From: Paraflavisolibacter caeni
GTDB lineage: Bacteria > Bacteroidota > Bacteroidia > Chitinophagales > Chitinophagaceae
Length of the DNA stretch: 64,000 nucleotides
Assembly (NCBI RefSeq): GCF_025628885.1
Contig: NZ_JAOTIF010000001.1
Span: 248,001-312,000 of the forward strand
Direction: 5' to 3'
In this document: piece after piece, positions 1 through 64,000 of the stretch
Numbering within the stretch: the stretch's first letter is position 1
How the letters are laid out: each line of letters starts with the position of its first letter
The notes under the pieces: model-generated
What the model was told of the DNA's origin: nothing
Database searches by the model: none
The model's input: only the letters and a program-made list of their open reading frames with translations
Position numbers and translations under genes: made by a program

Positions 1-1
1 C

Positions 2-478
2 CCAATTGCCAAGGTAAAAGAAAATCCTCGTATCAAGATTCCCATCTTTGGTAATGGTGATATTGATGCTCCGGAAAAAGCAGTTTTATACAAAAATACT
101 TATGGCGTGGATGGCGTGATGATTGGCCGCGCCGCAATTGGTTATCCTTGGATATTCAATGAAATTAAACACTATATCAAAACAGGCGAGCACCTGCCGC
201 CTCCAACAATTCAGCAACGGGTAGAAGTGATTCGCCAGCATTTGCACCGCTCTGTAGAGTGGAAAGGCCTGAAGCCCGGCATCAATGAAATGCGCCGTCA
301 CTATACGAATTATCTGAAAGGCCTCCCCAATATCAAAGAATTTCGTTTACGACTGGTTACAATAACAGAAGTCGAACAAATTGACGAAGTCCTCCGGGAA
401 ATCGTGAAATTCTACGACGGCTTCCAATTCACTCCTCGGAAAGTGGAAATGGATACTTTAGCCTATAGTTGTGATTAA
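2..478 (+). CDS. dusB: tRNA-dihydrouridine synthase, C-terminal part (5' end outside window)
   Basis: The reading frame is open from the first bases and ends with TAA at 476-478. The visible part carries the end of the TIM barrel, with the phosphate-binding segment GNGDI and the VDGVMIGRAAIGYPWIF stretch typical of DusB/NifR3 enzymes. A helical C-terminal domain follows (MRRHYTNYLKG, FR..LVTITE). The family reduces uridine to dihydrouridine in tRNA using FMN and NAD(P)H in the cytoplasm. The N-terminus, including the catalytic Cys, is outside the window. A 12-bp inverted repeat with a T-rich tail follows the stop. The family is clear; the DusB rather than DusA/C assignment is less certain. 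Confidence 0.9.
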   Translation, partial: PIAKVKENPRIKIPIFGNGDIDAPEKAVLYKNTYGVDGVMIGRAAIGYPWIFNEIKHYIKTGEHLPPPTIQQRVEVIRQHLHRSVEWKGLKPGINEMRRHYTNYLKGLPNIKEFRLRLVTITEVEQIDEVLREIVKFYDGFQFTPRKVEMDTLAYSCD

Positions 479-501
479 GAAAAACTTGCTAGCGTATATT
501 A

Positions 502-552
502 TTAAAAGGTTCTAAACTGGTAAAAACATTTCAACACATAAGAACCTTTTAA
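502..552 (+). terminator. inverted repeat, probable terminator of the dus gene
   Basis: A perfect 12-bp inverted repeat (TTAAAAGGTTCT / AGAACCTTTTAA) at 502-513 and 541-552 encloses a 27-nt loop. It is followed by a T-rich stretch and lies 24 bp after the stop of the dihydrouridine synthase gene. The long loop makes it a weaker terminator candidate than the others in this window. Confidence 0.5.
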
Positions 553-602
553 TTTTTATTTATCTCGCGCGTTGTCGATCTTCCTTTACAGATTAGGGTT
601 GT

Positions 603-640
603 GCGCTGACGCTCTCCGCCTCAGGCGGACTGGGGGTGTG
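603..640 (+). repeat. 38-bp dispersed repeat, copy 1
   Basis: The segment from GCGCTGACGCTCTCCGCC to ...GGGGGTGTG matches 8134-8171 with three mismatches. It contains the small palindrome TCCGCCTCAGGCGGA. This copy overlaps the 3' end of the HAD phosphatase gene (the last residues, QPHPQSA), so that gene's C-terminus may derive from the repeat. The other copy lies directly upstream of the MutS-like gene. It looks like a REP-type intergenic sequence. Confidence 0.6.
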
Positions 641-1301
641 GTTGTGAGTACAATTCCTCCACAAACTCCTCCTCATAATCCTTTATAAACCCAATCACAT
701 TGGGATAAGCTGCAAATTCCTCTTTTTCGTGCATTGTAGTAATCACTAACACATCCATCCCGGCACGAAGGGCGGCTTCTACACCTTTGGGGGCATCTTC
801 AAATACAAGGCAGTCTTTAGGATCTACGCCCAATAAAGCTGCTGCCTTAATAAAAGTTTCCGGGTCAGGCTTACTGTAAGCCACATCATCTGCACTCACA
901 ATAGCATTGAAATAATCACGGATATTCAGATTGTCAACTACAAAGTCAATATTAAATGTAATAGCAGCAGAGCCAATGGCCATTTGAATGCCCGCATCTG
1001 CAGCTTTTTTCAAAACCTTGTCAAGACCTGGTATCAGTTTTAAATGAGCGATATATTCCTGCTGATACCTTTTTTCTTTCTCGACAGAGAGCGTTTTCAT
1101 TTCTTCTTTGCTAAAATGGTCTGGTCCGAAAACGCGCACAAGCAACTCCTCATTTTTGCCATACATATGACTTTTTACCTCTTCCCAACTAAGTCCTGCA
1201 GACAAATCATTATTCAAAATGCTGAACCATGCCTTTGTGTGATATCCCATATCATCAATCATGGTTCCGTTTAAGTCAAATAAAAAAGCTTTATAATTCA
1301 T
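621..1301 (-). CDS. HAD-superfamily phosphatase, beta-phosphoglucomutase-like
   Basis: A 226-residue HAD subfamily IA protein. Motif I is FDLNGTMIDD near residues 8-17, where the usual DxDGT has become DLNGT: the first Asp is kept and the second, general-acid position is Asn. Motif II is IGSA (about residues 118-121), and motif III/IV is KPDPETF followed by VFEDAPKGVEAALRAGM. A helical cap lies between. Such enzymes remove phosphate from, or isomerise, small sugar phosphates in the cytoplasm. The Asp-to-Asn change in motif I is unusual for a phosphoglucomutase and may lower or alter activity. The substrate cannot be told. It stands alone on the minus strand. Confidence 0.85.
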   Translation of the reverse strand: MNYKAFLFDLNGTMIDDMGYHTKAWFSILNNDLSAGLSWEEVKSHMYGKNEELLVRVFGPDHFSKEEMKTLSVEKEKRYQQEYIAHLKLIPGLDKVLKKAADAGIQMAIGSAAITFNIDFVVDNLNIRDYFNAIVSADDVAYSKPDPETFIKAAALLGVDPKDCLVFEDAPKGVEAALRAGMDVLVITTMHEKEEFAAYPNVIGFIKDYEEEFVEELYSQPHPQSA

Positions 1302-1410
1302 TATGCTCCCTTATAGTAATTTATTAAAATACAAATGCCTGCAAGTCATTTTTTTCATCGACAGCAGGCGTAAAATCATGAAGTTTCAAAGGTATTTACT
1401 TATAATTGTA

Positions 1411-1455
1411 GGTGTTACATTTATATGTTATATTTTCATGCTAAAATTTAACACC
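1411..1455. promoter_or_regulatory. spaced inverted repeat upstream of NUDIX regulator
   Basis: GGTGTTA (1411-1417) and TAACACC (1449-1455) form inverted half sites about 38 bp apart between centres, ending 38 bp before the start codon of the NUDIX-type regulator. This could be a pair of operator half sites for autoregulation. No regulator-specific motif was recognised, so it is only a candidate. Confidence 0.25.
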
Positions 1456-1493
1456 GGAACGATTGACTTATTTACTTTAAAAGATGCCAGTTT

Positions 1494-2198
1494 ATGACCC
1501 AGTATGCCAATCAACAACATATTCTTGTTGCCGTAGATTGTATCATTTTTGGTTTTGATGGGAAGGATATTAAGCTCTTATTGATTCAAAGAGGATTTGA
1601 ACCAGAGAAGAATAAATGGAGCTTAATGGGAGGTTTTCTGAAACCAAATGAGAAGCTTGATGAAGCTGCCAACCGTGTATTAAAGCAGTTAACAGGCCTG
1701 GAAGGCGTATACCTGGAGCAATTGCAGGCATTTAGCGATACAGACAGGGACCCCGAAGAGAGAACAATTTCAATTCCTTACTTCGCTTTGATCGACATAC
1801 AGCAATACGAAAAGCAGATCAACGAAGCTTATCATCCTGAATGGTATCTGCTAAATAAGAAGCCACGCTTGATTTTTGACCATGATGATATGGTTCGGTT
1901 AGCGCAAAAACATTTACGCTATAAGGCTGCACTGCATCCGATTCTTTTTGAATTATTACCCCCTAAATTCACAATTCCTCAGTTACAAAACCTGTATGAA
2001 GCTGTTTACGATACCATCTTCGATAGCCGCAATTTTACCCGTAAATTGATGTCAACAGGACTTTTAGTGAAACTGAACGAAAAAGACAAAACTGGTTCTA
2101 AAAAAGGAGCTTTTTACTACAAATTGGATAAACGTAAATACAAAGCCAATATGGCCGCGTTCCTGAACTTCGTGCCCAAAGCCGAGAAATATATATAA
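1494..2198 (+). CDS. NUDIX-domain transcriptional regulator (NrtR/AraR-like)
   Basis: The protein has 234 residues. The N-terminal half is a NUDIX fold (residues 8-140) and the C-terminal third a winged helix (FTIPQLQNLYEAVYDTIFDSRNF..K), as in NrtR and the Bacteroides arabinose regulator AraR. The NUDIX box is degenerate: after GFLKPNE the catalytic REUXEEXGU segment reads RVLKQLTGL (residues 61-69), so the metal-binding glutamates are absent. This fits a sensor that binds ADP-ribose or a sugar derivative without hydrolysing it. It lies 7 bp upstream of a hydroxyacid dehydrogenase gene and probably shares its transcript. The ligand is not known. Confidence 0.85.
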   Translation: MTQYANQQHILVAVDCIIFGFDGKDIKLLLIQRGFEPEKNKWSLMGGFLKPNEKLDEAANRVLKQLTGLEGVYLEQLQAFSDTDRDPEERTISIPYFALIDIQQYEKQINEAYHPEWYLLNKKPRLIFDHDDMVRLAQKHLRYKAALHPILFELLPPKFTIPQLQNLYEAVYDTIFDSRNFTRKLMSTGLLVKLNEKDKTGSKKGAFYYKLDKRKYKANMAAFLNFVPKAEKYI

Positions 2199-2205
2199 TG
2201 CGCTG

Positions 2206-3150
2206 ATGAAAATTGTTGTTACAGACGGGTTTACACTAAATCCGGGGGATTTGAGCTGGGCGCCAGTTGAAAAGCTGGGTGAATTAATAATTTATGACAG
2301 GATGCCTGCTCACACGATCGTTGAGCATTGCAAGGATGCCGAGGTTGTACTAACCAATAAAGTACCATTTACGGCTGAAACCTTACAGCAACTTCCATTA
2401 TTGAAATTCATAGGTGTAACAGCTACAGGTTATAACGTTATCGACATAGAAGCTGCTAAAAAGCAAGGGATCATAGTTTGCAATGTGCCCGCCTATGGAA
2501 CAGCCTCCGTTGCCCAGCATACGTTTGCTTTATTATTGGAACTGACAAATCGGGTTGGCGTTCACGCTACCTCGGTTGCCAGTGGAGAATGGGTGGCCGC
2601 AAAAGATTGGTGCTATACAAAGTTTCCATTAACTGAGTTGGATGGCAAGACAATAGGTATTGTAGGATTAGGAAATATTGGCCAGCAAACGGCAAAAATA
2701 GCAAAGGCCTTTGGTATGCAGGTACTGTATACCGGCAGAAACAAAAAGGATACTGACCTTGGTGAATTTACAGATATGAACACTCTGTTTGCACAAAGCG
2801 ACGTGGTATCCTTGCATCTGCCATTGACAAATGAAAACAACCAGTTTGTAAATAGAGACCTGTTGCAGTTGATGAAGCCCTCTTCATTTCTGATCAACAC
2901 TTCCCGCGGACCATTAATCAATGAACATGATTTGGCAGATGCCCTGAACGAGGGCCGCATAGCTGGCGCCGCTGTAGACGTTTTGTCTGTTGAACCTCCC
3001 AAGGACACAAATCCCTTATTGAAAGCAAAAAATTGTATCATCACACCGCACAATGCTTGGATGAGCCGGGAAGCAAGGCAACGAGTAATGGATATAACTG
3101 CAAAGAACCTTGAAGCTTTTTTAAGTGGCCGGCCAATAAATATCGTTTAA
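2206..3150 (+). CDS. D-2-hydroxyacid dehydrogenase (glycerate dehydrogenase-like)
   Basis: A 314-residue NAD-dependent D-isomer-specific 2-hydroxyacid dehydrogenase. The Rossmann motif GIVGLGNIGQQTAK is near residues 150-163. The substrate-binding region VTATGYNVID is near 70. The catalytic Arg is in NTSRGPLINE, the Glu in VLSVEPP, and the His in TPHNAW. Members reduce hydroxypyruvate, glyoxylate or other 2-keto acids in the cytoplasm. The short spacing to the preceding NUDIX regulator suggests co-transcription and possibly sugar-linked control. HprA-type glycerate dehydrogenase is the closest description by sequence feel, but the substrate is inferred. Confidence 0.9.
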   Translation: MKIVVTDGFTLNPGDLSWAPVEKLGELIIYDRMPAHTIVEHCKDAEVVLTNKVPFTAETLQQLPLLKFIGVTATGYNVIDIEAAKKQGIIVCNVPAYGTASVAQHTFALLLELTNRVGVHATSVASGEWVAAKDWCYTKFPLTELDGKTIGIVGLGNIGQQTAKIAKAFGMQVLYTGRNKKDTDLGEFTDMNTLFAQSDVVSLHLPLTNENNQFVNRDLLQLMKPSSFLINTSRGPLINEHDLADALNEGRIAGAAVDVLSVEPPKDTNPLLKAKNCIITPHNAWMSREARQRVMDITAKNLEAFLSGRPINIV

Positions 3151-3231
3151 AACGGATAGTTCAAATAACAATTTCTTTTAAAGTCGACTCTTGGTAAGGT
3201 TTTTTAGTTTTTAATCTAAATTCCTATACTC

Positions 3232-3999
3232 ATGCCTGAATGGTACATCGGTTGTTCTGGTTTTCATTACAAGGATTGGAAAAATAACTTCTATCCAAAA
3301 GGACTAGGCGAATCTAAGTGGTTTGAGTTCTACTGTCGGCATTTTAATACGTTGGAGCTAAATGTAACCTTTTATCGCTTTCCCCAACTGAGCATGCTGG
3401 AAAGTTGGTATAAGCGGTCGCCTCTAGACTTTTCATTTGCTGTTAAAGTGCCTCGGGTGATTACTCATACCAAGCAGTTCAATGATGCTCATGCTGAACT
3501 CAATGATTTTTACAACCTGCTTCAGTTTGGTTTAAAAGAAAAGTTGGGATGCGTACTCTTTCAATTGCCCCCGAAGTATCACTATTCAGAAGAAAACCTG
3601 GAAAAAATTTTGAACCATATTCACCCGGCTTTTAGAAATGTTGTGGAGTTTAGGCATGAAAGCTGGTGGAGGGACGATGTAAAGGAGAAATTATGGCTGC
3701 ACCACGTGATCTTTTGTGGCGTTAGCTATCCGGGCCTCCCTGATAAAGTGGTTGCAAATGATGCCATTTCTTACTACAGGTTTCACGGCGTTCCGAAATT
3801 ATACTATTCAGCTTACGACGAAGCCTTTTTAAAGAAGGTGGTAAATGAAATAAAGGGATCTGACAAAGTAAGCAAAGCTTACCTGTTTTTCAATAATACC
3901 GCTACCAACGCCGCATTGGACAATGCAAGATTTGTCCAAAGTTTTACAGGTAGTAAACCTTTAAATATGGATGCTCAGAATCTTGAGTTTGATTTCTGA
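3232..3999 (+). CDS. DUF72 (YecE-like) protein
   Basis: A 255-residue DUF72 family protein with a TIM-barrel-like fold. The opening WYIGCSGFHYKDWKNNFYP and the NTLELNVTFYRFP segment near residue 45 are the family signature. FAVKVPRVITH, LGCVLFQLPP, VEFRHESWW, YYRFHG and YLFFNNTATNAA follow in the usual order. The biochemical function of this family is not established. It is a single gene 81 bp downstream of the dehydrogenase and converges with the protoglobin gene. Length is normal for the family. Confidence 0.9.
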   Translation: MPEWYIGCSGFHYKDWKNNFYPKGLGESKWFEFYCRHFNTLELNVTFYRFPQLSMLESWYKRSPLDFSFAVKVPRVITHTKQFNDAHAELNDFYNLLQFGLKEKLGCVLFQLPPKYHYSEENLEKILNHIHPAFRNVVEFRHESWWRDDVKEKLWLHHVIFCGVSYPGLPDKVVANDAISYYRFHGVPKLYYSAYDEAFLKKVVNEIKGSDKVSKAYLFFNNTATNAALDNARFVQSFTGSKPLNMDAQNLEFDF

Positions 4000-4004
4000 A
4001 TCAG

Positions 4005-4613
4005 TTAAAATCCTCCTTCCCGGACATAAGGATAACTCCATAACAGCGCAGTTAATGTTACTGCCTTGAACCAGGAATTATACATGCTCTCCACTTCATT
4101 TTGGGAATGCCCTTTTTTAGCAAGGAATGATTTAATAGTGACTGTAATGGGATAAATAAATGCAACAAGATACCTTAAATGAATGATGGGGACAGAATCC
4201 ACACCATCAGTTTTGTTTTTCTTTGTACTGTAATGACGAAGAGCTATTTCGTGTTGATAATTAAGCCAGTCCTGGTCGTATGGCTTCTGACATAAATCCA
4301 GGATCCACTGACCAAATCTTTCTCTGACTGCTGATAAGTATTCTGTATTGGGCTGGCCATTAGTTGTAAAATAATATAACAAATGCGGATTGCCACCAAC
4401 ATAACCATACCACAGGTCCAGCACATCATTAACCTGGTCTTTGAGTACTTCTCCTGCTAACTTCAGAAATTGGTCATCTTCATCAGACCAAAGAAGAGTT
4501 TTTTTGAGCAGGTCTAAATCATGAATGGTAATTGGCGATGCTTCCAGGCTGGACTCGCCATAAGCATAGCCTTTGATCGGAGTCATAACTAAAGGTTTTG
4601 GGTGAGTTATCAA
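4005..4613 (-). CDS. protoglobin-domain heme protein
   Basis: A 202-residue single-domain protein resembling archaeal and bacterial protoglobins. It has an N-terminal extension, the helix LWYGYVGGNPHLLYYF near residues 67-82, then WILDLCQKPYD and YQHEIALRHYSTKK near 119-132, which carries candidate proximal histidines (H121, H127). VPIIHLRYLVAFIYPI and the final W..AVTLTALLWSYPY helix follow. Protoglobins bind O2, CO and NO at a b-type heme. No signalling domain is fused, so this is a stand-alone sensor or NO/O2-handling protein. The window also holds a nitric oxide reductase, but far away at 38.6 kb. Ligand specificity is inferred. Confidence 0.8.
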   Translation of the reverse strand: MITHPKPLVMTPIKGYAYGESSLEASPITIHDLDLLKKTLLWSDEDDQFLKLAGEVLKDQVNDVLDLWYGYVGGNPHLLYYFTTNGQPNTEYLSAVRERFGQWILDLCQKPYDQDWLNYQHEIALRHYSTKKNKTDGVDSVPIIHLRYLVAFIYPITVTIKSFLAKKGHSQNEVESMYNSWFKAVTLTALLWSYPYVREGGF

Positions 4614-4667
4614 AATTAGTTAGGAATCCTGTATACAAAAAATTACTCATTCACAACCTTGTTCAGG

Positions 4668-4939
4668 TCATTTCAAATACGCAGAATACATCCAAACCAG
4701 CTTTTCCTGTTCACGGATGTAATCGCTCGTAAGTGCATAGGTCCCTTCATCATTGGCCTCTGAAGATAGCTGCAAAAGATCCCGCTCAACTGCAAGCAAA
4801 GATTGAAAGCCTTCCAGGATTTTCTGAACAGCCTGTTTTCCATCCGAAATGTTCGTAGCCTCTTTAATAGTAGATATCTTCAGGTATTCGGAAAAAGGTT
4901 CAGCTTATCAGCCAATTGTCCCGATTGTGTTGCATCCAG
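4668..4939 (-). pseudogene. dps: Dps-family ferritin-like gene with internal deletion
   Basis: Reading leftwards from 4939, a short N-terminal piece (LDATQSGQLADKLN) is followed, after a frame change at about 4897-4908, by the C-terminal half of a Dps protein. That half runs from AEPFSEYLKISTIKEATNIS to EQEKLVWMYSAYLK and stops at 4668. The central helices that carry the ferroxidase residues are missing. Both sides of the junction share GCTGAAC, so the loss may have happened by recombination across a short repeat. Intact family members are about 155-165 residues; only about 90 are represented here. The remnant abuts the 3' end of the outer-membrane protein gene. Confidence 0.7.
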
Positions 4940-6604
4940 TTAAAAATCGAACTCCCTTCGATGCATATTCCATCTGATACCAGTAGAAAACACCCATGTG
5001 TTTTTTGTGGTAATCGCACTTTCTTTCCTGAATAAAGCATTCCCCTCCAAAAACAGATTCTGCTTCAGTTCATAAGAGAGTAAGAAAGATGCCAATCCTA
5101 CCTGAGTGCGTTGTCCTGAGCCAACCTCATAACCATAAACATTCTTTCTGTAAGTGGGGGTATTGGGAAGAAAGATATTGCTACCGAATGAATTGGTATT
5201 GGATGTGTCACGCCCTTGCATATAATAAATACCTTTTGCTTGGAGTATCCATTTGGGGGCAGGCTGGTAACGGGCAATACCGATCCACTCCTGGAAGTTG
5301 GCCCCTAACGGATGTGCCAAAGGCTGATTATAATGCGTGTAATTCGCAACAGAATCACCGTGAGAATAAGTGAACGGACGCACACGGTTGCTTTCTAACT
5401 GAAGGTCAAGGTTTTTAATACCTAATGCATCAATGTATTTAACTCCTCCCTGAAAAGCCCACTTGTTACCCCACCAGCCTTCATGATTTTTAACTTCCGA
5501 CAAACTGAATTCATCAAGTAGCAGTTGTCCATATAACTGGAATCGGTGTGCAATATTGGCTTTGGCGTCCAATCCAAAAAAAGCATTGTCTATACTTCCA
5601 TTTTGCCGCTCAATGGACCTGTAGAACATAACAGGATTCAGGTAAGAGAATTCAAAGTGATCCTTACGGCCAAATACAATAGCTTCAAATAACCCTACAT
5701 TTAGCCATTTGGTTGCTGCAAAGTCTAGGTGATGCATAGCTGCATATTTCTTGCCTAGCAGGTGATCTGCTCCTCTTGGCTCTGTTGCATTGAGCTCCAT
5801 GAACAGGTTCTGGAGGTTCAGTTTCCAGACACGGGTGTTCAATTTCAGGAATAAGGAACTGTTTGCAAAATCGCCGAGAAACAAGCTGCGGTAACCATTA
5901 CCGATAAAGTTTTTATCGTACCCGAACGTGATATCGATAAACTTGGCTGCATTAAATGAAAAGTGTCCGCGAGCATCAAAGTAATCATATGCTGTTTCCT
6001 TGAAATCTTTATAATACCCTTCTCCCGGAACAGCATCATGTTCCTTAATAAAACTGTTTACATACGTGGGTACACGTTCCTGGTTATCAGTCACATAAGC
6101 TGCAAAGCCTACCTTGTTGGCTATGCGCCCACGTAGGGTAATACCGCGCGTATTTAAAAAGAGGTGTTCGTCATTGTCCTTCTCCTTGGCGACAACATAT
6201 TGAAAAACAGGATTTACAGCCAGGAAGAAGTCCTTTGTGTTGACCTCGTAAAAATTGGCAGGCGTCACATAAAAATGTTTGGCAATGGGTTTCTTGCTTA
6301 GGTAATCAGTTCGTTCACCAGTGGCCCATTCCAGGTTGCTTGCCATTGCGCTGTATAAATTATACTGGTCCACCTTTGAAAGCGATAGGGTCGAATCCAT
6401 CCGGCCGATACGTGAAATGAAGTGCTTGCGGCTGTAAGGCTTGGTTTTGGAGAAGTTTAAAACAGAGTCGGTGCCATTTTTTATTTCCAATCTTTCAATA
6501 ATGATGTTTTCTTTAGCATCTTGCGGTAGGTAAGTGGTTTGCGATTGAGCCGCAAACGGTGCCAACAAAATGGAGGCTCGTAATAGGGTTTGTTTAAATT
6601 GCAT
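4940..6604 (-). CDS. outer-membrane beta-barrel protein, RemB/Wzi-like
   Basis: A 554-residue secreted protein with an N-terminal signal peptide (about residues 1-21, ending AAQSQ). The rest is rich in amphipathic beta strands with aromatic girdles, and the C-terminal segment ends in Phe (REFDF) as in many outer-membrane barrels. The GYDKNFIGNGYRSLFLGDFA segment resembles the capsule-assembly Wzi family and the gliding protein RemB of Flavobacterium. The role is probably in the outer membrane, in polysaccharide display or surface adhesion, but this is inference. Its stop directly borders the Dps relic. Confidence 0.7.
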   Translation of the reverse strand: MQFKQTLLRASILLAPFAAQSQTTYLPQDAKENIIIERLEIKNGTDSVLNFSKTKPYSRKHFISRIGRMDSTLSLSKVDQYNLYSAMASNLEWATGERTDYLSKKPIAKHFYVTPANFYEVNTKDFFLAVNPVFQYVVAKEKDNDEHLFLNTRGITLRGRIANKVGFAAYVTDNQERVPTYVNSFIKEHDAVPGEGYYKDFKETAYDYFDARGHFSFNAAKFIDITFGYDKNFIGNGYRSLFLGDFANSSLFLKLNTRVWKLNLQNLFMELNATEPRGADHLLGKKYAAMHHLDFAATKWLNVGLFEAIVFGRKDHFEFSYLNPVMFYRSIERQNGSIDNAFFGLDAKANIAHRFQLYGQLLLDEFSLSEVKNHEGWWGNKWAFQGGVKYIDALGIKNLDLQLESNRVRPFTYSHGDSVANYTHYNQPLAHPLGANFQEWIGIARYQPAPKWILQAKGIYYMQGRDTSNTNSFGSNIFLPNTPTYRKNVYGYEVGSGQRTQVGLASFLLSYELKQNLFLEGNALFRKESAITTKNTWVFSTGIRWNMHRREFDF

Positions 6605-6680
6605 GCGACATGTTTAAAACTCCGGCAAGCCACTTCAACCGTAGCAAGCCATTGTATCGTTTAAAAATTTCAAAAAAGTT

Positions 6681-8021
6681 ATGCAAAAGTACCTGTTAAA
6701 GGCCATCAATGTGGTAAATGAAGGACGCATTCAACCTGCTGATGTCCTTTTGGTAAACGAACGGATAGAAAAAATCGCTCCAAATATAACAGTGGATGGT
6801 GCTGTTGTGGAAATAAATGGGGAAGGAAAATTTTTATTACCCGGGGTTATCGACGACCAGGTGCATTTCCGCGAGCCAGGATTAACCCATAAAGCCAATA
6901 TCTATACAGAGGCCAAAGCGGCTGTAGCCGGTGGCACCACCAGCTTTATGGAGATGCCCAATACTTCCCCGGCAACCTTCACACAGGAATTGCTTGAGGA
7001 AAAATACAGTATTGCTTCCCGTACGTCTTTGGCTAACTATTCGTTCTTTATGGGTACCTCGAACGATAACCTGGATGAAGTCCTCAAAACAAATGAAAAG
7101 AAGGATCGGGTCTGCGGCGTGAAGATCTTCATGGGTTCTTCTACCGGAAACTTATTGGTAGATAATTACCTGACCTTAGATAAGATTTTCTCCGGGACAG
7201 AACTGCTGATTTCTACCCACTGCGAAGATGAGCAAATGATCAAAGACAACCTGCAACGGATAAAATCCCAAAAGGCAGAGTTGACAGCAGCCGATCATCC
7301 CATCATTCGCGATGAAGAAGAATGCTTCGAATCCTCCTTCAAGGCAATCCAATTGGCCAAGAAACACAATAGTCGTTTACACATCCTGCATATCAGTACA
7401 GAAAAAGAGCTTCAGTTGTTTAGCAACATGCTGCCGCTCAAGGAAAAGCGCATTACTGCCGAAGTATGCGTGCATCACCTGCACTTCACTTCTGATGATT
7501 ATGCACAGTTGGGAAACCTGATCAAGTGTAACCCGGCCATTAAAGCACCACATAATAGAACTGCCTTGTGGGAAGGATTGCTCGATGATCGCCTGGACAT
7601 TATTGCTACCGACCATGCGCCCCATACCTGGCATGAAAAGAATGAACCTTACGAAAAAGCGCACGCAGGCATCCCATTAGTGCAGCATTCTCTCTTATTA
7701 ATGCTGCATTATCACAAGCAAGGAAAGATTTCATTGGAGAAAATTGCCCAGAAAATGAGTCATGCGGTAGCTGATTGTTTTCAAATAAAGGAGCGGGGAT
7801 ACATACGCGAAGGCTATTTTGCCGATCTTGTAATCGTTGATTTGAATAATTCAACCACTGTTCAAAAAGACAACATTCTGTCCAAATGCGGCTGGAGCCC
7901 TTTTGAAGGCGAAACCTTCCCCGCAGCAGTGACGCATACTTTTGTAAATGGAAATTTAGTTTATGGAAATGGGCAGTGGAATGAATCTATAAAAGGGCAG
8001 AGGTTGTTGTTCCAGCGCTAA
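6681..8021 (+). CDS. pyrC: dihydroorotase
   Basis: A 446-residue amidohydrolase converting N-carbamoyl-aspartate to dihydroorotate in pyrimidine synthesis. Family segments in order are GKFLLPGVIDD, VHFREPGLTHK (residues about 60-72), MEMPNT, the Lys-containing GVKIFMGSSTGN, the metal histidines in STHCEDE and LHILHIS, and the catalytic Asp in ATDHAPHTWHEK. The usual HxH metal pair reads QVH here, so the first His is replaced by Gln. I recall this variant from other Bacteroidota dihydroorotases, but could not check it. It stands alone, divergent from the barrel gene. Confidence 0.9.
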   Translation: MQKYLLKAINVVNEGRIQPADVLLVNERIEKIAPNITVDGAVVEINGEGKFLLPGVIDDQVHFREPGLTHKANIYTEAKAAVAGGTTSFMEMPNTSPATFTQELLEEKYSIASRTSLANYSFFMGTSNDNLDEVLKTNEKKDRVCGVKIFMGSSTGNLLVDNYLTLDKIFSGTELLISTHCEDEQMIKDNLQRIKSQKAELTAADHPIIRDEEECFESSFKAIQLAKKHNSRLHILHISTEKELQLFSNMLPLKEKRITAEVCVHHLHFTSDDYAQLGNLIKCNPAIKAPHNRTALWEGLLDDRLDIIATDHAPHTWHEKNEPYEKAHAGIPLVQHSLLLMLHYHKQGKISLEKIAQKMSHAVADCFQIKERGYIREGYFADLVIVDLNNSTTVQKDNILSKCGWSPFEGETFPAAVTHTFVNGNLVYGNGQWNESIKGQRLLFQR

Positions 8022-8133
8022 TATCCAAAACAATAGGCACGAAGCAACCAATATTGATAGTAAAAGCTCTTTTAGAAAATAATTTTTTAATCATCCTCTA
8101 TTCAAAGGATAAAATTCTTCCGCTTAAAGGGGA

Positions 8134-8171
8134 GCGCTGATGCTCTCCGCCTCTGGCGGACTGGAGGTGTG
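8134..8171 (+). repeat. 38-bp dispersed repeat, copy 2
   Basis: This copy matches 603-640 with three mismatches and contains the palindrome TCCGCCTCTGGCGGA. It ends 8 bp before the start codon of the MutS-like gene, so it sits in that gene's leader and could fold near the ribosome binding site. A related palindromic core, CTGCCAGAGGCGGA, occurs near 25287. Confidence 0.6.
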
Positions 8172-8179
8172 AATGGCTT

Positions 8180-9496
8180 ATGCAAATAGACAAAATCACA
8201 TTCAACGACATTTCGATCTTTCACCCGGAAGAAGAATTTTCTATTTTCCACAAACTCAACTTTACCCGTACCCTGGGCGGTAAGGAATGGCTGCGTCGTT
8301 TTTTCTCTGAGCCGCACCCCGACTTGAAACGCATACTCGGTACACAAGCCATAATCAAGGTCCTGCTGGATCATATTGATGAGTGGCCTACAGATATATC
8401 CAATGGAACTATTCTCGTCATGGATAAGTTCCTGGATTATAGCCTCGACCCTGTACCCGAAAGCCAGAATGCCTTTAACAGCCTTGTTTACAAGGTCCTG
8501 CATGGGCCCGACTATTCCATGATAAAATATTCGGTAAAGCACTTTGCCGATTTTTACCGGGGTATGCGGCAGCTGGCAGATCTTTTGTCGTCTGTGGAAC
8601 TGCCAGCACAGATTCAGTTTTACATCGACCGCATCAGCAGGGCCCTGAAATCTGAGCCACTGCGTCGCCTGTCTGAAGCTGCGCCTGATGCAAGGTTCAA
8701 TGCTATGCAAAACCTGTATTTCGCTTACCACTTAAAAGCCGACTATAGATCTGATACTCAGGACCTTATGGAGGTATTTCACCGCCTGGATGCCTGGTAC
8801 TCCATGGCGATGGCTGTAAAAAAGTTCGATCTGCATTTCCCGAAGTTCATCGAACAGGATCAACCCTATCTGAATGCAAAAGGCCTTTATCATGTCTTGC
8901 TCGAAAAACCAGTCGCTTACGACCTGATGATGAACCCAGACCAGAACTTCCTTTTTCTAACAGGAGCTAATATGGCCGGCAAGAGCACCCTGATTAAAGC
9001 CGTGGGGTCTTCAGTTTTCCTGGCCCATATGGGCATGGGAGTTCCTGCAAAAAATATGGAGCTAACCGTGTTCGACGGCCTGCTGAGCAACATCAATGTT
9101 GTGGATAACATTGCAAAAGGGGAAAGCTTTTTCTTTAACGAAGTGCAACGCATCAAAAACACAATTAATAAAATTAACGATGGTAAAAAGTGGCTGGTGC
9201 TGATCGATGAATTGTTCAAGGGAACTAACGTGCAGGATGCAATGAAGTGTTCCCTGACTGTGATCAAAGGTTTGATTAAGATGCACAATTCCCTTTTCAT
9301 TCTGTCCACGCATTTATATGAAATAGGAGAGGACCTGAAACAGTACCCCAATATCGCTTTCAAATATTTCGAGACCAACGTCCATGAAGACCAGCTGTCA
9401 TTTAGCTACCAGCTAAAAGAAGGCATTTCCAACGACCGGATTGGCTACGTGATCTTAAAGAGAGAAAAAGTAGTAGAAATGCTCGAAAAACTATAA
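8180..9496 (+). CDS. MutS-family ATPase lacking the mismatch-recognition domain
   Basis: A 438-residue protein with a helical core region (residues 1-230, resembling MutS domain III) followed by the MutS ATPase domain V. Walker A is GANMAGKST at residues 262-270, and Walker B is LVLIDELFKGTN. The STHLYEIGE switch follows. The N-terminal mismatch-binding domain and the FxE motif of true MutS are absent, and there is no Smr domain as in MutS2. It is therefore unlikely to be the mismatch repair protein itself. It may act on branched DNA or in another repair step; function is not established. The start is directly behind a 38-bp repeat. Confidence 0.85.
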   Translation: MQIDKITFNDISIFHPEEEFSIFHKLNFTRTLGGKEWLRRFFSEPHPDLKRILGTQAIIKVLLDHIDEWPTDISNGTILVMDKFLDYSLDPVPESQNAFNSLVYKVLHGPDYSMIKYSVKHFADFYRGMRQLADLLSSVELPAQIQFYIDRISRALKSEPLRRLSEAAPDARFNAMQNLYFAYHLKADYRSDTQDLMEVFHRLDAWYSMAMAVKKFDLHFPKFIEQDQPYLNAKGLYHVLLEKPVAYDLMMNPDQNFLFLTGANMAGKSTLIKAVGSSVFLAHMGMGVPAKNMELTVFDGLLSNINVVDNIAKGESFFFNEVQRIKNTINKINDGKKWLVLIDELFKGTNVQDAMKCSLTVIKGLIKMHNSLFILSTHLYEIGEDLKQYPNIAFKYFETNVHEDQLSFSYQLKEGISNDRIGYVILKREKVVEMLEKL

Positions 9497-9540
9497 CAAA
9501 ACACCCTGGATTCATGATTTGAATATGCATCCTTCGTAGC

Positions 9541-9925
9541 TTCAGTATACCATCAGTATACCTAAAGTAGGGCAAAAGTATTTCAACTCTATCCCTCCAT
9601 TCCCCCTAGATACTCCGTACCAACTCCATATCTAAGCCGTACATCAGCCGTACCTAAGCCGATGCTACTTCGACCATCCTTCGATCATCCTTCGACCATC
9701 TTTCGACTATGCTTCGATCTGAATTCAGCAAATGCTCATAAATAAGGGGAAAACAACCTACAGGCAGAACGCCTTCAAGGCCCTGAACGGAGTCAAGGGA
9801 GCTAAGCCTAAAGGTACAAAACCAACCCCCACTTTCCAAGTTTTGAACCCCCTCCCTTCCCCCATAAATCTTGACTCTTAATCAATACCTTAGCCGTATC
9901 TTAGCCGTACTTGAGCCTAGAAAAC
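9541..9925 (+). repeat. 11-bp-periodic intergenic element, copy A
   Basis: This fills most of the 637-bp gap between the MutS-like and M1 peptidase genes. It begins and ends with arrays of degenerate 11-bp units (CAGTATACCAT type; TAAGCCGTACC type; TTAGCCGTATC type). At its centre are five CTTCGACCATC-type units (9668-9722), followed by a non-repetitive core (9722-9850) with CCCTGAACGGAGTCAAGGG. The same structure occurs in inverted orientation at 25321-25715 with six central units. No transposase gene or clear coding capacity was found inside. Confidence 0.8.
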
Positions 9926-10133
9926 AATTTTTACACAATCAATATCTTAATATCCTAATATCATTCCCTTAGCATTTATCGTCTTCCCGTGCAATTCTTT
10001 TTCAAGTGTTGTTAAAAACAGTACTCATAACCTCGGTTTTACTATTCATGAGAAGGATTTCCCTACCTTTCACGTCTGGTTACCACCTTTGTAATAGTTA
10101 AGGCATTACACTTTACTAGAGTACAAACTACCT

Positions 10134-11702
10134 ATGATGCAAAAACTTTTGATAGTCTTATTTCTTTTTTCATATTGCTTTGGCTTTTCCCAACAGATTG
10201 ATGTCCAGCATTATAAGTTTTATTTGCAATTATCCGACGAGACTGACCGTATCCAGGGCGAGGCTGAAGTACAAGCCCGGTTCAAACATCCGGAGTCTTC
10301 CTTTTCACTCGACCTTGTTCAGGTAAAAAACAACGGAAAAGGGATGAAGGTCGATAGTATTAAAGGTGATAATATTGCAGGGTTTCAACAGGCAGGCGAC
10401 AAGGTCAACATCCAATTAAAGAAGGCAGCCGATTCTATAAGCTCTGTACAGTTGTATTATAGTGGCATCCCTGCAGATGGCTTGATCATTTCCAAAAACA
10501 AGTATGGCGACCGTACTTTCTTTTCAGATAACTGGCCCAATCGGGCGCACCATTGGATTCCTTGCAATGATGCTCCTGATGACAAAGCCTCTGTCGAGTT
10601 TTTGGTGACAGCACCTGCTCATTACCAGGTAGTTTCAAATGGCGTGAAAATGGAAGAAGCTGCCTTGGACAATTCTAGAAAGTTGACACACTGGGAAGAA
10701 ACAATACCAATTTCAACCAAGGTAATGGTCATTGGTGCTGCTCAATTTGCCATTGCTAGAGTGGATAGTTGTTCGCCAGTCCCGGTAACCGCTTGGGTCT
10801 ATCCGCAGGATAAGCAAAAGGGTTTTTATGATTACAAACTGGCTGACCATATCTTAAAATTCTTTATCGATTATATTGGGCCTTATGCATTTAAAAAGCT
10901 TGCGAACGTGCAATCAAAGACCATCTTCGGTGGAATGGAAAATGCCAACACGATCTTTTACACGGAGAAATCAGTTACTGGAGATCGAAGGTCAGAAGCC
11001 CTGATAGCGCACGAAATTGCACACCAGTGGTTTGGCAATATGGCCACAGAAAAAAGCTTTCCCCACCTTTGGTTAAGCGAAGGTTTCGCTACTTATATGA
11101 CCGATATCTATATGGAGCGCCAATATGGGAAGGTTATGTTGCAGCAGCGCCTTAGGGAACAAAGAGACGAAGTGATCCAGTTTAACAAGGTTACAAAGAG
11201 ACCTGTTGTTGATTCTGTTTCTGCTTTGATGGACCTGCTCAACGACAACAGCTATGAAAAAGGGGCCTGGGTATTACATATGTTGCGTGGGAAATTAGGT
11301 GACACTGTTTTCCAAAAGGTCATTCAGACTTACTATGAACTGTATAAGGGAAGCAATGCAGAGACAAGGGACTTCCAGGCTGTAGCCGAAAAAGTTTCAG
11401 GAGAAGTGCTCAAACCATTTTTTGATCAATGGTTGTTCCAGCCAGGGCTGCCGAAAATACATGGAGAATGGAAGTTTGAAAAGAATAATTTCTATTTAAC
11501 GATCCAGCAAAAAGGTGAAAACATATATCAGTTCCCTTTAGAAATAGGGATCTTAGATGCCAAAGGAAAACAAACGGTTCATAAGGTCTTCATTACAAAG
11601 GCCAAAGAAACCTTTTCATTCCCTATTTCCAGGAAACCCGCAAAGGTTGTTCTGGATCCAAATACTGCTCTGTTGTTTGAAGGACACATCGTAGAGAATT
11701 AA
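10134..11702 (+). CDS. M1-family zinc metallopeptidase (aminopeptidase-like), secreted
   Basis: A 522-residue protein with a signal peptide (about residues 1-20, ending GFSQQ). The exopeptidase motif GGMENA is near residue 264. The zinc site is H293-E-x-x-H297 in LIAHEIAHQWFGN, and the third ligand Glu is in WLSEGFATY about 19 residues later. The N-terminal beta domain is followed by the catalytic domain and a short C-terminal beta region (WFFQPGLPK-like, FFDQWLFQPGLP). Members cleave N-terminal residues from peptides. The protein is shorter than full-length M1 enzymes because it lacks the large helical C-terminal domain. It is probably periplasmic or exported. Confidence 0.9.
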   Translation: MMQKLLIVLFLFSYCFGFSQQIDVQHYKFYLQLSDETDRIQGEAEVQARFKHPESSFSLDLVQVKNNGKGMKVDSIKGDNIAGFQQAGDKVNIQLKKAADSISSVQLYYSGIPADGLIISKNKYGDRTFFSDNWPNRAHHWIPCNDAPDDKASVEFLVTAPAHYQVVSNGVKMEEAALDNSRKLTHWEETIPISTKVMVIGAAQFAIARVDSCSPVPVTAWVYPQDKQKGFYDYKLADHILKFFIDYIGPYAFKKLANVQSKTIFGGMENANTIFYTEKSVTGDRRSEALIAHEIAHQWFGNMATEKSFPHLWLSEGFATYMTDIYMERQYGKVMLQQRLREQRDEVIQFNKVTKRPVVDSVSALMDLLNDNSYEKGAWVLHMLRGKLGDTVFQKVIQTYYELYKGSNAETRDFQAVAEKVSGEVLKPFFDQWLFQPGLPKIHGEWKFEKNNFYLTIQQKGENIYQFPLEIGILDAKGKQTVHKVFITKAKETFSFPISRKPAKVVLDPNTALLFEGHIVEN

Positions 11703-11716
11703 AGGCATAAAAAAAA

Positions 11717-11747
11717 GACCTATAAGGTTTTCAAATCCTTATAGGTC
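11717..11747. terminator. bidirectional intrinsic terminator
   Basis: An 11-bp perfect stem (GACCTATAAGG / CCTTATAGGTC) with a 9-nt loop lies between the convergent M1 peptidase and pyruvate dehydrogenase E2 genes. It is preceded by a run of A, which becomes the T tract for the minus-strand transcript. Confidence 0.8.
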
Positions 11748-11799
11748 TATATTCAAATTTCCTTAGTAATCTTAGAAATCCCCAAAATCCAGGTATAGA

Positions 11800-13476
11800 C
11801 TAGACAAGCATTGTCACCGGATTCTCCAGGTATTTTTTGAACGTTTGCAGGAACGTAGCTCCAACTGCTCCGTCCACGCTTCTGTGGTCGCAGCTCAGAG
11901 TTACTTTCATAACATTGCTAACGCCAAAGCCTTCACCTTTTCTCACCACTACTTCCTTGATGCGTCCAACTGCCAGGATCGCGCTATCTGGTGGATTAAC
12001 GATGGCTGTGAATTCTTCAATATCCATCATACCCAGGTTAGAAATAGTGAAGGTGTTTCCTGTAAACTCGTTAGGCTGAAGTTTCTTGTTTTTAGCCTTA
12101 CCTGCCAGTTCTTTGGTTTCTGCAGCGATCACGCTAAGTGGTTTCTGGTCTGCAAAGCGAATAACTGGTACGATCAGTCCATCTTCAATTGCTACTGCTA
12201 CACCAATATGTATATGGCTGTACTGGCGGATAAAATCACCCATCCATGAAGAATTTACTGCAGGATGTTTGCGAAGGGCCATGGCAACAGCTTTTACTAC
12301 CATGTCGTTAAAGCTGATTTTAACTGGGCTCACTTCGTTCATTTCTGCACGGGCTTCCATTGCCTTGTCCATGTTAATTTCCATGGTCAGGTAGAAGTGT
12401 GGAGCAGTGAACTTGCTTTCACTCAAACGACGTGCAATAACCTTACGCATTTGCGAATTGGTAAGGTCTGTATAGCCTTCCTGACCTTGTACAACTGGTT
12501 GTGCCTGCGCCTGAGGTTGGGCTTGAACTTGTGGCTGAGCCTGTGCGGCCGCTTTCTGAGCAGGAACGAAACTGTCTATATCAATTTTCGTAATTCTTCC
12601 ATTATCACCACTTCCTTGTACCTGGTTAAGGTCAATGCCTTTTTCTGCAGCAATTTTCTTAGCTAATGGCGAAGCTTTTATGCGGCCTTCAGGAGTTACT
12701 GAAGCAGAAGCTGGAACCGCTTGTGCAGCTGCTTGTGTCTGTGGGGCAGGTGCTGCTGGTGCTTGTGTTCCCTGTTGGGCAGGAGCGGCTTGTGCTGGAG
12801 CTGCTTGGGCTGTGCCACCTTTGGACGCTGCAGCAATAGCTTGTACATCAACTTTTCCTTCTTCACCAATAATACAAAGAAGCTCGTTTACTGCAATCTT
12901 TTGTCCGGCTTCTGCACCTATATATAATAATTTACCATTCTTGTAGCTCTCCAACTCCATCGTGGCTTTGTCGGTTTCAATCTCAGCCAGTAGATCACCT
13001 TTCTTTACGTCATCGCCTACTTTCTTGTGCCATGCAGCAATGACCCCTTCAGTCATGGTATCACTAAGGCGAGGCATCAACACTACTTCCTCAATTTTAC
13101 TGATATCAATGCCCGAAGCTCCACCTTGTGATGGTACGTCTCCTTCAGCTTTCGGAGCAGGTGCAGTTTCCTGGGCCGCTGGTTGAGGAGCAGCAGCCTG
13201 AGACTGACCCCCGGAAATTTGTTGTGAAATATCTTCTCCCGGCTGGCCAATGATAGCCAACAAGTCGTTTACCTGAAGTTTACCACCTTTATCTGCGCCT
13301 ATATGCAACAGAGTGCCATCTTTATAGCTCTCCAATTCCATCGTAGCTTTATCGGTTTCAATTTCAGCAAGAAGATCACCTTTTTTAACCTGGTCTCCTA
13401 CTTTCTTGTGCCATGCAGCAATTACCCCTTCTGTCATGGTATCACTGAGGCGAGGCATTAAAATAACTTCAGCCAT
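11800..13476 (-). CDS. pyruvate dehydrogenase complex E2 (dihydrolipoamide acetyltransferase), two lipoyl domains
   Basis: A 558-residue E2 subunit. Two lipoyl domains (about residues 2-78 and 130-205) each carry the lipoyl-lysine motif ETDKATME. Ala/Pro/Gln-rich linkers follow, then a peripheral subunit-binding domain (SPLAKKIAAEKGIDLNQVQG, about 265-300). The catalytic core (about 335-558) ends in the active-site motif DHRSVDGAVGATF. It transfers acetyl groups from E1 to CoA at the core of the complex. The E1 and E3 genes are not next to it. The opening MAEVILMPRLSDTMTEG is typical of the pyruvate rather than the 2-oxoglutarate enzyme. Confidence 0.95.
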   Translation of the reverse strand: MAEVILMPRLSDTMTEGVIAAWHKKVGDQVKKGDLLAEIETDKATMELESYKDGTLLHIGADKGGKLQVNDLLAIIGQPGEDISQQISGGQSQAAAPQPAAQETAPAPKAEGDVPSQGGASGIDISKIEEVVLMPRLSDTMTEGVIAAWHKKVGDDVKKGDLLAEIETDKATMELESYKNGKLLYIGAEAGQKIAVNELLCIIGEEGKVDVQAIAAASKGGTAQAAPAQAAPAQQGTQAPAAPAPQTQAAAQAVPASASVTPEGRIKASPLAKKIAAEKGIDLNQVQGSGDNGRITKIDIDSFVPAQKAAAQAQPQVQAQPQAQAQPVVQGQEGYTDLTNSQMRKVIARRLSESKFTAPHFYLTMEINMDKAMEARAEMNEVSPVKISFNDMVVKAVAMALRKHPAVNSSWMGDFIRQYSHIHIGVAVAIEDGLIVPVIRFADQKPLSVIAAETKELAGKAKNKKLQPNEFTGNTFTISNLGMMDIEEFTAIVNPPDSAILAVGRIKEVVVRKGEGFGVSNVMKVTLSCDHRSVDGAVGATFLQTFKKYLENPVTMLV

Positions 13477-13690
13477 ATCAAAAAATATGATTTTTAGTTT
13501 TGAAGGGCCGAAATTAATGGAAATGCAGCAAAAGTTGCAAGGAATTGTAAATGGGAGCGTTCTGGTTTAAGATTGAAGTCTGGTGCCTGAAGTCGGTAAA
13601 CATTCCAATTATCAATAATTCAAGGGTTTATTAAAAGGCCCGTTATAAGAATCTCCTGTTTTCTTAGATTAAATGGGACAGAATTCAGCG

Positions 13691-14764
13691 TCACTTTAAC
13701 TCTTGGAATATGATCTTCAAGTCCTCCCTGGTAGTTGGTCGTTGTGGATGCTTTTTGATAAAAAGCTCTGCATTCCTGATCCTTTCTTTAGTAAGTGGAT
13801 GTGAGCTAAGGAAGGAAAGACTGCTTGGAATATCTTCAATTTTCTGCAGGGTCGTCTTCATGAGCTGGCGCATTCCATCAACGCTGACCTCATTTTTCAA
13901 CAGAAGCTCCATGCCTTTTTCATCTGCTTCGGTTTCCAACATACGGGAATAGCGAAGACCGTTTAAATTTTCCACATTGCTTACTAATGCTCCGGAGATG
14001 CCAGTGGCATCACTAAAAATAACAGATATTATAATTCCATTAGCTGCACTGCGTAATAATGACTTGAGGCTATGCTGCTCATTAACATGGGTACTTTCAT
14101 GTGCCAACAGAGCTGCTAGCGCTTCTGGAGTTTTAATTTTATTAAGTATTCCAGAATAAACTACGATTTGCCCACCAGGAAGTGCATATGCATTGACTTC
14201 ATTTCTTTTTAGCAATGTTACCCGTATTGGGTATCGCTTGCTCAGTTTCAGATGATCTGCAAAATTTTGCAATTGATGTGTTCCTGCTGTGTCAATTGTT
14301 ACGCCAAATGTGGCTTCTTGAGTAATCGTCATTTCCCTAAGTTGATTACCAATCCTGATCTCCTCCTGTACTCCTATCACTTTAGTGCCAATAAAAGGAA
14401 TAAGAGTGATGATGAAGAAGTACAATCCTACTCCCAAAAGAATAAATAAGGTGACTAATATTACAGTTTTCTGTCGCATCAGGTCCTGCACTAAACTGGG
14501 ATTTGCATTTGAAATCTGTTTGGCAATTCCCTCTGCTAAAGGGTGCTCACCGGTAAACTCCAAATACTGCAATCCTTTGGTATCAAGATATACGTAATGA
14601 GTAAACCCTACCTGATTATATGATGAACCTTTTAAAGGAAAACTCTGCAAGAAATGGTCGTCTTCGCCATCATGAATGTGTATCCTGCCATTGAAAAGCA
14701 ATACCCGCACCTGTGAGGGGCGGGCACTGCTTCCATCAAAATATAAAATAGTACAGTTCTCCAT
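13691..14764 (-). CDS. M48-family membrane zinc metallopeptidase
   Basis: A 357-residue protein. The N-terminal cytoplasmic-type domain (1-95) is of unknown function. One hydrophobic segment lies at about 100-126. The M48 domain follows, with NAYALPGGQIVVYSGIL (about 191-206), HESTH at 222-226, and the third ligand Glu in ETEADEKGMELL. The closing SSHPLTKERI motif is also typical. It resembles YfgC/BepA or HtpX-type peptidases involved in protein quality control. The gene begins at the base next to the stop of the YjgN-like gene, so the two are almost certainly co-transcribed and translationally linked. The substrate is unknown. Confidence 0.9.
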   Translation of the reverse strand: MENCTILYFDGSSARPSQVRVLLFNGRIHIHDGEDDHFLQSFPLKGSSYNQVGFTHYVYLDTKGLQYLEFTGEHPLAEGIAKQISNANPSLVQDLMRQKTVILVTLFILLGVGLYFFIITLIPFIGTKVIGVQEEIRIGNQLREMTITQEATFGVTIDTAGTHQLQNFADHLKLSKRYPIRVTLLKRNEVNAYALPGGQIVVYSGILNKIKTPEALAALLAHESTHVNEQHSLKSLLRSAANGIIISVIFSDATGISGALVSNVENLNGLRYSRMLETEADEKGMELLLKNEVSVDGMRQLMKTTLQKIEDIPSSLSFLSSHPLTKERIRNAELFIKKHPQRPTTREDLKIIFQELK

Positions 14765-15712
14765 TTAAATAACAAAGCCGAAGTCAAGAATGTCTGCCAT
14801 ATCATCAGCAGTTGCGTCGCTGTAATCTTCCTGGGCCTGTTGCAGCGACTCGAATGAATAATAGCCACTAGCTTCAATGTTATTCATTACGAACTCCATT
14901 GTTCTAGTAACCACCCAGGCATACCCCAAACCTAAAGTAAAGACAAGAATTAGCGCGTTTACAATTAAAAGGCCTGCAAATCCGCCAGCTGTAGCCATTG
15001 AGCGAAAAAAGACCGCATCTTCATCTTGTTCCAGTCGGAGATTGTTGATAAAGTATTCAAATAATTCTTTCTGCCACCAGAAACTGTAAATGCCTAAAGT
15101 CAGAACAGACAAGAAATAACCTTTTAAATTCAGTCCAAAATAATCACTTCCGTCACCGGTATAAACAAAGCGTGCATTTCCTACTTTGATATTGGACAAT
15201 ACATATCGCCTGAGGTGAATTGTAAACCATGCACCATAAATTCCAAAGGTTATTAATGTAAAGAAGATGCCCTTAAAAAAGAGAATAATCAATTCCTTCC
15301 TGTTTCCTGTATACCCGAAACGGATGCCCTTCCAACTTGTTTTGGCCATTCTGTATTTGTAAGAACCATGAATAGCCAAGGGTGTTATTGCAAGAATACC
15401 ACCGTATATAATCAGTGCTGCAATCCCCAGATGATCATGCATGGCAAAATAGGTAAAGATACCGTAGAGTAATACCAAAATGACAATGGCTTTAATGAAA
15501 CCTTTGAACATTTCTTTGCCCGTTCCGGAAAAAACGAAAGGTGTCTCGTCGAAAGTATTCTTACTGTACAGGTATTTAAGAGATCTTTCTTTAGCCCAGG
15601 GATAGTAAAGGCCAAGTGTAAGAATGTTGAGAATGGTGTTTACAATTTGTATTTTAAAATATTCACTGCCTTTACCATAAAAGGCTATAGGATACGAACG
15701 ATACTCCTTCAT
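14765..15712 (-). CDS. YjgN-like (DUF898) multi-pass membrane protein
   Basis: A 315-residue integral membrane protein with about eight hydrophobic segments. The internal repeat of the family is seen as ILTLGLYYPWAKERSLKYLY, LITFGIYGAWFTIHLRRYVL and VLTLGIYSFWWQKELFEYF, each followed by an F.Y.G or FVFSGTGKE-like turn. DUF898 proteins have no firmly known function. Here the gene lies immediately upstream of the M48 peptidase gene with no gap. That pairing is common in my recollection of other genomes and suggests a joint membrane function. Confidence 0.85.
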   Translation of the reverse strand: MKEYRSYPIAFYGKGSEYFKIQIVNTILNILTLGLYYPWAKERSLKYLYSKNTFDETPFVFSGTGKEMFKGFIKAIVILVLLYGIFTYFAMHDHLGIAALIIYGGILAITPLAIHGSYKYRMAKTSWKGIRFGYTGNRKELIILFFKGIFFTLITFGIYGAWFTIHLRRYVLSNIKVGNARFVYTGDGSDYFGLNLKGYFLSVLTLGIYSFWWQKELFEYFINNLRLEQDEDAVFFRSMATAGGFAGLLIVNALILVFTLGLGYAWVVTRTMEFVMNNIEASGYYSFESLQQAQEDYSDATADDMADILDFGFVI

Positions 15713-15854
15713 GCTTTGTTAGTTTTGATGTTGTTTAAATACTATGTAGCAATAATATTTAAGATCTTATTATTTAACAAAAAATGCTGGAGTTTTTTAT
15801 AATAATAAGTGAATGTGCTTAGGAGTTAGAAACGGTTGGTTGCATTCCTGCTCC

Positions 15855-17720
15855 CTAGAAATCTAGTTCTAGTCTCAGTCTTTCCCTTAGTTCTTGTACA
15901 ATAGGAAACTGTTCAATTATTTTTTGGTATTGCTGCTTGGAAGTTAATGGTACTTCGATTACTTCCTGTATCTGCTCCGTTTCTATGAGTATAACAGAAA
16001 ACTGAAGTTGGCGGTTGTGCAATTCATGTTTTAAAAACTCCGAAACTTTATTTCTTTCAAAATCCAGGAACTTTTGATTGATGTTGTTGTTAGCTGTAGC
16101 ATCAAAACTATTGGCGTCTTTAATCATCAGTTCTGCTACTTCAAAACTTTGCCATGCTGGGTTCTTTTCAGCTTTCAGTTGCTCAATAAACTTGTCCCAT
16201 GCCTTCCGAAGACTGGACATTTCTAAAGGTAGATCTTCCCGGATCACCTGGTTGTTGTGCACTTCCTGTATCTGCTGACGCAAGGATTGCAGGGATCCCA
16301 GTTTGGATTTAGTATTACCTGGCGCAGGGGGAGAAGGAGGCGGTGGTGGAGTATAAGCCGTTTTAGGTTCTTTGATCACAGCTTGTTTGTGCACAGGCTC
16401 TGTTTCTATGATCAGTTTAGCTTCTTCCGGTTGCTGCTTTGTCACTGCTGATGCAACTGACGGCTTTACCGCAGGAGCAGGAGTCGGTGCGGGTTTAGGC
16501 ACATTAACTGGTGCTGAGGCATCAGGTTGAACACTTATTGGATTGATGTTTTTAAAAGCTACGGCTCTTGCTGTATCAACTACTTTTTTTTTATCAACAG
16601 TACTCCCGTCAGAGGTGAGTTGCAGGGCCTGGCGCAGGTAGCAAAGTTTGATCAATGCCATCTCTACATGCAGGCGCTTATTTCTGGCTGCTTTATAATT
16701 GAGTTCCGCTTCTGCCAGGATGTTAAGAATGCTTACCAGGTAACCGGCTTCAGTTTTTTGGGCTGTCTCGGCATAACGTTGACGGAAACTTTCCACGACT
16801 TCCAGCAATCCGGCAACACGTTCGTCCTTGCAAATCAAAAGATTACGAGCGAACTCGGCAAAACCATTCAACACAGAATCCCCTTCAAATCCTTTTTTAT
16901 TGATATCATCGTACAACAGCATAGCTCCGGCCAAATCCTGCTTTAGCATGTTGTCGATTAATTTAAAATAATAATCAGCATCAAGGATATTCAGGTGTTC
17001 CAGGGTATTTGTGTAGCTAACCTGTCCACCGGTAAAGGAAACAATTTTGTCCAGGATACTTAATGCATCACGCATACAGCCCTCGCTTTTCTGGGCAATC
17101 ATTTGCAGGCCTGCTTCATCAGTTTGGATTCCTTCTTTGATGGCAATTCCATGCAGGTGGTCTACTGTATCTTGAAGAGTGATGCGTTTAAAGTCAAATA
17201 TCTGGCATCGGCTTAAGATGGTGGGTAATATCTTATGCTTTTCAGTAGTCGCCAGGATGAAAATAGCATACGGTGGCGGTTCCTCCAGCGTTTTCAGAAA
17301 AGCATTGAAAGCTGACGAACTGAGCATGTGTACCTCGTCTATGATATAGACCTTGTACTTTCCTGCCTGTGGTGCAAAACGTACCTGCTCTACCAGGGCC
17401 CGGATGTCATCTACCGAGTTGTTAGAGGCGGCATCGAGCTCGTGAATGTTCAATGAAGTACCTTCATTGAACGACTTACAGGAGTGGCAATGGTTACAAG
17501 CTTCGCCTTCAGGTGTAGGATTTTCACAATTAATGGTTTTTGCCAAAATGCGGGCACAGGTGGTTTTACCAACACCCCTGGGACCACAAAAAAGAAAGGC
17601 ATGCGCCAATTGGTGATTCCTGATGGCGTTCTTTAGAGTTGTGGTAATATGTTGCTGCCCCACAACCGTATCAAAGGTTTGAGGGCGGTATTTTCTGGCA
17701 GAAACGATAAACTTTTCCAT
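15855..17720 (-). CDS. dnaX: DNA polymerase III subunit gamma/tau
   Basis: A 621-residue clamp-loader subunit. The AAA+ domain has Walker A GPRGVGKTT at residues 46-54, a four-cysteine zinc module (C65, C75, C78, C81), Walker B in VYIIDEVHML, and sensor 1 in LATTE. Domain III follows to about residue 370. A low-complexity Pro/Ala/Lys linker (about 395-470) leads to a C-terminal tau-like domain. It loads the sliding clamp onto DNA. No slippery site for a gamma product was identified with confidence, although a run of A occurs in the KKKVVDT codons (near 16586-16594). Confidence 0.95.
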   Translation of the reverse strand: MEKFIVSARKYRPQTFDTVVGQQHITTTLKNAIRNHQLAHAFLFCGPRGVGKTTCARILAKTINCENPTPEGEACNHCHSCKSFNEGTSLNIHELDAASNNSVDDIRALVEQVRFAPQAGKYKVYIIDEVHMLSSSAFNAFLKTLEEPPPYAIFILATTEKHKILPTILSRCQIFDFKRITLQDTVDHLHGIAIKEGIQTDEAGLQMIAQKSEGCMRDALSILDKIVSFTGGQVSYTNTLEHLNILDADYYFKLIDNMLKQDLAGAMLLYDDINKKGFEGDSVLNGFAEFARNLLICKDERVAGLLEVVESFRQRYAETAQKTEAGYLVSILNILAEAELNYKAARNKRLHVEMALIKLCYLRQALQLTSDGSTVDKKKVVDTARAVAFKNINPISVQPDASAPVNVPKPAPTPAPAVKPSVASAVTKQQPEEAKLIIETEPVHKQAVIKEPKTAYTPPPPPSPPAPGNTKSKLGSLQSLRQQIQEVHNNQVIREDLPLEMSSLRKAWDKFIEQLKAEKNPAWQSFEVAELMIKDANSFDATANNNINQKFLDFERNKVSEFLKHELHNRQLQFSVILIETEQIQEVIEVPLTSKQQYQKIIEQFPIVQELRERLRLELDF

Positions 17721-17905
17721 GCGGCTAATGTCTCCTGACTCGGTTGCTAAGGTAATGGAAGTGCGCTAATCTGTGCGCAGTTTTAACGAGATCAAGATCA
17801 TAATGTGCACAAATTGTCTACATCTTCCCTTCCTGTGTTTAACTGCTTAAGAGGTGTAATGTTTGCTCATTTTTAATTACACATCGCCTGTTAAATAATA
17901 TTACC

Positions 17906-18478
17906 ATGGAGGTTTTACAAATTTTTGCTGGTATACTTGGAATGTTATTGCTGGCTGCATTCTACCTGCTTTTCCAGCAATATAAACAAAGACGTGACCT
18001 GGAGGCTGAGTTGCTGAGGCAATCCAAAGTATTGTCTGACCTGGAAATAAAAGTGCATGAAATGGCCCATGAAAAGTTTGAGCAATTCAAGGATACAGTT
18101 TTACAGGTGGAACAGCAACGCATCGCCGCTGAACAATCCGTTGTCGCCCAAGCTAATTTTGAGCGTTGGAAGATTGAATATGAAGGCATCATCAGGCAGG
18201 ATGCTATTAAAAAAAGCCAGGCCGTGACGATTGGAAAAGTTACCGAGCACATCATTCCTTTCTTTGGTGGCATCTTTCCTTATAACCCCAAAGAAGCCCG
18301 CTTTATTGGGAGCCCGGTCGACCTGATCGTGTTTAATAATATGGAAACCGACCTCGATAGTATCTCTGTTCACTTTATTGAAGTAAAAACCGCAGGTTCT
18401 ACTTTAACGCCCAAGCAGAGAGCCATTAAATACGCAATCCTGAACAAAAGAGTGGAGTGGAAGGAACTGAGAATCTAA
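17906..18478 (+). CDS. membrane-anchored Holliday-junction-resolvase-like endonuclease
   Basis: A 190-residue protein. An N-terminal transmembrane segment (residues 4-24) is followed by a coiled-coil region (about 25-85). The C-terminal nuclease-like domain shows a PD-(D/E)XK pattern: E in GKVTEH, D in FIGSPVDLIVF, and ExK in FIEVKTAGSTLTPKQ. This is the arrangement of the Holliday junction resolvase-related family. The catalytic residues appear intact, but the substrate and why it is membrane bound are unknown. It is divergent from dnaX, which may or may not be meaningful. Confidence 0.8.
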   Translation: MEVLQIFAGILGMLLLAAFYLLFQQYKQRRDLEAELLRQSKVLSDLEIKVHEMAHEKFEQFKDTVLQVEQQRIAAEQSVVAQANFERWKIEYEGIIRQDAIKKSQAVTIGKVTEHIIPFFGGIFPYNPKEARFIGSPVDLIVFNNMETDLDSISVHFIEVKTAGSTLTPKQRAIKYAILNKRVEWKELRI

Positions 18479-18479
18479 A

Positions 18480-18522
18480 GAATGATGAATAAGACAATTT
18501 GCCCTAAACTTATTCATCATTC
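18480..18522. terminator. bidirectional terminator hairpin
   Basis: A 14-bp perfect inverted repeat (GAATGATGAATAAG / CTTATTCATCATTC) with a 15-nt loop lies between the ends of the convergent endonuclease and GNAT-like genes. Confidence 0.65.
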
Positions 18523-18527
18523 GTCAT

Positions 18528-19697
18528 TTAAAACATTAAAATCGGGTGCCGTTTAAACTCTTTTGTGCGGTCAAACAAGTAGCGGTAGGTGACCAGGTGG
18601 CGGCTTTCAATTGTATCACCAATGCTATAGGCAACATTGATCATCTTTGGATTAAAATCTCCAATCCATTGCATTTCATATTCTTTGTATTCAGTATGAG
18701 GTTGAATGATTTTGGCTGACTCCACAATCATAAAAGCATCAACGCCCAGGCCCTGAAACTCTGGAACAATACCGAAAGCGATACCTGTAAACTTTTTACA
18801 TGGTTTAGTCTTTTTTACCCACAAAAATTTAAGCTTGTGCCAAAGATCAAATTTGCCATTCAGGTGCTTGAACCATTGATTCAAATCCGGAAGGTTGACA
18901 AACATGGCTATGGGGGCATCATTATGGTACACAAACCAAACAATACGTTCATCCATCACTGGTTTCATCTTCCTGAACATTTGTACCACCTGTTCTTTCT
19001 TAAGCTGTTTCATGCCACCATGTCCTGCCCATGCCGCATTGTAAACGGTTGTAAAGTCCTGTGCAGCCTTTTCCAATTGTCTTTTATCAATATGCCTGGC
19101 TTTGAACTCTGGTTTGTCTGCAAAAGTCGCGTGTCGGCTTTGCAGCTTTGCACTTACGGGCTCCTTCGCATGCAGCCCAAAACAAGTTTGGTTGAAAAAG
19201 TTTTTGAAACCGTAGTTTTCAAATAACTCTTTATAGTAAGGAGAATTGTAGTTCATTCCATACAATGGTTCTTGAAAACCATCAACAACCAGTCCCCACC
19301 AACGGTCGCGTTCACCAAAGTTAATAGGGCCGTCCATTGCTTGCATACCCTGCTGCATCAACCAGTGTTTGGCTACATCAAACAACATGTCGGCTGCAGC
19401 CTGGTTATGAATAGAATCAAAAAAACCAATGCCGCCAACAGGTACATCATCTCCTTTGGTCTTGTATTTTTTATTGACAAAAGCTGCGATACGTCCAATC
19501 AATTCACCGGAATCATTTTTTAAAATCCAACGCTTGACAGTGCCAAAACGGAATGCTTTATTCTTTTTCGGATCAAAAACTTCATTGATGTCTTTATCCA
19601 GCGGTCGGATGTAATTGGGATTATCTTTATTGATTTCCACATTCACCAGCAAAAACTCTTTGGCCAACTTTGAATTGGTTACTTCAACCAGGTGCAT
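18528..19697 (-). CDS. GNAT-fold protein, large (tandem acyltransferase-like)
   Basis: A 389-residue soluble protein that resembles GNAT acyltransferases in two halves. The first half has GELIGRIAAFVNKKY, then GGIGFFDSIHN and the segment WLMQQGMQAMDGPINFGERDRWWGLVVDGF. The second half has GIAFGIVPEFQGLGVDAFMI, a likely acyl-CoA pyrophosphate loop. Proteins of this type are usually annotated as hypothetical or as GNAT N-acetyltransferase; the substrate is not known. It stands alone, with no operon partner. The fold call is moderately sure and the activity is not established. Confidence 0.7.
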   Translation of the reverse strand: MHLVEVTNSKLAKEFLLVNVEINKDNPNYIRPLDKDINEVFDPKKNKAFRFGTVKRWILKNDSGELIGRIAAFVNKKYKTKGDDVPVGGIGFFDSIHNQAAADMLFDVAKHWLMQQGMQAMDGPINFGERDRWWGLVVDGFQEPLYGMNYNSPYYKELFENYGFKNFFNQTCFGLHAKEPVSAKLQSRHATFADKPEFKARHIDKRQLEKAAQDFTTVYNAAWAGHGGMKQLKKEQVVQMFRKMKPVMDERIVWFVYHNDAPIAMFVNLPDLNQWFKHLNGKFDLWHKLKFLWVKKTKPCKKFTGIAFGIVPEFQGLGVDAFMIVESAKIIQPHTEYKEYEMQWIGDFNPKMINVAYSIGDTIESRHLVTYRYLFDRTKEFKRHPILMF

Positions 19698-19782
19698 TCA
19701 GTACAGTTTTGAATGTGGCAAATGTAAGATAGTTTATGTTTTATGTTTTTTTGTTGATTGTCTTTTCAATAATTATAAACAT

Positions 19783-21417
19783 TTATTGAAACATCTTTTC
19801 TTCCAGCTTTTGGTCGTGTTTATATATGTCTTCACGGAAATTGAGTTTGCCATCGTCATCTACCCAGGCAGTTAAATAGGTGATGACTACCGGAACGGGG
19901 TTTTTAAGCTTCACGTATTTTTCTTCCTCAGCATTCATGGCTTCGAAGATTTTGTCAGGTGTCCATTCCGGCTGATTTCGCAACAGGTAATTGGCCATTT
20001 TTTCAGGGTCGCTTAATCGGATGCACCCATGGCTATACGCACGTTTGCTTTGTTCAAAAAGGCTTTTGGATGGCGTGTCGTGAAAGTAAATATTATAGTT
20101 ATTGGGAAACAAAAACTTTACTTTACCCAAAGCATTATTAGGTCCTGGTAATTGCCTGATTACAGGATATTCACCTGTTTGTTTGACAATTTCCATGTTC
20201 TGGCTAGTCAGGTAGGATGGATTTTTTGCTAATGCTGGGATGATCTCATCTTTCACAATACTTTCGGGCACATTCCAATAAGGACTGAACACGATCTGGT
20301 TCAAGTCTCCAGTAAACATTGTAGTATTATGCCCTTCCTTCCCCACTACAACCGCCATATCAAACACCCGCTGGTTGCCCTCGTATGCATGCAACATGAA
20401 TTCAGGAATATTCACAAGCATCAATGCTCCGGCAGGTTCACTTGGCAACCAGCGCATGCGGCCCATATTCATTAATAATTGTTTCAGACGCAGGTCCGCA
20501 GGGATATTCATTTCCTTGATCAACACAGCAGTGATAATACCAGTATTCTTAAATCCATGGCGCAACTGGAAATCTTTTACAGCCATTTCCAGTGTGTCAT
20601 TAAACATTCGGCTTGTGTCTGTGCCTGGCAATTCACCAGTAATATGCAATCTTTTTTTTATGGCTGTAATAACTTTCGCAGAGTCTCCTTTTTTCAGTTT
20701 CTTTTGAGTCTCTGGAATCATAGGCCATCCACCGTTCTTCACGATTTCTGTATATTTTGCCAACTGTTCTTTGAGCTTTCGGTAAGGAGGGTGTACATCT
20801 TCAAAATATTTATTATCCTTATGCTTTTTGTTCAACAGGGAGTCGGCTAGATATATTGCTTTTACTTTCTGGTAGGGTACAAAACGCTCCATTTCCTTTC
20901 GTTTTACATAACCGTCGGGGTAGGCTGCCTCAACGTAATGAATAAAATGTTGCGTAAGTGTGATTTCTATCTGTTGGATGGATTTATTCGATGTATTTAC
21001 TGCAAGGTCTTCTTCCACAGTTAAAGCATCCATTTTTCTCTGCAATTCCTTGTTTAATAAAACAGAGTCTTTAAACTCTGAGGTATGATATTCATGTAAG
21101 CTCCAGAAGCCTCTTGCCTGTTCTGTTAGCCCCTCACTGGTAAACCACGCATATTGATAATTACGTGTATTATAGAAACTGCGGATACGGCGGGCAACCG
21201 AATCTGGGATCTTTTTTTTTGTTATAAAAGCCTCTACCGTACTGCTGTCCATAAACAGGTCACTATACGAGTTGCTCTTATTAATGCTACGGTTTCTGGA
21301 TGAAACATTCTTTATTTCATTTCCAGAGCCGTTTTCATCATCATCACTATCCTGGGCATTACCACATGCAACTGCCAGACTACATATCATTACCAGATAA
21401 ATAAATATATACTTCAT
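19783..21417 (-). CDS. L,D-transpeptidase lipoprotein (YcbB/LdtD-like)
   Basis: A 544-residue protein taken to start at 21417, because MKYIFIYLVMICSLAVACGN is a lipoprotein signal with Cys in the lipobox, whereas the longer frame (to 21486) has no signal. The order is an acidic Ser/Asn-rich linker, a YcbB-type scaffold domain, a peptidoglycan-binding domain (IKKRLHITGELPGTD..VKDFQLRHGF), and the YkuD catalytic domain with YSHGCIRLSDPEKM, where the Cys is the nucleophile. The family makes 3-3 crosslinks in peptidoglycan in the periplasm. A C-terminal extension follows the catalytic motif. Confidence 0.92.
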   Translation of the reverse strand: MKYIFIYLVMICSLAVACGNAQDSDDDENGSGNEIKNVSSRNRSINKSNSYSDLFMDSSTVEAFITKKKIPDSVARRIRSFYNTRNYQYAWFTSEGLTEQARGFWSLHEYHTSEFKDSVLLNKELQRKMDALTVEEDLAVNTSNKSIQQIEITLTQHFIHYVEAAYPDGYVKRKEMERFVPYQKVKAIYLADSLLNKKHKDNKYFEDVHPPYRKLKEQLAKYTEIVKNGGWPMIPETQKKLKKGDSAKVITAIKKRLHITGELPGTDTSRMFNDTLEMAVKDFQLRHGFKNTGIITAVLIKEMNIPADLRLKQLLMNMGRMRWLPSEPAGALMLVNIPEFMLHAYEGNQRVFDMAVVVGKEGHNTTMFTGDLNQIVFSPYWNVPESIVKDEIIPALAKNPSYLTSQNMEIVKQTGEYPVIRQLPGPNNALGKVKFLFPNNYNIYFHDTPSKSLFEQSKRAYSHGCIRLSDPEKMANYLLRNQPEWTPDKIFEAMNAEEEKYVKLKNPVPVVITYLTAWVDDDGKLNFREDIYKHDQKLEEKMFQ

Positions 21418-21781
21418 ATACTCTGCGGTTTCAAAAAAGATGCCTGATAGAGGAGAAGTTGAGATTAAAAGTTTTGAGTTAGACAATTTATTGGCTTTAA
21501 CCTAGCTTATTGAATAAAAATTTATAAGTGATTGAAAAGGCATTTTCAATCACTTATATAAGGTAAGTGTTAGTAGCAATTGGTGATAGGTAATAATTTA
21601 ACATAAAAGCGACACCTCTCCCTGTTAATAGTTGCAAGAGCACTAATGGGTGGCCGGAGGTGGGGCTGCGCATGTGGATAAAATTCCATAAGCGTATTTC
21701 GGCATGTTTATACTAGTGATTGAACTTTTAGGTGGGTGATGTGTTTATAGAATCATGTTAAGAATTTAAAACACCTATGAT
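21418..21781. other. intergenic region between divergent genes
   Basis: The 364 bp between the L,D-transpeptidase and UV endonuclease genes hold one strong perfect hairpin (21523-21558, listed separately). Otherwise I see no small gene, no tRNA and no clear TAnnTTTG promoter. Confidence 0.5.
21523..21558. other. perfect 16-bp hairpin in a divergent intergenic region
   Basis: The arms TATAAGTGATTGAAAA and TTTTCAATCACTTATA flank a 4-nt GGCA loop. No gene ends nearby on either strand, so it is not an obvious gene terminator. It could end a small RNA or lie in a leader. Confidence 0.6.
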
Positions 21782-22663
21782 ATGAATCTTGGTTATGCCT
21801 GTATTAATGTTACGCTTGCTGAAAAAGGAATTATGACCAATAGGAGTATGATCAGGAAGACTTTCCTGGAAAAGGGCATTCAGTATGCTTCTCAATTGAC
21901 ACTTAAAAATGTACAAAACCTTTTGAAAATTGTAGAATGGAATGTGGAACATGGAATTAATGTTTTTAGAGTTACTTCGGAGTTGTTCCCGTGGGCCTCT
22001 GAATACAAATTAGAAAGCATACCTGATTTTACTGAAATCCGCTCAGTATTGGAAGCTGTTGGCCGGCATCCTGTTCGCCTGACCTCACATCCCGGACCAT
22101 TTAATAAGTTAGCAGGAAGTGGATCTACTTTGGAAAACACAATAAAGGACTTAGAGCTACACGCACAAATTTTTGACCTTATGGGCTTGCCGGCTACACA
22201 CTGGCATAAGATCAACATTCACGTTGGAGGTGCTTATGGCGACAAAAAGGAAACCTTAAAACGCTTTGCCCGGAATTTTAAATTGCTATCTGAAAGCCTG
22301 AGTGGTCGTTTATCTGTAGAGAATGATGACAAACCTGGCTTGTTTGCTGTATCCGACCTGTTATCCCTGCACGAAATGATCGGCATACCCATTGTGTTCG
22401 ATTATTTTCATCATCGTCTTCATCCAGGCTTGCAAAACGAGGAAGAAGCTTTCAATGCTGCTTATAATACCTGGAGCCTGAAACCCATCTTTCATTTCTC
22501 ATCATCCCGCAAAGAGTATGAAGACCCTAATGCAAAAAAGGAAGCGCATTCCGACTGGGTGCATGAACCGATAAACACTTATGGAAAAAACATCGATATC
22601 GTGCTTGAAACTAAAATGAAGGAACTTTCTGTGCTTCAATATTGGAAGAAGTGGGGAAAATAG
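21782..22663 (+). CDS. uvsE: UV damage endonuclease
   Basis: A 293-residue TIM-barrel enzyme of the UVDE family. The start MNLGYACINVTL, the segment FRVTSELFPWAS (about residues 62-73), LTSHPGPFNKLAGS, HVGGAYGDK, LSVENDDK and FDYFHHRLHPG follow the family order and supply the metal ligands (His, Glu, Asp). It nicks DNA 5' to UV photoproducts and other lesions in an alternative excision repair route that needs no ATP. Length is normal. It is a single gene, followed by a MarR-type regulator with its own promoter. Confidence 0.93.
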   Translation: MNLGYACINVTLAEKGIMTNRSMIRKTFLEKGIQYASQLTLKNVQNLLKIVEWNVEHGINVFRVTSELFPWASEYKLESIPDFTEIRSVLEAVGRHPVRLTSHPGPFNKLAGSGSTLENTIKDLELHAQIFDLMGLPATHWHKINIHVGGAYGDKKETLKRFARNFKLLSESLSGRLSVENDDKPGLFAVSDLLSLHEMIGIPIVFDYFHHRLHPGLQNEEEAFNAAYNTWSLKPIFHFSSSRKEYEDPNAKKEAHSDWVHEPINTYGKNIDIVLETKMKELSVLQYWKKWGK

Positions 22664-22719
22664 TTGTCTATTGCTGAGTAAATATGTTATGGAAAATGAA
22701 AGTTTTCTTTATGATTTAG

Positions 22720-22748
22720 TTGATATATCAATTATTGTCCTATCTTTG
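22720..22748 (+). promoter_or_regulatory. Bacteroidota-type promoter and palindrome before marR
   Basis: The TTG at 22720-22722 and TATCTTTG at 22741-22748 fit the Bacteroidota -33/-7 pattern with 18 bp between. The 12-bp palindrome TTGATATATCAA (22720-22731) covers the -33 element and could be the operator of the MarR protein encoded just downstream. The predicted transcript would start only about 6 nt before the ATG at 22759. Confidence 0.65.
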
Positions 22749-22758
22749 ATTTGCAATT

Positions 22759-23193
22759 ATGGAGAAGCTGGAAGGAATTATTTTTTATACTATAGATAAG
22801 GCTATTAAAACCTATCGTCAATTTGCGCAGAAAAGGCTTTATGAAGCGGGATTGGAAATAACAATTGATCAATGGTTGGTAATGCAGGCTTTAACTGAAA
22901 AGCCGGACATCAGTCAGAATGAAATTGCTGAAAAAGTGTTCAAAGACGCTGCAAGCGTTACCCGTATCATTGACTTGCTGATCAAAAAAAAATACTTAGA
23001 GCGTAAAATGCATGATTCGGATAGAAGAAGGTTTCATTTGGAAGTAACATCCGTAGGCAAGACGCTGATGAAAGATATAGCTAAAGTTGTTGCGCAGAAT
23101 AGGGCTATTGCTTTACATGATGTAACACAAGAGGAGTTAGGAATGCTTAGAGATACCTTGACAGTGATCATCAATAATTGCAAAACAAATTAA
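22759..23193 (+). CDS. MarR-family transcriptional regulator
   Basis: A 144-residue winged-helix protein. The recognition region ISQNEIAEKVFKDAASVTRIIDLLIKK (about residues 52-78) and the wing YLERKMHDSDRRRFHLEVTSVGK are typical of MarR. Members bind palindromes as dimers and are usually released by small aromatic or oxidant ligands. The promoter has a 12-bp palindrome over its -33 box, which points to autoregulation. The following small secreted protein gene begins 44 bp after its stop and may be co-transcribed. The ligand is not known. Confidence 0.92.
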   Translation: MEKLEGIIFYTIDKAIKTYRQFAQKRLYEAGLEITIDQWLVMQALTEKPDISQNEIAEKVFKDAASVTRIIDLLIKKKYLERKMHDSDRRRFHLEVTSVGKTLMKDIAKVVAQNRAIALHDVTQEELGMLRDTLTVIINNCKTN

Positions 23194-23237
23194 GATTAAA
23201 CAAACTTGCTCCTACCTTATCAATAAAGCCTGTGGTT

Positions 23238-23474
23238 ATGAAACAGATATCCTTTATACTTTTTCTTTCTGTTTTATTGGCTTCAGTTTCTTTTGCAACT
23301 GCCAATCGGACGAATTGTTGTAAAACCAAATATCAAAAGACTGTAGCTGTAAAGAACAAGGTAGTTACCAAGAGGTCTGTTTTGGAACTGGCTAAACGGG
23401 CCGCACAGGTTTCATCCTCTCAAAAAGATATATTTCCGGAATTCATTATAGGCAACACTTTTTACAAATTATAA
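23238..23474 (+). CDS. small secreted protein of unknown function
   Basis: A 78-residue protein taken from the ATG at 23238, because this start gives a clear signal peptide (MKQISFILFLSVLLASVSFATA). The longer frame from 23178 would overlap the marR end. The mature part is short and Lys-rich, with a CC pair near its start (NCCKTKYQKTVAVKNKVV) and a hydrophobic end (FIIGNTFYKL). I do not recognise a family. It probably shares the marR transcript. Confidence 0.55.
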   Translation: MKQISFILFLSVLLASVSFATANRTNCCKTKYQKTVAVKNKVVTKRSVLELAKRAAQVSSSQKDIFPEFIIGNTFYKL

Positions 23475-23503
23475 TCAAAATTGATTGTAATTCTGAACTC
23501 CTG

Positions 23504-24415
23504 TTATTTCTCGGGTATTAATATGTTATATGTATTTCCTTTGGGTACGGTCAGGTCTCTGTCACGTAACCAGGGATTCATAAGTTTTAATATCTTATAG
23601 GTGGTACCATTATCAAGTGCAAACTGAGCGAGATTAGAAATAGAACTGTCTATTGTTACTGTGCGGCTTGGGATAACATGGTATTTTTCATCTTCGCTTA
23701 ATTTATAACCAAGCTCTTCTGCGTTTTCCATCAAATGCTTAAATGTTAGAATGCGGAAGATATAACGGTTGGTTTCTTCTGGTAGAAGCAAGTCGTAGTA
23801 ATTATTGGTTTTTTGATATGCGGCTTGGCTACTATAGCCATTCTGGCCGCAATTATAAGAAGCTGCTGCTGCCGTCCAACTACCTAATTTTACATAAGCT
23901 TGTTTCAAATATTTACAAGCAGCATCAGTAGATCTTACTACATCGTAACGGAAATCAACCTGGTTATTAACCGGCATGTTGTATTCTGGTGCCGTATCGC
24001 TCATAAATTGCCAAAAGCCTATAGCTCCGGAACGGGAGCGGGCACCGCTCTGCAGATTACTTTCTGCTACTGCCATATATTTAAAGTCATCGGGTACACC
24101 ATTCGCTTTCAGTCGTTCTTCTATTACTGGAAAATAGCGATTTGCTAGTTTTAATATGTAAAGAATATTCGCTTGACTATAAGAGTTAAACAACAGTTCT
24201 CTATCAAACCGCTCTTTTACATCCCATCTTTGAATAGGAACTTTCTCACCTGCAAAAGATATTCTTTTAGGAAGTTGCGGTGTATGCCATTCATAAACAA
24301 TTGGTTCTTCTTTATTACCTTTTCTATTATCGTTGAAAGCAAATTGCCCTAGCAGTAATACCGCAGCTAAGCCTCCTGCTGTAAAATAGAGCGTATTTGA
24401 AAGTAGTGGTTTCAT
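23504..24415 (-). CDS. lytic transglycosylase (SLT domain), membrane anchored
   Basis: A 303-residue protein taken to start at 24415, where a single N-terminal hydrophobic segment begins (SNTLYFTAGGLAAVLLLGQFAF). The longer frame to 24751 has a non-typical, Met/Ile-rich extension. The transglycosylase domain has the catalytic Glu in MAVAESNLQSGARSRSGAIG, followed by FWQFM and the AAAASYNCGQNG segment. The C-terminal part (YHVIPSRTVTIDSSISNLAQFALDN...) resembles a LysM-like binding region. It cleaves peptidoglycan at the periplasmic face. The acidic protein gene lies upstream on the same strand. Confidence 0.88.
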   Translation of the reverse strand: MKPLLSNTLYFTAGGLAAVLLLGQFAFNDNRKGNKEEPIVYEWHTPQLPKRISFAGEKVPIQRWDVKERFDRELLFNSYSQANILYILKLANRYFPVIEERLKANGVPDDFKYMAVAESNLQSGARSRSGAIGFWQFMSDTAPEYNMPVNNQVDFRYDVVRSTDAACKYLKQAYVKLGSWTAAAASYNCGQNGYSSQAAYQKTNNYYDLLLPEETNRYIFRILTFKHLMENAEELGYKLSEDEKYHVIPSRTVTIDSSISNLAQFALDNGTTYKILKLMNPWLRDRDLTVPKGNTYNILIPEK

Positions 24416-24587
24416 TTTGGGTGGTTTAATTGAAGTGGTACAAAAAAGGTGCCTCGGTAAAATGGTTTTTGATTCGTCGGAAAATGAAAAGTCCGAAAGC
24501 CTGATCATCATGATGATGAACAAGTCATTCGGACACAATTTCTTCCACTGCTTGGAAAATGTTATAAAATTTGAATCATCCTCTGAT

Positions 24588-25172
24588 TTACGATGTTCCC
24601 AAAGGAGGATTATTTTCATCATCATTGTCGCTGATGCTGTATTCGTTATTTTCCTCGTCCTCTTCACCAATTCTTTCATTAGCATTATCCACTTCGCTTC
24701 CGGGCACATCCAGATCCTTGCCAGATAAAGACTGGCCAAAACCTTTTTCATTTAGAGATTCGCCTTGAAAGTCTGTATTATCCATTGATGCCTGGATAAG
24801 CTTGTCTTCATCTTTTGTAGGCATATAATCGTCGCTAGCCAGGGTTCGCCTTTCCTCACGCGTTACATCAGCTTCTGTACCCATTGTGAAATCTTCGCTA
24901 TCATCACGCCCAAAAACACGTACACCTTCTTCATCATCAGAAGCAATGGTGGTGTCGGCCAACTCGCCCATTGGGGGAACACTCACATTTTCCTGTCCCG
25001 GAATATCTGAAACATCAGGCAGCTCTATAAAAGTTTCTTCATTTTTCAAATGTTCTGCATCACGAGGAGAATCTGGTAAGTCATTAGGTACGGATGATTG
25101 CTGTTCAGTTCTATTCGGAGTCCGGTTTCTTTCATTTTCAGAAAAGTTCCTGTCTCTGTCTGAATTTGCCAT
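24588..25172 (-). CDS. acidic, intrinsically disordered protein of unknown function
   Basis: A 194-residue protein taken from the ATG at 25172 (MANSDRDRNFSENERNR); the region upstream in the longer frame looks like non-coding sequence. The composition is dominated by Asp, Glu, Asn and Ser with almost no hydrophobic core, and short DDEE, DEENNE and NDDENN clusters lie near the C-terminus. No known domain was recognised. Such proteins can be cytoplasmic stress or hydration proteins, but that is speculative. It lies upstream of the lytic transglycosylase gene on the same strand with a 172-bp gap. Confidence 0.6.
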   Translation of the reverse strand: MANSDRDRNFSENERNRTPNRTEQQSSVPNDLPDSPRDAEHLKNEETFIELPDVSDIPGQENVSVPPMGELADTTIASDDEEGVRVFGRDDSEDFTMGTEADVTREERRTLASDDYMPTKDEDKLIQASMDNTDFQGESLNEKGFGQSLSGKDLDVPGSEVDNANERIGEEDEENNEYSISDNDDENNPPLGTS

Positions 25173-25320
25173 AGTCGCTTTTAAATAATATTGTTTAAAA
25201 ATTCGTGCCGAACGGGGGGTGGAATGTCTGAACCTGGATTTGGGGAGATCTAGGGGAACCGAGGGAATGACGAATGATTCGAATCTGCCAGAGGCGGACA
25301 AGTTTGAATGACGAATGGGG

Positions 25321-25715
25321 TATTGAGGTTTGGAGTTTGGAGTTGGAAGTTGGGGGATTCAAAACTTGGAGGATGGGGTTGGTTTTGTATCTTTAGGCAC
25401 AGCTCCCTTGACTCCGTTCAGGGCTTTTTGGGCGTTCTGCCTGCAGGTTGTTTTCCCCTTATTTATGAGCATTTGCTCAATTCAGATCGAAGCATAGTCG
25501 AAAGATGGTCGAAGGATGATCGAAGGATTATCGAAGGATGGTCGAAGTAGCCTAACCTTAAGTACGGCTGATGTATACTTATGGTACGGCTTAGGTACGG
25601 TTTAAGTATGGGGTAAGTAGGGGGAATGGAGGGATACTGTTGGAATATACTTGCCTAGGCTTTGGTATGGCTCAAGTATAGCTCAAGTATGGCTCAGCAA
25701 CGAATGTTGAGTTTC
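25321..25715 (-). repeat. 11-bp-periodic intergenic element, copy B (inverted)
   Basis: This is the reverse complement of the element at 9541-9925, within the 570-bp gap between the acidic protein and amine oxidase genes. It shares the core with GCCCTGAACGGAGTCAAGGG and the AATAAGGGGAAAACAACCT stretch. The CTTCGACCATC-type block has six units here against five in copy A. Outer arrays of TATGGCTCAAG and GGTACGGCTTA units continue to about 25700. The rest of the gap (25173-25320 and 25716-25742) shows only a short palindromic CTGCCAGAGGCGGA. Confidence 0.8.
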
Positions 25716-25742
25716 AGAAATTGCTTCATGTATATTAATTGT

Positions 25743-27053
25743 TTATGATTTGATTGTTATCATTCTCCTGGCAGTGTCAACACCGCTGTTTAAAGCTGCT
25801 TCTACCGTTCCTGTCATGGGGCCGGTCACTAGCGCTTCGCCGGCAAAAAATAGAGTGTCTTCTTCAGGTTGGTTTAACACCTTGATAGCATCAGCAGTAT
25901 GCAATGTTGCATAAGAATAAGCACCGCAGCTAAAAGGCTGGGCTGCCCAGTTGTGTATTTTATGCCCGATAATCTTTTGAAGCAGGGTTGCTTTTCCCAA
26001 TGAAAAAATATAACAAAGAGCGTCTACTCCTTTTTCAAATATGAAGTCATCTGTGGCATTTTGTAGATTGCTAGCCTTAGGGCCGGCGAGCCAGCCTGTA
26101 AGCAGTCCATTGTCATTAGGGTGCTGTGTCCACCAGGTAGGGATAAAAGCATCTGAAAATATGAATTCTACATTTTTCATGGGATATTGTAAGCTTTTCT
26201 CTTCCCAAAAGTTGTTCAAGCATTGGATGTGTATTTTAATGGCAGCACCAAAGCCCATGAGCTGTATGGCTGAATATTTTTCGGGCAGGGAAGGTGAAAA
26301 GGTAATACTGGCGTCGCTGCCTTCTGGCGCCTGTAGTACACCCAAGGGAACCGTGATCAGTACTTGCTTTGTATAATAGCTCTTTCTATTCAATGTGATT
26401 ACTTCAACCTCAAACCTCTTCCATTTGATCCGCGTTACCGGAGCGGAAAGAATTATGGTTCCACCAGTGCTGGAAATTTCTTTTTGGAAATAGTCCATGA
26501 GCTGACCGTAGCCTCGTTCAATGCGGTATTGGTGCTCGTCATCTTCTGCTTCCCATTCCCTTTTTAAGGCCAGTGTGCTGGCTTTACCAGGTGCTGCCGC
26601 ATTATAACCCTGGGTGTACTGTAGTGTAGTTTCTCTTAATTCCTTGTACTTATCATTACTGAAATGGCTATTTAAAAATTCTTCAATAGTCTGGTCATGC
26701 TTCAGCTCTTGTAAAGCCTTCATCAAAAGGTCCCAATCCTTAATAAATTCTTTTTCCCTATGCACTTTACCATCTGTTACATGCCAGATTTTATCGCCAA
26801 TGGTTTCATATTTAATCCCTGCCTTTTCCAGGAAGGTGCAGGTATGAGGTAATTGACCATGTATAAACTCTGCTCCGGCTTCTAAGGGCTGGGAAAATCC
26901 TTCATCTTCGATTGTGTATATTCTTCCGCCTATGCGGTTGCGGGCTTCCAGTACTAAAACTTTTCTTCCTGCTTTGGTCAACTCTAATGCGGCCGATAAA
27001 CCTGCAGCGCCAGCCCCAACAACAATAACATCGAACTCATTCAACTTATCCAT
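25743..27053 (-). CDS. flavin monoamine-oxidase-like FAD-dependent oxidoreductase
   Basis: A 436-residue protein taken to start at 27053 (MDKLNEFDVIVVGAGAAGLS), since the FAD-binding motif GAGAAG normally lies within about 15 residues of the start. Motifs in order are the dinucleotide-binding beta-alpha-beta, LEARNRIGGRIYT (about 38-50), VLITVPLGVLQ (about 250), and the C-terminal FAD site LFFAGEALVTGPMTGTVEAALNSG. Members oxidise amines or related substrates and make H2O2. It stands alone, divergent from the HMA protein gene with a very short gap (89 bp). The substrate is not known. Confidence 0.88.
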   Translation of the reverse strand: MDKLNEFDVIVVGAGAAGLSAALELTKAGRKVLVLEARNRIGGRIYTIEDEGFSQPLEAGAEFIHGQLPHTCTFLEKAGIKYETIGDKIWHVTDGKVHREKEFIKDWDLLMKALQELKHDQTIEEFLNSHFSNDKYKELRETTLQYTQGYNAAAPGKASTLALKREWEAEDDEHQYRIERGYGQLMDYFQKEISSTGGTIILSAPVTRIKWKRFEVEVITLNRKSYYTKQVLITVPLGVLQAPEGSDASITFSPSLPEKYSAIQLMGFGAAIKIHIQCLNNFWEEKSLQYPMKNVEFIFSDAFIPTWWTQHPNDNGLLTGWLAGPKASNLQNATDDFIFEKGVDALCYIFSLGKATLLQKIIGHKIHNWAAQPFSCGAYSYATLHTADAIKVLNQPEEDTLFFAGEALVTGPMTGTVEAALNSGVDTARRMITIKS

Positions 27054-27142
27054 AGAACTGGTTTGGAATAGAATATTTGCAGAAGGAATGCCAGTGTCCG
27101 ACATAGGCACAGGATTGGCTGTAGCAATTGAAAAAGTAAAGT

Positions 27143-27385
27143 ATGAGTACTTACCATTTCAAGACGAATATTAATTGTTTAGGTTGTGTTACGCAAATAA
27201 AGCCGAAACTCGATCAATTGGAACAAGACCATACAATTGAGCACTGGCATGTGAATATGAATGACCCTGAATATCTGCTGGAGGTAGAAACCGATAAGTT
27301 AAGTGCCGATGAGGTAAGACACTTTGTTCGTGAAGCAGGTTTTGAAGCAGAGTTTACAAGGGCTTCGGAAGGAAGAAGCCGATAG
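27143..27385 (+). CDS. heavy-metal-associated (HMA) domain protein
   Basis: An 80-residue protein with a single HMA-like ferredoxin fold. The metal motif appears as NINCLGCVTQIKPKLDQL (residues 9-26), with a CxxC pair at C12 and C15. The EVETDKLSADEVRHFVREAGFEAEF stretch forms the second half. Such domains bind Cu+ or related ions in chaperones or transporters. The MxCxxC motif normally has Met or Thr two residues before the first Cys; here it is INCLGC, so metal specificity is uncertain. The gene is divergent from the flavoprotein gene and precedes the EcsC-like gene. Confidence 0.75.
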   Translation: MSTYHFKTNINCLGCVTQIKPKLDQLEQDHTIEHWHVNMNDPEYLLEVETDKLSADEVRHFVREAGFEAEFTRASEGRSR

Positions 27386-27538
27386 CCAGACTAATAGTAT
27401 ATTGAAATGGAAAGATGGTTGTAGAAACCCCACCCGTGGCCTCCTAATTATGAGCACTTTCTGCCATCCCGATATGTTCAGTAAAGGAATGTTGCAGAAA
27501 GTAACAGGAAAGGGAGGCCTTGTTTTTGCTATGGTTAA

Positions 27539-28288
27539 TTGATGACTTATTACGAACAAATGGCAGGCCGGGAGTTAGCTAGCTGGAAATATAAAATGAC
27601 CAGGAGGCCTTCTATTTTCAATAAAATTTCCAGTCGTGTTCAGACAAAACTCAACAGCTATATACCAGAAAAGATACATAAAACAATTACTACAGTCATT
27701 AAACAGATGGTAAGAGGCGTCTTGTTCGGCGCTAAGTACACATCCAAGCAACAACTTCACAATGTTTCGCTGCAACTGGCAGAAGCGGAAGTGCAGAAAT
27801 CTATCTATAAATACAAACATGCAGCAGCAGTGGAAGGTGGCATTACAGGCGCCGGGGGGCTATTATTAGGCCTTGCTGATTTCCCTATTTTTTTGAGCAT
27901 CAAGCTAAGTATGCTTTTTGATATCGCCAGTCTATATGGTTTCTCAGTTAAGGATTATAAGGAACGCGTATACATACTACATATTTTTCAACTGGCATTC
28001 AGCAACCAGGAACATCGCCGTGATGTATTTGAGCAAATGAAGGACTGGGATCTAAAAAAGGAACAATTACCTGATGATATCCATTTGTTTAACTGGCGAA
28101 AATTTCAACAGGAATACAGGGATTATATAGACCTGGCAAAGTTGGGACAACTCATTCCCGGTATCGGGGCCGTGATTGGTTATGTTGCTAATTACCGGAT
28201 GGTGGACCACCTGGGTAAAATGGCAATGAATGCCTATAGAATGAGGTTGCTGGAAAATCCACACGTACCTGTTCCTGGTCCAGTTTAA
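27539..28288 (+). CDS. EcsC-family protein
   Basis: A 249-residue protein of the EcsC family. Family signatures include AAVEGGITGAGGLLLGLADFPIFLSIKLSMLFDIA (about residues 97-130), the DYKERVYILHIFQLAFS helix, and the late LIPGIGAVIGYVANYRMVDHLG. The glycine-rich hydrophobic stretches suggest membrane association. EcsC is named after a Bacillus ABC transporter locus protein, but its own function is unclear. Two adjacent ATG codons at 27539 and 27542 are both possible starts. It precedes the TerB/BON cluster by 113 bp. Confidence 0.85.
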   Translation: MMTYYEQMAGRELASWKYKMTRRPSIFNKISSRVQTKLNSYIPEKIHKTITTVIKQMVRGVLFGAKYTSKQQLHNVSLQLAEAEVQKSIYKYKHAAAVEGGITGAGGLLLGLADFPIFLSIKLSMLFDIASLYGFSVKDYKERVYILHIFQLAFSNQEHRRDVFEQMKDWDLKKEQLPDDIHLFNWRKFQQEYRDYIDLAKLGQLIPGIGAVIGYVANYRMVDHLGKMAMNAYRMRLLENPHVPVPGPV

Positions 28289-28400
28289 TTGAAAATCCTT
28301 GATTACTTCTGTCGATACTCTAACGATAATATGCATACGAATTATAGAATGCGGGCTGCTGCATGGAACGAAAATTGAATCATTCAATGAAAAATAAAAA

Positions 28401-29114
28401 ATGGAACAACCTGAAAAACTACTTAAGGATTATACTGACATAGAGAAAGGTGCTTACATCGGAGCTATCGCATCCATTGCAACTGCTGATAAAACAGCAT
28501 CGGAAGAAGAACTTGAATTCTTAGAGGCCTTAGCAGATTCTGCCCAGCTTTCACCAGAACAAAAAGAATCTGTGAGAAATGCTGCTACCGAATTATCTGG
28601 TGAGGAACTGCAGAAGTGCCTGGATATATTGAAAGGTAGCGATTTACGTTTTTCATTGATAACGGATCTGATTGCATTTGCGGAGTCGGATCAGAATTAC
28701 GCTCCGGAAGAAAAAGCCAATATTGAAAAAATTGCACAGTACCTCAACATCAATCAGCAACAGTTTTCACTTTTAGGCGAGTTTGTTCAAAAGACTGCCA
28801 AGACTGAATTGGCTCCTGAACAAGCCCAGTCACAAGGGTTTTTAGAATCATTAGGTTTGGGAGACCAGTTGAAGAATGCAGGTATTAATTTAAGCAGTTT
28901 GACGAAAGGATTATTGGGTGTGGCAGGACCAATCATTTTAGCCGGACTTGTGCGCAAAGGTTTCAGGAGCGGAAGTCGTGGTGGAGTAGGTGGTTTAGGC
29001 GGTGGTTTGGGTGGAATGCTTGGGGGCTTCGGCTCATTAATTGGGATGCTCAATGGCGGCAGGGGTATCGGCAGCACAGGAGGTCTTTTTTCAAGAGTCT
29101 TGAGAGGATTTTAA
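28401..29114 (+). CDS. TerB-like protein with glycine-rich tail
   Basis: A 237-residue protein. The N-terminal part (about residues 15-125) is all-helical and acidic, with ASIATADKTASEEELEFLEAL and IAFAESDQNYAPEEKANIEKIA, which resembles the TerB/tellurite-resistance fold. A hydrophobic helix follows (LLGVAGPIILAGLV, about 170-184). The tail from about 185 is Gly-rich (RSGSRGGVGGLGGGLGG). Function is not established for such proteins; a stress role is suggested by the BON and LysM genes directly behind. It starts the three-gene cluster ending at 30061. Confidence 0.7.
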   Translation: MEQPEKLLKDYTDIEKGAYIGAIASIATADKTASEEELEFLEALADSAQLSPEQKESVRNAATELSGEELQKCLDILKGSDLRFSLITDLIAFAESDQNYAPEEKANIEKIAQYLNINQQQFSLLGEFVQKTAKTELAPEQAQSQGFLESLGLGDQLKNAGINLSSLTKGLLGVAGPIILAGLVRKGFRSGSRGGVGGLGGGLGGMLGGFGSLIGMLNGGRGIGSTGGLFSRVLRGF

Positions 29115-29185
29115 TTACCGGTAAACTCTAGCGAATGATCAATTCAGCTTTAAACATTCTCTTTTTAAATCAAAAATCAATAGCA

Positions 29186-29671
29186 ATGAATGTACTTCGA
29201 TTTAAATTCAGTTTACCTGCATTATTAATTCTACTGTTTAGCTTTCAAATTCAATCATGCAAACAGAAAAACAATGATGGGGAAATTCAAACAGCGATAG
29301 CAACGAAAACTCAGACCGATCCAAGTTTTGCAGGTGTAAATGCTACTGTCAAGGATGGTATTGTAACCTTAACCGGACAGTGTAATGATGCGCCTTGTAA
29401 AACCAATGCCGAACAGGCTGTAAAGGATATCAAGGGGGTTAAAAAGGTTGTAAACAACATAACTGTAGCACCAGTTGTGGTAACAGCTGATGATCCGTTA
29501 AAAGCTTCTGTTAACCAGACGCTTGCCAATTACCAGGGCGTACAGGCCGACGTACAGGATGGCGTAGTAACACTCCGGGGAGAAATTAAAAAAGACAGGT
29601 TGCAACAATTGATGATGGATCTGAACGCATTAAAGCCAAAAAAAATTGATAACCAATTAGTGATTAAATAA
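29186..29671 (+). CDS. BON-domain lipoprotein (two BON domains)
   Basis: A 161-residue protein taken from the ATG at 29186, which gives a lipoprotein-type signal peptide (LLFSFQIQSCKQKNND with the Cys as the lipid site). Two BON domains follow: VNATVKDGIVTLTGQC...VKDIKGVKKVVNNITV, and then VQADVQDGVVTLRGEI.....LMMDLNALKPKKIDNQLVI. BON domains bind phospholipids or occur in osmotic-stress and secretion proteins; OsmY is the best-known example. It lies between the TerB-like gene and a BON-LysM gene, six bases before the latter. Confidence 0.85.
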   Translation: MNVLRFKFSLPALLILLFSFQIQSCKQKNNDGEIQTAIATKTQTDPSFAGVNATVKDGIVTLTGQCNDAPCKTNAEQAVKDIKGVKKVVNNITVAPVVVTADDPLKASVNQTLANYQGVQADVQDGVVTLRGEIKKDRLQQLMMDLNALKPKKIDNQLVIK

Positions 29672-29677
29672 ACTATT

Positions 29678-30061
29678 ATGGCACTAAGGGCAAAATACCA
29701 GCAATTAATAGACGCCGCTACCAATAGCGGTGTTACTAACCTGCAGGTGCGGGAAGAGGGTAATGTATTATATATCGACGGCAATGCACCTTCGGAAGAT
29801 GTAAAAAAGCAAATTTGGGATATTTTCAATAAGATAGACCCTGATTACCGCTCTGGTGATCTTGTTTTGAACCTTTTAGTGGCGGGTGGTGGCGGAACCC
29901 CTGCTACAGAAGAATATGAAGTAGTAAAGGGTGACAGCCTTTCAAAAATAGGCCAAAAGTACGGAGTCCCTTGGCCAGAGATCTATGCCGCTAACAAAGA
30001 CCAGATCAAAGATCCAAACCTGATCCAGCCGGGATGGAAGTTGAAAATCCCTAAGAAATAA
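29678..30061 (+). CDS. BON-LysM protein, Kbp (YgaU)-like
   Basis: A 127-residue protein with an N-terminal BON-like domain (residues 1-70: NLQVREEGNVLYIDGNAPSED) and a C-terminal LysM domain (about 77-125: YEVVKGDSLSKIGQKYGVPWPEIYAANKDQI..P..IQPGWKLKIP). This is the architecture of Escherichia coli Kbp/YgaU, a K+-binding protein. No signal peptide is visible, so it is likely cytoplasmic as in E. coli. It is the last gene of the TerB-BON-LysM cluster, six bases after the BON lipoprotein gene, and is followed by a terminator hairpin. Confidence 0.88.
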   Translation: MALRAKYQQLIDAATNSGVTNLQVREEGNVLYIDGNAPSEDVKKQIWDIFNKIDPDYRSGDLVLNLLVAGGGGTPATEEYEVVKGDSLSKIGQKYGVPWPEIYAANKDQIKDPNLIQPGWKLKIPKK

Positions 30062-30072
30062 AATAAACAGCG

Positions 30073-30102
30073 ACTGCCTTGAACACGCGCATGCAAGGCA
30101 GT
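30073..30102 (+). terminator. terminator of the BON-LysM cluster
   Basis: A 9-bp perfect stem (ACTGCCTTG / CAAGGCAGT) with a 12-nt loop, 11 bp after the stop of the Kbp-like gene. The tail is only moderately T-rich (CTCTTCATT). Confidence 0.6.
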
Positions 30103-30225
30103 CTCTTCATTCCATAGGCTTGTCAATCAAATGGCTAATTTTCCATTGGCAAATAAAAAAACGTATTTATACGGTTATTTTTATCAAAATAGTTTCTCAA
30201 ATTGCCGGAAATTTAAAACCTGCTT

Positions 30226-30627
30226 ATGGAATCAATCGAAATCAAAACAGATCAATTCATTTCTTTAGCGAAAGCGAAACAACTCACTGGTAAGTTTAAA
30301 AAAGATAAAGACAAGATTGTAAAAGACGAATACAAAGACAAGCATCTTTTACCTTATTCTGAAACCTTTGACAGATCAGCGATCGATTTCTTATTACAGC
30401 AACCAGGATGTGTCAAATTGCGTATTTATTTTGGAATGGAAGATGATGATAAAGTAAGCCTTGTCATTGTTGGCGTGGATGCTGAAGGTAATGACATACT
30501 CACTCCCGTTTCTTTAAACAAATCGAGCAGCGCCACTGAAGCAGGGGAAATGTTGACTGATCCTATAGTGGAAAACGGCACTAAATGTCCGCCCACCTGC
30601 CCAGTTAACTCTCCTTTAAATAGCTAA
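30226..30627 (+). CDS. conserved-looking protein of unknown function
   Basis: A 133-residue soluble protein with a Lys/Asp-rich N-terminal half (FKKDKDKIVKDEYKDKHL), a beta-rich middle (CVKLRIYFGMEDDDKVSLVIVGVDAEGNDILTP) and a Pro/Cys tail (TKCPPTCPVNSP). I do not recognise the family. It precedes the membrane protein and two-component genes by 18 bp and may be their first gene, or stand apart with its own promoter; the 164-bp upstream gap has no clear promoter. Confidence 0.6.
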   Translation: MESIEIKTDQFISLAKAKQLTGKFKKDKDKIVKDEYKDKHLLPYSETFDRSAIDFLLQQPGCVKLRIYFGMEDDDKVSLVIVGVDAEGNDILTPVSLNKSSSATEAGEMLTDPIVENGTKCPPTCPVNSPLNS

Positions 30628-30645
30628 TTTATTTCAGAAGGCTGA

Positions 30646-31299
30646 ATGAATCCTTATATTGGTTATATTTTCAACTTTTCTATAATAATCGGGGCAATAA
30701 TAGGATGTGTACGGTTCCGCCGTATACATCCTGTTTACCACCCCTTTCTCATCCTTATCTGGACCGGGACCATCAACGAAATCATAAGTACTAGTCTCGT
30801 GTTTACAGGGCACTACAACATTGTCAACTTTAATATCTACAACTTAATCGAATCACTACTTGTCACCTGGCAATTTTACCGGTGGCGTCTTTTTGATGAA
30901 AACCACAGGTTTTATCAAGCCTTGCTGATGACTTTTTGCATCTCCTGGGGACTGGATATTATCTTCATCTCTGGTTTTTCAAACTTCAATTCCTACTTCA
31001 GAATATTTTACTCATTTGCGCTGATCATGATGAGTATCAATATGATCAATCGTATGTTATTCAAGGAAAGAAATAACTTTCTGAGGAACCCGATATTTAT
31101 TATTTGCAGTGGTTTTATAATTTTTTATACTTTAACGGTTACAACGGAAGCTTTTTTCGTTTACGGACTCAAATTAAGTTCTGTATTCCAGGAGAATATA
31201 AACTACATTTTGATGTCTGCCAATTTGTTTTGTAACCTAATTTATGCTTTAGCCATTCTATGGATGCCCCAGAGACAAGCCTTTTCACTGCAGTATTGA
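30646..31299 (+). CDS. multi-pass membrane protein, probable sensor partner of the histidine kinase
   Basis: A 217-residue integral membrane protein with about six to seven hydrophobic segments (IGYIFNFSIIIGAIIG, FLILIWTGTINEIIST, LLMTFCISWGLDIIF, IFYSFALIMMSINMI, IFIICSGFIIFYTL and the last ILMSANLFCNLIYALAILW). No named family was recognised. Its 3' end overlaps the kinase gene by 40 bp, so translation is coupled. This arrangement suggests that it senses a membrane signal for the following NarL-type system, but that role is inferred. Confidence 0.7.
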   Translation: MNPYIGYIFNFSIIIGAIIGCVRFRRIHPVYHPFLILIWTGTINEIISTSLVFTGHYNIVNFNIYNLIESLLVTWQFYRWRLFDENHRFYQALLMTFCISWGLDIIFISGFSNFNSYFRIFYSFALIMMSINMINRMLFKERNNFLRNPIFIICSGFIIFYTLTVTTEAFFVYGLKLSSVFQENINYILMSANLFCNLIYALAILWMPQRQAFSLQY

Positions 31300-32018
31300 T
31301 CATCAGCTTTGTTATTGGTGTAATTATTATCTTTTTTATTTATTCCATCGTACGACAGCAGAGAAAAAATTTGCAATTAAACCGTCAGAATATTCTTGCT
31401 GAAATTACAGCAATGGAAAAAGAACGGGCAAGAATAGCTGCTGACCTGCACGATGAATTGGGGCCTATGCTGGCCGCAGTGAAATTAAAGATCAACAGTT
31501 TTGAGCTTACAGATGAAGATGATAAGATCGAGATTGAAAAAACAAATGAACATATTGATGGGCTGATCAAACGCATGCGTGAAATTTCCTACGACTTACT
31601 TCCTAGTTTATTAACCCGGAAAGGATTGGTGCAGGCCGTTCATCAATTTGTCGATTATACTAAAAATTCAAGTCCGCTGCATATTAAACTAGAATTGCCT
31701 GAAAATGTCAATGTTGATGAGCACAAATCCATCCACTTATTTCGCATTATCCAGGAGATCATCCACAATACCATAAAACATTCTGAAGCAACAGAATTAA
31801 AAATTATGATGCATGAAAAGAATGACCTGCTAATTTTGTCTACTAGTGACGATGGATCAGGATTCGATTATCATGCTATTTCTAAAACAGGTAAAGGAAT
31901 TGGCCTCAGAAGTCTTTTAAGTCGTACAGAGATGATCGGGGGCGTCATGTATATTGAATCTGCGGTGAATAAGGGAACTAAATACTCTTTTGAAATACCG
32001 TTGAACAAACATGAGTAA
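31260..32018 (+). CDS. NarL-type sensor histidine kinase
   Basis: A 252-residue kinase. An N-terminal transmembrane segment (residues 9-29, TAVLIISFVIGVIIIFFIY) is followed by a HisKA_3 dimerisation domain with the phosphorylated His in ARIAADLHDELGP (about 57-69). The HATPase_c domain has the N box IIQEIIHNTIKHS and the G box SDDGSGFD.....GIGLRSL. It has no large sensor domain of its own, which fits coupling to the membrane protein encoded just upstream. It overlaps the response regulator gene by 8 bp. Confidence 0.92.
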   Translation: MDAPETSLFTAVLIISFVIGVIIIFFIYSIVRQQRKNLQLNRQNILAEITAMEKERARIAADLHDELGPMLAAVKLKINSFELTDEDDKIEIEKTNEHIDGLIKRMREISYDLLPSLLTRKGLVQAVHQFVDYTKNSSPLHIKLELPENVNVDEHKSIHLFRIIQEIIHNTIKHSEATELKIMMHEKNDLLILSTSDDGSGFDYHAISKTGKGIGLRSLLSRTEMIGGVMYIESAVNKGTKYSFEIPLNKHE

Positions 32019-32676
32019 TTATTTATTGCCCATCCGCATTATTCTTGCTGATGACCATGAAATCTTCCGGGATGGCTTCCGGGTAATGCTGAAAAAACAG
32101 GCATCTATCAAGCTCGAAGGCGAAGCTGCCAATGGACAGGAACTGGTCAAACTTGCCCATGAGTTGAAGCCTGACGTGATTGTTACAGACATAAAAATGC
32201 CTGTAATGGATGGGATTATGGCTACTAAGCAGTTGATGCAGGACATGCCCCATGTAGGGATCATCGCACTTTCGATGTTTGATGAAGAAAACCTGATTAT
32301 AGACATGCTGGAAGCTGGAGCAAAAGGTTATTTGTTGAAAAATGCCCATAAAAATGAGATTATTGCTGCAGTCCAGACAGTTGCAAAGGACCAGACTTAT
32401 TTCTGTGAACATACTTCGCAGAAATTGACCAGGTTACTGGCTACCAGCAGCTATAATCCCTACAAAAAAGTGAAGCCGCTGTTTTCAGAGAACGAATTAA
32501 GTGTGATGCGTTATATATGTGAGGAGCTTTCAAATAAAGAAATTGCAGAGTTGATGCATTTGAGCGTGCGGACCATAGAAGGCTACCGGGACCGGATCCA
32601 GGACAAAATAGAGGCAAGGAATACGGCTGGTATAGTGGTTTATGCAATTAAGCATAAGATATACAGTTTTGATTGA
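32011..32676 (+). CDS. NarL/FixJ-family response regulator
   Basis: A 221-residue regulator. The receiver domain (about 8-125) has the acidic pair in ILADDHE, the phosphorylated Asp in PDVIVTDIKMPVMDG, and the Lys in GYLLKNA. The LuxR-type HTH (about 155-215) contains ELSVMRYICEELSNKEIAELMHLSVRTIEGYRDRI. It binds DNA as a dimer after phosphorylation by the kinase encoded directly before it. It is the last gene of the four-gene set beginning at 30226 or 30646; a hairpin (GACCTG / CAGGTC, 32721-32751) lies 44 bp after the stop. Confidence 0.93.
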   Translation: MSNYLLPIRIILADDHEIFRDGFRVMLKKQASIKLEGEAANGQELVKLAHELKPDVIVTDIKMPVMDGIMATKQLMQDMPHVGIIALSMFDEENLIIDMLEAGAKGYLLKNAHKNEIIAAVQTVAKDQTYFCEHTSQKLTRLLATSSYNPYKKVKPLFSENELSVMRYICEELSNKEIAELMHLSVRTIEGYRDRIQDKIEARNTAGIVVYAIKHKIYSFD

Positions 32677-32808
32677 GCAGTTTAAGGCTGGTAACTAAGC
32701 TAGATCTGGAGATAAAAGGAGACCTGCAAGGCTTTTACACCTTAACAGGTCCCGATGAAAATGCAGATAGTTTTGATTGCCTGACTTCGTATGGTTGGGC
32801 ATCTGTTT

Positions 32809-33159
32809 TTATAAAAGAACTTCGATCTCTGTAATTTTTGCAATCTGGATGTTGCCAGAATAAATAGTTATCGATTTATACTGGTTGGGGGATTGCAATT
32901 CTTCAGAATAAAAGACTTCAACTGTGTACCCATTTTCTGATATGATGTGTGGGATCACTTCAAGAAGCAGTTCATCCTTTGTAGGATGAACTGCTTCTTT
33001 TTTAACTAAGAAAGGCCTTAATATCCTGTTGTTAATCACAACATCACCAATTATATACAGTGTGCCTCTTTGATTTTTCCCGGAATTCTGCATGTCAATC
33101 CAGGCTTCCCAAAGATCAATGTTGTTTTCTTTCGTATTGTATGGTGTCGTGGTTTCCAT
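32809..33159 (-). CDS. hypothetical beta-rich protein
   Basis: A 116-residue protein taken from the ATG at 33159 (METTTPYNTKENN); a longer frame to 33192 is possible. It is beta-rich with alternating hydrophobic residues (RGTLYIIGDVVINNRILRPFLVKK, LLLEVIPHIISENGYTVEVFYSEEL, YKSITIYSGNIQIAKITEIEVLL) and has no signal peptide. I do not recognise the family. It lies 39 bp before the start side of the propeller protein's stop and on the same strand, so it may be co-transcribed downstream of that gene. Confidence 0.55.
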   Translation of the reverse strand: METTTPYNTKENNIDLWEAWIDMQNSGKNQRGTLYIIGDVVINNRILRPFLVKKEAVHPTKDELLLEVIPHIISENGYTVEVFYSEELQSPNQYKSITIYSGNIQIAKITEIEVLL

Positions 33160-33230
33160 CCTAATGTTAGTTGAACCATGCGAATGTACCACGTGTAGGT
33201 ACTCAGAAAAAGCGTATTAATACGGTATTT

Positions 33231-34982
33231 TTAGCGAGGAGGCGTATTCATCATCGATATTGGGTTGTTCGTTACTTTCGGCCTTAGCAGGGAAATGCCC
33301 CCGGTGCCGTATTCAGAAACATAGATATTCCCGGTCTTTGTATCTTCAATCAGATCTAATGGCATGACGAGCCCGGAAAATCCTTCTATTGCAGAACCTT
33401 CTACAAAATTCAATATGCCTTTTCTGACCTTGCAGGGCGATAGGGTAATTAGATCATCCGTACTGTAACGTGCTATGATAAGTTTACCTTTCAATGCACC
33501 TCCAAACGCATTACTCTTGTATTCAATTACTCCGTTTGGCGACTTATTGTTGTGAAAATCAAAGACAAAACCCTGCCAATTGGCATCCGGAAGAGTACCA
33601 ACAGGATAATCATCTGTTTGTGCAGGATCAGTAGAATCGGTGGGGTTGCCTCCATTCAATACATACTCGCCACGTAAAGGATTAGGATGGCCATAGTATC
33701 CTCCCTTATGTATCCTGAACAGCAAATCTTTTTCAATTTGCTTCACTTTGGCTAAAGAGGGTATAGACGGCCCTTTATAAAGGGAGCCATCCGGTCTGCG
33801 GGCGCCTGCAATGGAAGCCGGTGTATTGCCCCCCGGAGCAGAACCATTGTTGGGTACATACAATTCCCCATTGCTATGCCATACCAGGTCATATGCATTG
33901 CGGATGCCCGTTGCATAAATAGTCAATGGTGCATCAGGAGCATAGGGATTATATGTGCCTCCACCTTCCGGGGTTTTTACATCTAAGGGTAACACTTTTC
34001 CCAACATCTTTAAATCCAATCTTAAAATAGTTGCTGATAATAAATGTTCTTTTCTGAACCCCCATGTTTTATCCGCTTCTCCCAAAGCGCTGTTGCTGCC
34101 TTGCGGGAAATATAAAGCGCCATCAGGGCCAAAGGCAAGACTATTGGTTAAGTGATCTTTATAAGAGCGGGGTAAGTGGATCAAAAGATCCTGAACGTTT
34201 TCAAGTTTTGGACCGCTTAAACGGGTGAGTTTCCCATCCCAATCAGGTCCGTCCTGAAAAACAAATGTGCTGTTGCTTACGTAGGCAATCAGATTATTTG
34301 CAGTGGATGAAGGGTCGAATGTAAGACCTATACTTAACCGCTGCTGCCGCTTACCTGATGCATCCTGGAGGGAATAAATTAATTCAGGATCGCTTAAGGT
34401 CCCATCGCCAAGCACAGAAAACCTGCTGATGATCCCATCTATGCCCAGCGCATATAATTTCCCATCAGGTCCAAACGTGAGCGAGGAATACATAGCCGGG
34501 GCGTTTGGCAGACGGACTTTTTCAAATTTTACATCGAGCAGTTCTTTTGAAGATGCTGAACCGGTAGTAAAGGTTGATGTATAAGGAATAAATGAGGCCC
34601 CGGAAAGGTCTTTTACACCCCTTGTTACAGTGAAAATATAGGTAGTGTTTAATTTCAAAGGATGATTCGGCACCAGGGTGATTACATTTCCTTTACGCGA
34701 AACGCTTAGTCTTGACGGTATTATCGCACCAGTTGATGCTTCTTTCAAATAAACCGTTGAGGGCTTAACGGTTGCCCTATTGATGCTTCCATTGGGTAGT
34801 TTTAAAATGCTGGTGGAAATAGATGCGTGTTCACTCACTAGTTGGATTTTATTTTCCGGACTTATGAGCACCGCATATGGCCTCTTGTAATGTTTGTAAT
34901 AGTAATAAGCGTAAAAAGAAAAAACAGTGAGCAATACAAAGAGAATGGATAATGTGAACTTGGTCGATGCTTTGAGTTTCAT
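33231..34982 (-). CDS. beta-propeller protein with N-terminal Ig-like domain (PQQ-type sugar dehydrogenase-like)
   Basis: A 583-residue secreted or membrane-anchored protein. A hydrophobic N-terminal segment (residues 9-27, FTLSILFVLLTVFSFYAYYYY) is followed by an Ig-like bacterial domain (about 37-140, SPENKIQLVS....TYIFTVTRGVKDLSG). The propeller domain (about 155-575) shows LTFGPDGKLYALG, LAFGPDGALYFPQGSNSALG and IYATGIRNAYDLVWHSNGELYVPNNGS, which resemble PQQ-dependent glucose/sorbosone dehydrogenases. The propeller may oxidise sugars or simply be a structural fold. No clear PQQ ligand pattern was verified. Confidence 0.75.
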   Translation of the reverse strand: MKLKASTKFTLSILFVLLTVFSFYAYYYYKHYKRPYAVLISPENKIQLVSEHASISTSILKLPNGSINRATVKPSTVYLKEASTGAIIPSRLSVSRKGNVITLVPNHPLKLNTTYIFTVTRGVKDLSGASFIPYTSTFTTGSASSKELLDVKFEKVRLPNAPAMYSSLTFGPDGKLYALGIDGIISRFSVLGDGTLSDPELIYSLQDASGKRQQRLSIGLTFDPSSTANNLIAYVSNSTFVFQDGPDWDGKLTRLSGPKLENVQDLLIHLPRSYKDHLTNSLAFGPDGALYFPQGSNSALGEADKTWGFRKEHLLSATILRLDLKMLGKVLPLDVKTPEGGGTYNPYAPDAPLTIYATGIRNAYDLVWHSNGELYVPNNGSAPGGNTPASIAGARRPDGSLYKGPSIPSLAKVKQIEKDLLFRIHKGGYYGHPNPLRGEYVLNGGNPTDSTDPAQTDDYPVGTLPDANWQGFVFDFHNNKSPNGVIEYKSNAFGGALKGKLIIARYSTDDLITLSPCKVRKGILNFVEGSAIEGFSGLVMPLDLIEDTKTGNIYVSEYGTGGISLLRPKVTNNPISMMNTPPR

Positions 34983-35141
34983 CGGAATCTGTATTTGGTA
35001 TGGTTAAGAGATAGGTAAATCCTCTTCAAAGTCCCGATAAATTTAAATAATCAACTATGGCGTAATCAATGATTAATGTCAGTCATGTATATGCGAAATG
35101 TCATGAAATGATGGTTAGTTAGATTTGTTTTTGCGGTAAAT

Positions 35142-35182
35142 TAAAAAGCAGCCCGGGGATTTACACTTTGGGCTGCTTTTTA
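35142..35182. terminator. intrinsic terminator after gcvP
   Basis: A 13-bp perfect inverted repeat (TAAAAAGCAGCCC / GGGCTGCTTTTTA) with a 15-nt loop. It lies 52 bp past the gcvP stop on the minus strand, with T-rich ends on both strands. Confidence 0.8.
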
Positions 35183-35233
35183 GCTATGAAGTCTATGCGG
35201 GTGCTCTGTTCAGAGCTTTATTGATCAATTCAA

Positions 35234-38074
35234 TCAGGATTCCTCTGCATAACTGCTGACAGGCTCGCAGGTACATTGCAGGTTCCGGTCACCGTAGGTA
35301 TCATTTACGCGGGCTACGGAAGGCCAGAACTTATTCAGCTTTACATAGTCAAGAGGGAAGGCTGCCATCTCGCGAGAGTAAGGCTTCTTCCAGTCGTCGC
35401 TGCAAACCACTTGCTGCGTGTGTGGCGCATTTTTCAATGGATTATCCTTTCTATCCAGGCTGCCATTTTCAATTAAATCGATCTCACGGCGGATGCTCAG
35501 TAAAGCATCACAGAAGCGGTCCAGTTCCTCTTTATCTTCACTTTCTGTAGGTTCGATCATAATGGTACCCGGAACAGGAAAACTCATTGTAGGTGCGTGA
35601 AAACCATAGTCCATCAGGCGTTTGGCTACATCCACCGCCTCAATATCTGCTCTCTTTTTAAATGGCCTCAAATCAACAATAAACTCGTGCGCACATTCTC
35701 CGTTATGGTTGGTGTACAAGATATCAAACGCTCCTTTCAGGCGCGATAACATGTAGTTGGCATTCAAAATGGCATATTCAGTTGCCTTGCGTACACCATC
35801 TGCTCCCAGCATCCGGATATAGGCATAAGAGATCAGGAGGATGGAGGCCGAACCATAAGGGGCAGAGGAAACATGCTTAGGTAAGTGTTGGGCCAGATGT
35901 GACTTTACACAAATAGGACCCATGCCAGGACCACCACCACCATGAGGGATAGCAAAGGTCTTGTGCAAGTTGAGGTGGCAAACGTCAGCACCGATTAGTC
36001 CCGGAGCTGTAAGACCTGATTGAGCGTTCATATTGGCGCCATCCATGTAAACCTGGCCGCCATGCTGGTGCACAATATCTGTGATCTCTTTTACCGTTTC
36101 TTCGTAAACACCGTAGGTACTTGGATAAGTAATCATAATACCAGAAAGGTTTGCAGCATGCTGCGCCGCTTTTGCCTTCAGGTCCGCTACATCAATGTAC
36201 CCGTTTTCAAGTGCTTTCACCACTACAACTTTCATTCCTGCCATAACTGCACTAGCCGGGTTGGTGCCGTGGGCTGAAATTGGAATCAGCATGATATTGC
36301 GGTGACTTTCTCCTTTACTTTCATGATATGCCTTAATGGTTAACAATCCTGCATATTCACCTTGGGCGCCACTATTAGGCTGAAGGCTGCAAGCGTCAAA
36401 GGCTGTGATCTCGCAAAGGTATTCGCTCAGGTCATTTACAATAGCCTGGTAACCCTGAACCTGCTCCAATGGGGCAAAGGGATGCATTTTGCTCCAGTGA
36501 TTCCAACTCAGAGGGATCATTTCAGAAGCAGCGTTCAACTTCATGGTACAACTGCCCAGGGAAATCATACTGTGATTGAGCGATAAGTCTTTATTTTCCA
36601 GCATTTTAATATACCTCATCATCTGCGTTTCGCTGCGGTGTGAATTAAATACCGGGTGTGTTAAAAATTCAGATGTACGCGTTAAAGTAGAAGGTATGTG
36701 ATAAAGTGATGCCTCATGTTGTATTTCAAAATAGACTGGGTCTATATCATTCACAAAAGAGTTAATGACATCGAAGAGCGCTGAAGTAGTGGTGGTCTCA
36801 TCTAAGGAAATACCAATATGCTTGTTGTCGAAATAGCGGAAATTAATGCGTTGGCGTTCAGCTTTTTCACGGAACGGCCTAATATCATCAACCTGTACCA
36901 GAATGGTATCAAAGAAATGCTTGTGAACAACTTTAAAGCCCAGATTGTCCAATGCCTCAGCCAGTGTTTGCGTCAGCAAAGCTACTCTTTTGGCAATATT
37001 GGTCAGCCCGTCAGGACCATGAAATACAGCATACATCGCAGCCATGTTGGCCAGGAGTGCTTGTGCTGTACAAATATTGGAGGTGGCTTTTTCTCTTTTA
37101 ATGTGCTGTTCCCTGGTCTGAAGCGCCATACGCAAAGCGCGGTTGCCTTGAGCATCGATACTCACTCCAATGATCCGGCCAGGTATATTTCGCTTGAATT
37201 CGTCTTGAACTGCAAAGAAAGCTGCATGAGGTCCACCATAGCCCATGGGAACACCAAAGCGCTGGGCAGAACCACAGGCTACATCGGCACCCAATTCGCC
37301 GGGAGGTGTTAACAAGGTGAGCGCCAGGAGGTCCGTGGTCATGGCAACAAAGCCACCCACCTCGTGAACCTGCTGAATGAAACCACGGTAGTCTTCAACG
37401 GCACCCTTGTTGTTTGGATATTGTACCAGGGCACCAAAATAGGTGTTGTCTAATCGGGCGGCCTGATAATCACCAAACACCAGTTGAATGTCCAAAGGCG
37501 CAGCACGGGTGATCAATACCTCCTTTGTCTGCGGGAAAGTTTCATTATCGACAAAGAACTTAGGACGGGTAATATGATCTACCTTGTTTAGAAAATGGAA
37601 GAACATGGTCATCGCTTCCGCAGCGGCAGTACCCTCGTCAAGCAGCGATGCATTGGCAATGGGCAGACCGGTAAGGTCGCTGACCATGGTTTGGAAGTTC
37701 AGAAGGCTTTCCAAACGGCCCTGGGCTATTTCAGCCTGGTAGGGTGTATACTGGGTGTACCAGCCTGGATTTTCAAAGATGTTCCTCAGGATAACACCTG
37801 GGGTAAGGGTGTCATAATAGCCTTGCCCAATATAATTTTTATATACTTTGTTTTGAAGGGAAACTTCCTTAATGTGTTGAAGATATTCGTTTTCACTCAT
37901 CGCAGGAGGTAGGTTTAATTCATGCCTCATGCGAATGTCAGAAGGGACGGTTTTGTTAATCAGTTCATTCAGGCTTTTAACGCCGATAGTGCGGAGCATT
38001 TCTGCTGTTTGATTTTCATCGGGACCGATATGCCTGCGCTGAAACTCAGTTGCCTGTATTTCCAGAAAATTCAT
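35234..38074 (-). CDS. gcvP: glycine dehydrogenase (decarboxylating), P protein
   Basis: A 946-residue single-chain P protein, so both halves (alpha and beta) are fused. The N-terminal half begins FQRRHIGPDENQ. The C-terminal half has the PLP-binding Lys in LNLHKTFAIPHGGGGPGMGP and the earlier SLGSCTMKLNAASEM and HGTNPASA motifs. It decarboxylates glycine and passes the aminomethyl group to GcvH. The other glycine cleavage genes are not adjacent. The leader upstream contains an intrinsic terminator pointing toward this gene (see findings). Length is normal for the family. Confidence 0.96.
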   Translation of the reverse strand: MNFLEIQATEFQRRHIGPDENQTAEMLRTIGVKSLNELINKTVPSDIRMRHELNLPPAMSENEYLQHIKEVSLQNKVYKNYIGQGYYDTLTPGVILRNIFENPGWYTQYTPYQAEIAQGRLESLLNFQTMVSDLTGLPIANASLLDEGTAAAEAMTMFFHFLNKVDHITRPKFFVDNETFPQTKEVLITRAAPLDIQLVFGDYQAARLDNTYFGALVQYPNNKGAVEDYRGFIQQVHEVGGFVAMTTDLLALTLLTPPGELGADVACGSAQRFGVPMGYGGPHAAFFAVQDEFKRNIPGRIIGVSIDAQGNRALRMALQTREQHIKREKATSNICTAQALLANMAAMYAVFHGPDGLTNIAKRVALLTQTLAEALDNLGFKVVHKHFFDTILVQVDDIRPFREKAERQRINFRYFDNKHIGISLDETTTTSALFDVINSFVNDIDPVYFEIQHEASLYHIPSTLTRTSEFLTHPVFNSHRSETQMMRYIKMLENKDLSLNHSMISLGSCTMKLNAASEMIPLSWNHWSKMHPFAPLEQVQGYQAIVNDLSEYLCEITAFDACSLQPNSGAQGEYAGLLTIKAYHESKGESHRNIMLIPISAHGTNPASAVMAGMKVVVVKALENGYIDVADLKAKAAQHAANLSGIMITYPSTYGVYEETVKEITDIVHQHGGQVYMDGANMNAQSGLTAPGLIGADVCHLNLHKTFAIPHGGGGPGMGPICVKSHLAQHLPKHVSSAPYGSASILLISYAYIRMLGADGVRKATEYAILNANYMLSRLKGAFDILYTNHNGECAHEFIVDLRPFKKRADIEAVDVAKRLMDYGFHAPTMSFPVPGTIMIEPTESEDKEELDRFCDALLSIRREIDLIENGSLDRKDNPLKNAPHTQQVVCSDDWKKPYSREMAAFPLDYVKLNKFWPSVARVNDTYGDRNLQCTCEPVSSYAEES

Positions 38075-38200
38075 AGATATAGTATTGCTGATAAATTGGG
38101 TGCAAAGTTAAGGCTCAAGCCATATCCCTTGAAGCAGAGTTTACCCCTATAGCCTTTTTATAGGTTTTAGAAGCGTTAATTTTAAATAAAAGAAATAAAA

Positions 38201-38222
38201 AGCCCCTCACTTCTGAGGGGCT
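38201..38222 (-). terminator. intrinsic terminator in the gcvP leader
   Basis: A 9-bp perfect stem (AGCCCCTCA / TGAGGGGCT) with a CTTC loop. On the minus strand it is followed by a T-rich stretch (plus strand AGAAATAAAA), so it ends minus-strand transcripts. No minus-strand gene lies just upstream of it, and gcvP starts 127 bp downstream. Confidence 0.8.
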
Positions 38223-38305
38223 CAATCATTTTACAAAACCCAAAAAACAATACTTATTTTACATAAATCATGCTGTGAAAATGAATCTTTCAAGTCATGA
38301 ATCCG

Positions 38306-38364
38306 AAGAATATATCGTATATTCTTGGAACCTACTGTCGTAGGACTTTTGTTGAAAAGTGTCC
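38306..38364. ncRNA. candidate structured RNA region upstream of gcvP
   Basis: Three close hairpins occur here: AAGAATATA/TATATTCTT (38306-38326, loop TCG), CCTAC/GTAGG (38331-38344), and GGACTTTT/AAAAGTGTCC (38343-38364, one bulge). They lie upstream (minus strand) of the terminator at 38201-38222. A small RNA or a regulatory leader is possible. No known riboswitch class was matched, and no TAnnTTTG box was seen before it on the minus strand. Confidence 0.35.
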
Positions 38365-38510
38365 TGTAAAATGACGTATTGAAGTTAAGAAATTTTCTAA
38401 ATAATATCCAAATTTTTTTGCCATTTACCACATGCGATTCATGGTTTCATATTCATAATTACTTTGCTATATTTTCCAAGCTCTCATATGGAGTAATTTT
38501 TTGTTTTCAC

Positions 38511-38524
38511 CTGATCTAAATCAA
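38511..38524 (+). promoter_or_regulatory. Crp/Fnr-type binding site before norB
   Basis: CTGAT-CTAA-ATCAA matches nine of the ten fixed positions in the FNR/DNR consensus TTGAT-N4-ATCAA. It lies 73 bp before the chosen norB start. If it acts as a class II site with its centre near -41, transcription would begin near 38559. Such sites in front of nitric oxide reductase genes are typically bound by NO- or oxygen-responsive regulators. Confidence 0.75.
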
Positions 38525-38596
38525 GTTTAACTCCTGATTTTTCTCAAATTAATAAAAGTATTGCGATACTTCTTTTGCGTTAAATTTAATCTAAAT

Positions 38597-40900
38597 ATGA
38601 AAAGTGTCAAAAGGCTTTGGATTGCATTTAGTCTGGTAGTAGGGGCTTCTTTCCTGGTGTTAGGGATTTATGGTTACGATATTTATCAAAAAGCACCACC
38701 CATTCCTGTCCAGGTAATCACTCCAGATGGTAAGGTATTATTTACCCGGGAAGAAATTAAAGACGGACAAAATGTTTGGCAGTCTATAGGTGGCCAACAG
38801 CTTGGAAGCGTATGGGGCCATGGAGCGTATCAGGCTCCTGACTGGAGTGCGGACTGGCTGCACCGGGAATCCATCTACATGCTGGATAAGATGGCCGCAC
38901 AAACTTATCATGCTCCGTTTTACCAGTTAAAAACAGAGCAGCAGGCGCTTTTGAAAGAGCAGTTGCAGCAGGATATCAGAAAGAATACATATGATCCGGA
39001 AACTGGTAAAATCACTGTTTCTAAACTGCGTGCAGAGGCAATTGCCGCAACAAGTGAGCACTATCAGGGCTTGTTTATGAATGAACCTTCCAAAGAATCG
39101 TTGCGTAAAGCATATTCTATTCCGGCAAACACGATCAAGGATTCAGGCCGCATGCACCTGATGAATGCCTTTTTCTTTTGGGCTTCCTGGTCTTGCGTAA
39201 CGAACCGGCCGGGATCTCAAGTGAGCTATACTCAAAACTGGCCTCCGGACAGAATTATTGGCAATACGCCTGCCAGTAATCTTGTTTTGTGGACTGGTTT
39301 CAGTGTGATCATTCTCCTGTTTGGTATTGGTGTATTGGTATATCAACATGCTAGAACAAAAGAAGACGAAGTGGAGCCGGAACATTTACCAAAGAAGGAT
39401 CCTTTACTGAGTATCGTGACTACACCTTCCATGAAAGCTACATTGAAATACTTCTGGGTAGTTTCCGCTCTTATTGTCTTGCAGGTATTCCTGGGCATTT
39501 TTACAGCACACTACGGAGTAGAAGGAAATGGCTTTTATGGCTTGTCCATTGCCAACCTGGTGCCTTATTCTATCAGCAGAACCTGGCACGTGCAATTAGC
39601 GATCTTTTGGATTGCTACATCCTGGCTAGCAACAGGGTTATACATCGCTCCGGCTGTATCTGGCTACGAACCTAAATTTCAACGCCTGGGTGTGAATTTC
39701 CTTTTCATCGCTTTACTTATTATCGTTGGAGGGTCGCTGCTTGGTCAATGGCTAGGCGTGATGCAAAAGTTGGGACTGATTGATAATTTCTGGTTTGGAC
39801 ACCAGGGATATGAATATGTAGACCTTGGCAGATTTTGGCAAATTTTCTTGTTTGTGGGCTTATGGTTATGGCTTACTTTAATGTACCGTGCGCTGGCGCC
39901 TGCCATCAAAAGCCGGTCTGCAGACAGGAACCTGTTGATTATGTTTATGATTGCTTCAACTGCTATCGCCCTGTTTTATGGCGCAGGTTTGATGTGGGGG
40001 CGTCATACCAATCTTGCTATTGCAGAATACTGGAGATGGTGGGTGGTGCACCTTTGGGTAGAAGGTTTCTTTGAAGTATTTGCAACTGTTGTTTCGGCCT
40101 TCCTGTTTGTACGTATGGGATTGTTGAAAATTAAAACCGCTTCCGTAAGTGTTCTATTTTCTACCATTATATTTCTTGCAGGTGGTATTTTAGGCACATT
40201 CCACCACTTATATTTTTCAGGTACACCAACTGCTGTATTAGCCCTGGGTGCCACCTTTAGTGCATTGGAAGTAGTGCCGCTGGTATTATTAGGTATTGAA
40301 GCCTATGGTAATTACCAGTTGAGTAAATCCACACTTTGGCTGGATGCATATAAATGGCCAATCTATTGCTTCATCGCTGTCGCCTTCTGGAACTTCCTGG
40401 GCGCTGGTATTTTTGGTTTCGTCATCAACCCTCCAATTGCTCTATACTACATGCAAGGTTTGAATACAACACCAGTGCATGGACATACTGCATTATTTGG
40501 CGTATATGGAATGTTGGGGATAGGCTTAATGCTGTTTGTATTAAGAGGCATATACAATAAGTATGCATGGAAGAATGGATTGTTGAAGTTCTCCTTCTGG
40601 AGCATTAATATAGGCTTGTTGTTAATGGTTGTGATCAGCGTGTTGCCAGTTGGTATTTTGCAAACGATGGCCAGTATAGAGCATGGTATGTGGTATGCCC
40701 GTTCCGCTGAGTTCTTGCAACAACCGGTTATGCAGAACTTACGCTGGATGCGTGCTTTTGGTGATCTGTTATTTGCAGCAGGTACTATTGGACTGGCATG
40801 GTTTGTCGTAGGGTTGGCAACAGGCAGGTCACTGGATAAAACTAAACTTTTGAAAGGCACAGGTGTTCGTAAGAAAACAGTTGAAGCAATTCTGGATTAA
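38597..40900 (+). CDS. norB: quinol-dependent nitric oxide reductase large subunit (qNOR)
   Basis: A 767-residue membrane enzyme taken from the ATG at 38597 (MKSVKRLW); the frame upstream begins with a TTG inside a small hairpin. It has the extra N-terminal domain that replaces NorC in the quinol type (residues about 1-230, with QSIGGQQLGSVWGHGAYQAPDWSADW), followed by about 12 further membrane helices. The heme-copper-oxidase-like metal histidines lie in HLWVEGFFEVFA, GTFHHLYFSGTP and HGHTALFGVYG. It reduces NO to N2O with electrons from quinol. The Crp/Fnr-type box upstream supports NO or low-oxygen control. No other denitrification gene is visible nearby. Confidence 0.93.
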   Translation: MKSVKRLWIAFSLVVGASFLVLGIYGYDIYQKAPPIPVQVITPDGKVLFTREEIKDGQNVWQSIGGQQLGSVWGHGAYQAPDWSADWLHRESIYMLDKMAAQTYHAPFYQLKTEQQALLKEQLQQDIRKNTYDPETGKITVSKLRAEAIAATSEHYQGLFMNEPSKESLRKAYSIPANTIKDSGRMHLMNAFFFWASWSCVTNRPGSQVSYTQNWPPDRIIGNTPASNLVLWTGFSVIILLFGIGVLVYQHARTKEDEVEPEHLPKKDPLLSIVTTPSMKATLKYFWVVSALIVLQVFLGIFTAHYGVEGNGFYGLSIANLVPYSISRTWHVQLAIFWIATSWLATGLYIAPAVSGYEPKFQRLGVNFLFIALLIIVGGSLLGQWLGVMQKLGLIDNFWFGHQGYEYVDLGRFWQIFLFVGLWLWLTLMYRALAPAIKSRSADRNLLIMFMIASTAIALFYGAGLMWGRHTNLAIAEYWRWWVVHLWVEGFFEVFATVVSAFLFVRMGLLKIKTASVSVLFSTIIFLAGGILGTFHHLYFSGTPTAVLALGATFSALEVVPLVLLGIEAYGNYQLSKSTLWLDAYKWPIYCFIAVAFWNFLGAGIFGFVINPPIALYYMQGLNTTPVHGHTALFGVYGMLGIGLMLFVLRGIYNKYAWKNGLLKFSFWSINIGLLLMVVISVLPVGILQTMASIEHGMWYARSAEFLQQPVMQNLRWMRAFGDLLFAAGTIGLAWFVVGLATGRSLDKTKLLKGTGVRKKTVEAILD

Positions 40901-41025
40901 TGGATTTTTTAGCATTTGTTAATGGCTGTTAAACACCGGTTAACGGCGGCTTGAAAATGCTGGAAGCATGATGCTTTGTCTAATTTTATGTGAGCAAAAA
41001 AATTACTCACTTAAAACAAATAACA

Positions 41026-41364
41026 ATGAAAAAGTTGATCATCCCTGTACTAGCCATGTTCTTTGTAGTTGGTACCGTTCACGCGCAGGCTCCAACAACT
41101 GCTAAGACAAAAACTAAACAGGAACAACCCGCCGTTGCTGCACAACACAAGGCTGCGCCAGCTAAGACAACTGAGGCTAAACCCAGTACTACTCCTGCTG
41201 CAAATAACCAGGCTGAAATGAAACAAAAGCAGGAAATGAAAAGTACTGCCAATCAAAAACCTTCAGCAAATAAAAGCACTGCGGCTACTAAGAAAACACA
41301 TAAGTCTCATGTGAAACACCATAACAGCCAACATAAAAATTCGACTGCCCCTAAATCCAAATAA
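41026..41364 (+). CDS. small secreted low-complexity protein
   Basis: A 112-residue protein taken from the ATG at 41026, which gives a signal peptide (MKKLIIPVLAMFFVVGTVHAQ). The mature part is almost entirely Lys, Thr, Ala, Gln and Ser (for example TAKTKTKQEQPAVAAQHKAAPAKT) with a His/Lys-rich end (KTHKSHVKHHNSQHK). Proteins like this are common in this group and have no known function. It is followed by a terminator, so it forms its own transcript between norB and the histidine kinase gene. Confidence 0.65.
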   Translation: MKKLIIPVLAMFFVVGTVHAQAPTTAKTKTKQEQPAVAAQHKAAPAKTTEAKPSTTPAANNQAEMKQKQEMKSTANQKPSANKSTAATKKTHKSHVKHHNSQHKNSTAPKSK

Positions 41365-41397
41365 AGAATGTTCCTGAATTGCAATTAGTAAAATGGC

Positions 41398-41426
41398 AAA
41401 GGCTTGCACTAATAGTGCAGGCCTTT
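41398..41426 (+). terminator. terminator after the low-complexity protein gene
   Basis: A 29-bp near-perfect hairpin (AAAGGC-TTGCAC / GTGCA-GGCCTTT around a TAATA loop). It lies 33 bp after the stop of the low-complexity protein gene. Confidence 0.7.
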
Positions 41427-41514
41427 AGTATGATAACATCCTTGAACCAGAAATCAATTGAACCGTCGATAATTTTGTGAAAGGAGCAGGTCAGTTTACC
41501 TTTAATGAAATATA

Positions 41515-42795
41515 ATGATTTTGCGTTCACAAACAATACGCCTGACGATCTTTATCAGTACTCTGGTCATTGCAGCCATCATTATATTTCAGCTGATATG
41601 GCTGAAAAAGGTTTATAATTTTGAACAGAAAGAGTTTGACCACAGCATAGCCAAGGCGGTACGTAACTTTTACGACGATATCAACAGCGATATTGATCCT
41701 GCTACACTTCTGAGCGACCTGATTTGGAGGAAAAATAGCCAGACTTATTTTGTACGCATCACTGAACCTGTGAACAATGACTCCCTGGCCTATTACATGC
41801 ATGCAGAACTAGAAGATGAAAATATTTTTACAGACTGTTTTATGGGGGTGTATAGCAGCCGGCTAAGACGGTATGTATTCCAGGCATTTTTGCCTTCAGC
41901 TACATCCAAAAATGCTTATAAAGTAGAGTTGCCTCTATCAAACGAAACCTATCCGCACATAACCTTGTTTTTCCCCCATAGACAGCAATATATTTTATCC
42001 TTAATGAACTTTTGGCTCATTACAAGCGCATTATTATTAGTGGTTTTGATTTTGTTCGGAGGGAGCCTTTACTACTTTTACCAGCAAAAGTTCCTGAACG
42101 AAACGCAGAAGGACTTTATCAACAACTTCACACACGAATTTAAAACACCAGTCTCTGTAATCAACCTGGCAGCAGAGACCCTGGAAAATCCGGAAATCGG
42201 GAACAGGCCGGAGCGGCTCTTGAAATATGCAGGTATTGTGAAATACCAGGGAAAATATCTGCAGGACCAAATAGAACGCCTGTTGCATTATGCTTATGCA
42301 GAATCAAACCATTTGAAGTTGAACAAAGCTGAAGTATTCCTGCATCCTGTCATAGAAAAATCATTGGATAATTTAGGGCCTTTGATCAGTGATAAGAAGG
42401 CCACAATCGAACTTCATTTGGATGCAGTAAACGATAAGGTACTCTCTGATCGTGGTTATTTATTGATCGTTGTGACCAACTTGATTGAAAATGCATTGAA
42501 ATATGCAGAACATCCCAAATTGATCATCAGTACAAACAATGAGAACAAGACATTTGTATTATCGATAAAGGATAATGGGAAAGGTATAGAGCACAAGCAT
42601 CTGCATAAAATTTTTAAGAAATTTTACCGGGTGACTAATGGTGAGCAGTCTCCGGGAAGAGGTTTTGGATTGGGGTTGCCATTTGTAAAACGCATCATCG
42701 ATGCTCATGGGGGAAAGATCTCAGTAGAAAGTATACCTGAGGTAGGCAGTAACTTTATTATTAAGCTTCCCAACGGTATAGGCTTTAGAAAATAG
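41515..42795 (+). CDS. two-transmembrane sensor histidine kinase
   Basis: A 426-residue kinase. Transmembrane helices lie at about residues 10-28 (TIFISTLVIAAIIIFQLIW) and 162-184 (LITSALLLVVLILFGGSLYYF), with a periplasmic sensor domain between. HisKA has the phosphorylated His in NNFTHEFKTPVSV. The catalytic domain has the N box NLIENALKYAEHP, the G box SIKDNGKGIE and the F/G region FGLGLPFVKRIIDAHGGKI. It probably phosphorylates the response regulator encoded 31 bp downstream. The signal is unknown. Confidence 0.93.
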   Translation: MILRSQTIRLTIFISTLVIAAIIIFQLIWLKKVYNFEQKEFDHSIAKAVRNFYDDINSDIDPATLLSDLIWRKNSQTYFVRITEPVNNDSLAYYMHAELEDENIFTDCFMGVYSSRLRRYVFQAFLPSATSKNAYKVELPLSNETYPHITLFFPHRQQYILSLMNFWLITSALLLVVLILFGGSLYYFYQQKFLNETQKDFINNFTHEFKTPVSVINLAAETLENPEIGNRPERLLKYAGIVKYQGKYLQDQIERLLHYAYAESNHLKLNKAEVFLHPVIEKSLDNLGPLISDKKATIELHLDAVNDKVLSDRGYLLIVVTNLIENALKYAEHPKLIISTNNENKTFVLSIKDNGKGIEHKHLHKIFKKFYRVTNGEQSPGRGFGLGLPFVKRIIDAHGGKISVESIPEVGSNFIIKLPNGIGFRK

Positions 42796-42826
42796 CTTTG
42801 TATATTACCTTCCTTATAGCTTCTTC

Positions 42827-43522
42827 ATGATCATGGAAAAAAAGACTAAAGTATTGATAGCTGAAGACGATTTGCAATTGGGTTTTATCATCAAAGACAA
42901 TTTGGAAGAAGAGGGCTTTGAGGTGATCAATTGCCCAGACGGCGAAGTGGCCTGGGAGCAGTTCCAAAAGAAACAGCCCGACATTTGTTTGCTCGACGTA
43001 AACATGCCCAATCGCGATGGGTTTAGCCTGGCGAAAAAAATACGGCAGAAAAATGATGTGGTTCCTATTATTTTTCTGACTGCAAAGTCAATGGAAGAAG
43101 ACAAGCTGAGAGGCTTTGAAACAGGTGCAGATGATTACATTACAAAACCCTTCAGTATGAAGGAACTATTGAGCCGCATGTATGTTTTTTTAAGAAGGAA
43201 TAAAATGTTGTTTTCGCAGGTTGCAAAGGAATATATAATTGGGAAACTTCGCTTTCTTCCTGACGAAATGAAGATAATAGCCGGGAATGAGGAAATTACT
43301 TTAACCTCAAGGGAGGCAAGGCTTCTTGAATTCTTCTGTCAGCATCCTGATAAGATCATGCGCAGGGAAGAAATACTGACACATGTATGGGGCAAAAACG
43401 ATTATTTCCTGGGAAGAAGCATGGATGTATTTATTGCACGCCTGCGCAAATATTTAAAATCAGAGCCATCTGCGTTTCTCGAAACCATTCACCAAACAGG
43501 CTACAGGTTTAATATGCCATAA
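42827..43522 (+). CDS. OmpR-family response regulator
   Basis: A 231-residue regulator. The receiver domain (about 6-120) has the acidic pair in IAEDDLQLG, the phosphorylated Asp in DICLLDVNMPNRDG and the Lys in DDYITKPF. The C-terminal winged helix (about 135-230) contains LTSREARLLEFFCQHPDKIMRREEIL and ends with the wing VFIARLRKYLKSEP. It pairs with the histidine kinase encoded 31 bp upstream. The protein may start at 42827 or at the second ATG, 42833. Confidence 0.94.
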   Translation: MIMEKKTKVLIAEDDLQLGFIIKDNLEEEGFEVINCPDGEVAWEQFQKKQPDICLLDVNMPNRDGFSLAKKIRQKNDVVPIIFLTAKSMEEDKLRGFETGADDYITKPFSMKELLSRMYVFLRRNKMLFSQVAKEYIIGKLRFLPDEMKIIAGNEEITLTSREARLLEFFCQHPDKIMRREEILTHVWGKNDYFLGRSMDVFIARLRKYLKSEPSAFLETIHQTGYRFNMP

Positions 43523-43554
43523 GAAGCAAACCAACATTTCTATTCTATCTCTGG

Positions 43555-44217
43555 TTAATCGATCTCCGGAATAATGCTATTGACTAACAAATTTATATTA
43601 TCGTTGAAATGATGATTGCCGGGTAAGTAGATGGAGTGAATAGAATTGGCCTTATTGGGGATCATCAATTGATTGGAATCATCGCTGCCAAAGACCAGCG
43701 TTACAGGACAGGTTAACTTGCTGATCTCTTCTGCCACTGACAGGCCGTTCGATTTGATGATGCCCATCATTTCCATGATATGCACTTCAAAATCCGCTTT
43801 TGGTGATGGCGATAATAAAACGGTATGCATCAGACTTGGTGTAAGTTCCTTATGCAGCCTGCTTTGAATAAATGGAACCACATCCGCACCAAAGGAATAA
43901 CCCATCAGAATAAAGTTTTTGTTTTTGCTTTCTTTCAAAAAACTGACAAGCAAAGCGCCGATATCTTTAGCCGCTTGTTCCGGTGTTTTCCTGGTCCAGA
44001 AATAAGATTTGGCATCCAAACCCATTACTGGATAACCTTTGTTGTTGAATGTTTTTGCAAGGGTAGGAGCAAAGCCTTTCCAGCCGCCATCACCACTAAT
44101 AAAGAAAATGAGAGGTTTGCCGGTATCTATACTTTTGAGCGTGACCACTGGCATCGGGCTTTGTGACCGGGCAACTACGGTGAACAATACAAAAAATAAA
44201 AGGAAGACCTGTCTCAT
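43555..44217 (-). CDS. VirJ-like (AcvB-type) alpha/beta hydrolase
   Basis: A 220-residue secreted protein. A signal peptide (about 1-19, ending ARSQS) is followed by a VirJ/AcvB-type alpha/beta-hydrolase domain. It begins PLIFFISGDGGWKGFAP (about 35-51), has the nucleophile in GYSFGADV at residues 106-113 (Ser108), and ends with the His in LPGNHHFND. In Agrobacterium, AcvB with a VirJ-like domain hydrolyses lysyl-phosphatidylglycerol made by LpiA. The gene overlaps the mprF gene by 4 bp (ATGA), so the two are translationally coupled. The hydrolase role is inferred from that precedent. Confidence 0.8.
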   Translation of the reverse strand: MRQVFLLFFVLFTVVARSQSPMPVVTLKSIDTGKPLIFFISGDGGWKGFAPTLAKTFNNKGYPVMGLDAKSYFWTRKTPEQAAKDIGALLVSFLKESKNKNFILMGYSFGADVVPFIQSRLHKELTPSLMHTVLLSPSPKADFEVHIMEMMGIIKSNGLSVAEEISKLTCPVTLVFGSDDSNQLMIPNKANSIHSIYLPGNHHFNDNINLLVNSIIPEID

Positions 44218-46832
44218 GATTTATTCAGTTTGCTGGGTTTCATAACTCTGTTTAAGGTAGCTGGCAGTAGCAGCAGGTCAAAATCATTTTCATAGACCAG
44301 GTATTTGTTTAACCATGCCGATGCATATTTCTCTTTAAATTCTCTTGCTCCCTGGTATTGTTTGAAGCGCTTGAAGCGATCATAGGCATATTTCATTACC
44401 TGCTCTGCGGCATTCTCTGGTTCTTTGATTCCCGACAATGGCGCTAATCCCATATTCAGGTTGCGCAGGCCTTTTTGTTGGGCATATTCAATCAATTGCA
44501 CAATTAATCCATCTATGCAGCCTCCGGGTGCATCTGCAACCTTACGTATCAGGTCATAAGTGCATTCATTCGGTGCATAGTCGGGAATGATGTTGAGAAA
44601 GGCTACTACTGACCCATCATGAAAAAGAGCTACGATATCCTGCATTTTGATTATCGTTTCATCAAACGTTCCTTGTGCAAAAGCAAGCTCTGTTTGATGA
44701 TATGTATGGAGCCATTCATCTGATACATTTTTCAATTGAGCCAGGAACTCCGGGCTGTGCGGTGGTGTGCAAACTTTGGCGTAGTACCCCTTTTTTTCTA
44801 AGCTATTCAACCCATTGCGCAATGCCTTCTTGCTTTTCCCGCCTAAATCAAATGCAGTAACGTCCAATAAGGCTTCCTGGCCAATCAAAAGCTTTTTCAT
44901 TTTGAGCTTGGAGAAATAGTTAAGACTGCTTTCATCTACACGGTAAAAAGCTATTTTCAACCCTGTTTTACGGCAATGTTCTTCAAACTCCTTGAGCAAT
45001 GGAACTTTGTTTGCTTCACTGCACACCGGTTCTTCCAACACAACAGCAAAACCACCACTCATCGCATAGGAGATAAACCCATCATAATGCTTGGAAATAT
45101 AGATCAACTTCTCATTGGTCAGCTTGAAATAATCCAGGGCAGAGTGTCCATATAGTTGAACCAGTTGCTCTGCTTTTTCTCTTGCCGTCAGCTGCGGTTG
45201 GGTCATGCGCAGGTAAGGTTTGATCAGCGCATAAAACAGGAACAACCATGCACCTAATCCTAGTACATGAAATGATCCAAGAAACTCACGTCCAAACTTT
45301 GTCAATGGCTGCAAGCCTTCTGGTTGTAACATCAAAAAGCCTCGTATGGAGTTTATCAGCGACTGTTGCCATGTAAAGTCTACTCCGAAATGTCTCTTCT
45401 CAAGGAAGTAAAACCCAATAAAGCCATAAACCAGCACCACAGCTAAAGAGATGACCGCCATTTGAATGCCCATGCGTATAAGCTTCGGATTGCTCTTTAC
45501 GCGGTAATGCTTTTGTGTAAAGAGCAATATGACAAAGACAGTTCCTGCTATCAATGCTTCTTCATAATCAAAAGCCTTAATAAGGTGGCCCGTCAGTGAA
45601 ATAAATGAAATTACCAGGGCAAGTCGCCAGGCATTACGCTGACCTTTCACCAGGAAGGCGGCTGTAATGATCAGCACAAATCCTGCAAACAATACCAGCA
45701 GGTTGGTAGCCTGAATAGCTTCCCCAGGCATCAGTAGCCTCACCCGGTGAATACGCTGCGCAACGGGTGGCGTGATCACGGAAATAATGTTGATAAGACC
45801 CAACAGGAAAATAGAAACAGCCGGGAAAATGCGAAAGAAAATACTTCTTCCTTTCAGTAAAAAAACAAACAAGCCACCTACTAACGGAAGCCAGAATTCG
45901 AATACCCGGTAAATGATAACAATAGACAATGCCTGTACCGGCACATAACCAAAGCGGCTCAAAATATAGGCAATGGATAATTCCACCGCACCTAAACCTT
46001 TTAAGAATGGTGATGCTACCATCAGTAAGGTGGCAACAATATAGGCGATACCTGCTGCTTGTAAAGATGCCGGAGCGCCTATGGCCAGCATGGCAATATA
46101 TAGATGAATAATCCCGCAAAGTTCTACACCAACGGAATTCGTAATAGCCAGGGCAAATTGCTTGTGATCCACCCCTGCATCAATAATACCATTGACATGG
46201 CTGTATGGGCCGGGAAACCTTTGCTGCAGGAACTGGTGCCACCACCCTTTATTCTTCAAATTAGTAAATAACAGTATGACCAGTAGGGTAAGCAAAGTGG
46301 TGATAGCCAGGCCTGTAATAGCCTGGCTTTTAAAATCACCTATATTAAGAAACAGCACAGGTAGACCAACGATCAATGTGGAAAGCATCCCGGCAAATGC
46401 AAAAATGCCAGATGCCTGGTGAATGGTTGATTTCGTTCCAACGGCCTTTTTTATATTGAAGGGTACGTATGCAAGAGCGCTGACACCACCTCCCGGTAAA
46501 AAGACAGCCAGCAGGTTGCGCTTTAAAAAAAGTTCAATTGCATGCTTCCAGCTTATACTGCTCTTGATAGCCCGGAAGCTGTTGATATAAATACCTGATT
46601 GCAATACAATGAACAATATGGTAACCGCAGCAGCGATGAGCAACCAGTTTGGGTCGGCCTTTTGCAAATGAGGCAAAAGTGTCGCCATTTCATGTCGCTC
46701 CTTACGCAAAAAGTAAATGCTGATCAACAATACCAGTAGTGCAATCGCCTCTCTCCAGTATGTTTTTGAATAACCACCAACCATTCTTGCAAACCGGCTC
46801 AATGTCCCGTTTTTTAAAAACAAAGTTGTCAT
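44214..46832 (-). CDS. mprF: MprF-like phosphatidylglycerol lysyl/alanyltransferase and flippase
   Basis: An 872-residue membrane protein. The N-terminal half (about 20-345) and the middle (about 360-560) contain the many helices of the flippase domain. The C-terminal soluble synthase domain (about 570-870) has SGGFAVVLEEPVC, VTAFDLGGKSKKALRNGLNSLEKKG, and DLIRKVADAPGGCIDGLI ... NLNMGLAPLSG, as in the DUF2156 domain of MprF/LpiA. It transfers lysine or alanine from aminoacyl-tRNA to phosphatidylglycerol, which reduces sensitivity to cationic peptides. The VirJ-like gene overlaps its end. Which amino acid is used cannot be told. Confidence 0.9.
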   Translation of the reverse strand: MTTLFLKNGTLSRFARMVGGYSKTYWREAIALLVLLISIYFLRKERHEMATLLPHLQKADPNWLLIAAAVTILFIVLQSGIYINSFRAIKSSISWKHAIELFLKRNLLAVFLPGGGVSALAYVPFNIKKAVGTKSTIHQASGIFAFAGMLSTLIVGLPVLFLNIGDFKSQAITGLAITTLLTLLVILLFTNLKNKGWWHQFLQQRFPGPYSHVNGIIDAGVDHKQFALAITNSVGVELCGIIHLYIAMLAIGAPASLQAAGIAYIVATLLMVASPFLKGLGAVELSIAYILSRFGYVPVQALSIVIIYRVFEFWLPLVGGLFVFLLKGRSIFFRIFPAVSIFLLGLINIISVITPPVAQRIHRVRLLMPGEAIQATNLLVLFAGFVLIITAAFLVKGQRNAWRLALVISFISLTGHLIKAFDYEEALIAGTVFVILLFTQKHYRVKSNPKLIRMGIQMAVISLAVVLVYGFIGFYFLEKRHFGVDFTWQQSLINSIRGFLMLQPEGLQPLTKFGREFLGSFHVLGLGAWLFLFYALIKPYLRMTQPQLTAREKAEQLVQLYGHSALDYFKLTNEKLIYISKHYDGFISYAMSGGFAVVLEEPVCSEANKVPLLKEFEEHCRKTGLKIAFYRVDESSLNYFSKLKMKKLLIGQEALLDVTAFDLGGKSKKALRNGLNSLEKKGYYAKVCTPPHSPEFLAQLKNVSDEWLHTYHQTELAFAQGTFDETIIKMQDIVALFHDGSVVAFLNIIPDYAPNECTYDLIRKVADAPGGCIDGLIVQLIEYAQQKGLRNLNMGLAPLSGIKEPENAAEQVMKYAYDRFKRFKQYQGAREFKEKYASAWLNKYLVYENDFDLLLLPATLNRVMKPSKLNKS

Positions 46833-46854
46833 AGCAGTTTCACCATTTAAATTG

Positions 46855-46882
46855 AAAAAGCCGATTAGAAAACCGGCTTTTT
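46855..46882 (-). terminator. terminator after the LacI-type regulator gene
   Basis: A 9-bp perfect stem (AAAAAGCCG / CGGCTTTTT) with a 10-nt loop and T-rich ends in both directions. It lies 173 bp after the LacI-type regulator stop on the minus strand and 23 bp before the mprF start, so it separates the two transcripts. Confidence 0.7.
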
Positions 46883-47054
46883 AACCGACTGAATCAATCT
46901 CCCGGTGTACACTTGTAACTAAAAACTACCGGTGACTTTGAAAAAAGGGCATTAGCATGAAAAGCATCAAAGCTGAAACAAAGCTCGGTACTGTATTTTT
47001 AAAACGGCTTAAAAAGAGGTTAACCAGATGTTAACGGAAAGGTGGTCGTCAGCC

Positions 47055-48122
47055 TTAAAAATCTTTATAATAATCAACATTCTCTTTGATCAATAAGTCG
47101 ATAGGCATGAAATTGATCCTTTCAGGATCCACACCCAGGATGATTTTGTTGGATAAGGCCTTTATAGCGTTGAACCCCTGCAACTCCGGCCGCTGGCCAA
47201 TGAGCAATTTGATGGTTCCTTCCTTAAGCAAGGCCCGGTTCTTTTCAATCAGATCGTAACCCACTAAATAAATATCCCTGATCTCCTTTTCCTTTAGATA
47301 ATGAGCAAGGATGTGGCAGGAAGAATTGAAGGTAATAGCACCGGCAATGGCCCCGTTCGGATGTTGCCGGAATATCTGGTCCAGTGTATTGAAATTGTAC
47401 AGAGGATCTTCAACTTTCAGGCGGACATCTACAATCTTTCCGGAGTACCGGGCATTCTGGAGATAATCCAGAAAGCCTTTTTCCCTGTTCAACACCTGGT
47501 TGGAAAGCTCATCCTGTTGGTAGGAGATCTTGGAAACCAGGATGTCTTTGTTGTGATCAATCCTTTCCAGCATCATTTGCGCAGCAATGGCGCCACTATC
47601 GTAAGAATTGGTTCCATAATAAGCAAGGGGATGCTGATCGTAAATGTTGGCGTCGATATATACGTAAGAAACATCCTTTTCATTCAGGAATTCAGACAAA
47701 GTGATCACACTGGTTTTGAAAAAGTTGGCGATGACAATCCCGTCAAATTCGATGGACTTAATGGCTTCGATAGCCCGGTCAAAAGATGTTTTGTCGTACT
47801 GGTTAAAATGATGCTGTTCTACCACTACACCATAGGCCCGAACTTCTTCTGCAGCTTTGGTAATGCCTTGAGCAACATACATCCAGTATTCATTTTCAGC
47901 GAAAGAGGGAATCAAAGCAATGAGCTTATAGCTTTTTTTAGAAACCAGGGAGCGCGCAATAATATTGGGCGTATAGTTGAACTGTTCCAGGATAGCCTTC
48001 ACCTTTTCCAACTTTTTCTGCGACACACGCCCCCTGTTGTGAATGACCCTGTCTACAGTCCCAATGGAGACACCTGCCATTTTCGCGATGTCTATGATCC
48101 TGATATTCTTGTTTTCTTCCAT
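47055..48122 (-). CDS. LacI-family regulator of the uronate genes
   Basis: A 355-residue LacI-type regulator. The N-terminal HTH is IRIIDIAKMAGVSIGTVDRVIHNRGRVSQKKLEKV (residues 7-41), with the hinge helix at YTPNIIARSL. The rest (about 65-355) is a periplasmic-binding-protein-like sensing domain with WMYVAQGITKAAEEV and GAIAAQMMLERI. It is divergent from the uxuB/uxuA pair and two identical-type operators flank its own and the uronate promoters. Control by a hexuronate or a mannonate/fructuronate intermediate is inferred from the neighbours. Confidence 0.93.
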   Translation of the reverse strand: MEENKNIRIIDIAKMAGVSIGTVDRVIHNRGRVSQKKLEKVKAILEQFNYTPNIIARSLVSKKSYKLIALIPSFAENEYWMYVAQGITKAAEEVRAYGVVVEQHHFNQYDKTSFDRAIEAIKSIEFDGIVIANFFKTSVITLSEFLNEKDVSYVYIDANIYDQHPLAYYGTNSYDSGAIAAQMMLERIDHNKDILVSKISYQQDELSNQVLNREKGFLDYLQNARYSGKIVDVRLKVEDPLYNFNTLDQIFRQHPNGAIAGAITFNSSCHILAHYLKEKEIRDIYLVGYDLIEKNRALLKEGTIKLLIGQRPELQGFNAIKALSNKIILGVDPERINFMPIDLLIKENVDYYKDF

Positions 48123-48147
48123 CCTTGCTCAAAAATGTGATAAGTTG

Positions 48148-48155
48148 CAAAAATA
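48148..48155 (-). promoter_or_regulatory. -7 box for the LacI-type regulator gene
   Basis: On the minus strand this is TATTTTTG, a TAnnTTTG match, 26 bp upstream of the lacI start codon. The operator at 48174-48190 lies near the -33 region, which suggests autoregulation. The -33 TTG itself is not clear. Confidence 0.5.
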
Positions 48156-48173
48156 AGTATAAGAAATTGGAAA

Positions 48174-48190
48174 GTGTTAACGTAAACACA
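48174..48190. promoter_or_regulatory. LacI-type operator O1
   Basis: GTGTTAACGTAAACACA is a near-palindrome centred on CG, typical of LacI-family sites. It is the reverse complement of the second site at 48274-48290 and lies 100 bp from it, centre to centre. It overlaps the expected -33 zone of the regulator gene's own promoter. Confidence 0.85.
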
Positions 48191-48226
48191 TTTTGATATG
48201 AGTCTTGTCAGTTTTTCCAAATAAAG

Positions 48227-48257
48227 TTGGAAAATCTTGTGGGTCCAAATATATTTG
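48227..48257 (+). promoter_or_regulatory. Bacteroidota-type promoter of the uronate genes
   Basis: TTG at 48227-48229 and TATATTTG at 48250-48257 fit the -33/-7 pattern with 20 bp between. The predicted start lies near 48263. The second operator (48274-48290) lies just downstream of it and the first about 80 bp upstream. Confidence 0.75.
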
Positions 48258-48273
48258 CCCTCTTAAAAATTTG

Positions 48274-48290
48274 TGTGTTTACGTTAACAC
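48274..48290. promoter_or_regulatory. LacI-type operator O2
   Basis: TGTGTTTACGTTAACAC is the inverse of O1 and also has the CG centre. It lies immediately downstream of the predicted uronate promoter and 32 bp before the start codon of the oxidoreductase gene, so bound repressor would block early transcription. Confidence 0.85.
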
Positions 48291-48321
48291 AATCATTATT
48301 TACCATATAAAACACTGCGTA

Positions 48322-49134
48322 ATGTCCAAATTATTTGATGTTTCAAACAAGGTTGTAGTACTGACAGGTGGCGCCGGCATCCTGGGTAAAGGGATAGCGG
48401 AATACCTGGCTTCAGAAGGTGCTAAAATCGTTATTCTAGACAGGAACGAGGAAGATGGAAGAAAACTCGTTGCCGGTATTAAAGAAAAAGGCGGTGATGC
48501 TTTGTTCCTGGTAACAGATGTTTTATCCAAAGAGATCCTGGAAGAAAATAAGGCTGTCATTCTGCAGCAGTATGGAAAAATAGATGTGCTGCTCAATGCC
48601 GCTGGTGGCAATATGCAGGGGGCAACTATTTCGCCTGATAAAACTATTTTCGACCTGGAGCTGGATGCTTTCAAAAAAGTAGTGGATTTGAACCTGTTTG
48701 GATCAGTGATTCCGACCATGGTATTTGCAGAGGAAATGGCAAAGCAGAAAGAAGGCAGTATTGTGTTTTTCTCCTCCATGTCTGCACTGCGTCCCCTTAC
48801 CCGTGTAGTTGGCTATGGTGTTGCAAAATCTGCGATTACCAATTTTACAAAATACCTGGCTGCGGAACTGGCCATCAAATCAGGACCTGGTATCAGGGTA
48901 AACGCCATTGCTCCGGGCTTTTTCCTGACAGAACAAAACAGGACCTTACTGACCAATCCCGATGGTTCGCATACCGACAGGGCAAAAACAATTCTGGCCC
49001 ATACACCTTTCGGCCGTTTTGGCGAGGCTGAAGAACTGTTTGGAACCATTCAATACCTGATCAGCGATGCTTCTAAATTTGTTACTGGCACAGTGGCCGT
49101 TGTTGATGGTGGCTTTGATGCATTTTCTATTTAA
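48322..49134 (+). CDS. SDR-type D-mannonate oxidoreductase (fructuronate reductase)
   Basis: A 270-residue short-chain dehydrogenase taken from the ATG at 48322; the longer frame to 48205 would run through the operator and promoter. Cofactor motif TGGAGILGKGIA is at about residues 15-26. The catalytic residues are in NAAGG (about 94), SSMSALRPLTR and VVGYGVAKSAI (Tyr and Lys). It is a member of the SDR group that reduces fructuronate to mannonate in Bacteroidota, replacing the unrelated UxuB of E. coli. It starts the uronate operon, with uxuA 24 bp behind. Substrate is inferred from that neighbour. Confidence 0.88.
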   Translation: MSKLFDVSNKVVVLTGGAGILGKGIAEYLASEGAKIVILDRNEEDGRKLVAGIKEKGGDALFLVTDVLSKEILEENKAVILQQYGKIDVLLNAAGGNMQGATISPDKTIFDLELDAFKKVVDLNLFGSVIPTMVFAEEMAKQKEGSIVFFSSMSALRPLTRVVGYGVAKSAITNFTKYLAAELAIKSGPGIRVNAIAPGFFLTEQNRTLLTNPDGSHTDRAKTILAHTPFGRFGEAEELFGTIQYLISDASKFVTGTVAVVDGGFDAFSI

Positions 49135-49158
49135 TATCAATTAAAAATTTATATTCCT

Positions 49159-50328
49159 ATGTATTTATGTGAACAAACCTGGAGATGGTTTGGGCCTAAC
49201 GATCCGGTCTCATTATGGGACATCAAACAAGCTGGGGCTACCGGCATTGTTACTGCACTTCACCACATTCCCAATGGACAGGTTTGGACTGTGGAAGAGA
49301 TCATGAAGCGTAAGAACATGATTGAAGAAGTGGGTTTGAAATGGTCAGTAGTGGAAAGTGTTCCTGTACACGAACACATTAAAACGCAGACAGGCGATTT
49401 TAAAGTATACATTGAAAACTATAAAGAGAGCGTAAGAAACCTGGGGCAATGCGGGATCAACATCGTTACCTACAACTTCATGCCTGTGCTCGATTGGACC
49501 AGGACTGACCTGTCTTTTACTGTAGAAGATGGTTCAAAGGCATTGCGTTTTGAAAAGGCCGCCTTCGTTGCTTTCGATGTATTCCTGTTGAAAAGACCAG
49601 GCGCAGAGAAAGAATATCCTGCAGATGTAATCGAAAAAGCAAAGAAGCGCCTGGATGCCATGAGTGAGGAAGAAAAGAAACTGTTGGTACGTAACATCAT
49701 TGCTGGTCTTCCTGGTTCTGAAGAAAGCTTTACATTAGAACAATTCCAGAAAGAACTGGATCGCTATAATGGTATTGATGCAGAGCGTTTGCGCAGCAAC
49801 CTGTTTTATTTCATTAACGAAATCGCACCCGTAGCTGAAGAAGCCGGTGTGAAGCTGGCCATTCATCCGGACGATCCTCCATATTCTATCCTCGGCCTGC
49901 CCCGCATCATGAGCACGGAAGAGGATGTAAACAAATTCTTTGCAGCGATCCCAAATGCAGCTAATGGTCTCTGTTATTGCACCGGCTCTTTCGGCGTAAT
50001 CGAAAAGAATGACCTGGTAGGTATGGTAGAAAGGCTGGGTGACAGGATCAACTTCATTCACCTAAGAAGCACACAACGCGATGAAGAAGGTAACTTCTAC
50101 GAAGCCAACCACCTTGAAGGTAATGTAGATATGTACGGTGTTATGAAGAACCTGCTGTTCACGCAAAACAGGAGAAAAGTATCCCTCCCTATGCGTCCCG
50201 ACCACGGCCATCAAATGGTAGATGACCTGAAAAAGAAAACAAATCCTGGCTATTCTTGTATAGGCCGCCTGCGTGGCTTGGCAGAATTAAGAGGCTTGGA
50301 AATGGGCATTGCGAAGTCGATCTTTTAA
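49159..50328 (+). CDS. uxuA: mannonate dehydratase
   Basis: A 389-residue enzyme that dehydrates D-mannonate to 2-keto-3-deoxygluconate. Family segments in order are [36 protein letters not shown] at the start, [13 protein letters not shown] (about 106-118), the metal-binding [18 protein letters not shown] (about 234-251), [15 protein letters not shown], the [14 protein letters not shown] stretch and the late [14 protein letters not shown]. It is the second gene of the uronate operon, followed by a strong terminator. Its 3' coding end is echoed by a short relic at 53094-53144. Confidence 0.95.
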
Positions 50329-50350
50329 TTAATCATAATTCAATAAACTG

Positions 50351-50385
50351 AAAAGTGATGAGCGAACCCGCTCATCACTTTTTTT
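50351..50385 (+). terminator. strong terminator of the uronate operon
   Basis: A 12-bp perfect stem (AAGTGATGAGCG / CGCTCATCACTT) with an AACC loop and a run of T behind it. It lies 24 bp after the uxuA stop. Confidence 0.9.
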
Positions 50386-50614
50386 ATGTACTTTTTTAAA
50401 TGGATATTTGATGAACAAAACAGATACGACCTCCTTCTCGAATAATCAAAATATCATTTATAAATGTCAAAATAGGAATAGTCTTGTACCTGTGTGTAAT
50501 ATAATTTTGTAAGGTTTGCCTATATATGTGGTTATTTGATGGGAACTAGAATAGGGTGAACTGGAATTTTGTTTACAAAGCCTTAAATTATATAGGAGTT
50601 TTATTATAGGATCT
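50386..50614. other. gap before the first IS element
   Basis: A 229-bp AT-rich stretch with no open frame of interest. No N-terminal part of the serine hydrolase, whose C-terminal stub follows the IS pair, can be found here. Confidence 0.5.
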
Positions 50615-50624
50615 TATACCATTT

Positions 50625-51131
50625 TTACTTTGGTTTGTCATATAACATGTAGGGATAAAGGCATAATTTAATAATAAGGTTAGGATGCAGATACCATCTT
50701 TTTAATACCCTACAGACAAAACGTTCCACTTCATTTATACCCTTAAAAATGTGGTTACTTAAGGGTTTTCTGAGTTCCTCAAAGAAGCGCTCTACGCAAT
50801 TTAGCTCAGGAGAGGCAACGGGTAAATATTTTATGACCACCTTACTTTTCTTTTCCCTGTGTTGGTGGGTTGATGCCTGATCCAGAATCAATAACGTTTT
50901 CCTTCTCCTGTGGAGCTTATCCACTTGCTGTTCAAAATAGGTAAAGAAAATCTCAAAGCTATCCCCGCTCATATCCGGTAGCAGCAATGCTATAAGCCTT
51001 CCGCTCTTTGGAGCCAGGGCTGCGTATAGATAGGTGAACTCATAACCCAGTTTTATTCTGCATACCGGACGATGACCTTGTGGAGTCCAGCGTCGCTTTA
51101 CCTCCGTTCTTGTACCGGTGCAACTCATCAA
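50625..51131 (-). pseudogene. IS630-type transposase, DDE part, frameshifted (element A)
   Basis: A 168-residue frame whose coding part begins near 51123. It carries IKLGYEFTYLYAALAPKSGRLIALLLP, the second catalytic Asp in LLILDQASTHQ and the Glu in SPELNCVERFFEELRKPL. The first catalytic Asp lies just before it, in the FFDE codons of the -1 frame of the upstream part, and the two frames are not joined. A 2-nt loss after the FFDEL codons puts this part in a third frame, compared with element B, so the transposase is probably inactive. Confidence 0.75.
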
Positions 51132-51158
51132 AGAAGTAGTAGCGGCCCCGGTAGGGTT

Positions 51159-51653
51159 TTACCATCGCTCTAAACTTTTTTTAAAAGCTTTTGCGCCCTT
51201 TTCATCCTTACGGTAATTGGAAGGACGGCCGGTTTTCTTTTTCACTTTCATTCTCTTAAAGAGCCTATGCAGACCGCTTCTAGAGTAACGAAGGCCAAAA
51301 CGCTGCTCAATATAGGCCTTTGCTTCATGAAGGAATTGGACGCCATCCTGACTCAGGTAATCCTTTAATTGCGCCGTTTGCTCTTTACTTAACCGGCAGG
51401 GCTTACCATGGTAAGGATAACTTAGTAAAGCCGCCAGGCCTCCTTGCTGGTATAGTTTCCATAGCCGCTGGCTGCTTCGCAGGCTAAGACTTATGAGTTG
51501 GCCAGCTTGCTTCAGTGCAGGACATTGCCCGCTTTTTAGCAACCGCAAAAACCGGATACGGTCTCTTAAAAATGCCTTGCTTTGTTCTCTTTCCCTTTCA
51601 AGCAAGGTTTTTTCAGCCTCTCTAATCGCTTTGTGGTAATCGATCACTGTCAT
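51159..51653 (-). CDS. IS630-type transposase, HTH part (element A)
   Basis: A 164-residue frame with an N-terminal helical region (DYHKAIREAEKTLLEREREQSK), an HTH-like segment (CPALKQAGQLISLSLRSSQRLWKLYQQGGLAALL), and a second HTH-like linker region (GLHRLFKRMKVKKKTGRPSNY). It ends with a stop in FKKSLERW after a run of seven A (51176-51182), the position where the related element B appears to shift by -1. It binds the element ends; without the DDE part it cannot transpose. Confidence 0.75.
   Translation of the reverse strand: MTVIDYHKAIREAEKTLLEREREQSKAFLRDRIRFLRLLKSGQCPALKQAGQLISLSLRSSQRLWKLYQQGGLAALLSYPYHGKPCRLSKEQTAQLKDYLSQDGVQFLHEAKAYIEQRFGLRYSRSGLHRLFKRMKVKKKTGRPSNYRKDEKGAKAFKKSLERW
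51176..51182 (-). promoter_or_regulatory. A7 slippery run in element A
   Basis: On the minus strand the codons GCT TTT AAA AAA AGT contain seven A in a row. A -1 slip here would read on into the KPYRGRYYFFDEL frame and not stop at LERW, but the frame is then lost by a 2-nt deletion. Confidence 0.45.
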
Positions 51654-51714
51654 TCCCTATCTACTCAAAATACTACGCCAAACCAAAGTCAATTTGGTAT
51701 TATACCGTTTTAAA

Positions 51715-52302
51715 TTAAGTTGTTCGCATATAAGGATAGTGGCATAGTTTGATAATTAATTCTGGATGCTGCCAGTATTTTTTCAGTATCCGGGCTAGAT
51801 AATCCTCCACTTGCCTTAGGTTATCGAAGAGGTGATCGGCCAATTCTTTCCGCAACTCTTCAAAGAATCGCTCTACAGGATTTAACTCCGGACAGCCCCT
51901 GGGTAGATGCTGCAAGGCAATCCTCCTTTGCGCACAGACTTCCCTTTGATGCGAGCCCGCCTTATCCGCTATGAGCACTACCGGGTGATGACCATGCAGC
52001 TGCCTGGTTTGCTTTTGAAAATGATCCACAAACACTTCAAAGCACGCCCGGGTCATCTCCGGCAGCATTAAGGCAATCAACGCCCCTGTAGCAGGAGCCA
52101 GTGCACAATACAGGTAAGTGAACTCATAGCCCAGTTTTACCTGGCACAGCGGACGGTGCCCCTGAGGGGGCCATCTTCTTTTGCTCTGCGAGCGGGTGCC
52201 ACTACGCATTTCATCCTCAAAGTAGGTGCGCTTACCATAACGCTTTTTTAGGGTGGGAAAGCTTTTTTTTAAAGGCTCGCTCCCCCTTTGCATCCTTGTC
52301 AT
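51715..52302 (-). CDS. IS630-type transposase, DDE part (element B)
   Basis: A 195-residue frame. When joined to the upstream frame it supplies the first catalytic Asp (YFEDEMRSG), the second Asp (VVLIADKAGSHQ) and the Glu (CPELNPVERFFEELRKEL), which are the three acidic residues of the DDE domain. It probably starts by frameshift and not at its own ATG near 52302. The joined protein would be about 344 residues, the normal size for IS630 transposases. Confidence 0.85.
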   Translation of the reverse strand: MTRMQRGSEPLKKSFPTLKKRYGKRTYFEDEMRSGTRSQSKRRWPPQGHRPLCQVKLGYEFTYLYCALAPATGALIALMLPEMTRACFEVFVDHFQKQTRQLHGHHPVVLIADKAGSHQREVCAQRRIALQHLPRGCPELNPVERFFEELRKELADHLFDNLRQVEDYLARILKKYWQHPELIIKLCHYPYMRTT

Positions 52303-52750
52303 GGTACACGGGCCGACCGGTCTTTTTCTTCACTTTCAGGCGTTTGAGCATGTAGTAAATGCCAGGAGTGGTATAGTGCACCCCACATTGTTGTTCCACA
52401 TACTGACCCACCTGAGCCAGGCTTTGACTCTGGTCCTTTGCCAGTTCTGCTTTCAGTTGCTGCTTTTGGGCTTCGCTGATCTTTTCTTTTCTACCTTGAT
52501 AAGGATAGCTAAGTAAAGCGTTCACGCCTCCCTGGCTGTATTTTTTCCAGAGTTTTTCTGCTCCTCTCAGACCTAGTCCGATGAGTTTTCCGGCCTGAGC
52601 CTGAGAGGTACATTCCCCACTTTTCAGCAGGCGCAGAAAACGCATCCGATCGCGTAACAAAGCTTTCGTTTGGCGTCGTTCCAGTGTAAGCAATTGCTGT
52701 TCACTTTCTTTGATGGCTTTGCGGTAATCTAAACATCTCTTGTCTTTCAT
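52232..52750 (-). CDS. IS630-type transposase, HTH part (element B)
   Basis: A 172-residue frame that starts MKDKRCLDYRKAIKESEQQLL. It has an HTH-like segment (CTSQAQAGKLIGLGLRGAEKLWKKYSQGGVNALL), a second HTH-like region (GIYYMLKRLKVKKKTGRPVY) and ends a few codons after a run of eight A. The DDE frame overlaps its end by 71 bp in the -1 frame. It gives the DNA-binding half of the transposase of element B. Confidence 0.85.
   Translation of the reverse strand: MKDKRCLDYRKAIKESEQQLLTLERRQTKALLRDRMRFLRLLKSGECTSQAQAGKLIGLGLRGAEKLWKKYSQGGVNALLSYPYQGRKEKISEAQKQQLKAELAKDQSQSLAQVGQYVEQQCGVHYTTPGIYYMLKRLKVKKKTGRPVYHDKDAKGERAFKKKLSHPKKALW
52263..52270 (-). promoter_or_regulatory. A8 slippery run, candidate -1 frameshift site in element B
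   Basis: On the minus strand the codons GCC TTT AAA AAA AAG contain eight A in a row. A -1 slip here moves from the HTH frame (AFKKK) into the DDE frame (SFPTLKKRYGKR), joining both halves of the transposase without a break. Confidence 0.65.
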
Positions 52751-52797
52751 AACTACTTACCCACAATTACCATACTACCTTTTTGAATTCGGTATTA

Positions 52798-53072
52798 GTC
52801 CAAAGTCGCTACAGATTATGGAAACTTACGGCAAGCCCGATTTCCCCAATCAGTATGGCTATGGAATCATGAAAAAGTTTATAGATAGAGGTGACAATGC
52901 AGGCATAGGGCATTCTGGTAGAGACTTGGGTTACACAGGAAATCTCTTTTATTTTCCCAACAAAAAAGTAGCCCATGCTTTTCTAATCAATTATGGAACC
53001 GATGCCAAAAGCAAGCTGAAGGAAGTATTTGATGCTTTCCAAGAAGAATTGCTTGATATTACCCTACAATAA
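52798..53072 (+). pseudogene. serine hydrolase (beta-lactamase family), C-terminal stub
   Basis: The frame is open from element B, and real coding similarity begins just after the TA at 52796-52797. The residues YGYGIMKKFIDRGDNAGIGHSGRDLGYTGNLFYFPNKKV match the C-terminal part of serine beta-lactamase-like enzymes, with the HSGRDLGYTGN segment corresponding to the conserved HTG-like region. The stop is at 53070-53072. The N-terminal two thirds, including SxxK, is absent here and also left of the IS pair. A deletion, possibly IS-linked, removed it. No function is expected. Confidence 0.75.
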
Positions 53073-53093
53073 AAAATTGATCTTAAATAAATT

Positions 53094-53144
53094 CTTTTCC
53101 CCTTGCGTCCCGACCATGGCCATCAATTGGTAGATGATGAATAG
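53094..53144 (+). pseudogene. relic of a second uxuA 3' end
   Basis: The codons read LFPLRPDHGHQLVDDE-stop, against [19 protein letters not shown] in uxuA (50181-50232). At the DNA level, about 36 bases from TGCGTCCCGACCA onward match with two or three differences. Only these 16 codons are left. They point to an earlier second copy of uxuA here, or to recombination with it, and a premature stop follows. Confidence 0.7.
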
Positions 53145-53145
53145 T

Positions 53146-53195
53146 TAGTGGATGATACTGCGTCATTGACAACATTGGCGCAATATCATCCACTA
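53146..53195. terminator. hairpin between relics and dienelactone hydrolase
   Basis: A 12-bp perfect inverted repeat (TAGTGGATGATA / TATCATCCACTA) with a 26-nt loop whose inner bases also pair in part (CTGCG / CGCAA). It lies just before the convergent end of the dienelactone hydrolase gene at 53206, so it can serve as a terminator for either strand. Confidence 0.6.
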
Positions 53196-53205
53196 TTGCT
53201 TTTCA

Positions 53206-54093
53206 TTACTTTAAGTGCTCATTGAAAAAGTCAATGGTACGCTTCCAGGCAAGTTCAGCCGCTGCCTTGTCATACCGGGGCGTGGTATCATTATGAAAGC
53301 CATGGTTGACATTTTCATACATATAGGCCTTATATTCCTTTTTGTTTTGTTTTAACGCTGCTTCATAGGCTGGCCAGCCCTCATTCACCCTGGTGTCCAG
53401 GGCGGCATAATGCAACAGGAGAGGGGCTTTGATCTTAGGCACATCCTCGGTCGCTGGCTGCCCTCCATAAAAGGGAACAGCTGCCGCCAGATCCGTAATG
53501 CGCACCGCCATCATGTTGGCAATCCAGCCACCAAAGCAAAAACCCACAACACCCACTTTGCCATTGCAGTCTTTGTGGTTTTTCAGGTACTCAAAGCCAG
53601 CGATGAAATCTTCCAGCATTTCATTTCTGTCCCGCTTGCTTTGCAGCTCACGGCCCTGGTCATCATTGCCGGGATAGCCGCCCAATGGCGTTAAGGCATC
53701 AGGAGCCAGCGAGATAAATCCGGCCAGGGCGGCCCTTCTGGCCACATCTTCAATGTGCGGGTTCAGCCCCCGGTTTTCATGCACAACGACAATGCCGCCC
53801 AGTTTCTTTTTGGCATCTACAGGCATGGACAGGAGTGCTTTGATGGTGCCACCTCCTTTGGGAGAGGGGTAGGTGATGTATTCTGATTTGATGCGGGGAT
53901 CGTCTGATTTAATTTGGATGGCTCCCTTGTAATCGGGCATCAGGAAACTCATAAGTGAAGCTACTGTAAGGCCTCCAACTGCGTAGGTGGATAACTGTTG
54001 CACAAACCTGCGTCTGTCAATCCGGTTGTGGGCATAATCGTCGTAAAGGTCAAACACTTCTTGTTTGATGTCTTCTTTCTTGATTTCATTCAT
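53206..54093 (-). CDS. dienelactone hydrolase-family protein, exported
   Basis: A 295-residue alpha/beta hydrolase taken from the ATG at 54093 ([13 protein letters not shown]). An N-terminal Arg-rich and hydrophobic segment ([27 protein letters not shown], residues about 30-55) looks like a Tat-type signal. The hydrolase part has [20 protein letters not shown] (about 105-124), the nucleophile Cys in [10 protein letters not shown], the Asp in LDTRVNEGW and the His in NHGFHND. The Cys nucleophile is that of dienelactone hydrolases, but the substrate is not known. Confidence 0.87.
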
Positions 54094-54445
54094 GTTAGTA
54101 GGTATTCGTTTCAACGTTAAATTAAATTAATTCAAGTTCACCAGATTTTATTTTATAGCCTTTTAGTTGAATCAGGTTTGTTGCCCTGGCCGTCAGGCCC
54201 ACCTTTTTCGTCCTACATCAAACACCATAGATCGAATTCTGTACTAATGATAATCTTCAAACAAACTAGCGCAATCGTTTGATCATAGCTACTTGCACAT
54301 TTAAACAAAAGCTTAATCTATTTTCATGCGATCAATCAAGTTGATCATTAAGGACACAGGCAATTGTCCTGCCAATCAGGAACGTTGCTAAAATCATTCA
54401 ACGTCACTTCCAGCGTGGGAGGGAACTTTAATCATAGTATAGAAT
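54094..54445. other. intergenic region before the GH2 gene
   Basis: 352 bp between the divergent hydrolase and glycosidase genes. It contains GATCAA-TCAAG-TTGATC (54330-54346), an inverted repeat that might be an operator for the GH2 gene. No TAnnTTTG promoter, RNA gene or coding frame of note was seen. Confidence 0.4.
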
Positions 54446-57100
54446 ATGAGACTAATCTTATTCCTGATTTTCAGTTTTTTTTCAATAGCCGTTTTTGCCC
54501 AGAGCAGCCGCATTGTGCAAACGTTAAACGCCGGATGGAAATTTCATAAAAGTAATGCAGCCGGATTGCAGGAAATGCTTCGTGAAAAAGAAGACTGGCA
54601 GCAGGTAAACCTCCCACATTGTTTTAATGCGGAAGATGGTGAGGATGAAAAGTATGGCTACTACCGGGGGAGCGCCTGGTACCTTAAAGAAATTTCGTTT
54701 GACTCTACTTACCTGAACCATCGAATATTCGTGTATTTTGAAGCAGCCAATCAGGTTTGTGAATTATTTGTAAACGGTATTGCAGCTGGAAAACATATAG
54801 GCGGATACGGTTCGTTCTGTTTTGAAATTACTTCGCTGATAAGATTAGGTGAAAAAAATGTATTAACCGTGCAGGTAGATAATAGGCATAATGAAGATAT
54901 TCCGCCTCTGGACGCCGATTTCTCTTTTATGGGAGGCATCTACCGGGATGTATACCTGATTACAACCAATACCGTTCATTTTGACTTGCTCAACAACGGC
55001 TCTAATGGTGTTTTCATCGAAACACCGATTGTGACAGAACAAGCAGCAACATGCCGGCTTCGTGCTACGATAAAAAACGATGGAACAACCAAACAAAAAA
55101 TATTCCTGCATACACGCATTACTAATGCTGGCGGCAAAATGGTGGCAACAAAATCAACTGCAGTTACAATTTTACCAGATCAATTATTTCAGGCTGAGCA
55201 AAACGGACTTTCGATTCCCACTCCCCATTTATGGAGCCCCGATTCGCCATATTTGTATACTGTTACCACAGAAATTACAGATTCGAATGGCCGTCTTATT
55301 GACCAGGTTTCCCATCCGCTTGGTTTACGCTGGTATACTTTTGATGCGGCCAAAGGATTTATCCTGAACGGAAAACCGTTGAAATTAATTGGAGTAAACC
55401 GCCATCAATTTTATACACACCAAGGCTTTGCTTTGAGCAACGAACAACATGTACATGATATTGAACTGTTGAAACAAATGGGCGGCAACTGTATTCGGAT
55501 TGCACATTACCAGCAGGATCCAGCAATACTGGAAGCATGCGACCGTTTGGGCATCATTGCAACAGAGGAAATTCCAATTGTCAATTACATTCATGAAAAT
55601 AGTAAAGATTTCCGCACTAACTGTTTGAACATGGCCGTAGAGTTGGTACGTCGGGACTACAATCATCCCAGCATATTTGTTTGGGCCTACATGAACGAAA
55701 TGCTGAACAACAACAAGCCGAAGAAGCCTGAAAACATGCGCCTATTAAACCGCCTGGCTGTTTCAATTGACAGTATTCTGCACGTAGAAGACAAAAACCG
55801 TTTTACTATGATTCCTAATGCCGAATGGTTCGAAGGTTATCGGGATGCAGGCCTGATTGATTTACCTCAAATCTGCGGATGGAATATTTATGAAGGCTGG
55901 TATGGTGAAAAGCTAAGTGACTTTGAACGATTCATGGATAACTTTCATAAACAATATCCAGACAAGCCGGTAATGATCACAGAATATGGCGCAGGTGCCG
56001 ACCCACGGGTACGCAGCTTCGCACCTGAGCGCTTCGACTTTTCGATGGAGTACCAGAATATCTACCACGAGCATTACCTTAAAGCCATCATGGAACGACC
56101 TTTTATTGCCGGGGCATTTGTATGGGCATTTGTCGACTTTTATGCAGAACCAAGGGTTGATGCCACGCCACATGTAAATAATAAAGGCCTGTTAACCTTA
56201 GACCGTAAGCTCAAAGACTGTTACTTCTTATACCAGGCTTATTTACAGAAAACCCCTTTGGTGTCCATTGCTTCCAAAGGCTGGGCTCAACGAGAAGGCT
56301 GTGCAGCTAGAACGGATGAAAATTTCTGTAAACAGCCAGTAACCATCTATTCGAATCAGCAGGAAATTGAGTTGTTTCTGCAAGGACAGTTATTGGAAAA
56401 AAAATCAGTTGTTGATCATAAAGCTGTTTTCGAAGTGCCATTTACTAATGGCAGCAATCTGCTTGAAGCGGTTTGCACAGCCGGTGGCAATGTGATAAAA
56501 GATGCAGCAACAATTCAATTCAGGCTTTGGGATTTTCCGTTGAGCAAACATCCAGAATCGTTTCCTGCTATCCATGTAAATGCCGGTTCGAATTATTCTT
56601 ATTATGATGAGAAGAATCAATGCACCTGGCTGGCTGACCAGGAATACAGTAAGGGAAGCTGGGGTTATACTTCCGGTAAAAGATACCGGGCAGGCAGTCG
56701 TCCGGCATCGCAGCGTGAAATTGGCTGTACGCAGGATGAGCCCCTATTTCAGACACAACAAACTGATCCCGGCTCATACCGTTTTGATGTGCCAGACGGT
56801 CAATACGAAGTGAGCCTTTACTTTGCAGAACTGTTATCGGAGGCTCAGATGCAGAAATCTCTATACAACCTGAGTGCCGATGCGACAGTTGGTAAAGCCG
56901 TGAAAAGAATTTTTAATGTGGATATCAATGGCTCTCGCTTTCTTCGACAATTAAATCTGAAAGAACAGTTTGGCGAAGCGGTGGCTGTACCATTTAAGTA
57001 CATCATTGATGTAAGAGACGGCAGAGGTATTGAAATTAAATTCAGCGCATTGGCCGGTGTGCCGGTGATCAATGCTTTATCGGTTGTAAGAATAAAATAG
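54446..57100 (+). CDS. glycoside hydrolase family 2 protein with C-terminal malectin-like domain
   Basis: An 884-residue secreted enzyme. A signal peptide (about 1-18, ending VFAQS) is followed by the GH2 sugar-binding domain (about 25-185: NAGWKFHKS, YYRGSAWY, VNGIAAGKHIGGYGSF), an Ig-like domain, and the TIM barrel (about 300-600). The general acid/base is Glu418 in WAYMNEML, and the nucleophile is Glu513 in ITEYGAG. The C-terminal part (about 725-884, VHVNAGSNYSYYDEKNQCTWLADQEY) resembles a malectin carbohydrate-binding domain. An NNKG motif in VNNKGLLTLDRK aligns with NxKG of beta-glucuronidases but also occurs in some beta-galactosidases. A glucuronidase would fit the nearby uronate genes, but the substrate is not proved. 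Confidence 0.88.
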   Translation: MRLILFLIFSFFSIAVFAQSSRIVQTLNAGWKFHKSNAAGLQEMLREKEDWQQVNLPHCFNAEDGEDEKYGYYRGSAWYLKEISFDSTYLNHRIFVYFEAANQVCELFVNGIAAGKHIGGYGSFCFEITSLIRLGEKNVLTVQVDNRHNEDIPPLDADFSFMGGIYRDVYLITTNTVHFDLLNNGSNGVFIETPIVTEQAATCRLRATIKNDGTTKQKIFLHTRITNAGGKMVATKSTAVTILPDQLFQAEQNGLSIPTPHLWSPDSPYLYTVTTEITDSNGRLIDQVSHPLGLRWYTFDAAKGFILNGKPLKLIGVNRHQFYTHQGFALSNEQHVHDIELLKQMGGNCIRIAHYQQDPAILEACDRLGIIATEEIPIVNYIHENSKDFRTNCLNMAVELVRRDYNHPSIFVWAYMNEMLNNNKPKKPENMRLLNRLAVSIDSILHVEDKNRFTMIPNAEWFEGYRDAGLIDLPQICGWNIYEGWYGEKLSDFERFMDNFHKQYPDKPVMITEYGAGADPRVRSFAPERFDFSMEYQNIYHEHYLKAIMERPFIAGAFVWAFVDFYAEPRVDATPHVNNKGLLTLDRKLKDCYFLYQAYLQKTPLVSIASKGWAQREGCAARTDENFCKQPVTIYSNQQEIELFLQGQLLEKKSVVDHKAVFEVPFTNGSNLLEAVCTAGGNVIKDAATIQFRLWDFPLSKHPESFPAIHVNAGSNYSYYDEKNQCTWLADQEYSKGSWGYTSGKRYRAGSRPASQREIGCTQDEPLFQTQQTDPGSYRFDVPDGQYEVSLYFAELLSEAQMQKSLYNLSADATVGKAVKRIFNVDINGSRFLRQLNLKEQFGEAVAVPFKYIIDVRDGRGIEIKFSALAGVPVINALSVVRIK

Positions 57101-57217
57101 ATGTTTACCCTGTTCTTCTGTGGCGCTGCAGGGGATTTCCTTTCGGAACTCCTTGGGTAGTAAATGCTCTTTGCCGATGAGGTAGAGCATTTACTACCGC
57201 AGTGTCATACTTTTTCC

Positions 57218-59983
57218 CTAATTCGGTATCAAACTCACCGGCAGCACCACCTCCCAAACATTTCTGTTCCCATTAACCGCAAACTGCTGATCAAGCAAGT
57301 AGCTATACCTGACACCAATCGTCACCGGCAGTTGGTTCCAAACCTTGGCGTCAAAAAACAGTTCTGCTCCTGTGCTTTGCATATAGGCGCTCTGTTTATT
57401 ATCCCTTGAATACACTTCGCTGAAATCATAGAAGGCATTTCCCCGAATACGCTGGAAATAAATAAGCCCGCCAAAACCCCAGTCAGGATAAGCAATAGGG
57501 AAGTGGTAATTTGCCGAGGCTCTATACATCTTGGCGGAATCTAAACCAAAGTCATTATACCCTCTCGAATAGGGGAACATGTCGGAGAAAAAAACACCCT
57601 TTTCATTTCTTTGTTGAAGGTTGCCTGAAAGTACAATACTGTGATTACCAAAAGAGGGCAGGTATACTTGTCCATTAACATTAACCTGGTAGCCATTATA
57701 GTCTAACTGTTGTCTGTGTGCAGCGGATAGGCTATATCCAAGCTTCGGATAGATATGCTGCCGTGTCTTGGGTAGTTGCTGCGTAAAGCTAATATAGTTA
57801 TGTATATAAGGCTGGGTCCCGTCAGCAAGTTCTATACCCTTGGTTTTCGATTCCAGTTGCCTCCATACAAAATTGCTTCCAATACCAAAATACTTGTATG
57901 TTCTGCCTTTTGAAAAATTTAATGGAATAAAATATCCTGCCCTTGCTTCAAATTGATCAATAAGTATGAGCCTGCGATTGGCATAAACATGACGGTCATA
58001 TGTATATTCCGCACCTGTCGTGATCTGCGGGAACCATCCTCCATAAATTGCATTGACACCTACTCCATGCGATTCTTCATTTTGATTGTAACGGTAAAAT
58101 AGCTCGCTGGACAAAGTGTTCAGGATATTATTACTGAAAATACTGAACGTAAATTCTGGGTCTTCATAATAGGGACGCCAACTGTGAATATTCAACAATC
58201 GCGTAGACTTTGCATAACGGGCTACAGGGAAATCACGTGTAGGTGTAGCCAAGACATTACTCGATACTGTGGCAACATCATACGAAGTTACCGGCCTTCT
58301 TAATGTGGCAGGTGTCACTTCGGTCCATGGCAAGGTTTTCATGGATGCCGTTTGTAACCTCAATCCTTTTGCTGTAAAACTGGCCCAGGCAAGACTATCT
58401 GCAGAGGCGCCAACATAATAATGGCCCGTCTGTCCGGAAGTCAGTTGGTAAAACTTTCCATCTCTCAACGCATACAGGTCATCGTTGCCCGAAGCTGAGG
58501 ATGTAAAATAAATGGTTTCCCCTTGGACAAACGGGTGTCCCAAAGTATTATAGCCCGCTTCCAGTAATGTTTCACTATTCCCATTCACCAGGTTCCTCTT
58601 GTGCAAACTCATAGAGCCATCCGGAGCACGTTCTATAAAGATGATGTTTTCATCATCTAAAAAGCGGGGATGTAAAAAATAAGTGCCTTTGGGTGCTGGC
58701 ACCTTTTTATGTACTTGGCCTGTCACCGCATCTAAAAGCTGTAACTCGGTTTGCGTAGAGTCATTCACAGAAATAGTCACGATGTTTTTGCCCGAAGGTG
58801 AAATGTCCGGTGTGTAATATTTCCCCTTGCTGGTCAGTCTACGCTCTCTCTTGGATTGAATGTCAAGTAAAACAATATCACTGTAATCAATCAGTTCCCA
58901 TCGGGCATCAGTGGCAAAAGCTGTGTAGGCGATTACTCCATTGCGGTAGGAGAACCAGTCTTCTGTTGAAATGGACCGTAGTTTTATTTTATGTTCTTCA
59001 CCCTGGGTACGCACATAGAAAGCTGGTAATGACCGGTAGCTTTCTTTCAGGTAAATGATGGAATCTGGAGATATGAATTGAGGGAAATAATAATTGGTAA
59101 CGGTTTTATCCTTGGGAGTGGTGTAGCCTTTGTCCGGTTGTAAGGTTTGCTGGCTGTGTTGCAGTGCATCCTTGATAAAGCTTCGGTACGATACACCGGC
59201 ATGTTTTTGAATAGCCTGCCGGAAGGGGTAAGCTAATCCTTTAAAAGAAGCCGCATCATTGATCACCTTACCCCAGAAGTCACTGCCGTATTTTTCATAG
59301 CCATAATTCACGGCCATATAGCCAAAGTTGTAATGGTTGGGTACATAATCTTTTAAAGATCCATTCAGCATCTTCATCAACCTGTATTGCTTGCCTTCCA
59401 GGAATACGCTGTTGTAGCCGCTCAAAAAATAGGGGAGTCGCCCTCTGCCCTGTGGCGTGTTAGCTGTTTCCGTATGGACGGCATCGCCTTCAAAGAACCA
59501 GTTCGGGATAGTTATGCCATTGGCTATTGCCTGTCCTTCTTCTCCAAAGATCAGGCGGAAAGCCTTAGCCAGTCCTTTGTTCATGTTGTTGTATTGCTGT
59601 ACGTGGCGGTATTCGTGCACTGCCAGGTGCTCGTGCCAGGGAAGGTTGCCCATTTCTACTGTATTGGACGAAGGCACCAGGTAAAATTCACTTCGGTAAG
59701 GTCCCAATCCCACATAGCCGTTGGCCAGCGTGGTATTGCTGTGTAATATGATGTTGATCTTTCTCAGGCGGTCACCCAAGGGGTTGGGTTGCTGGGCTGC
59801 CAGTTGATGAATGATGGCAGCGATGCTTTGAGCCTGCGCTTTTGCCTGGGGCTGAAAAATGATTCTTGCAGTATCTGTTGAGATCTGTTTCCATTTTACT
59901 GAGGGTGGAAAAGCGCCAAACTGCTGAGCCTGTAAACTGATATATGAAAGAAGGATGAGTGCCAGTACCTGAATTCGAATCAT
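57218..59983 (-). CDS. secreted peptidase/beta-propeller/beta-barrel protein
   Basis: A 921-residue protein with a signal peptide (residues 1-20, ending LQAQQ). The first domain (about 25-270) has a gluzincin-type motif, HEYRH at residues 123-127, and a third ligand Glu in WFFEGDAVHTE near residue 165, as in peptidase MA-type domains. TolB-like propeller repeats follow (about 300-580, for example KYYTPDISPSGKNIVTISVND, HPRFLDDENIIFIERAPDGSMSL). The C-terminal third (about 610-921) is rich in beta strands with YDRHVYANRRLILIDQF-type pairs, a likely outer-membrane barrel. The whole looks like a surface protein with peptidase activity. Substrate unknown. Confidence 0.78.
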   Translation of the reverse strand: MIRIQVLALILLSYISLQAQQFGAFPPSVKWKQISTDTARIIFQPQAKAQAQSIAAIIHQLAAQQPNPLGDRLRKINIILHSNTTLANGYVGLGPYRSEFYLVPSSNTVEMGNLPWHEHLAVHEYRHVQQYNNMNKGLAKAFRLIFGEEGQAIANGITIPNWFFEGDAVHTETANTPQGRGRLPYFLSGYNSVFLEGKQYRLMKMLNGSLKDYVPNHYNFGYMAVNYGYEKYGSDFWGKVINDAASFKGLAYPFRQAIQKHAGVSYRSFIKDALQHSQQTLQPDKGYTTPKDKTVTNYYFPQFISPDSIIYLKESYRSLPAFYVRTQGEEHKIKLRSISTEDWFSYRNGVIAYTAFATDARWELIDYSDIVLLDIQSKRERRLTSKGKYYTPDISPSGKNIVTISVNDSTQTELQLLDAVTGQVHKKVPAPKGTYFLHPRFLDDENIIFIERAPDGSMSLHKRNLVNGNSETLLEAGYNTLGHPFVQGETIYFTSSASGNDDLYALRDGKFYQLTSGQTGHYYVGASADSLAWASFTAKGLRLQTASMKTLPWTEVTPATLRRPVTSYDVATVSSNVLATPTRDFPVARYAKSTRLLNIHSWRPYYEDPEFTFSIFSNNILNTLSSELFYRYNQNEESHGVGVNAIYGGWFPQITTGAEYTYDRHVYANRRLILIDQFEARAGYFIPLNFSKGRTYKYFGIGSNFVWRQLESKTKGIELADGTQPYIHNYISFTQQLPKTRQHIYPKLGYSLSAAHRQQLDYNGYQVNVNGQVYLPSFGNHSIVLSGNLQQRNEKGVFFSDMFPYSRGYNDFGLDSAKMYRASANYHFPIAYPDWGFGGLIYFQRIRGNAFYDFSEVYSRDNKQSAYMQSTGAELFFDAKVWNQLPVTIGVRYSYLLDQQFAVNGNRNVWEVVLPVSLIPN

Positions 59984-60119
59984 GAAATTTAAGTTGGATC
60001 TTTTGAATTTATGGGTTTAAAGTTTGAAGTTAATCCTGAAACATCAAAATCTTTAATTGGTTTAAAACTCCATTTCTAAACTGCTAATGATTTCTTAAAT
60101 TTATTATAAATGTGATGGC

Positions 60120-61316
60120 ATGTTTTTGATGGCCCTGGCCATAGCGCCAAGTTTAGCAGTATGCTTATTCATTTTCTATAAGGACGTTTACGACCAGGAG
60201 CCGACAAAATATCTGCTGATGAGCTTTTTTTATGGCATGCTGACCATTGTTCCGGCTGGTATTCTGGAAACTTCTCTTTTTAACGACCCCGACGATACAG
60301 TTTTTTCTGTTTTTTTAACCTCTTATTTATTGATAGCAGCAGTGGAGGAAGGTTTTAAATTCATAGTACTCCGCTTCTACTGTTATAGACGGCCCACCTT
60401 TGATGAGCCGCTCGACGGCATTGTGTACAGCGTTATGGTAAGCATGGGCTTTGCTACATTAGAAAATGTGGGCTATGTATGGCTGCATGGCTTTCCCGTG
60501 GCATTCGTACGTATGTTTACCTCCGTGCCTGCCCATGCCACTTTCGGCGTTATTATGGGTTATTACCTCGGGAAATCAAAGTTCGACTGGCCCAACAGGA
60601 AAAAACTGCTTTGGTATAGTTTCCTGGGGGCTACCCTCATGCATGGTACCTACGATTTGTTCCTGCTCCTGGGTGAAAATAATTGGGTGAAGCAATATGT
60701 CTCAGAGTTGCTGCTGTTTGGTGGGGCGCTCGGCTCACTCTTTATCTCCGTTACCCTCAGCCGTAAATTATTGCACCAACATCATATAACTTCGCTCCGG
60801 TTATTTACACAATCTCCCGTGCTTACATTCAGGAATGCATCTATAAGTGATATCAATCTCATCAGGACCTTATCCATGCAGGTTTGGCCTCAAACTTATT
60901 CGACCATACTTACCCAGCCCCAGATCATGTACATGCTTGAGATCATGTACAGCCCGGCAGCAATACGCAGGCAAATGGATGAGCAACACCAGTTTATTAT
61001 AGTATATAATGCAGGTGTGCCGGTAGGTTTTGCCTCCTATAGCGAGACCGAGCCTTCCATTTTTAGGCTGCACAAACTGTATGTGCTTCCTGTTCACCAG
61101 GGGAGGGGCACAGGCAAATCTATCATTAGCCAGATCATCAATGAGGTCACCACCAAGGGTGCCCAGATCCTGCAGTTAAACGTGAATCGCCTGAATAAAG
61201 CAAAGACCTTCTACGAAAAAATGGGCTTTGAAGCAATTCGTTCTGAAGATATTGACATCGGTAATGGTTTCTTCATGAACGATTACGTTATGGAGAAAAG
61301 GCTTCAATCCATTTGA
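60120..61316 (+). CDS. PrsW-type intramembrane protease fused to a GNAT domain
   Basis: A 398-residue protein. The N-terminal membrane part (about 1-215) carries the PrsW signature: EEGFK at residues 76-80, FATLENVGY (about 111-119), PAHATFGVIMGYY (H139) and LMHGTYDLFLL (H175). PrsW proteins are glutamic-type intramembrane proteases that cleave anti-sigma factors. From about residue 235 a GNAT acetyltransferase domain follows, with LYVLPVHQGRGTGKSI (acetyl-CoA loop QGRGTG at 327-332) and LNVNRLNKAKTFYEKMGFEAI. The two are in one uninterrupted frame, with no hint of frameshift at the junction (about 220-235). The fusion is unusual; the function of the GNAT part is unknown. Confidence 0.88.
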   Translation: MFLMALAIAPSLAVCLFIFYKDVYDQEPTKYLLMSFFYGMLTIVPAGILETSLFNDPDDTVFSVFLTSYLLIAAVEEGFKFIVLRFYCYRRPTFDEPLDGIVYSVMVSMGFATLENVGYVWLHGFPVAFVRMFTSVPAHATFGVIMGYYLGKSKFDWPNRKKLLWYSFLGATLMHGTYDLFLLLGENNWVKQYVSELLLFGGALGSLFISVTLSRKLLHQHHITSLRLFTQSPVLTFRNASISDINLIRTLSMQVWPQTYSTILTQPQIMYMLEIMYSPAAIRRQMDEQHQFIIVYNAGVPVGFASYSETEPSIFRLHKLYVLPVHQGRGTGKSIISQIINEVTTKGAQILQLNVNRLNKAKTFYEKMGFEAIRSEDIDIGNGFFMNDYVMEKRLQSI

Positions 61317-61327
61317 TTTATATATTC

Positions 61328-61335
61328 TATTTTTG
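61328..61335 (+). promoter_or_regulatory. -7 box before ahcY
   Basis: TATTTTTG is a TAnnTTTG match 21 bp before the ahcY start codon. No well-spaced TTG was found at the usual -33 distance, so the promoter is only partly supported. Confidence 0.45.
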
Positions 61336-61355
61336 CAACCCTAAAAAAGAGATAA

Positions 61356-62684
61356 ATGTCATCATTAACTAAATCAAACATTGATTTTAGCCTTAAATAT
61401 AAGGTGAAAGATATGAGCCTGGCCGAGTGGGGACGTAAGGAAATTCGCCTGGCAGAAGCTGAAATGCCCGGTCTGATGGCTCTGCGTGCCGAGTATGGCG
61501 CCAGCCAGCCCTTAAAAGGTGCCCGCATCGCCGGTTGCCTGCACATGACCATCCAAACCGCTGTACTGATCGAAACCCTGGTAGCTCTTGGTGCTGAAGT
61601 AAAATGGAGCTCCTGCAATATATTTTCCACTCAGGACCATGCCGCTGCCGCTATTGCTGCTGCTGGTATTGGTGTGTTTGCCTGGAAAGGCCAAACCCTG
61701 GAAGAAGCTGACTGGTGTATCGAGCAAACCCTGTTCTTCGGTGCTGCTGACCGTCCGCTGAACATGATCCTGGACGATGGTGGCGACCTGACCAACATGG
61801 TTCTGGATACATATCCTGAGTTGGTACAACACGTTCGTGGTATTTCTGAAGAAACAACTACCGGTGTTCACCGCCTGTACGAAAGAATGGCTAAAGGCAC
61901 CCTGCCTGTTCCTGCCATCAACGTAAACGACTCTGTAACCAAGTCTAAATTTGACAACAAATACGGTTGTAAAGAATCTTTGGTTGATGCGATCCGCCGC
62001 GCTACAGACGTAATGCTGGCTGGTAAAGTAGCTATTGTTGGAGGTTATGGCGACGTTGGTAAAGGTTCTGCCGCTTCCCTGGCTGGTGCCGGTTGTCGCG
62101 TGATCGTTACCGAGATCGACCCGATTTGTGCCCTGCAGGCTGCTATGGACGGTTTTGAGGTGAAGAAAATGATCGATGCAGTGAAAGAAGCTGATATCGT
62201 AGTTACTGCTTCTGGTTGCCGCGACCTGATCACTGGAAAGCACTTCCGCCTGATGAAAGACAAAGCTATTGTCTGCAACATCGGCCACTTCGATATCGAA
62301 ATCGACATGGCATGGTTGAACGAAAATTATGGTAATACCAAAGACACTATCAAGCCACAAGTTGATATTTATAACGTTGAAGGTAAAGACATCATCATCC
62401 TGGCTGAAGGCCGCTTAGTAAACCTCGGTTGCGCTACTGGTCACCCAAGCTTTGTGATGAGTAACTCATTTACCAACCAGACTTTGGCCCAGATCGAATT
62501 GTGGATCAACGTAGACAGCTACGAAAACAAAGTATACGTTCTGCCTAAGCATCTTGATGAAAAAGTTGCACGCCTGCACCTGGGCAAAATTGGTGTGGAA
62601 CTGGACGAACTGACCGATGCACAAGCCGATTACCTCGGCCTCCAAAAAGACGGTCCATTCAAACCAGAACATTACAGGTACTAA
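61356..62684 (+). CDS. ahcY: S-adenosylhomocysteine hydrolase
   Basis: A 442-residue NAD-dependent enzyme that splits S-adenosylhomocysteine into adenosine and homocysteine. Motifs in order are [21 protein letters not shown] (residues about 54-74), [21 protein letters not shown] (about 90-110), the NAD-binding GGYGDVGKG (about 230), [18 protein letters not shown] and the C-terminal FKPEHYRY. Length is normal. It stands alone between the PrsW-GNAT gene and a terminator, and its upstream region is short (39 bp) and shows no SAH-riboswitch-like element. Confidence 0.97.
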
Positions 62685-62700
62685 TAAAGTTTTCCTATAA

Positions 62701-62737
62701 ATAAAGAAGCCCTCACATCTCATGAGGGCTTCTTTAT
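62701..62737 (+). terminator. strong terminator after ahcY
   Basis: A 15-bp perfect stem (ATAAAGAAGCCCTCA / TGAGGGCTTCTTTAT) with a 7-nt loop and T-rich ends. It lies 16 bp after the ahcY stop. Confidence 0.9.
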
Positions 62738-62895
62738 TATCTATCATCTCTTCCCATTCGTCATTCAAATCGTTCCCTCTGCATTTAATGTAGGAAGAAG
62801 AAAACCTTAGCACCAAGTTTGTTACTTTCTAATTCTCTTAAGCACTTATTGCCCAACTGTTATGGCTATGGTGTAAATGCTTAAAATCAAACGAA

Positions 62896-63837
62896 ATGGA
62901 ATTATTGGATGTAATAATCGTCGGTGGTGGCCCCGCTGGTCTGAACGCCGCAGTGGTGCTCGGTCGATGCCACCGCAAAGTATTGGTTTTTGATACGGGG
63001 CAGTACCGCAACCGCTACTCGCATGGAATGCATAACTATCTCACCCGCGATGGTATTTTGCCGGCAGATTTTATCAGGATATGCCGCCAGGAAATGCATA
63101 AGTATGGCGTTAAGCTGATGAATAAAAAAGTAGTCAAGGCTCGTAAAAATGAAGAGGGAAACTTTCAGGTTCAGGATGAAGATGGTAATATTTATTACGC
63201 AAAGAAATTATTGATCGCTACAGGCCTAACAGATAAACTCCCGGATGTCGAAGGTTTTAAAGAACTATACGGCACTTCTATTTTCCATTGCCCTTATTGC
63301 GACGGATGGGAAGTGAGTAATCAAAAGATCGGCGTATATGCAAGAGATAAAAATGGTAGCGAATTGGCGCTTGCATTAAAGGGTTGGAGTCCTGATATTA
63401 CCTTGTATACAGATGGAAAGCATAAAATAAAACCACATGAAAAAGAAGAGTTGGCTGCCTGCAACATTACAATCAAAACCAATCCAATTGCTCGGGTAGT
63501 AGGAGAGAACGGTCAATTGAAAAAGGTGGTATTCAAAAACGGGGAAGAACAGGACTGCGATGCAATATTTTTTGTGAATGGTTATGAGCAGCAATGTAAT
63601 CTTGCAGAAACCTTTGATTGTGAAATAAATAAAAAAGGAGTTATAGTCACCAACCGCTATCAGCAAACATCCACACCTGGTCTTTATGTAGCCGGCGATG
63701 CCGACAAGGATATGCATTTCGTAGTAGTAGCCGCCGCCGAAGGTGCAAAGGCCGGCATCATAATCAACAAAGAATTGCAAAAAGAAATCACCCTCCAAAA
63801 CCTTCATATCTCTCCCCTGATTGGCACGTTTCTTTAA
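62896..63837 (+). CDS. thioredoxin-reductase-like FAD/NAD(P) oxidoreductase
   Basis: A 313-residue flavoprotein of the thioredoxin reductase fold. The FAD motif VIIVGGGPAGLNAA is at residues 6-19. The redox motif CPYCDGWE is near residue 132. The C-terminal FAD site is GLYVAGDADKD. The CxxC is present as in active members, but the NADPH region lacks the usual GGGDSA (here VYARDKNGSELALAL), so a different electron donor or role is possible. It is preceded by a 158-bp gap with no clear promoter, and follows the ahcY terminator. The partner protein is unknown. Confidence 0.85.
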   Translation: MELLDVIIVGGGPAGLNAAVVLGRCHRKVLVFDTGQYRNRYSHGMHNYLTRDGILPADFIRICRQEMHKYGVKLMNKKVVKARKNEEGNFQVQDEDGNIYYAKKLLIATGLTDKLPDVEGFKELYGTSIFHCPYCDGWEVSNQKIGVYARDKNGSELALALKGWSPDITLYTDGKHKIKPHEKEELAACNITIKTNPIARVVGENGQLKKVVFKNGEEQDCDAIFFVNGYEQQCNLAETFDCEINKKGVIVTNRYQQTSTPGLYVAGDADKDMHFVVVAAAEGAKAGIIINKELQKEITLQNLHISPLIGTFL

Positions 63838-63902
63838 GTATCTATTTCACGAGCTTATCATAAAGCATGGATATGTTTATAGATGAGCAAAAAATTAAAA
63901 CT

Positions 63903-64000
63903 ATGATAGTAACTGAAGAGCAAAGGAAAGAGGCGCATACGTTTTATAAGGAAGCCCTTGAAATACTAAAGGAAAGTGGATCACCTTTTTTGTTGGGCGG
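63903..64000 (+). CDS. probable nucleotidyltransferase, N-terminal fragment (3' end outside window)
   Basis: The frame runs to the end of the window. MIVTEEQRKEAHTFYKEALEILKESGSPFLLGG resembles the first helix and the FLLGG segment before the catalytic loop of small nucleotidyltransferase-fold proteins. An in-frame ATG at 63867 gives 12 extra residues (MDMFIDEQKIKT), so the start is uncertain. The function cannot be settled from about 33 residues. Confidence 0.4.
   Translation, partial: MIVTEEQRKEAHTFYKEALEILKESGSPFLLG

What the first reader, a model, noticed from the sequence alone, without database searches (positions are those of the whole stretch)
60120..61316. PrsW-type intramembrane protease fused to a GNAT acetyltransferase domain
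The N-terminal membrane part has the PrsW motifs (E76/E77, FATLENVGY, H139, H175), and the same uninterrupted frame continues into a complete-looking GNAT domain with a QGRGTG acetyl-CoA loop. A fusion of a site-1-type membrane protease with an acyltransferase would link membrane proteolysis to acetylation, a pairing I do not know as a described system. The domains are seen in the sequence; the functional link is inference.
Basis: partly seen in the sequence, partly recalled or inferred. Interest (0 to 1): 0.75.

Follow-up and report, generated by a model that had tools for sequence, protein, structure and literature searches.

The report
Membrane protease fused to acetyltransferase
In one branch of soil and water bacteria, two neighbouring genes, a membrane-embedded protease and an acetyl-transferring enzyme, have merged into one protein whose conserved active sites both look intact; it probably holds the second enzyme at the inner face of the membrane, and what either part acts on is unknown.

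Summary
Observation confirmed. ORF 60120-61316 (+) is one 398-codon frame: a seven-helix PrsW protease domain (PF13367, E 2e-36), then a complete GNAT domain (PF13673, E 1e-16). The fusion recurs: 12 of 52 PrsW-bearing Chitinophagaceae genomes (8 genera; 191 searched), and 18 of 80 named loci. PrsW motifs, GNAT loop glycines and Tyr365 are invariant in 20 distinct fusions. Of the 52, 41 carry the GNAT directly downstream, 12 of them fused; unfused pairs often overlap (29 of 47). Outside the family, 0 of 22 listed genomes with both matches have them adjacent. Loop charges place the GNAT in the cytoplasm.

Against a tight link: the GNAT lacks PrsW in 102 of 147 genomes, each gene is lost without the other, and one Paracnuella fusion has a degenerate GNAT. 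The GNAT is PaiA-like in fold, but PaiA's catalytic Glu is Lys/Arg in 105 of 106 homologues, so polyamine acetylation is not supported.

PrsW with a cytoplasmic C-terminal domain (PilZ, FHA, cNMP-binding, Zn-ribbon) is a published kind; my paper searches showed no acetyltransferase partner. Verdict: a real new variant of a known kind; the protease-acetylation link is unproved.

The parts
60120..61316 (+). Fused PrsW-GNAT gene, 398 aa plus stop
   Evidence: single frame; Pfam PF13367 and PF13673
60120..60785 (+). PrsW protease part, residues 1-222; EExxK 76-80, F111xxxE115, H139, H175xxxD179
   Evidence: motifs E76, E77, K80, E115, H139, H175, D179 invariant in 113 PrsW sequences
60786..60809 (+). 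Linker, residues 223-230; end of the last helix (196-229) leading to the GNAT part
   Evidence: AlphaFold2 model; basic tail
60810..61313 (+). GNAT acetyltransferase part, residues 231-398; loop Q327-G328-R-G330-T-G332, Tyr321, Tyr365

Best explanation
It is a bifunctional inner-membrane protein. The N-terminal seven-helix part is a PrsW-type glutamate/histidine intramembrane protease; the C-terminal part is a working acetyl-CoA-dependent acetyltransferase on the cytoplasmic face. It arose when an existing Chitinophagaceae gene pair, PrsW followed directly by GNAT and usually with overlapping stop and start, was joined in frame, most simply once. The immediate effect is fixed 1:1 dosage and tethering to the membrane of an acetyltransferase that looks soluble in most relatives. 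The most likely role is that both enzymes serve one envelope pathway: PrsW cuts a membrane protein and the GNAT modifies an amine on the cytoplasmic side of the same substrate or pathway. Shown: domains, active-site conservation, adjacency, fusion, purifying selection. Predicted: seven helices, C-terminus inside. Inferred: that both parts are active, the shared pathway, and all substrates.
For: One frame with both domains; 20 distinct fusions; PrsW motifs invariant in 113 sequences; Tyr365, Tyr321 and loop glycines invariant in 20 fusions; dN/dS 0.026-0.093 in both domains for 6 of 8 pairs. GNAT directly downstream on the same strand in 41 of 52 PrsW-bearing family genomes, 12 fused. 29 of 47 unfused pairs overlap, 22 by exactly 8 nt, largest gap 23 nt. 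Basic residues alternate through the loops and mark the tail as cytoplasmic. Confident model with one long helix from the membrane into the GNAT.
Against: GNAT without PrsW in 102 of 147 family genomes; PrsW without close GNAT in 7 of 52. Co-occurrence is weak (45 of 52 against 102 of 139, Fisher p 0.057, not corrected for kinship). Adjacency is not seen outside the family (0 of 22). In the window's genus the parts are lost separately. The Paracnuella fusion keeps PrsW but has a degenerate GNAT, Tyr365 to Phe. No substrate or activity is known for either part.
Confidence: 0.5

Rival explanations
1. Passenger fusion: two independent enzymes were joined by read-through of an overlapping gene pair. 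The fusion is tolerated and has no joint function beyond co-expression.
For: Each gene occurs and is lost without the other; the surrounding genes are housekeeping-like and the same synteny is found around copies with and without PrsW; overlapping pairs are one frameshift away from fusion; a degenerate GNAT is tolerated in Paracnuella.
Against: The pair stays adjacent and in one order across the family, and the fusion persists through large divergence (47-53% identity) with both active sites kept.
Confidence: 0.33
2. The GNAT part is a sensor: binding of acetyl-CoA (or CoA) gates the protease, as proposed for PilZ, FHA or cyclic-nucleotide domains fused to PrsW.
For: PrsW fused to intracellular signalling domains is described and read as signalling peptidases (PMC3482391 section 9). 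Paracnuella keeps two of three loop glycines while losing Tyr365 and other residues.
Against: In the 20 other fusions Tyr365 and the acceptor-side residues are as conserved as in 39 GNAT copies that are not next to PrsW, which points to kept catalysis. The sensor reading rests on one degenerate sequence.
Confidence: 0.12
3. Polyamine acetyltransferase of the PaiA kind tethered to the membrane.
For: Closest solved structures are PaiA-like; all 33 GNAT members tested match the NCBIfam PaiA model.
Against: The window scores 25.6-29.2 bits against a cut-off of 250; the base Glu of these enzymes is Lys/Arg in 105 of 106 homologues (role of Glu92 from passages of PMC10416765).
Confidence: 0.04
4. 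Sequencing or assembly artefact joining two genes.
For: None found.
Against: 20 distinct fused sequences from different genomes; the window's frame is uninterrupted.
Confidence: 0.01

Closest known systems
PrsW of Bacillus subtilis (PF13367; MEROPS M82; called YpdC in PMC12943098)
   Same: Motifs EExxK, FxxxE, His and HxxxD/N at nearly the same residue numbers, seven helices in the core, N-terminus outside (PMC4602095 and PMC12943098, passages)
   Different: Has no GNAT part; scores here are below the NCBIfam equivalog cut-off; the substrate RsiW is not known here
PrsW fused to intracellular signalling domains (PilZ, cNMP-binding, FHA, Zn-ribbon), e.g. Leptospira LIC_20173 PrsW-PilZ
   Same: PrsW core followed by a C-terminal domain placed in the cytoplasm (PMC3482391 section 9; PMC12943098, passages)
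   Different: The partner here is an enzyme of the GNAT family with conserved catalytic-type residues; LIC_20173 has two further helices before its PilZ domain
PaiA-type GNATs (B. subtilis PaiA 1tiq, L. curiae GNAT 8osp, S. mutans 4e2a, Ta0374 3k9u)
   Same: Fold (TM by target length 0.86 for 8osp, 0.84 for 1tiq, 0.77 for 4e2a), Tyr of the FYEK motif, Tyr97 equivalent (Tyr321)
   Different: Base Glu92 replaced by Arg316 here and Lys/Arg in 105 of 106 homologues; those are separate soluble proteins
PrsW polymorphic toxins
   Same: N-terminal PrsW, short linker, C-terminal domain (PMC3482391 section 9)
   Different: The C-terminal domain here is a conserved GNAT that also occurs alone, not a variable toxin cassette

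Membership tests
PrsW intramembrane proteases (PF13367) | Profile match over the family cut-off | tested here: met
   125.7 bits against 23.5
PrsW intramembrane proteases (PF13367) | Motifs EExxK, FxxxE, conserved His, HxxxD/N | tested here: met
   E76 E77 K80, F111 E115, H139, H175 D179; motif definitions from passages
PrsW intramembrane proteases (PF13367) | Seven-helix membrane core, N-terminus outside | tested here: met
   by prediction only: helices in the model and loop charges
PrsW intramembrane proteases (PF13367) | Proteolytic activity | not testable with these tools
   needs a bench assay
PrsW proper, the RsiW site-1 protease (NCBIfam NF033739 equivalog) | Score over the curated cut-off | tested here: not met
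   174 bits against 225
PrsW with a cytoplasmic C-terminal domain | PrsW core followed by an intracellular domain in one chain | tested here: met
   cytoplasmic side by loop charges
PrsW with a cytoplasmic C-terminal domain | C-terminal domain controls the protease | not testable with these tools
   proposed, not shown, in PMC3482391 section 9
GNAT superfamily | GNAT fold, acetyl-CoA loop, catalytic-type Tyr | tested here: met
PaiA-type polyamine acetyltransferase | Base Glu (Glu92 of the L. curiae enzyme) | tested here: not met
   Arg316 here; Lys/Arg in 105 of 106, Gln in 1 (alignment)
PaiA-type polyamine acetyltransferase | NCBIfam NF053587 cut-off | tested here: not met
   25.6 bits (whole protein) and 29.2 bits (GNAT part) against 250
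PaiA-type polyamine acetyltransferase | Acts on polyamines | not testable with these tools
   needs a bench assay
PrsW-type polymorphic toxin | Variable C-terminal toxin domain | tested here: not met
   the C-terminal domain is one conserved GNAT orthologue, found without PrsW in 102 family genomes

The most novel reading that the evidence does not exclude
Membrane proteolysis is coupled to acetyl-CoA: the cytoplasmic GNAT either acetylates the protein that PrsW cuts, marking it for its fate, or gates the protease by the acetyl-CoA level. This would be a metabolite- or acetylation-controlled form of regulated intramembrane proteolysis, with chemistry that differs from PaiA because the base Glu is replaced by Lys/Arg.
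Probability: 0.2. Interest if true: 0.78.

Novelty: new variant of a known kind. Interest (0 to 1): 0.45.

Why it matters
To my knowledge (recalled, not searched exhaustively) PrsW substrates outside Firmicutes are largely unknown. A conserved pairing with an acetyltransferase gives a concrete handle: the acceptor of the GNAT may point to the pathway that PrsW serves in Bacteroidota. If the two activities depend on each other, it would be the first acetyl-CoA-linked PrsW in the papers I could search. The Lys/Arg-for-Glu change also marks a GNAT subfamily, common in the family, whose acceptor is not known.

Tried and rejected
Polyamine acetylation as the function: suggested by PaiA similarity, lowered because the base Glu is Lys/Arg.

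Direct acetylation of the new N-terminus made by PrsW: from the helix ends the protease residues seem to lie mid-membrane or towards the outer side, while the GNAT is inside. This is a reading of residue numbers; distances were not measured because no coordinates were available in the box.

Functional hint from neighbours: families that recur near the locus are SAHH, a TolB-like protein, isocitrate dehydrogenase, an Lrp-type regulator, a transglycosylase/transpeptidase, ValS-type tRNA synthetase, YfhO, PAP2 and others; two of ten submitted had no Pfam match. They also surround GNAT-only and PrsW-only loci. In 19 regions outside the family no neighbour was shared by more than 3 loci. Dead end.

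TM anchor of the GNAT-only copy in G574 as a relic of the last PrsW helix: not supported by the profile test (score -0.7; 305 of 500 shuffles as good), and tblastn found no PrsW remnant (best E 1.0). One search listed ORFs beside the TolB-like gene in 10 same-genus loci and gave nothing more.

Defence system: no PADLOC match. Polymorphic toxin: see membership test.

Several independent fusions: the PrsW-only tree (quick search) asks for 4 changes, 2 of them forced by well-supported branches; the concatenated tree asks for 1. Single origin preferred, weakly.

Full report
1. Observation. ORF 60120-61316 on the + strand is one open frame of 398 codons. Pfam finds PrsW-protease (2.2e-36, residues 27-187) and GNAT families (best PF13673, 1.3e-16, residues 277-377) in it. 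It is the only PF13367 match in its 7.0-Mb genome; the other matches to the protein there are GNAT-type and only 25-34% identical. The AlphaFold2 model, made from an alignment of 98 window and locus proteins (20 fused, the rest single PrsW or GNAT proteins), has mean pLDDT 95.7 and pTM 0.83. It shows the membrane helices, a last long helix 196-229, and a GNAT-type fold.

2. The fusion recurs. In 195 family genomes the full-length query gave a match in 181, many of them to the GNAT part only or weak. With the PrsW part alone, 52 of 191 genomes match at E<=1e-8. Of these 52, 12 have open frames of 398-459 aa and the other 40 at most 289 aa. All 12 were read and hold both domains in one frame; they come from 8 genera. 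In the named genome collection 251 stretches encode a relative and the best 80 were kept. Of these 80, 18 are one-frame fusions, among them Terrimonas ferruginea, Terrimonas ginsenosidimutans and Flavisolibacter nicotianae; a nineteenth, Paracnuella aquatica (L054), is a fusion whose GNAT is degenerate and fell below the cut of that script. After removal of duplicate PrsW sequences, 113 rows remain: 20 fused, 47 adjacent pairs, 2 convergent, 44 without a GNAT match. The 44 include L054, loci from outside the family, and loci cut short or masked such as L092, so they are not a count of true absences.

3. The pair came first. Of the 52 family genomes with PrsW, 45 have a close GNAT (E<=1e-22): 41 directly downstream on the same strand (12 fused, 29 separate), 2 downstream on the opposite strand, 1 far away, 1 on another contig; 7 have none at that threshold. 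In 47 distinct unfused pairs, 29 overlap, 22 of them by exactly 8 nt, and the largest gap is 23 nt; the start codons are my assignment by position. Outside the family, in a sample of 149 genomes of the order that also holds some family members, I picked by eye 22 listed genomes with both kinds of match; 2 have them on one contig, 78 kb and 386 kb apart, none adjacent. The match list was cut, and 6 of the 22 rest on GNAT matches weaker than 1e-25. In 247 genomes of the phylum only the window genome gave a full-length match at E<=1e-25; in G422 the two lie about 9.3 kb apart on opposite strands. So adjacency is a Chitinophagaceae trait in these samples.

4. One fusion event? A concatenated tree of 66 rows (20 fused, 46 pairs) needs a single change, support 64/72, seen in 63% of 200 bootstrap trees. 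The PrsW-only tree of 113 rows, a quick search, needs 4, of which well-supported branches force 2. Single origin is preferred but not shown.

5. Both active sites are kept. E76, E77, K80, E115, H139, H175 and D179 are invariant in 113 PrsW sequences, fused or not; F111 is invariant in 12 fusions. These are the published PrsW motifs (PMC4602095, passages; PMC12943098, passages). In the GNAT part, Tyr365, Tyr321 and the three loop glycines are invariant in 20 fusions. Among 106 sequences (20 fused, 47 paired, 39 copies not next to PrsW) Tyr321 is in all and Tyr365 in 105, the other row having a gap; the degenerate Paracnuella copy, counted apart, has Phe. Two of the 39 copies come from genomes (G126, G034) that have PrsW elsewhere. 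For 6 of 8 pairs of related fusions dN/dS is 0.026-0.093 in both domains; several of these have dS above 1, so the ratio is rough, and for 2 pairs dS was saturated.

6. Orientation. Mean Lys+Arg per loop in fusions is 3.2, 0.35, 2.95, 0.55, 3.55, 0.65, and 3.1 in the tail; paired and other PrsW show the same alternation (a version on 12 fusions). With seven helices this predicts N-terminus out and C-terminus in, so the GNAT faces the cytoplasm, where acetyl-CoA is. PMC12943098 likewise gives seven helices in the PrsW core and an N-terminus in the periplasm (passages).

7. What the GNAT is. The closest solved structures by sequence profile are PaiA 1tiq (7.6e-20), 3fnc (1.8e-18) and 8osp (1.4e-16); by fold 8osp, 4e2a and 1tiq (TM by target length 0.86, 0.77, 0.84, GNAT part only). 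In the L. curiae enzyme (8osp) Glu92 and Tyr142 matter for catalysis and Tyr97 is semi-conserved (PMC10416765, passages). By the alignments, Tyr142 corresponds to Tyr365, Tyr97 to Tyr321 and Glu92 to Arg316; 1tiq, 3fnc, 8osp, 3k9u and 4e2a have Glu there. In this family the position is Lys or Arg in 105 of 106 sequences and Gln in one. His318, two residues on, is in 19 of 20 fusions but varies elsewhere. So it is PaiA-like in fold and probably not a polyamine acetyltransferase. The acceptor is unknown.

8. Results against a tight link. GNAT without PrsW: 102 of 147 GNAT-bearing genomes. Co-occurrence is weak: 45 of 52 against 102 of 139, Fisher p 0.057, not corrected for kinship. In the window's genus (18 genomes, E<=1e-15) two are fused (G000, G562), two keep PrsW without the GNAT (G560, G564), one keeps a GNAT with a single N-terminal membrane helix (G574), and 13 have neither. 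The TolB-like neighbour was found in 10 of 12 same-genus genomes searched, namely 9 of 11 with neither gene, and G574; two of the 13 were not searched. Of 39 distinct GNAT copies not next to PrsW, only the G574 copy has a clear N-terminal membrane helix (mean hydropathy 2.64; next 1.72, which scored G574 twice). The surroundings are similar with or without PrsW, so they explain nothing about function.

9. Literature. Searches 'PrsW GNAT' (5 papers), 'PrsW acetyltransferase fusion' (4), 'PrsW Bacteroidetes' (6), 'PrsW intramembrane protease' (16 held, 15 listed), 'intramembrane protease' with 'acetyltransferase domain' (0), and two or more of 'PrsW, cytoplasmic domain, FHA, PilZ' (297 held, 10 listed) showed no PrsW-acetyltransferase fusion in the titles and abstract openings listed. 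The library is open-licence PMC only, so this is not proof of absence. PMC3482391 section 9 (that section read in full; other passages) describes PrsW fused to PilZ, cNMP-binding, FHA and Zn-ribbon domains and proposes signalling peptidases; it also describes PrsW-toxin fusions. PMC12943098 (passages) describes a Leptospira PrsW-PilZ protein. Passages on PrsW in PMC9263693 were also seen. The PaiA search (13 held, 8 listed) and a membrane-anchored GNAT search (11 held, 10 listed) were read as listings only, apart from PMC10416765.

10. Verdict. The fusion is real, conserved, and apparently intact in both parts. It is a new variant of a known kind, PrsW with a C-terminal cytoplasmic domain. Joint function is plausible but unproved; passenger fusion is the main rival.

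Noticed in passing
L168:1378-2040 counted on the reverse strand (same-genus genome G574): A GNAT-only copy in the same synteny carries one clear N-terminal membrane helix, the only one among 39 distinct copies not next to PrsW. A membrane-anchored acetyltransferase without the protease; origin of the helix not shown.
   Followed up: partly
L054:4001-5209 (Paracnuella aquatica): A fusion whose PrsW motifs are intact but whose GNAT is degenerate: Tyr365 equivalent is Phe, residue 316 equivalent is His, the LNVNR motif is changed, two of three loop glycines kept.
   Followed up: partly
GNAT family in 106 sequences; window residue 316: The position of the base Glu of PaiA-like enzymes is Lys/Arg in 105 of 106 homologues, marking a GNAT subfamily with unknown acceptor.
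   Followed up: partly
G338:C46:134956-135537: A PrsW match in another family of the phylum lies in an open frame of 492 aa, so it may be fused to a different domain.
   Followed up: no
57218-59983, minus strand: TolB-like propeller protein of 921 aa: no Pfam match at 0.001, only a weak NCBIfam TolB match. It is the divergent neighbour of the locus in many relatives.
   Followed up: partly
54446-57100, plus strand: Glycoside hydrolase family 2 protein with a malectin domain towards the C-terminus.
   Followed up: no
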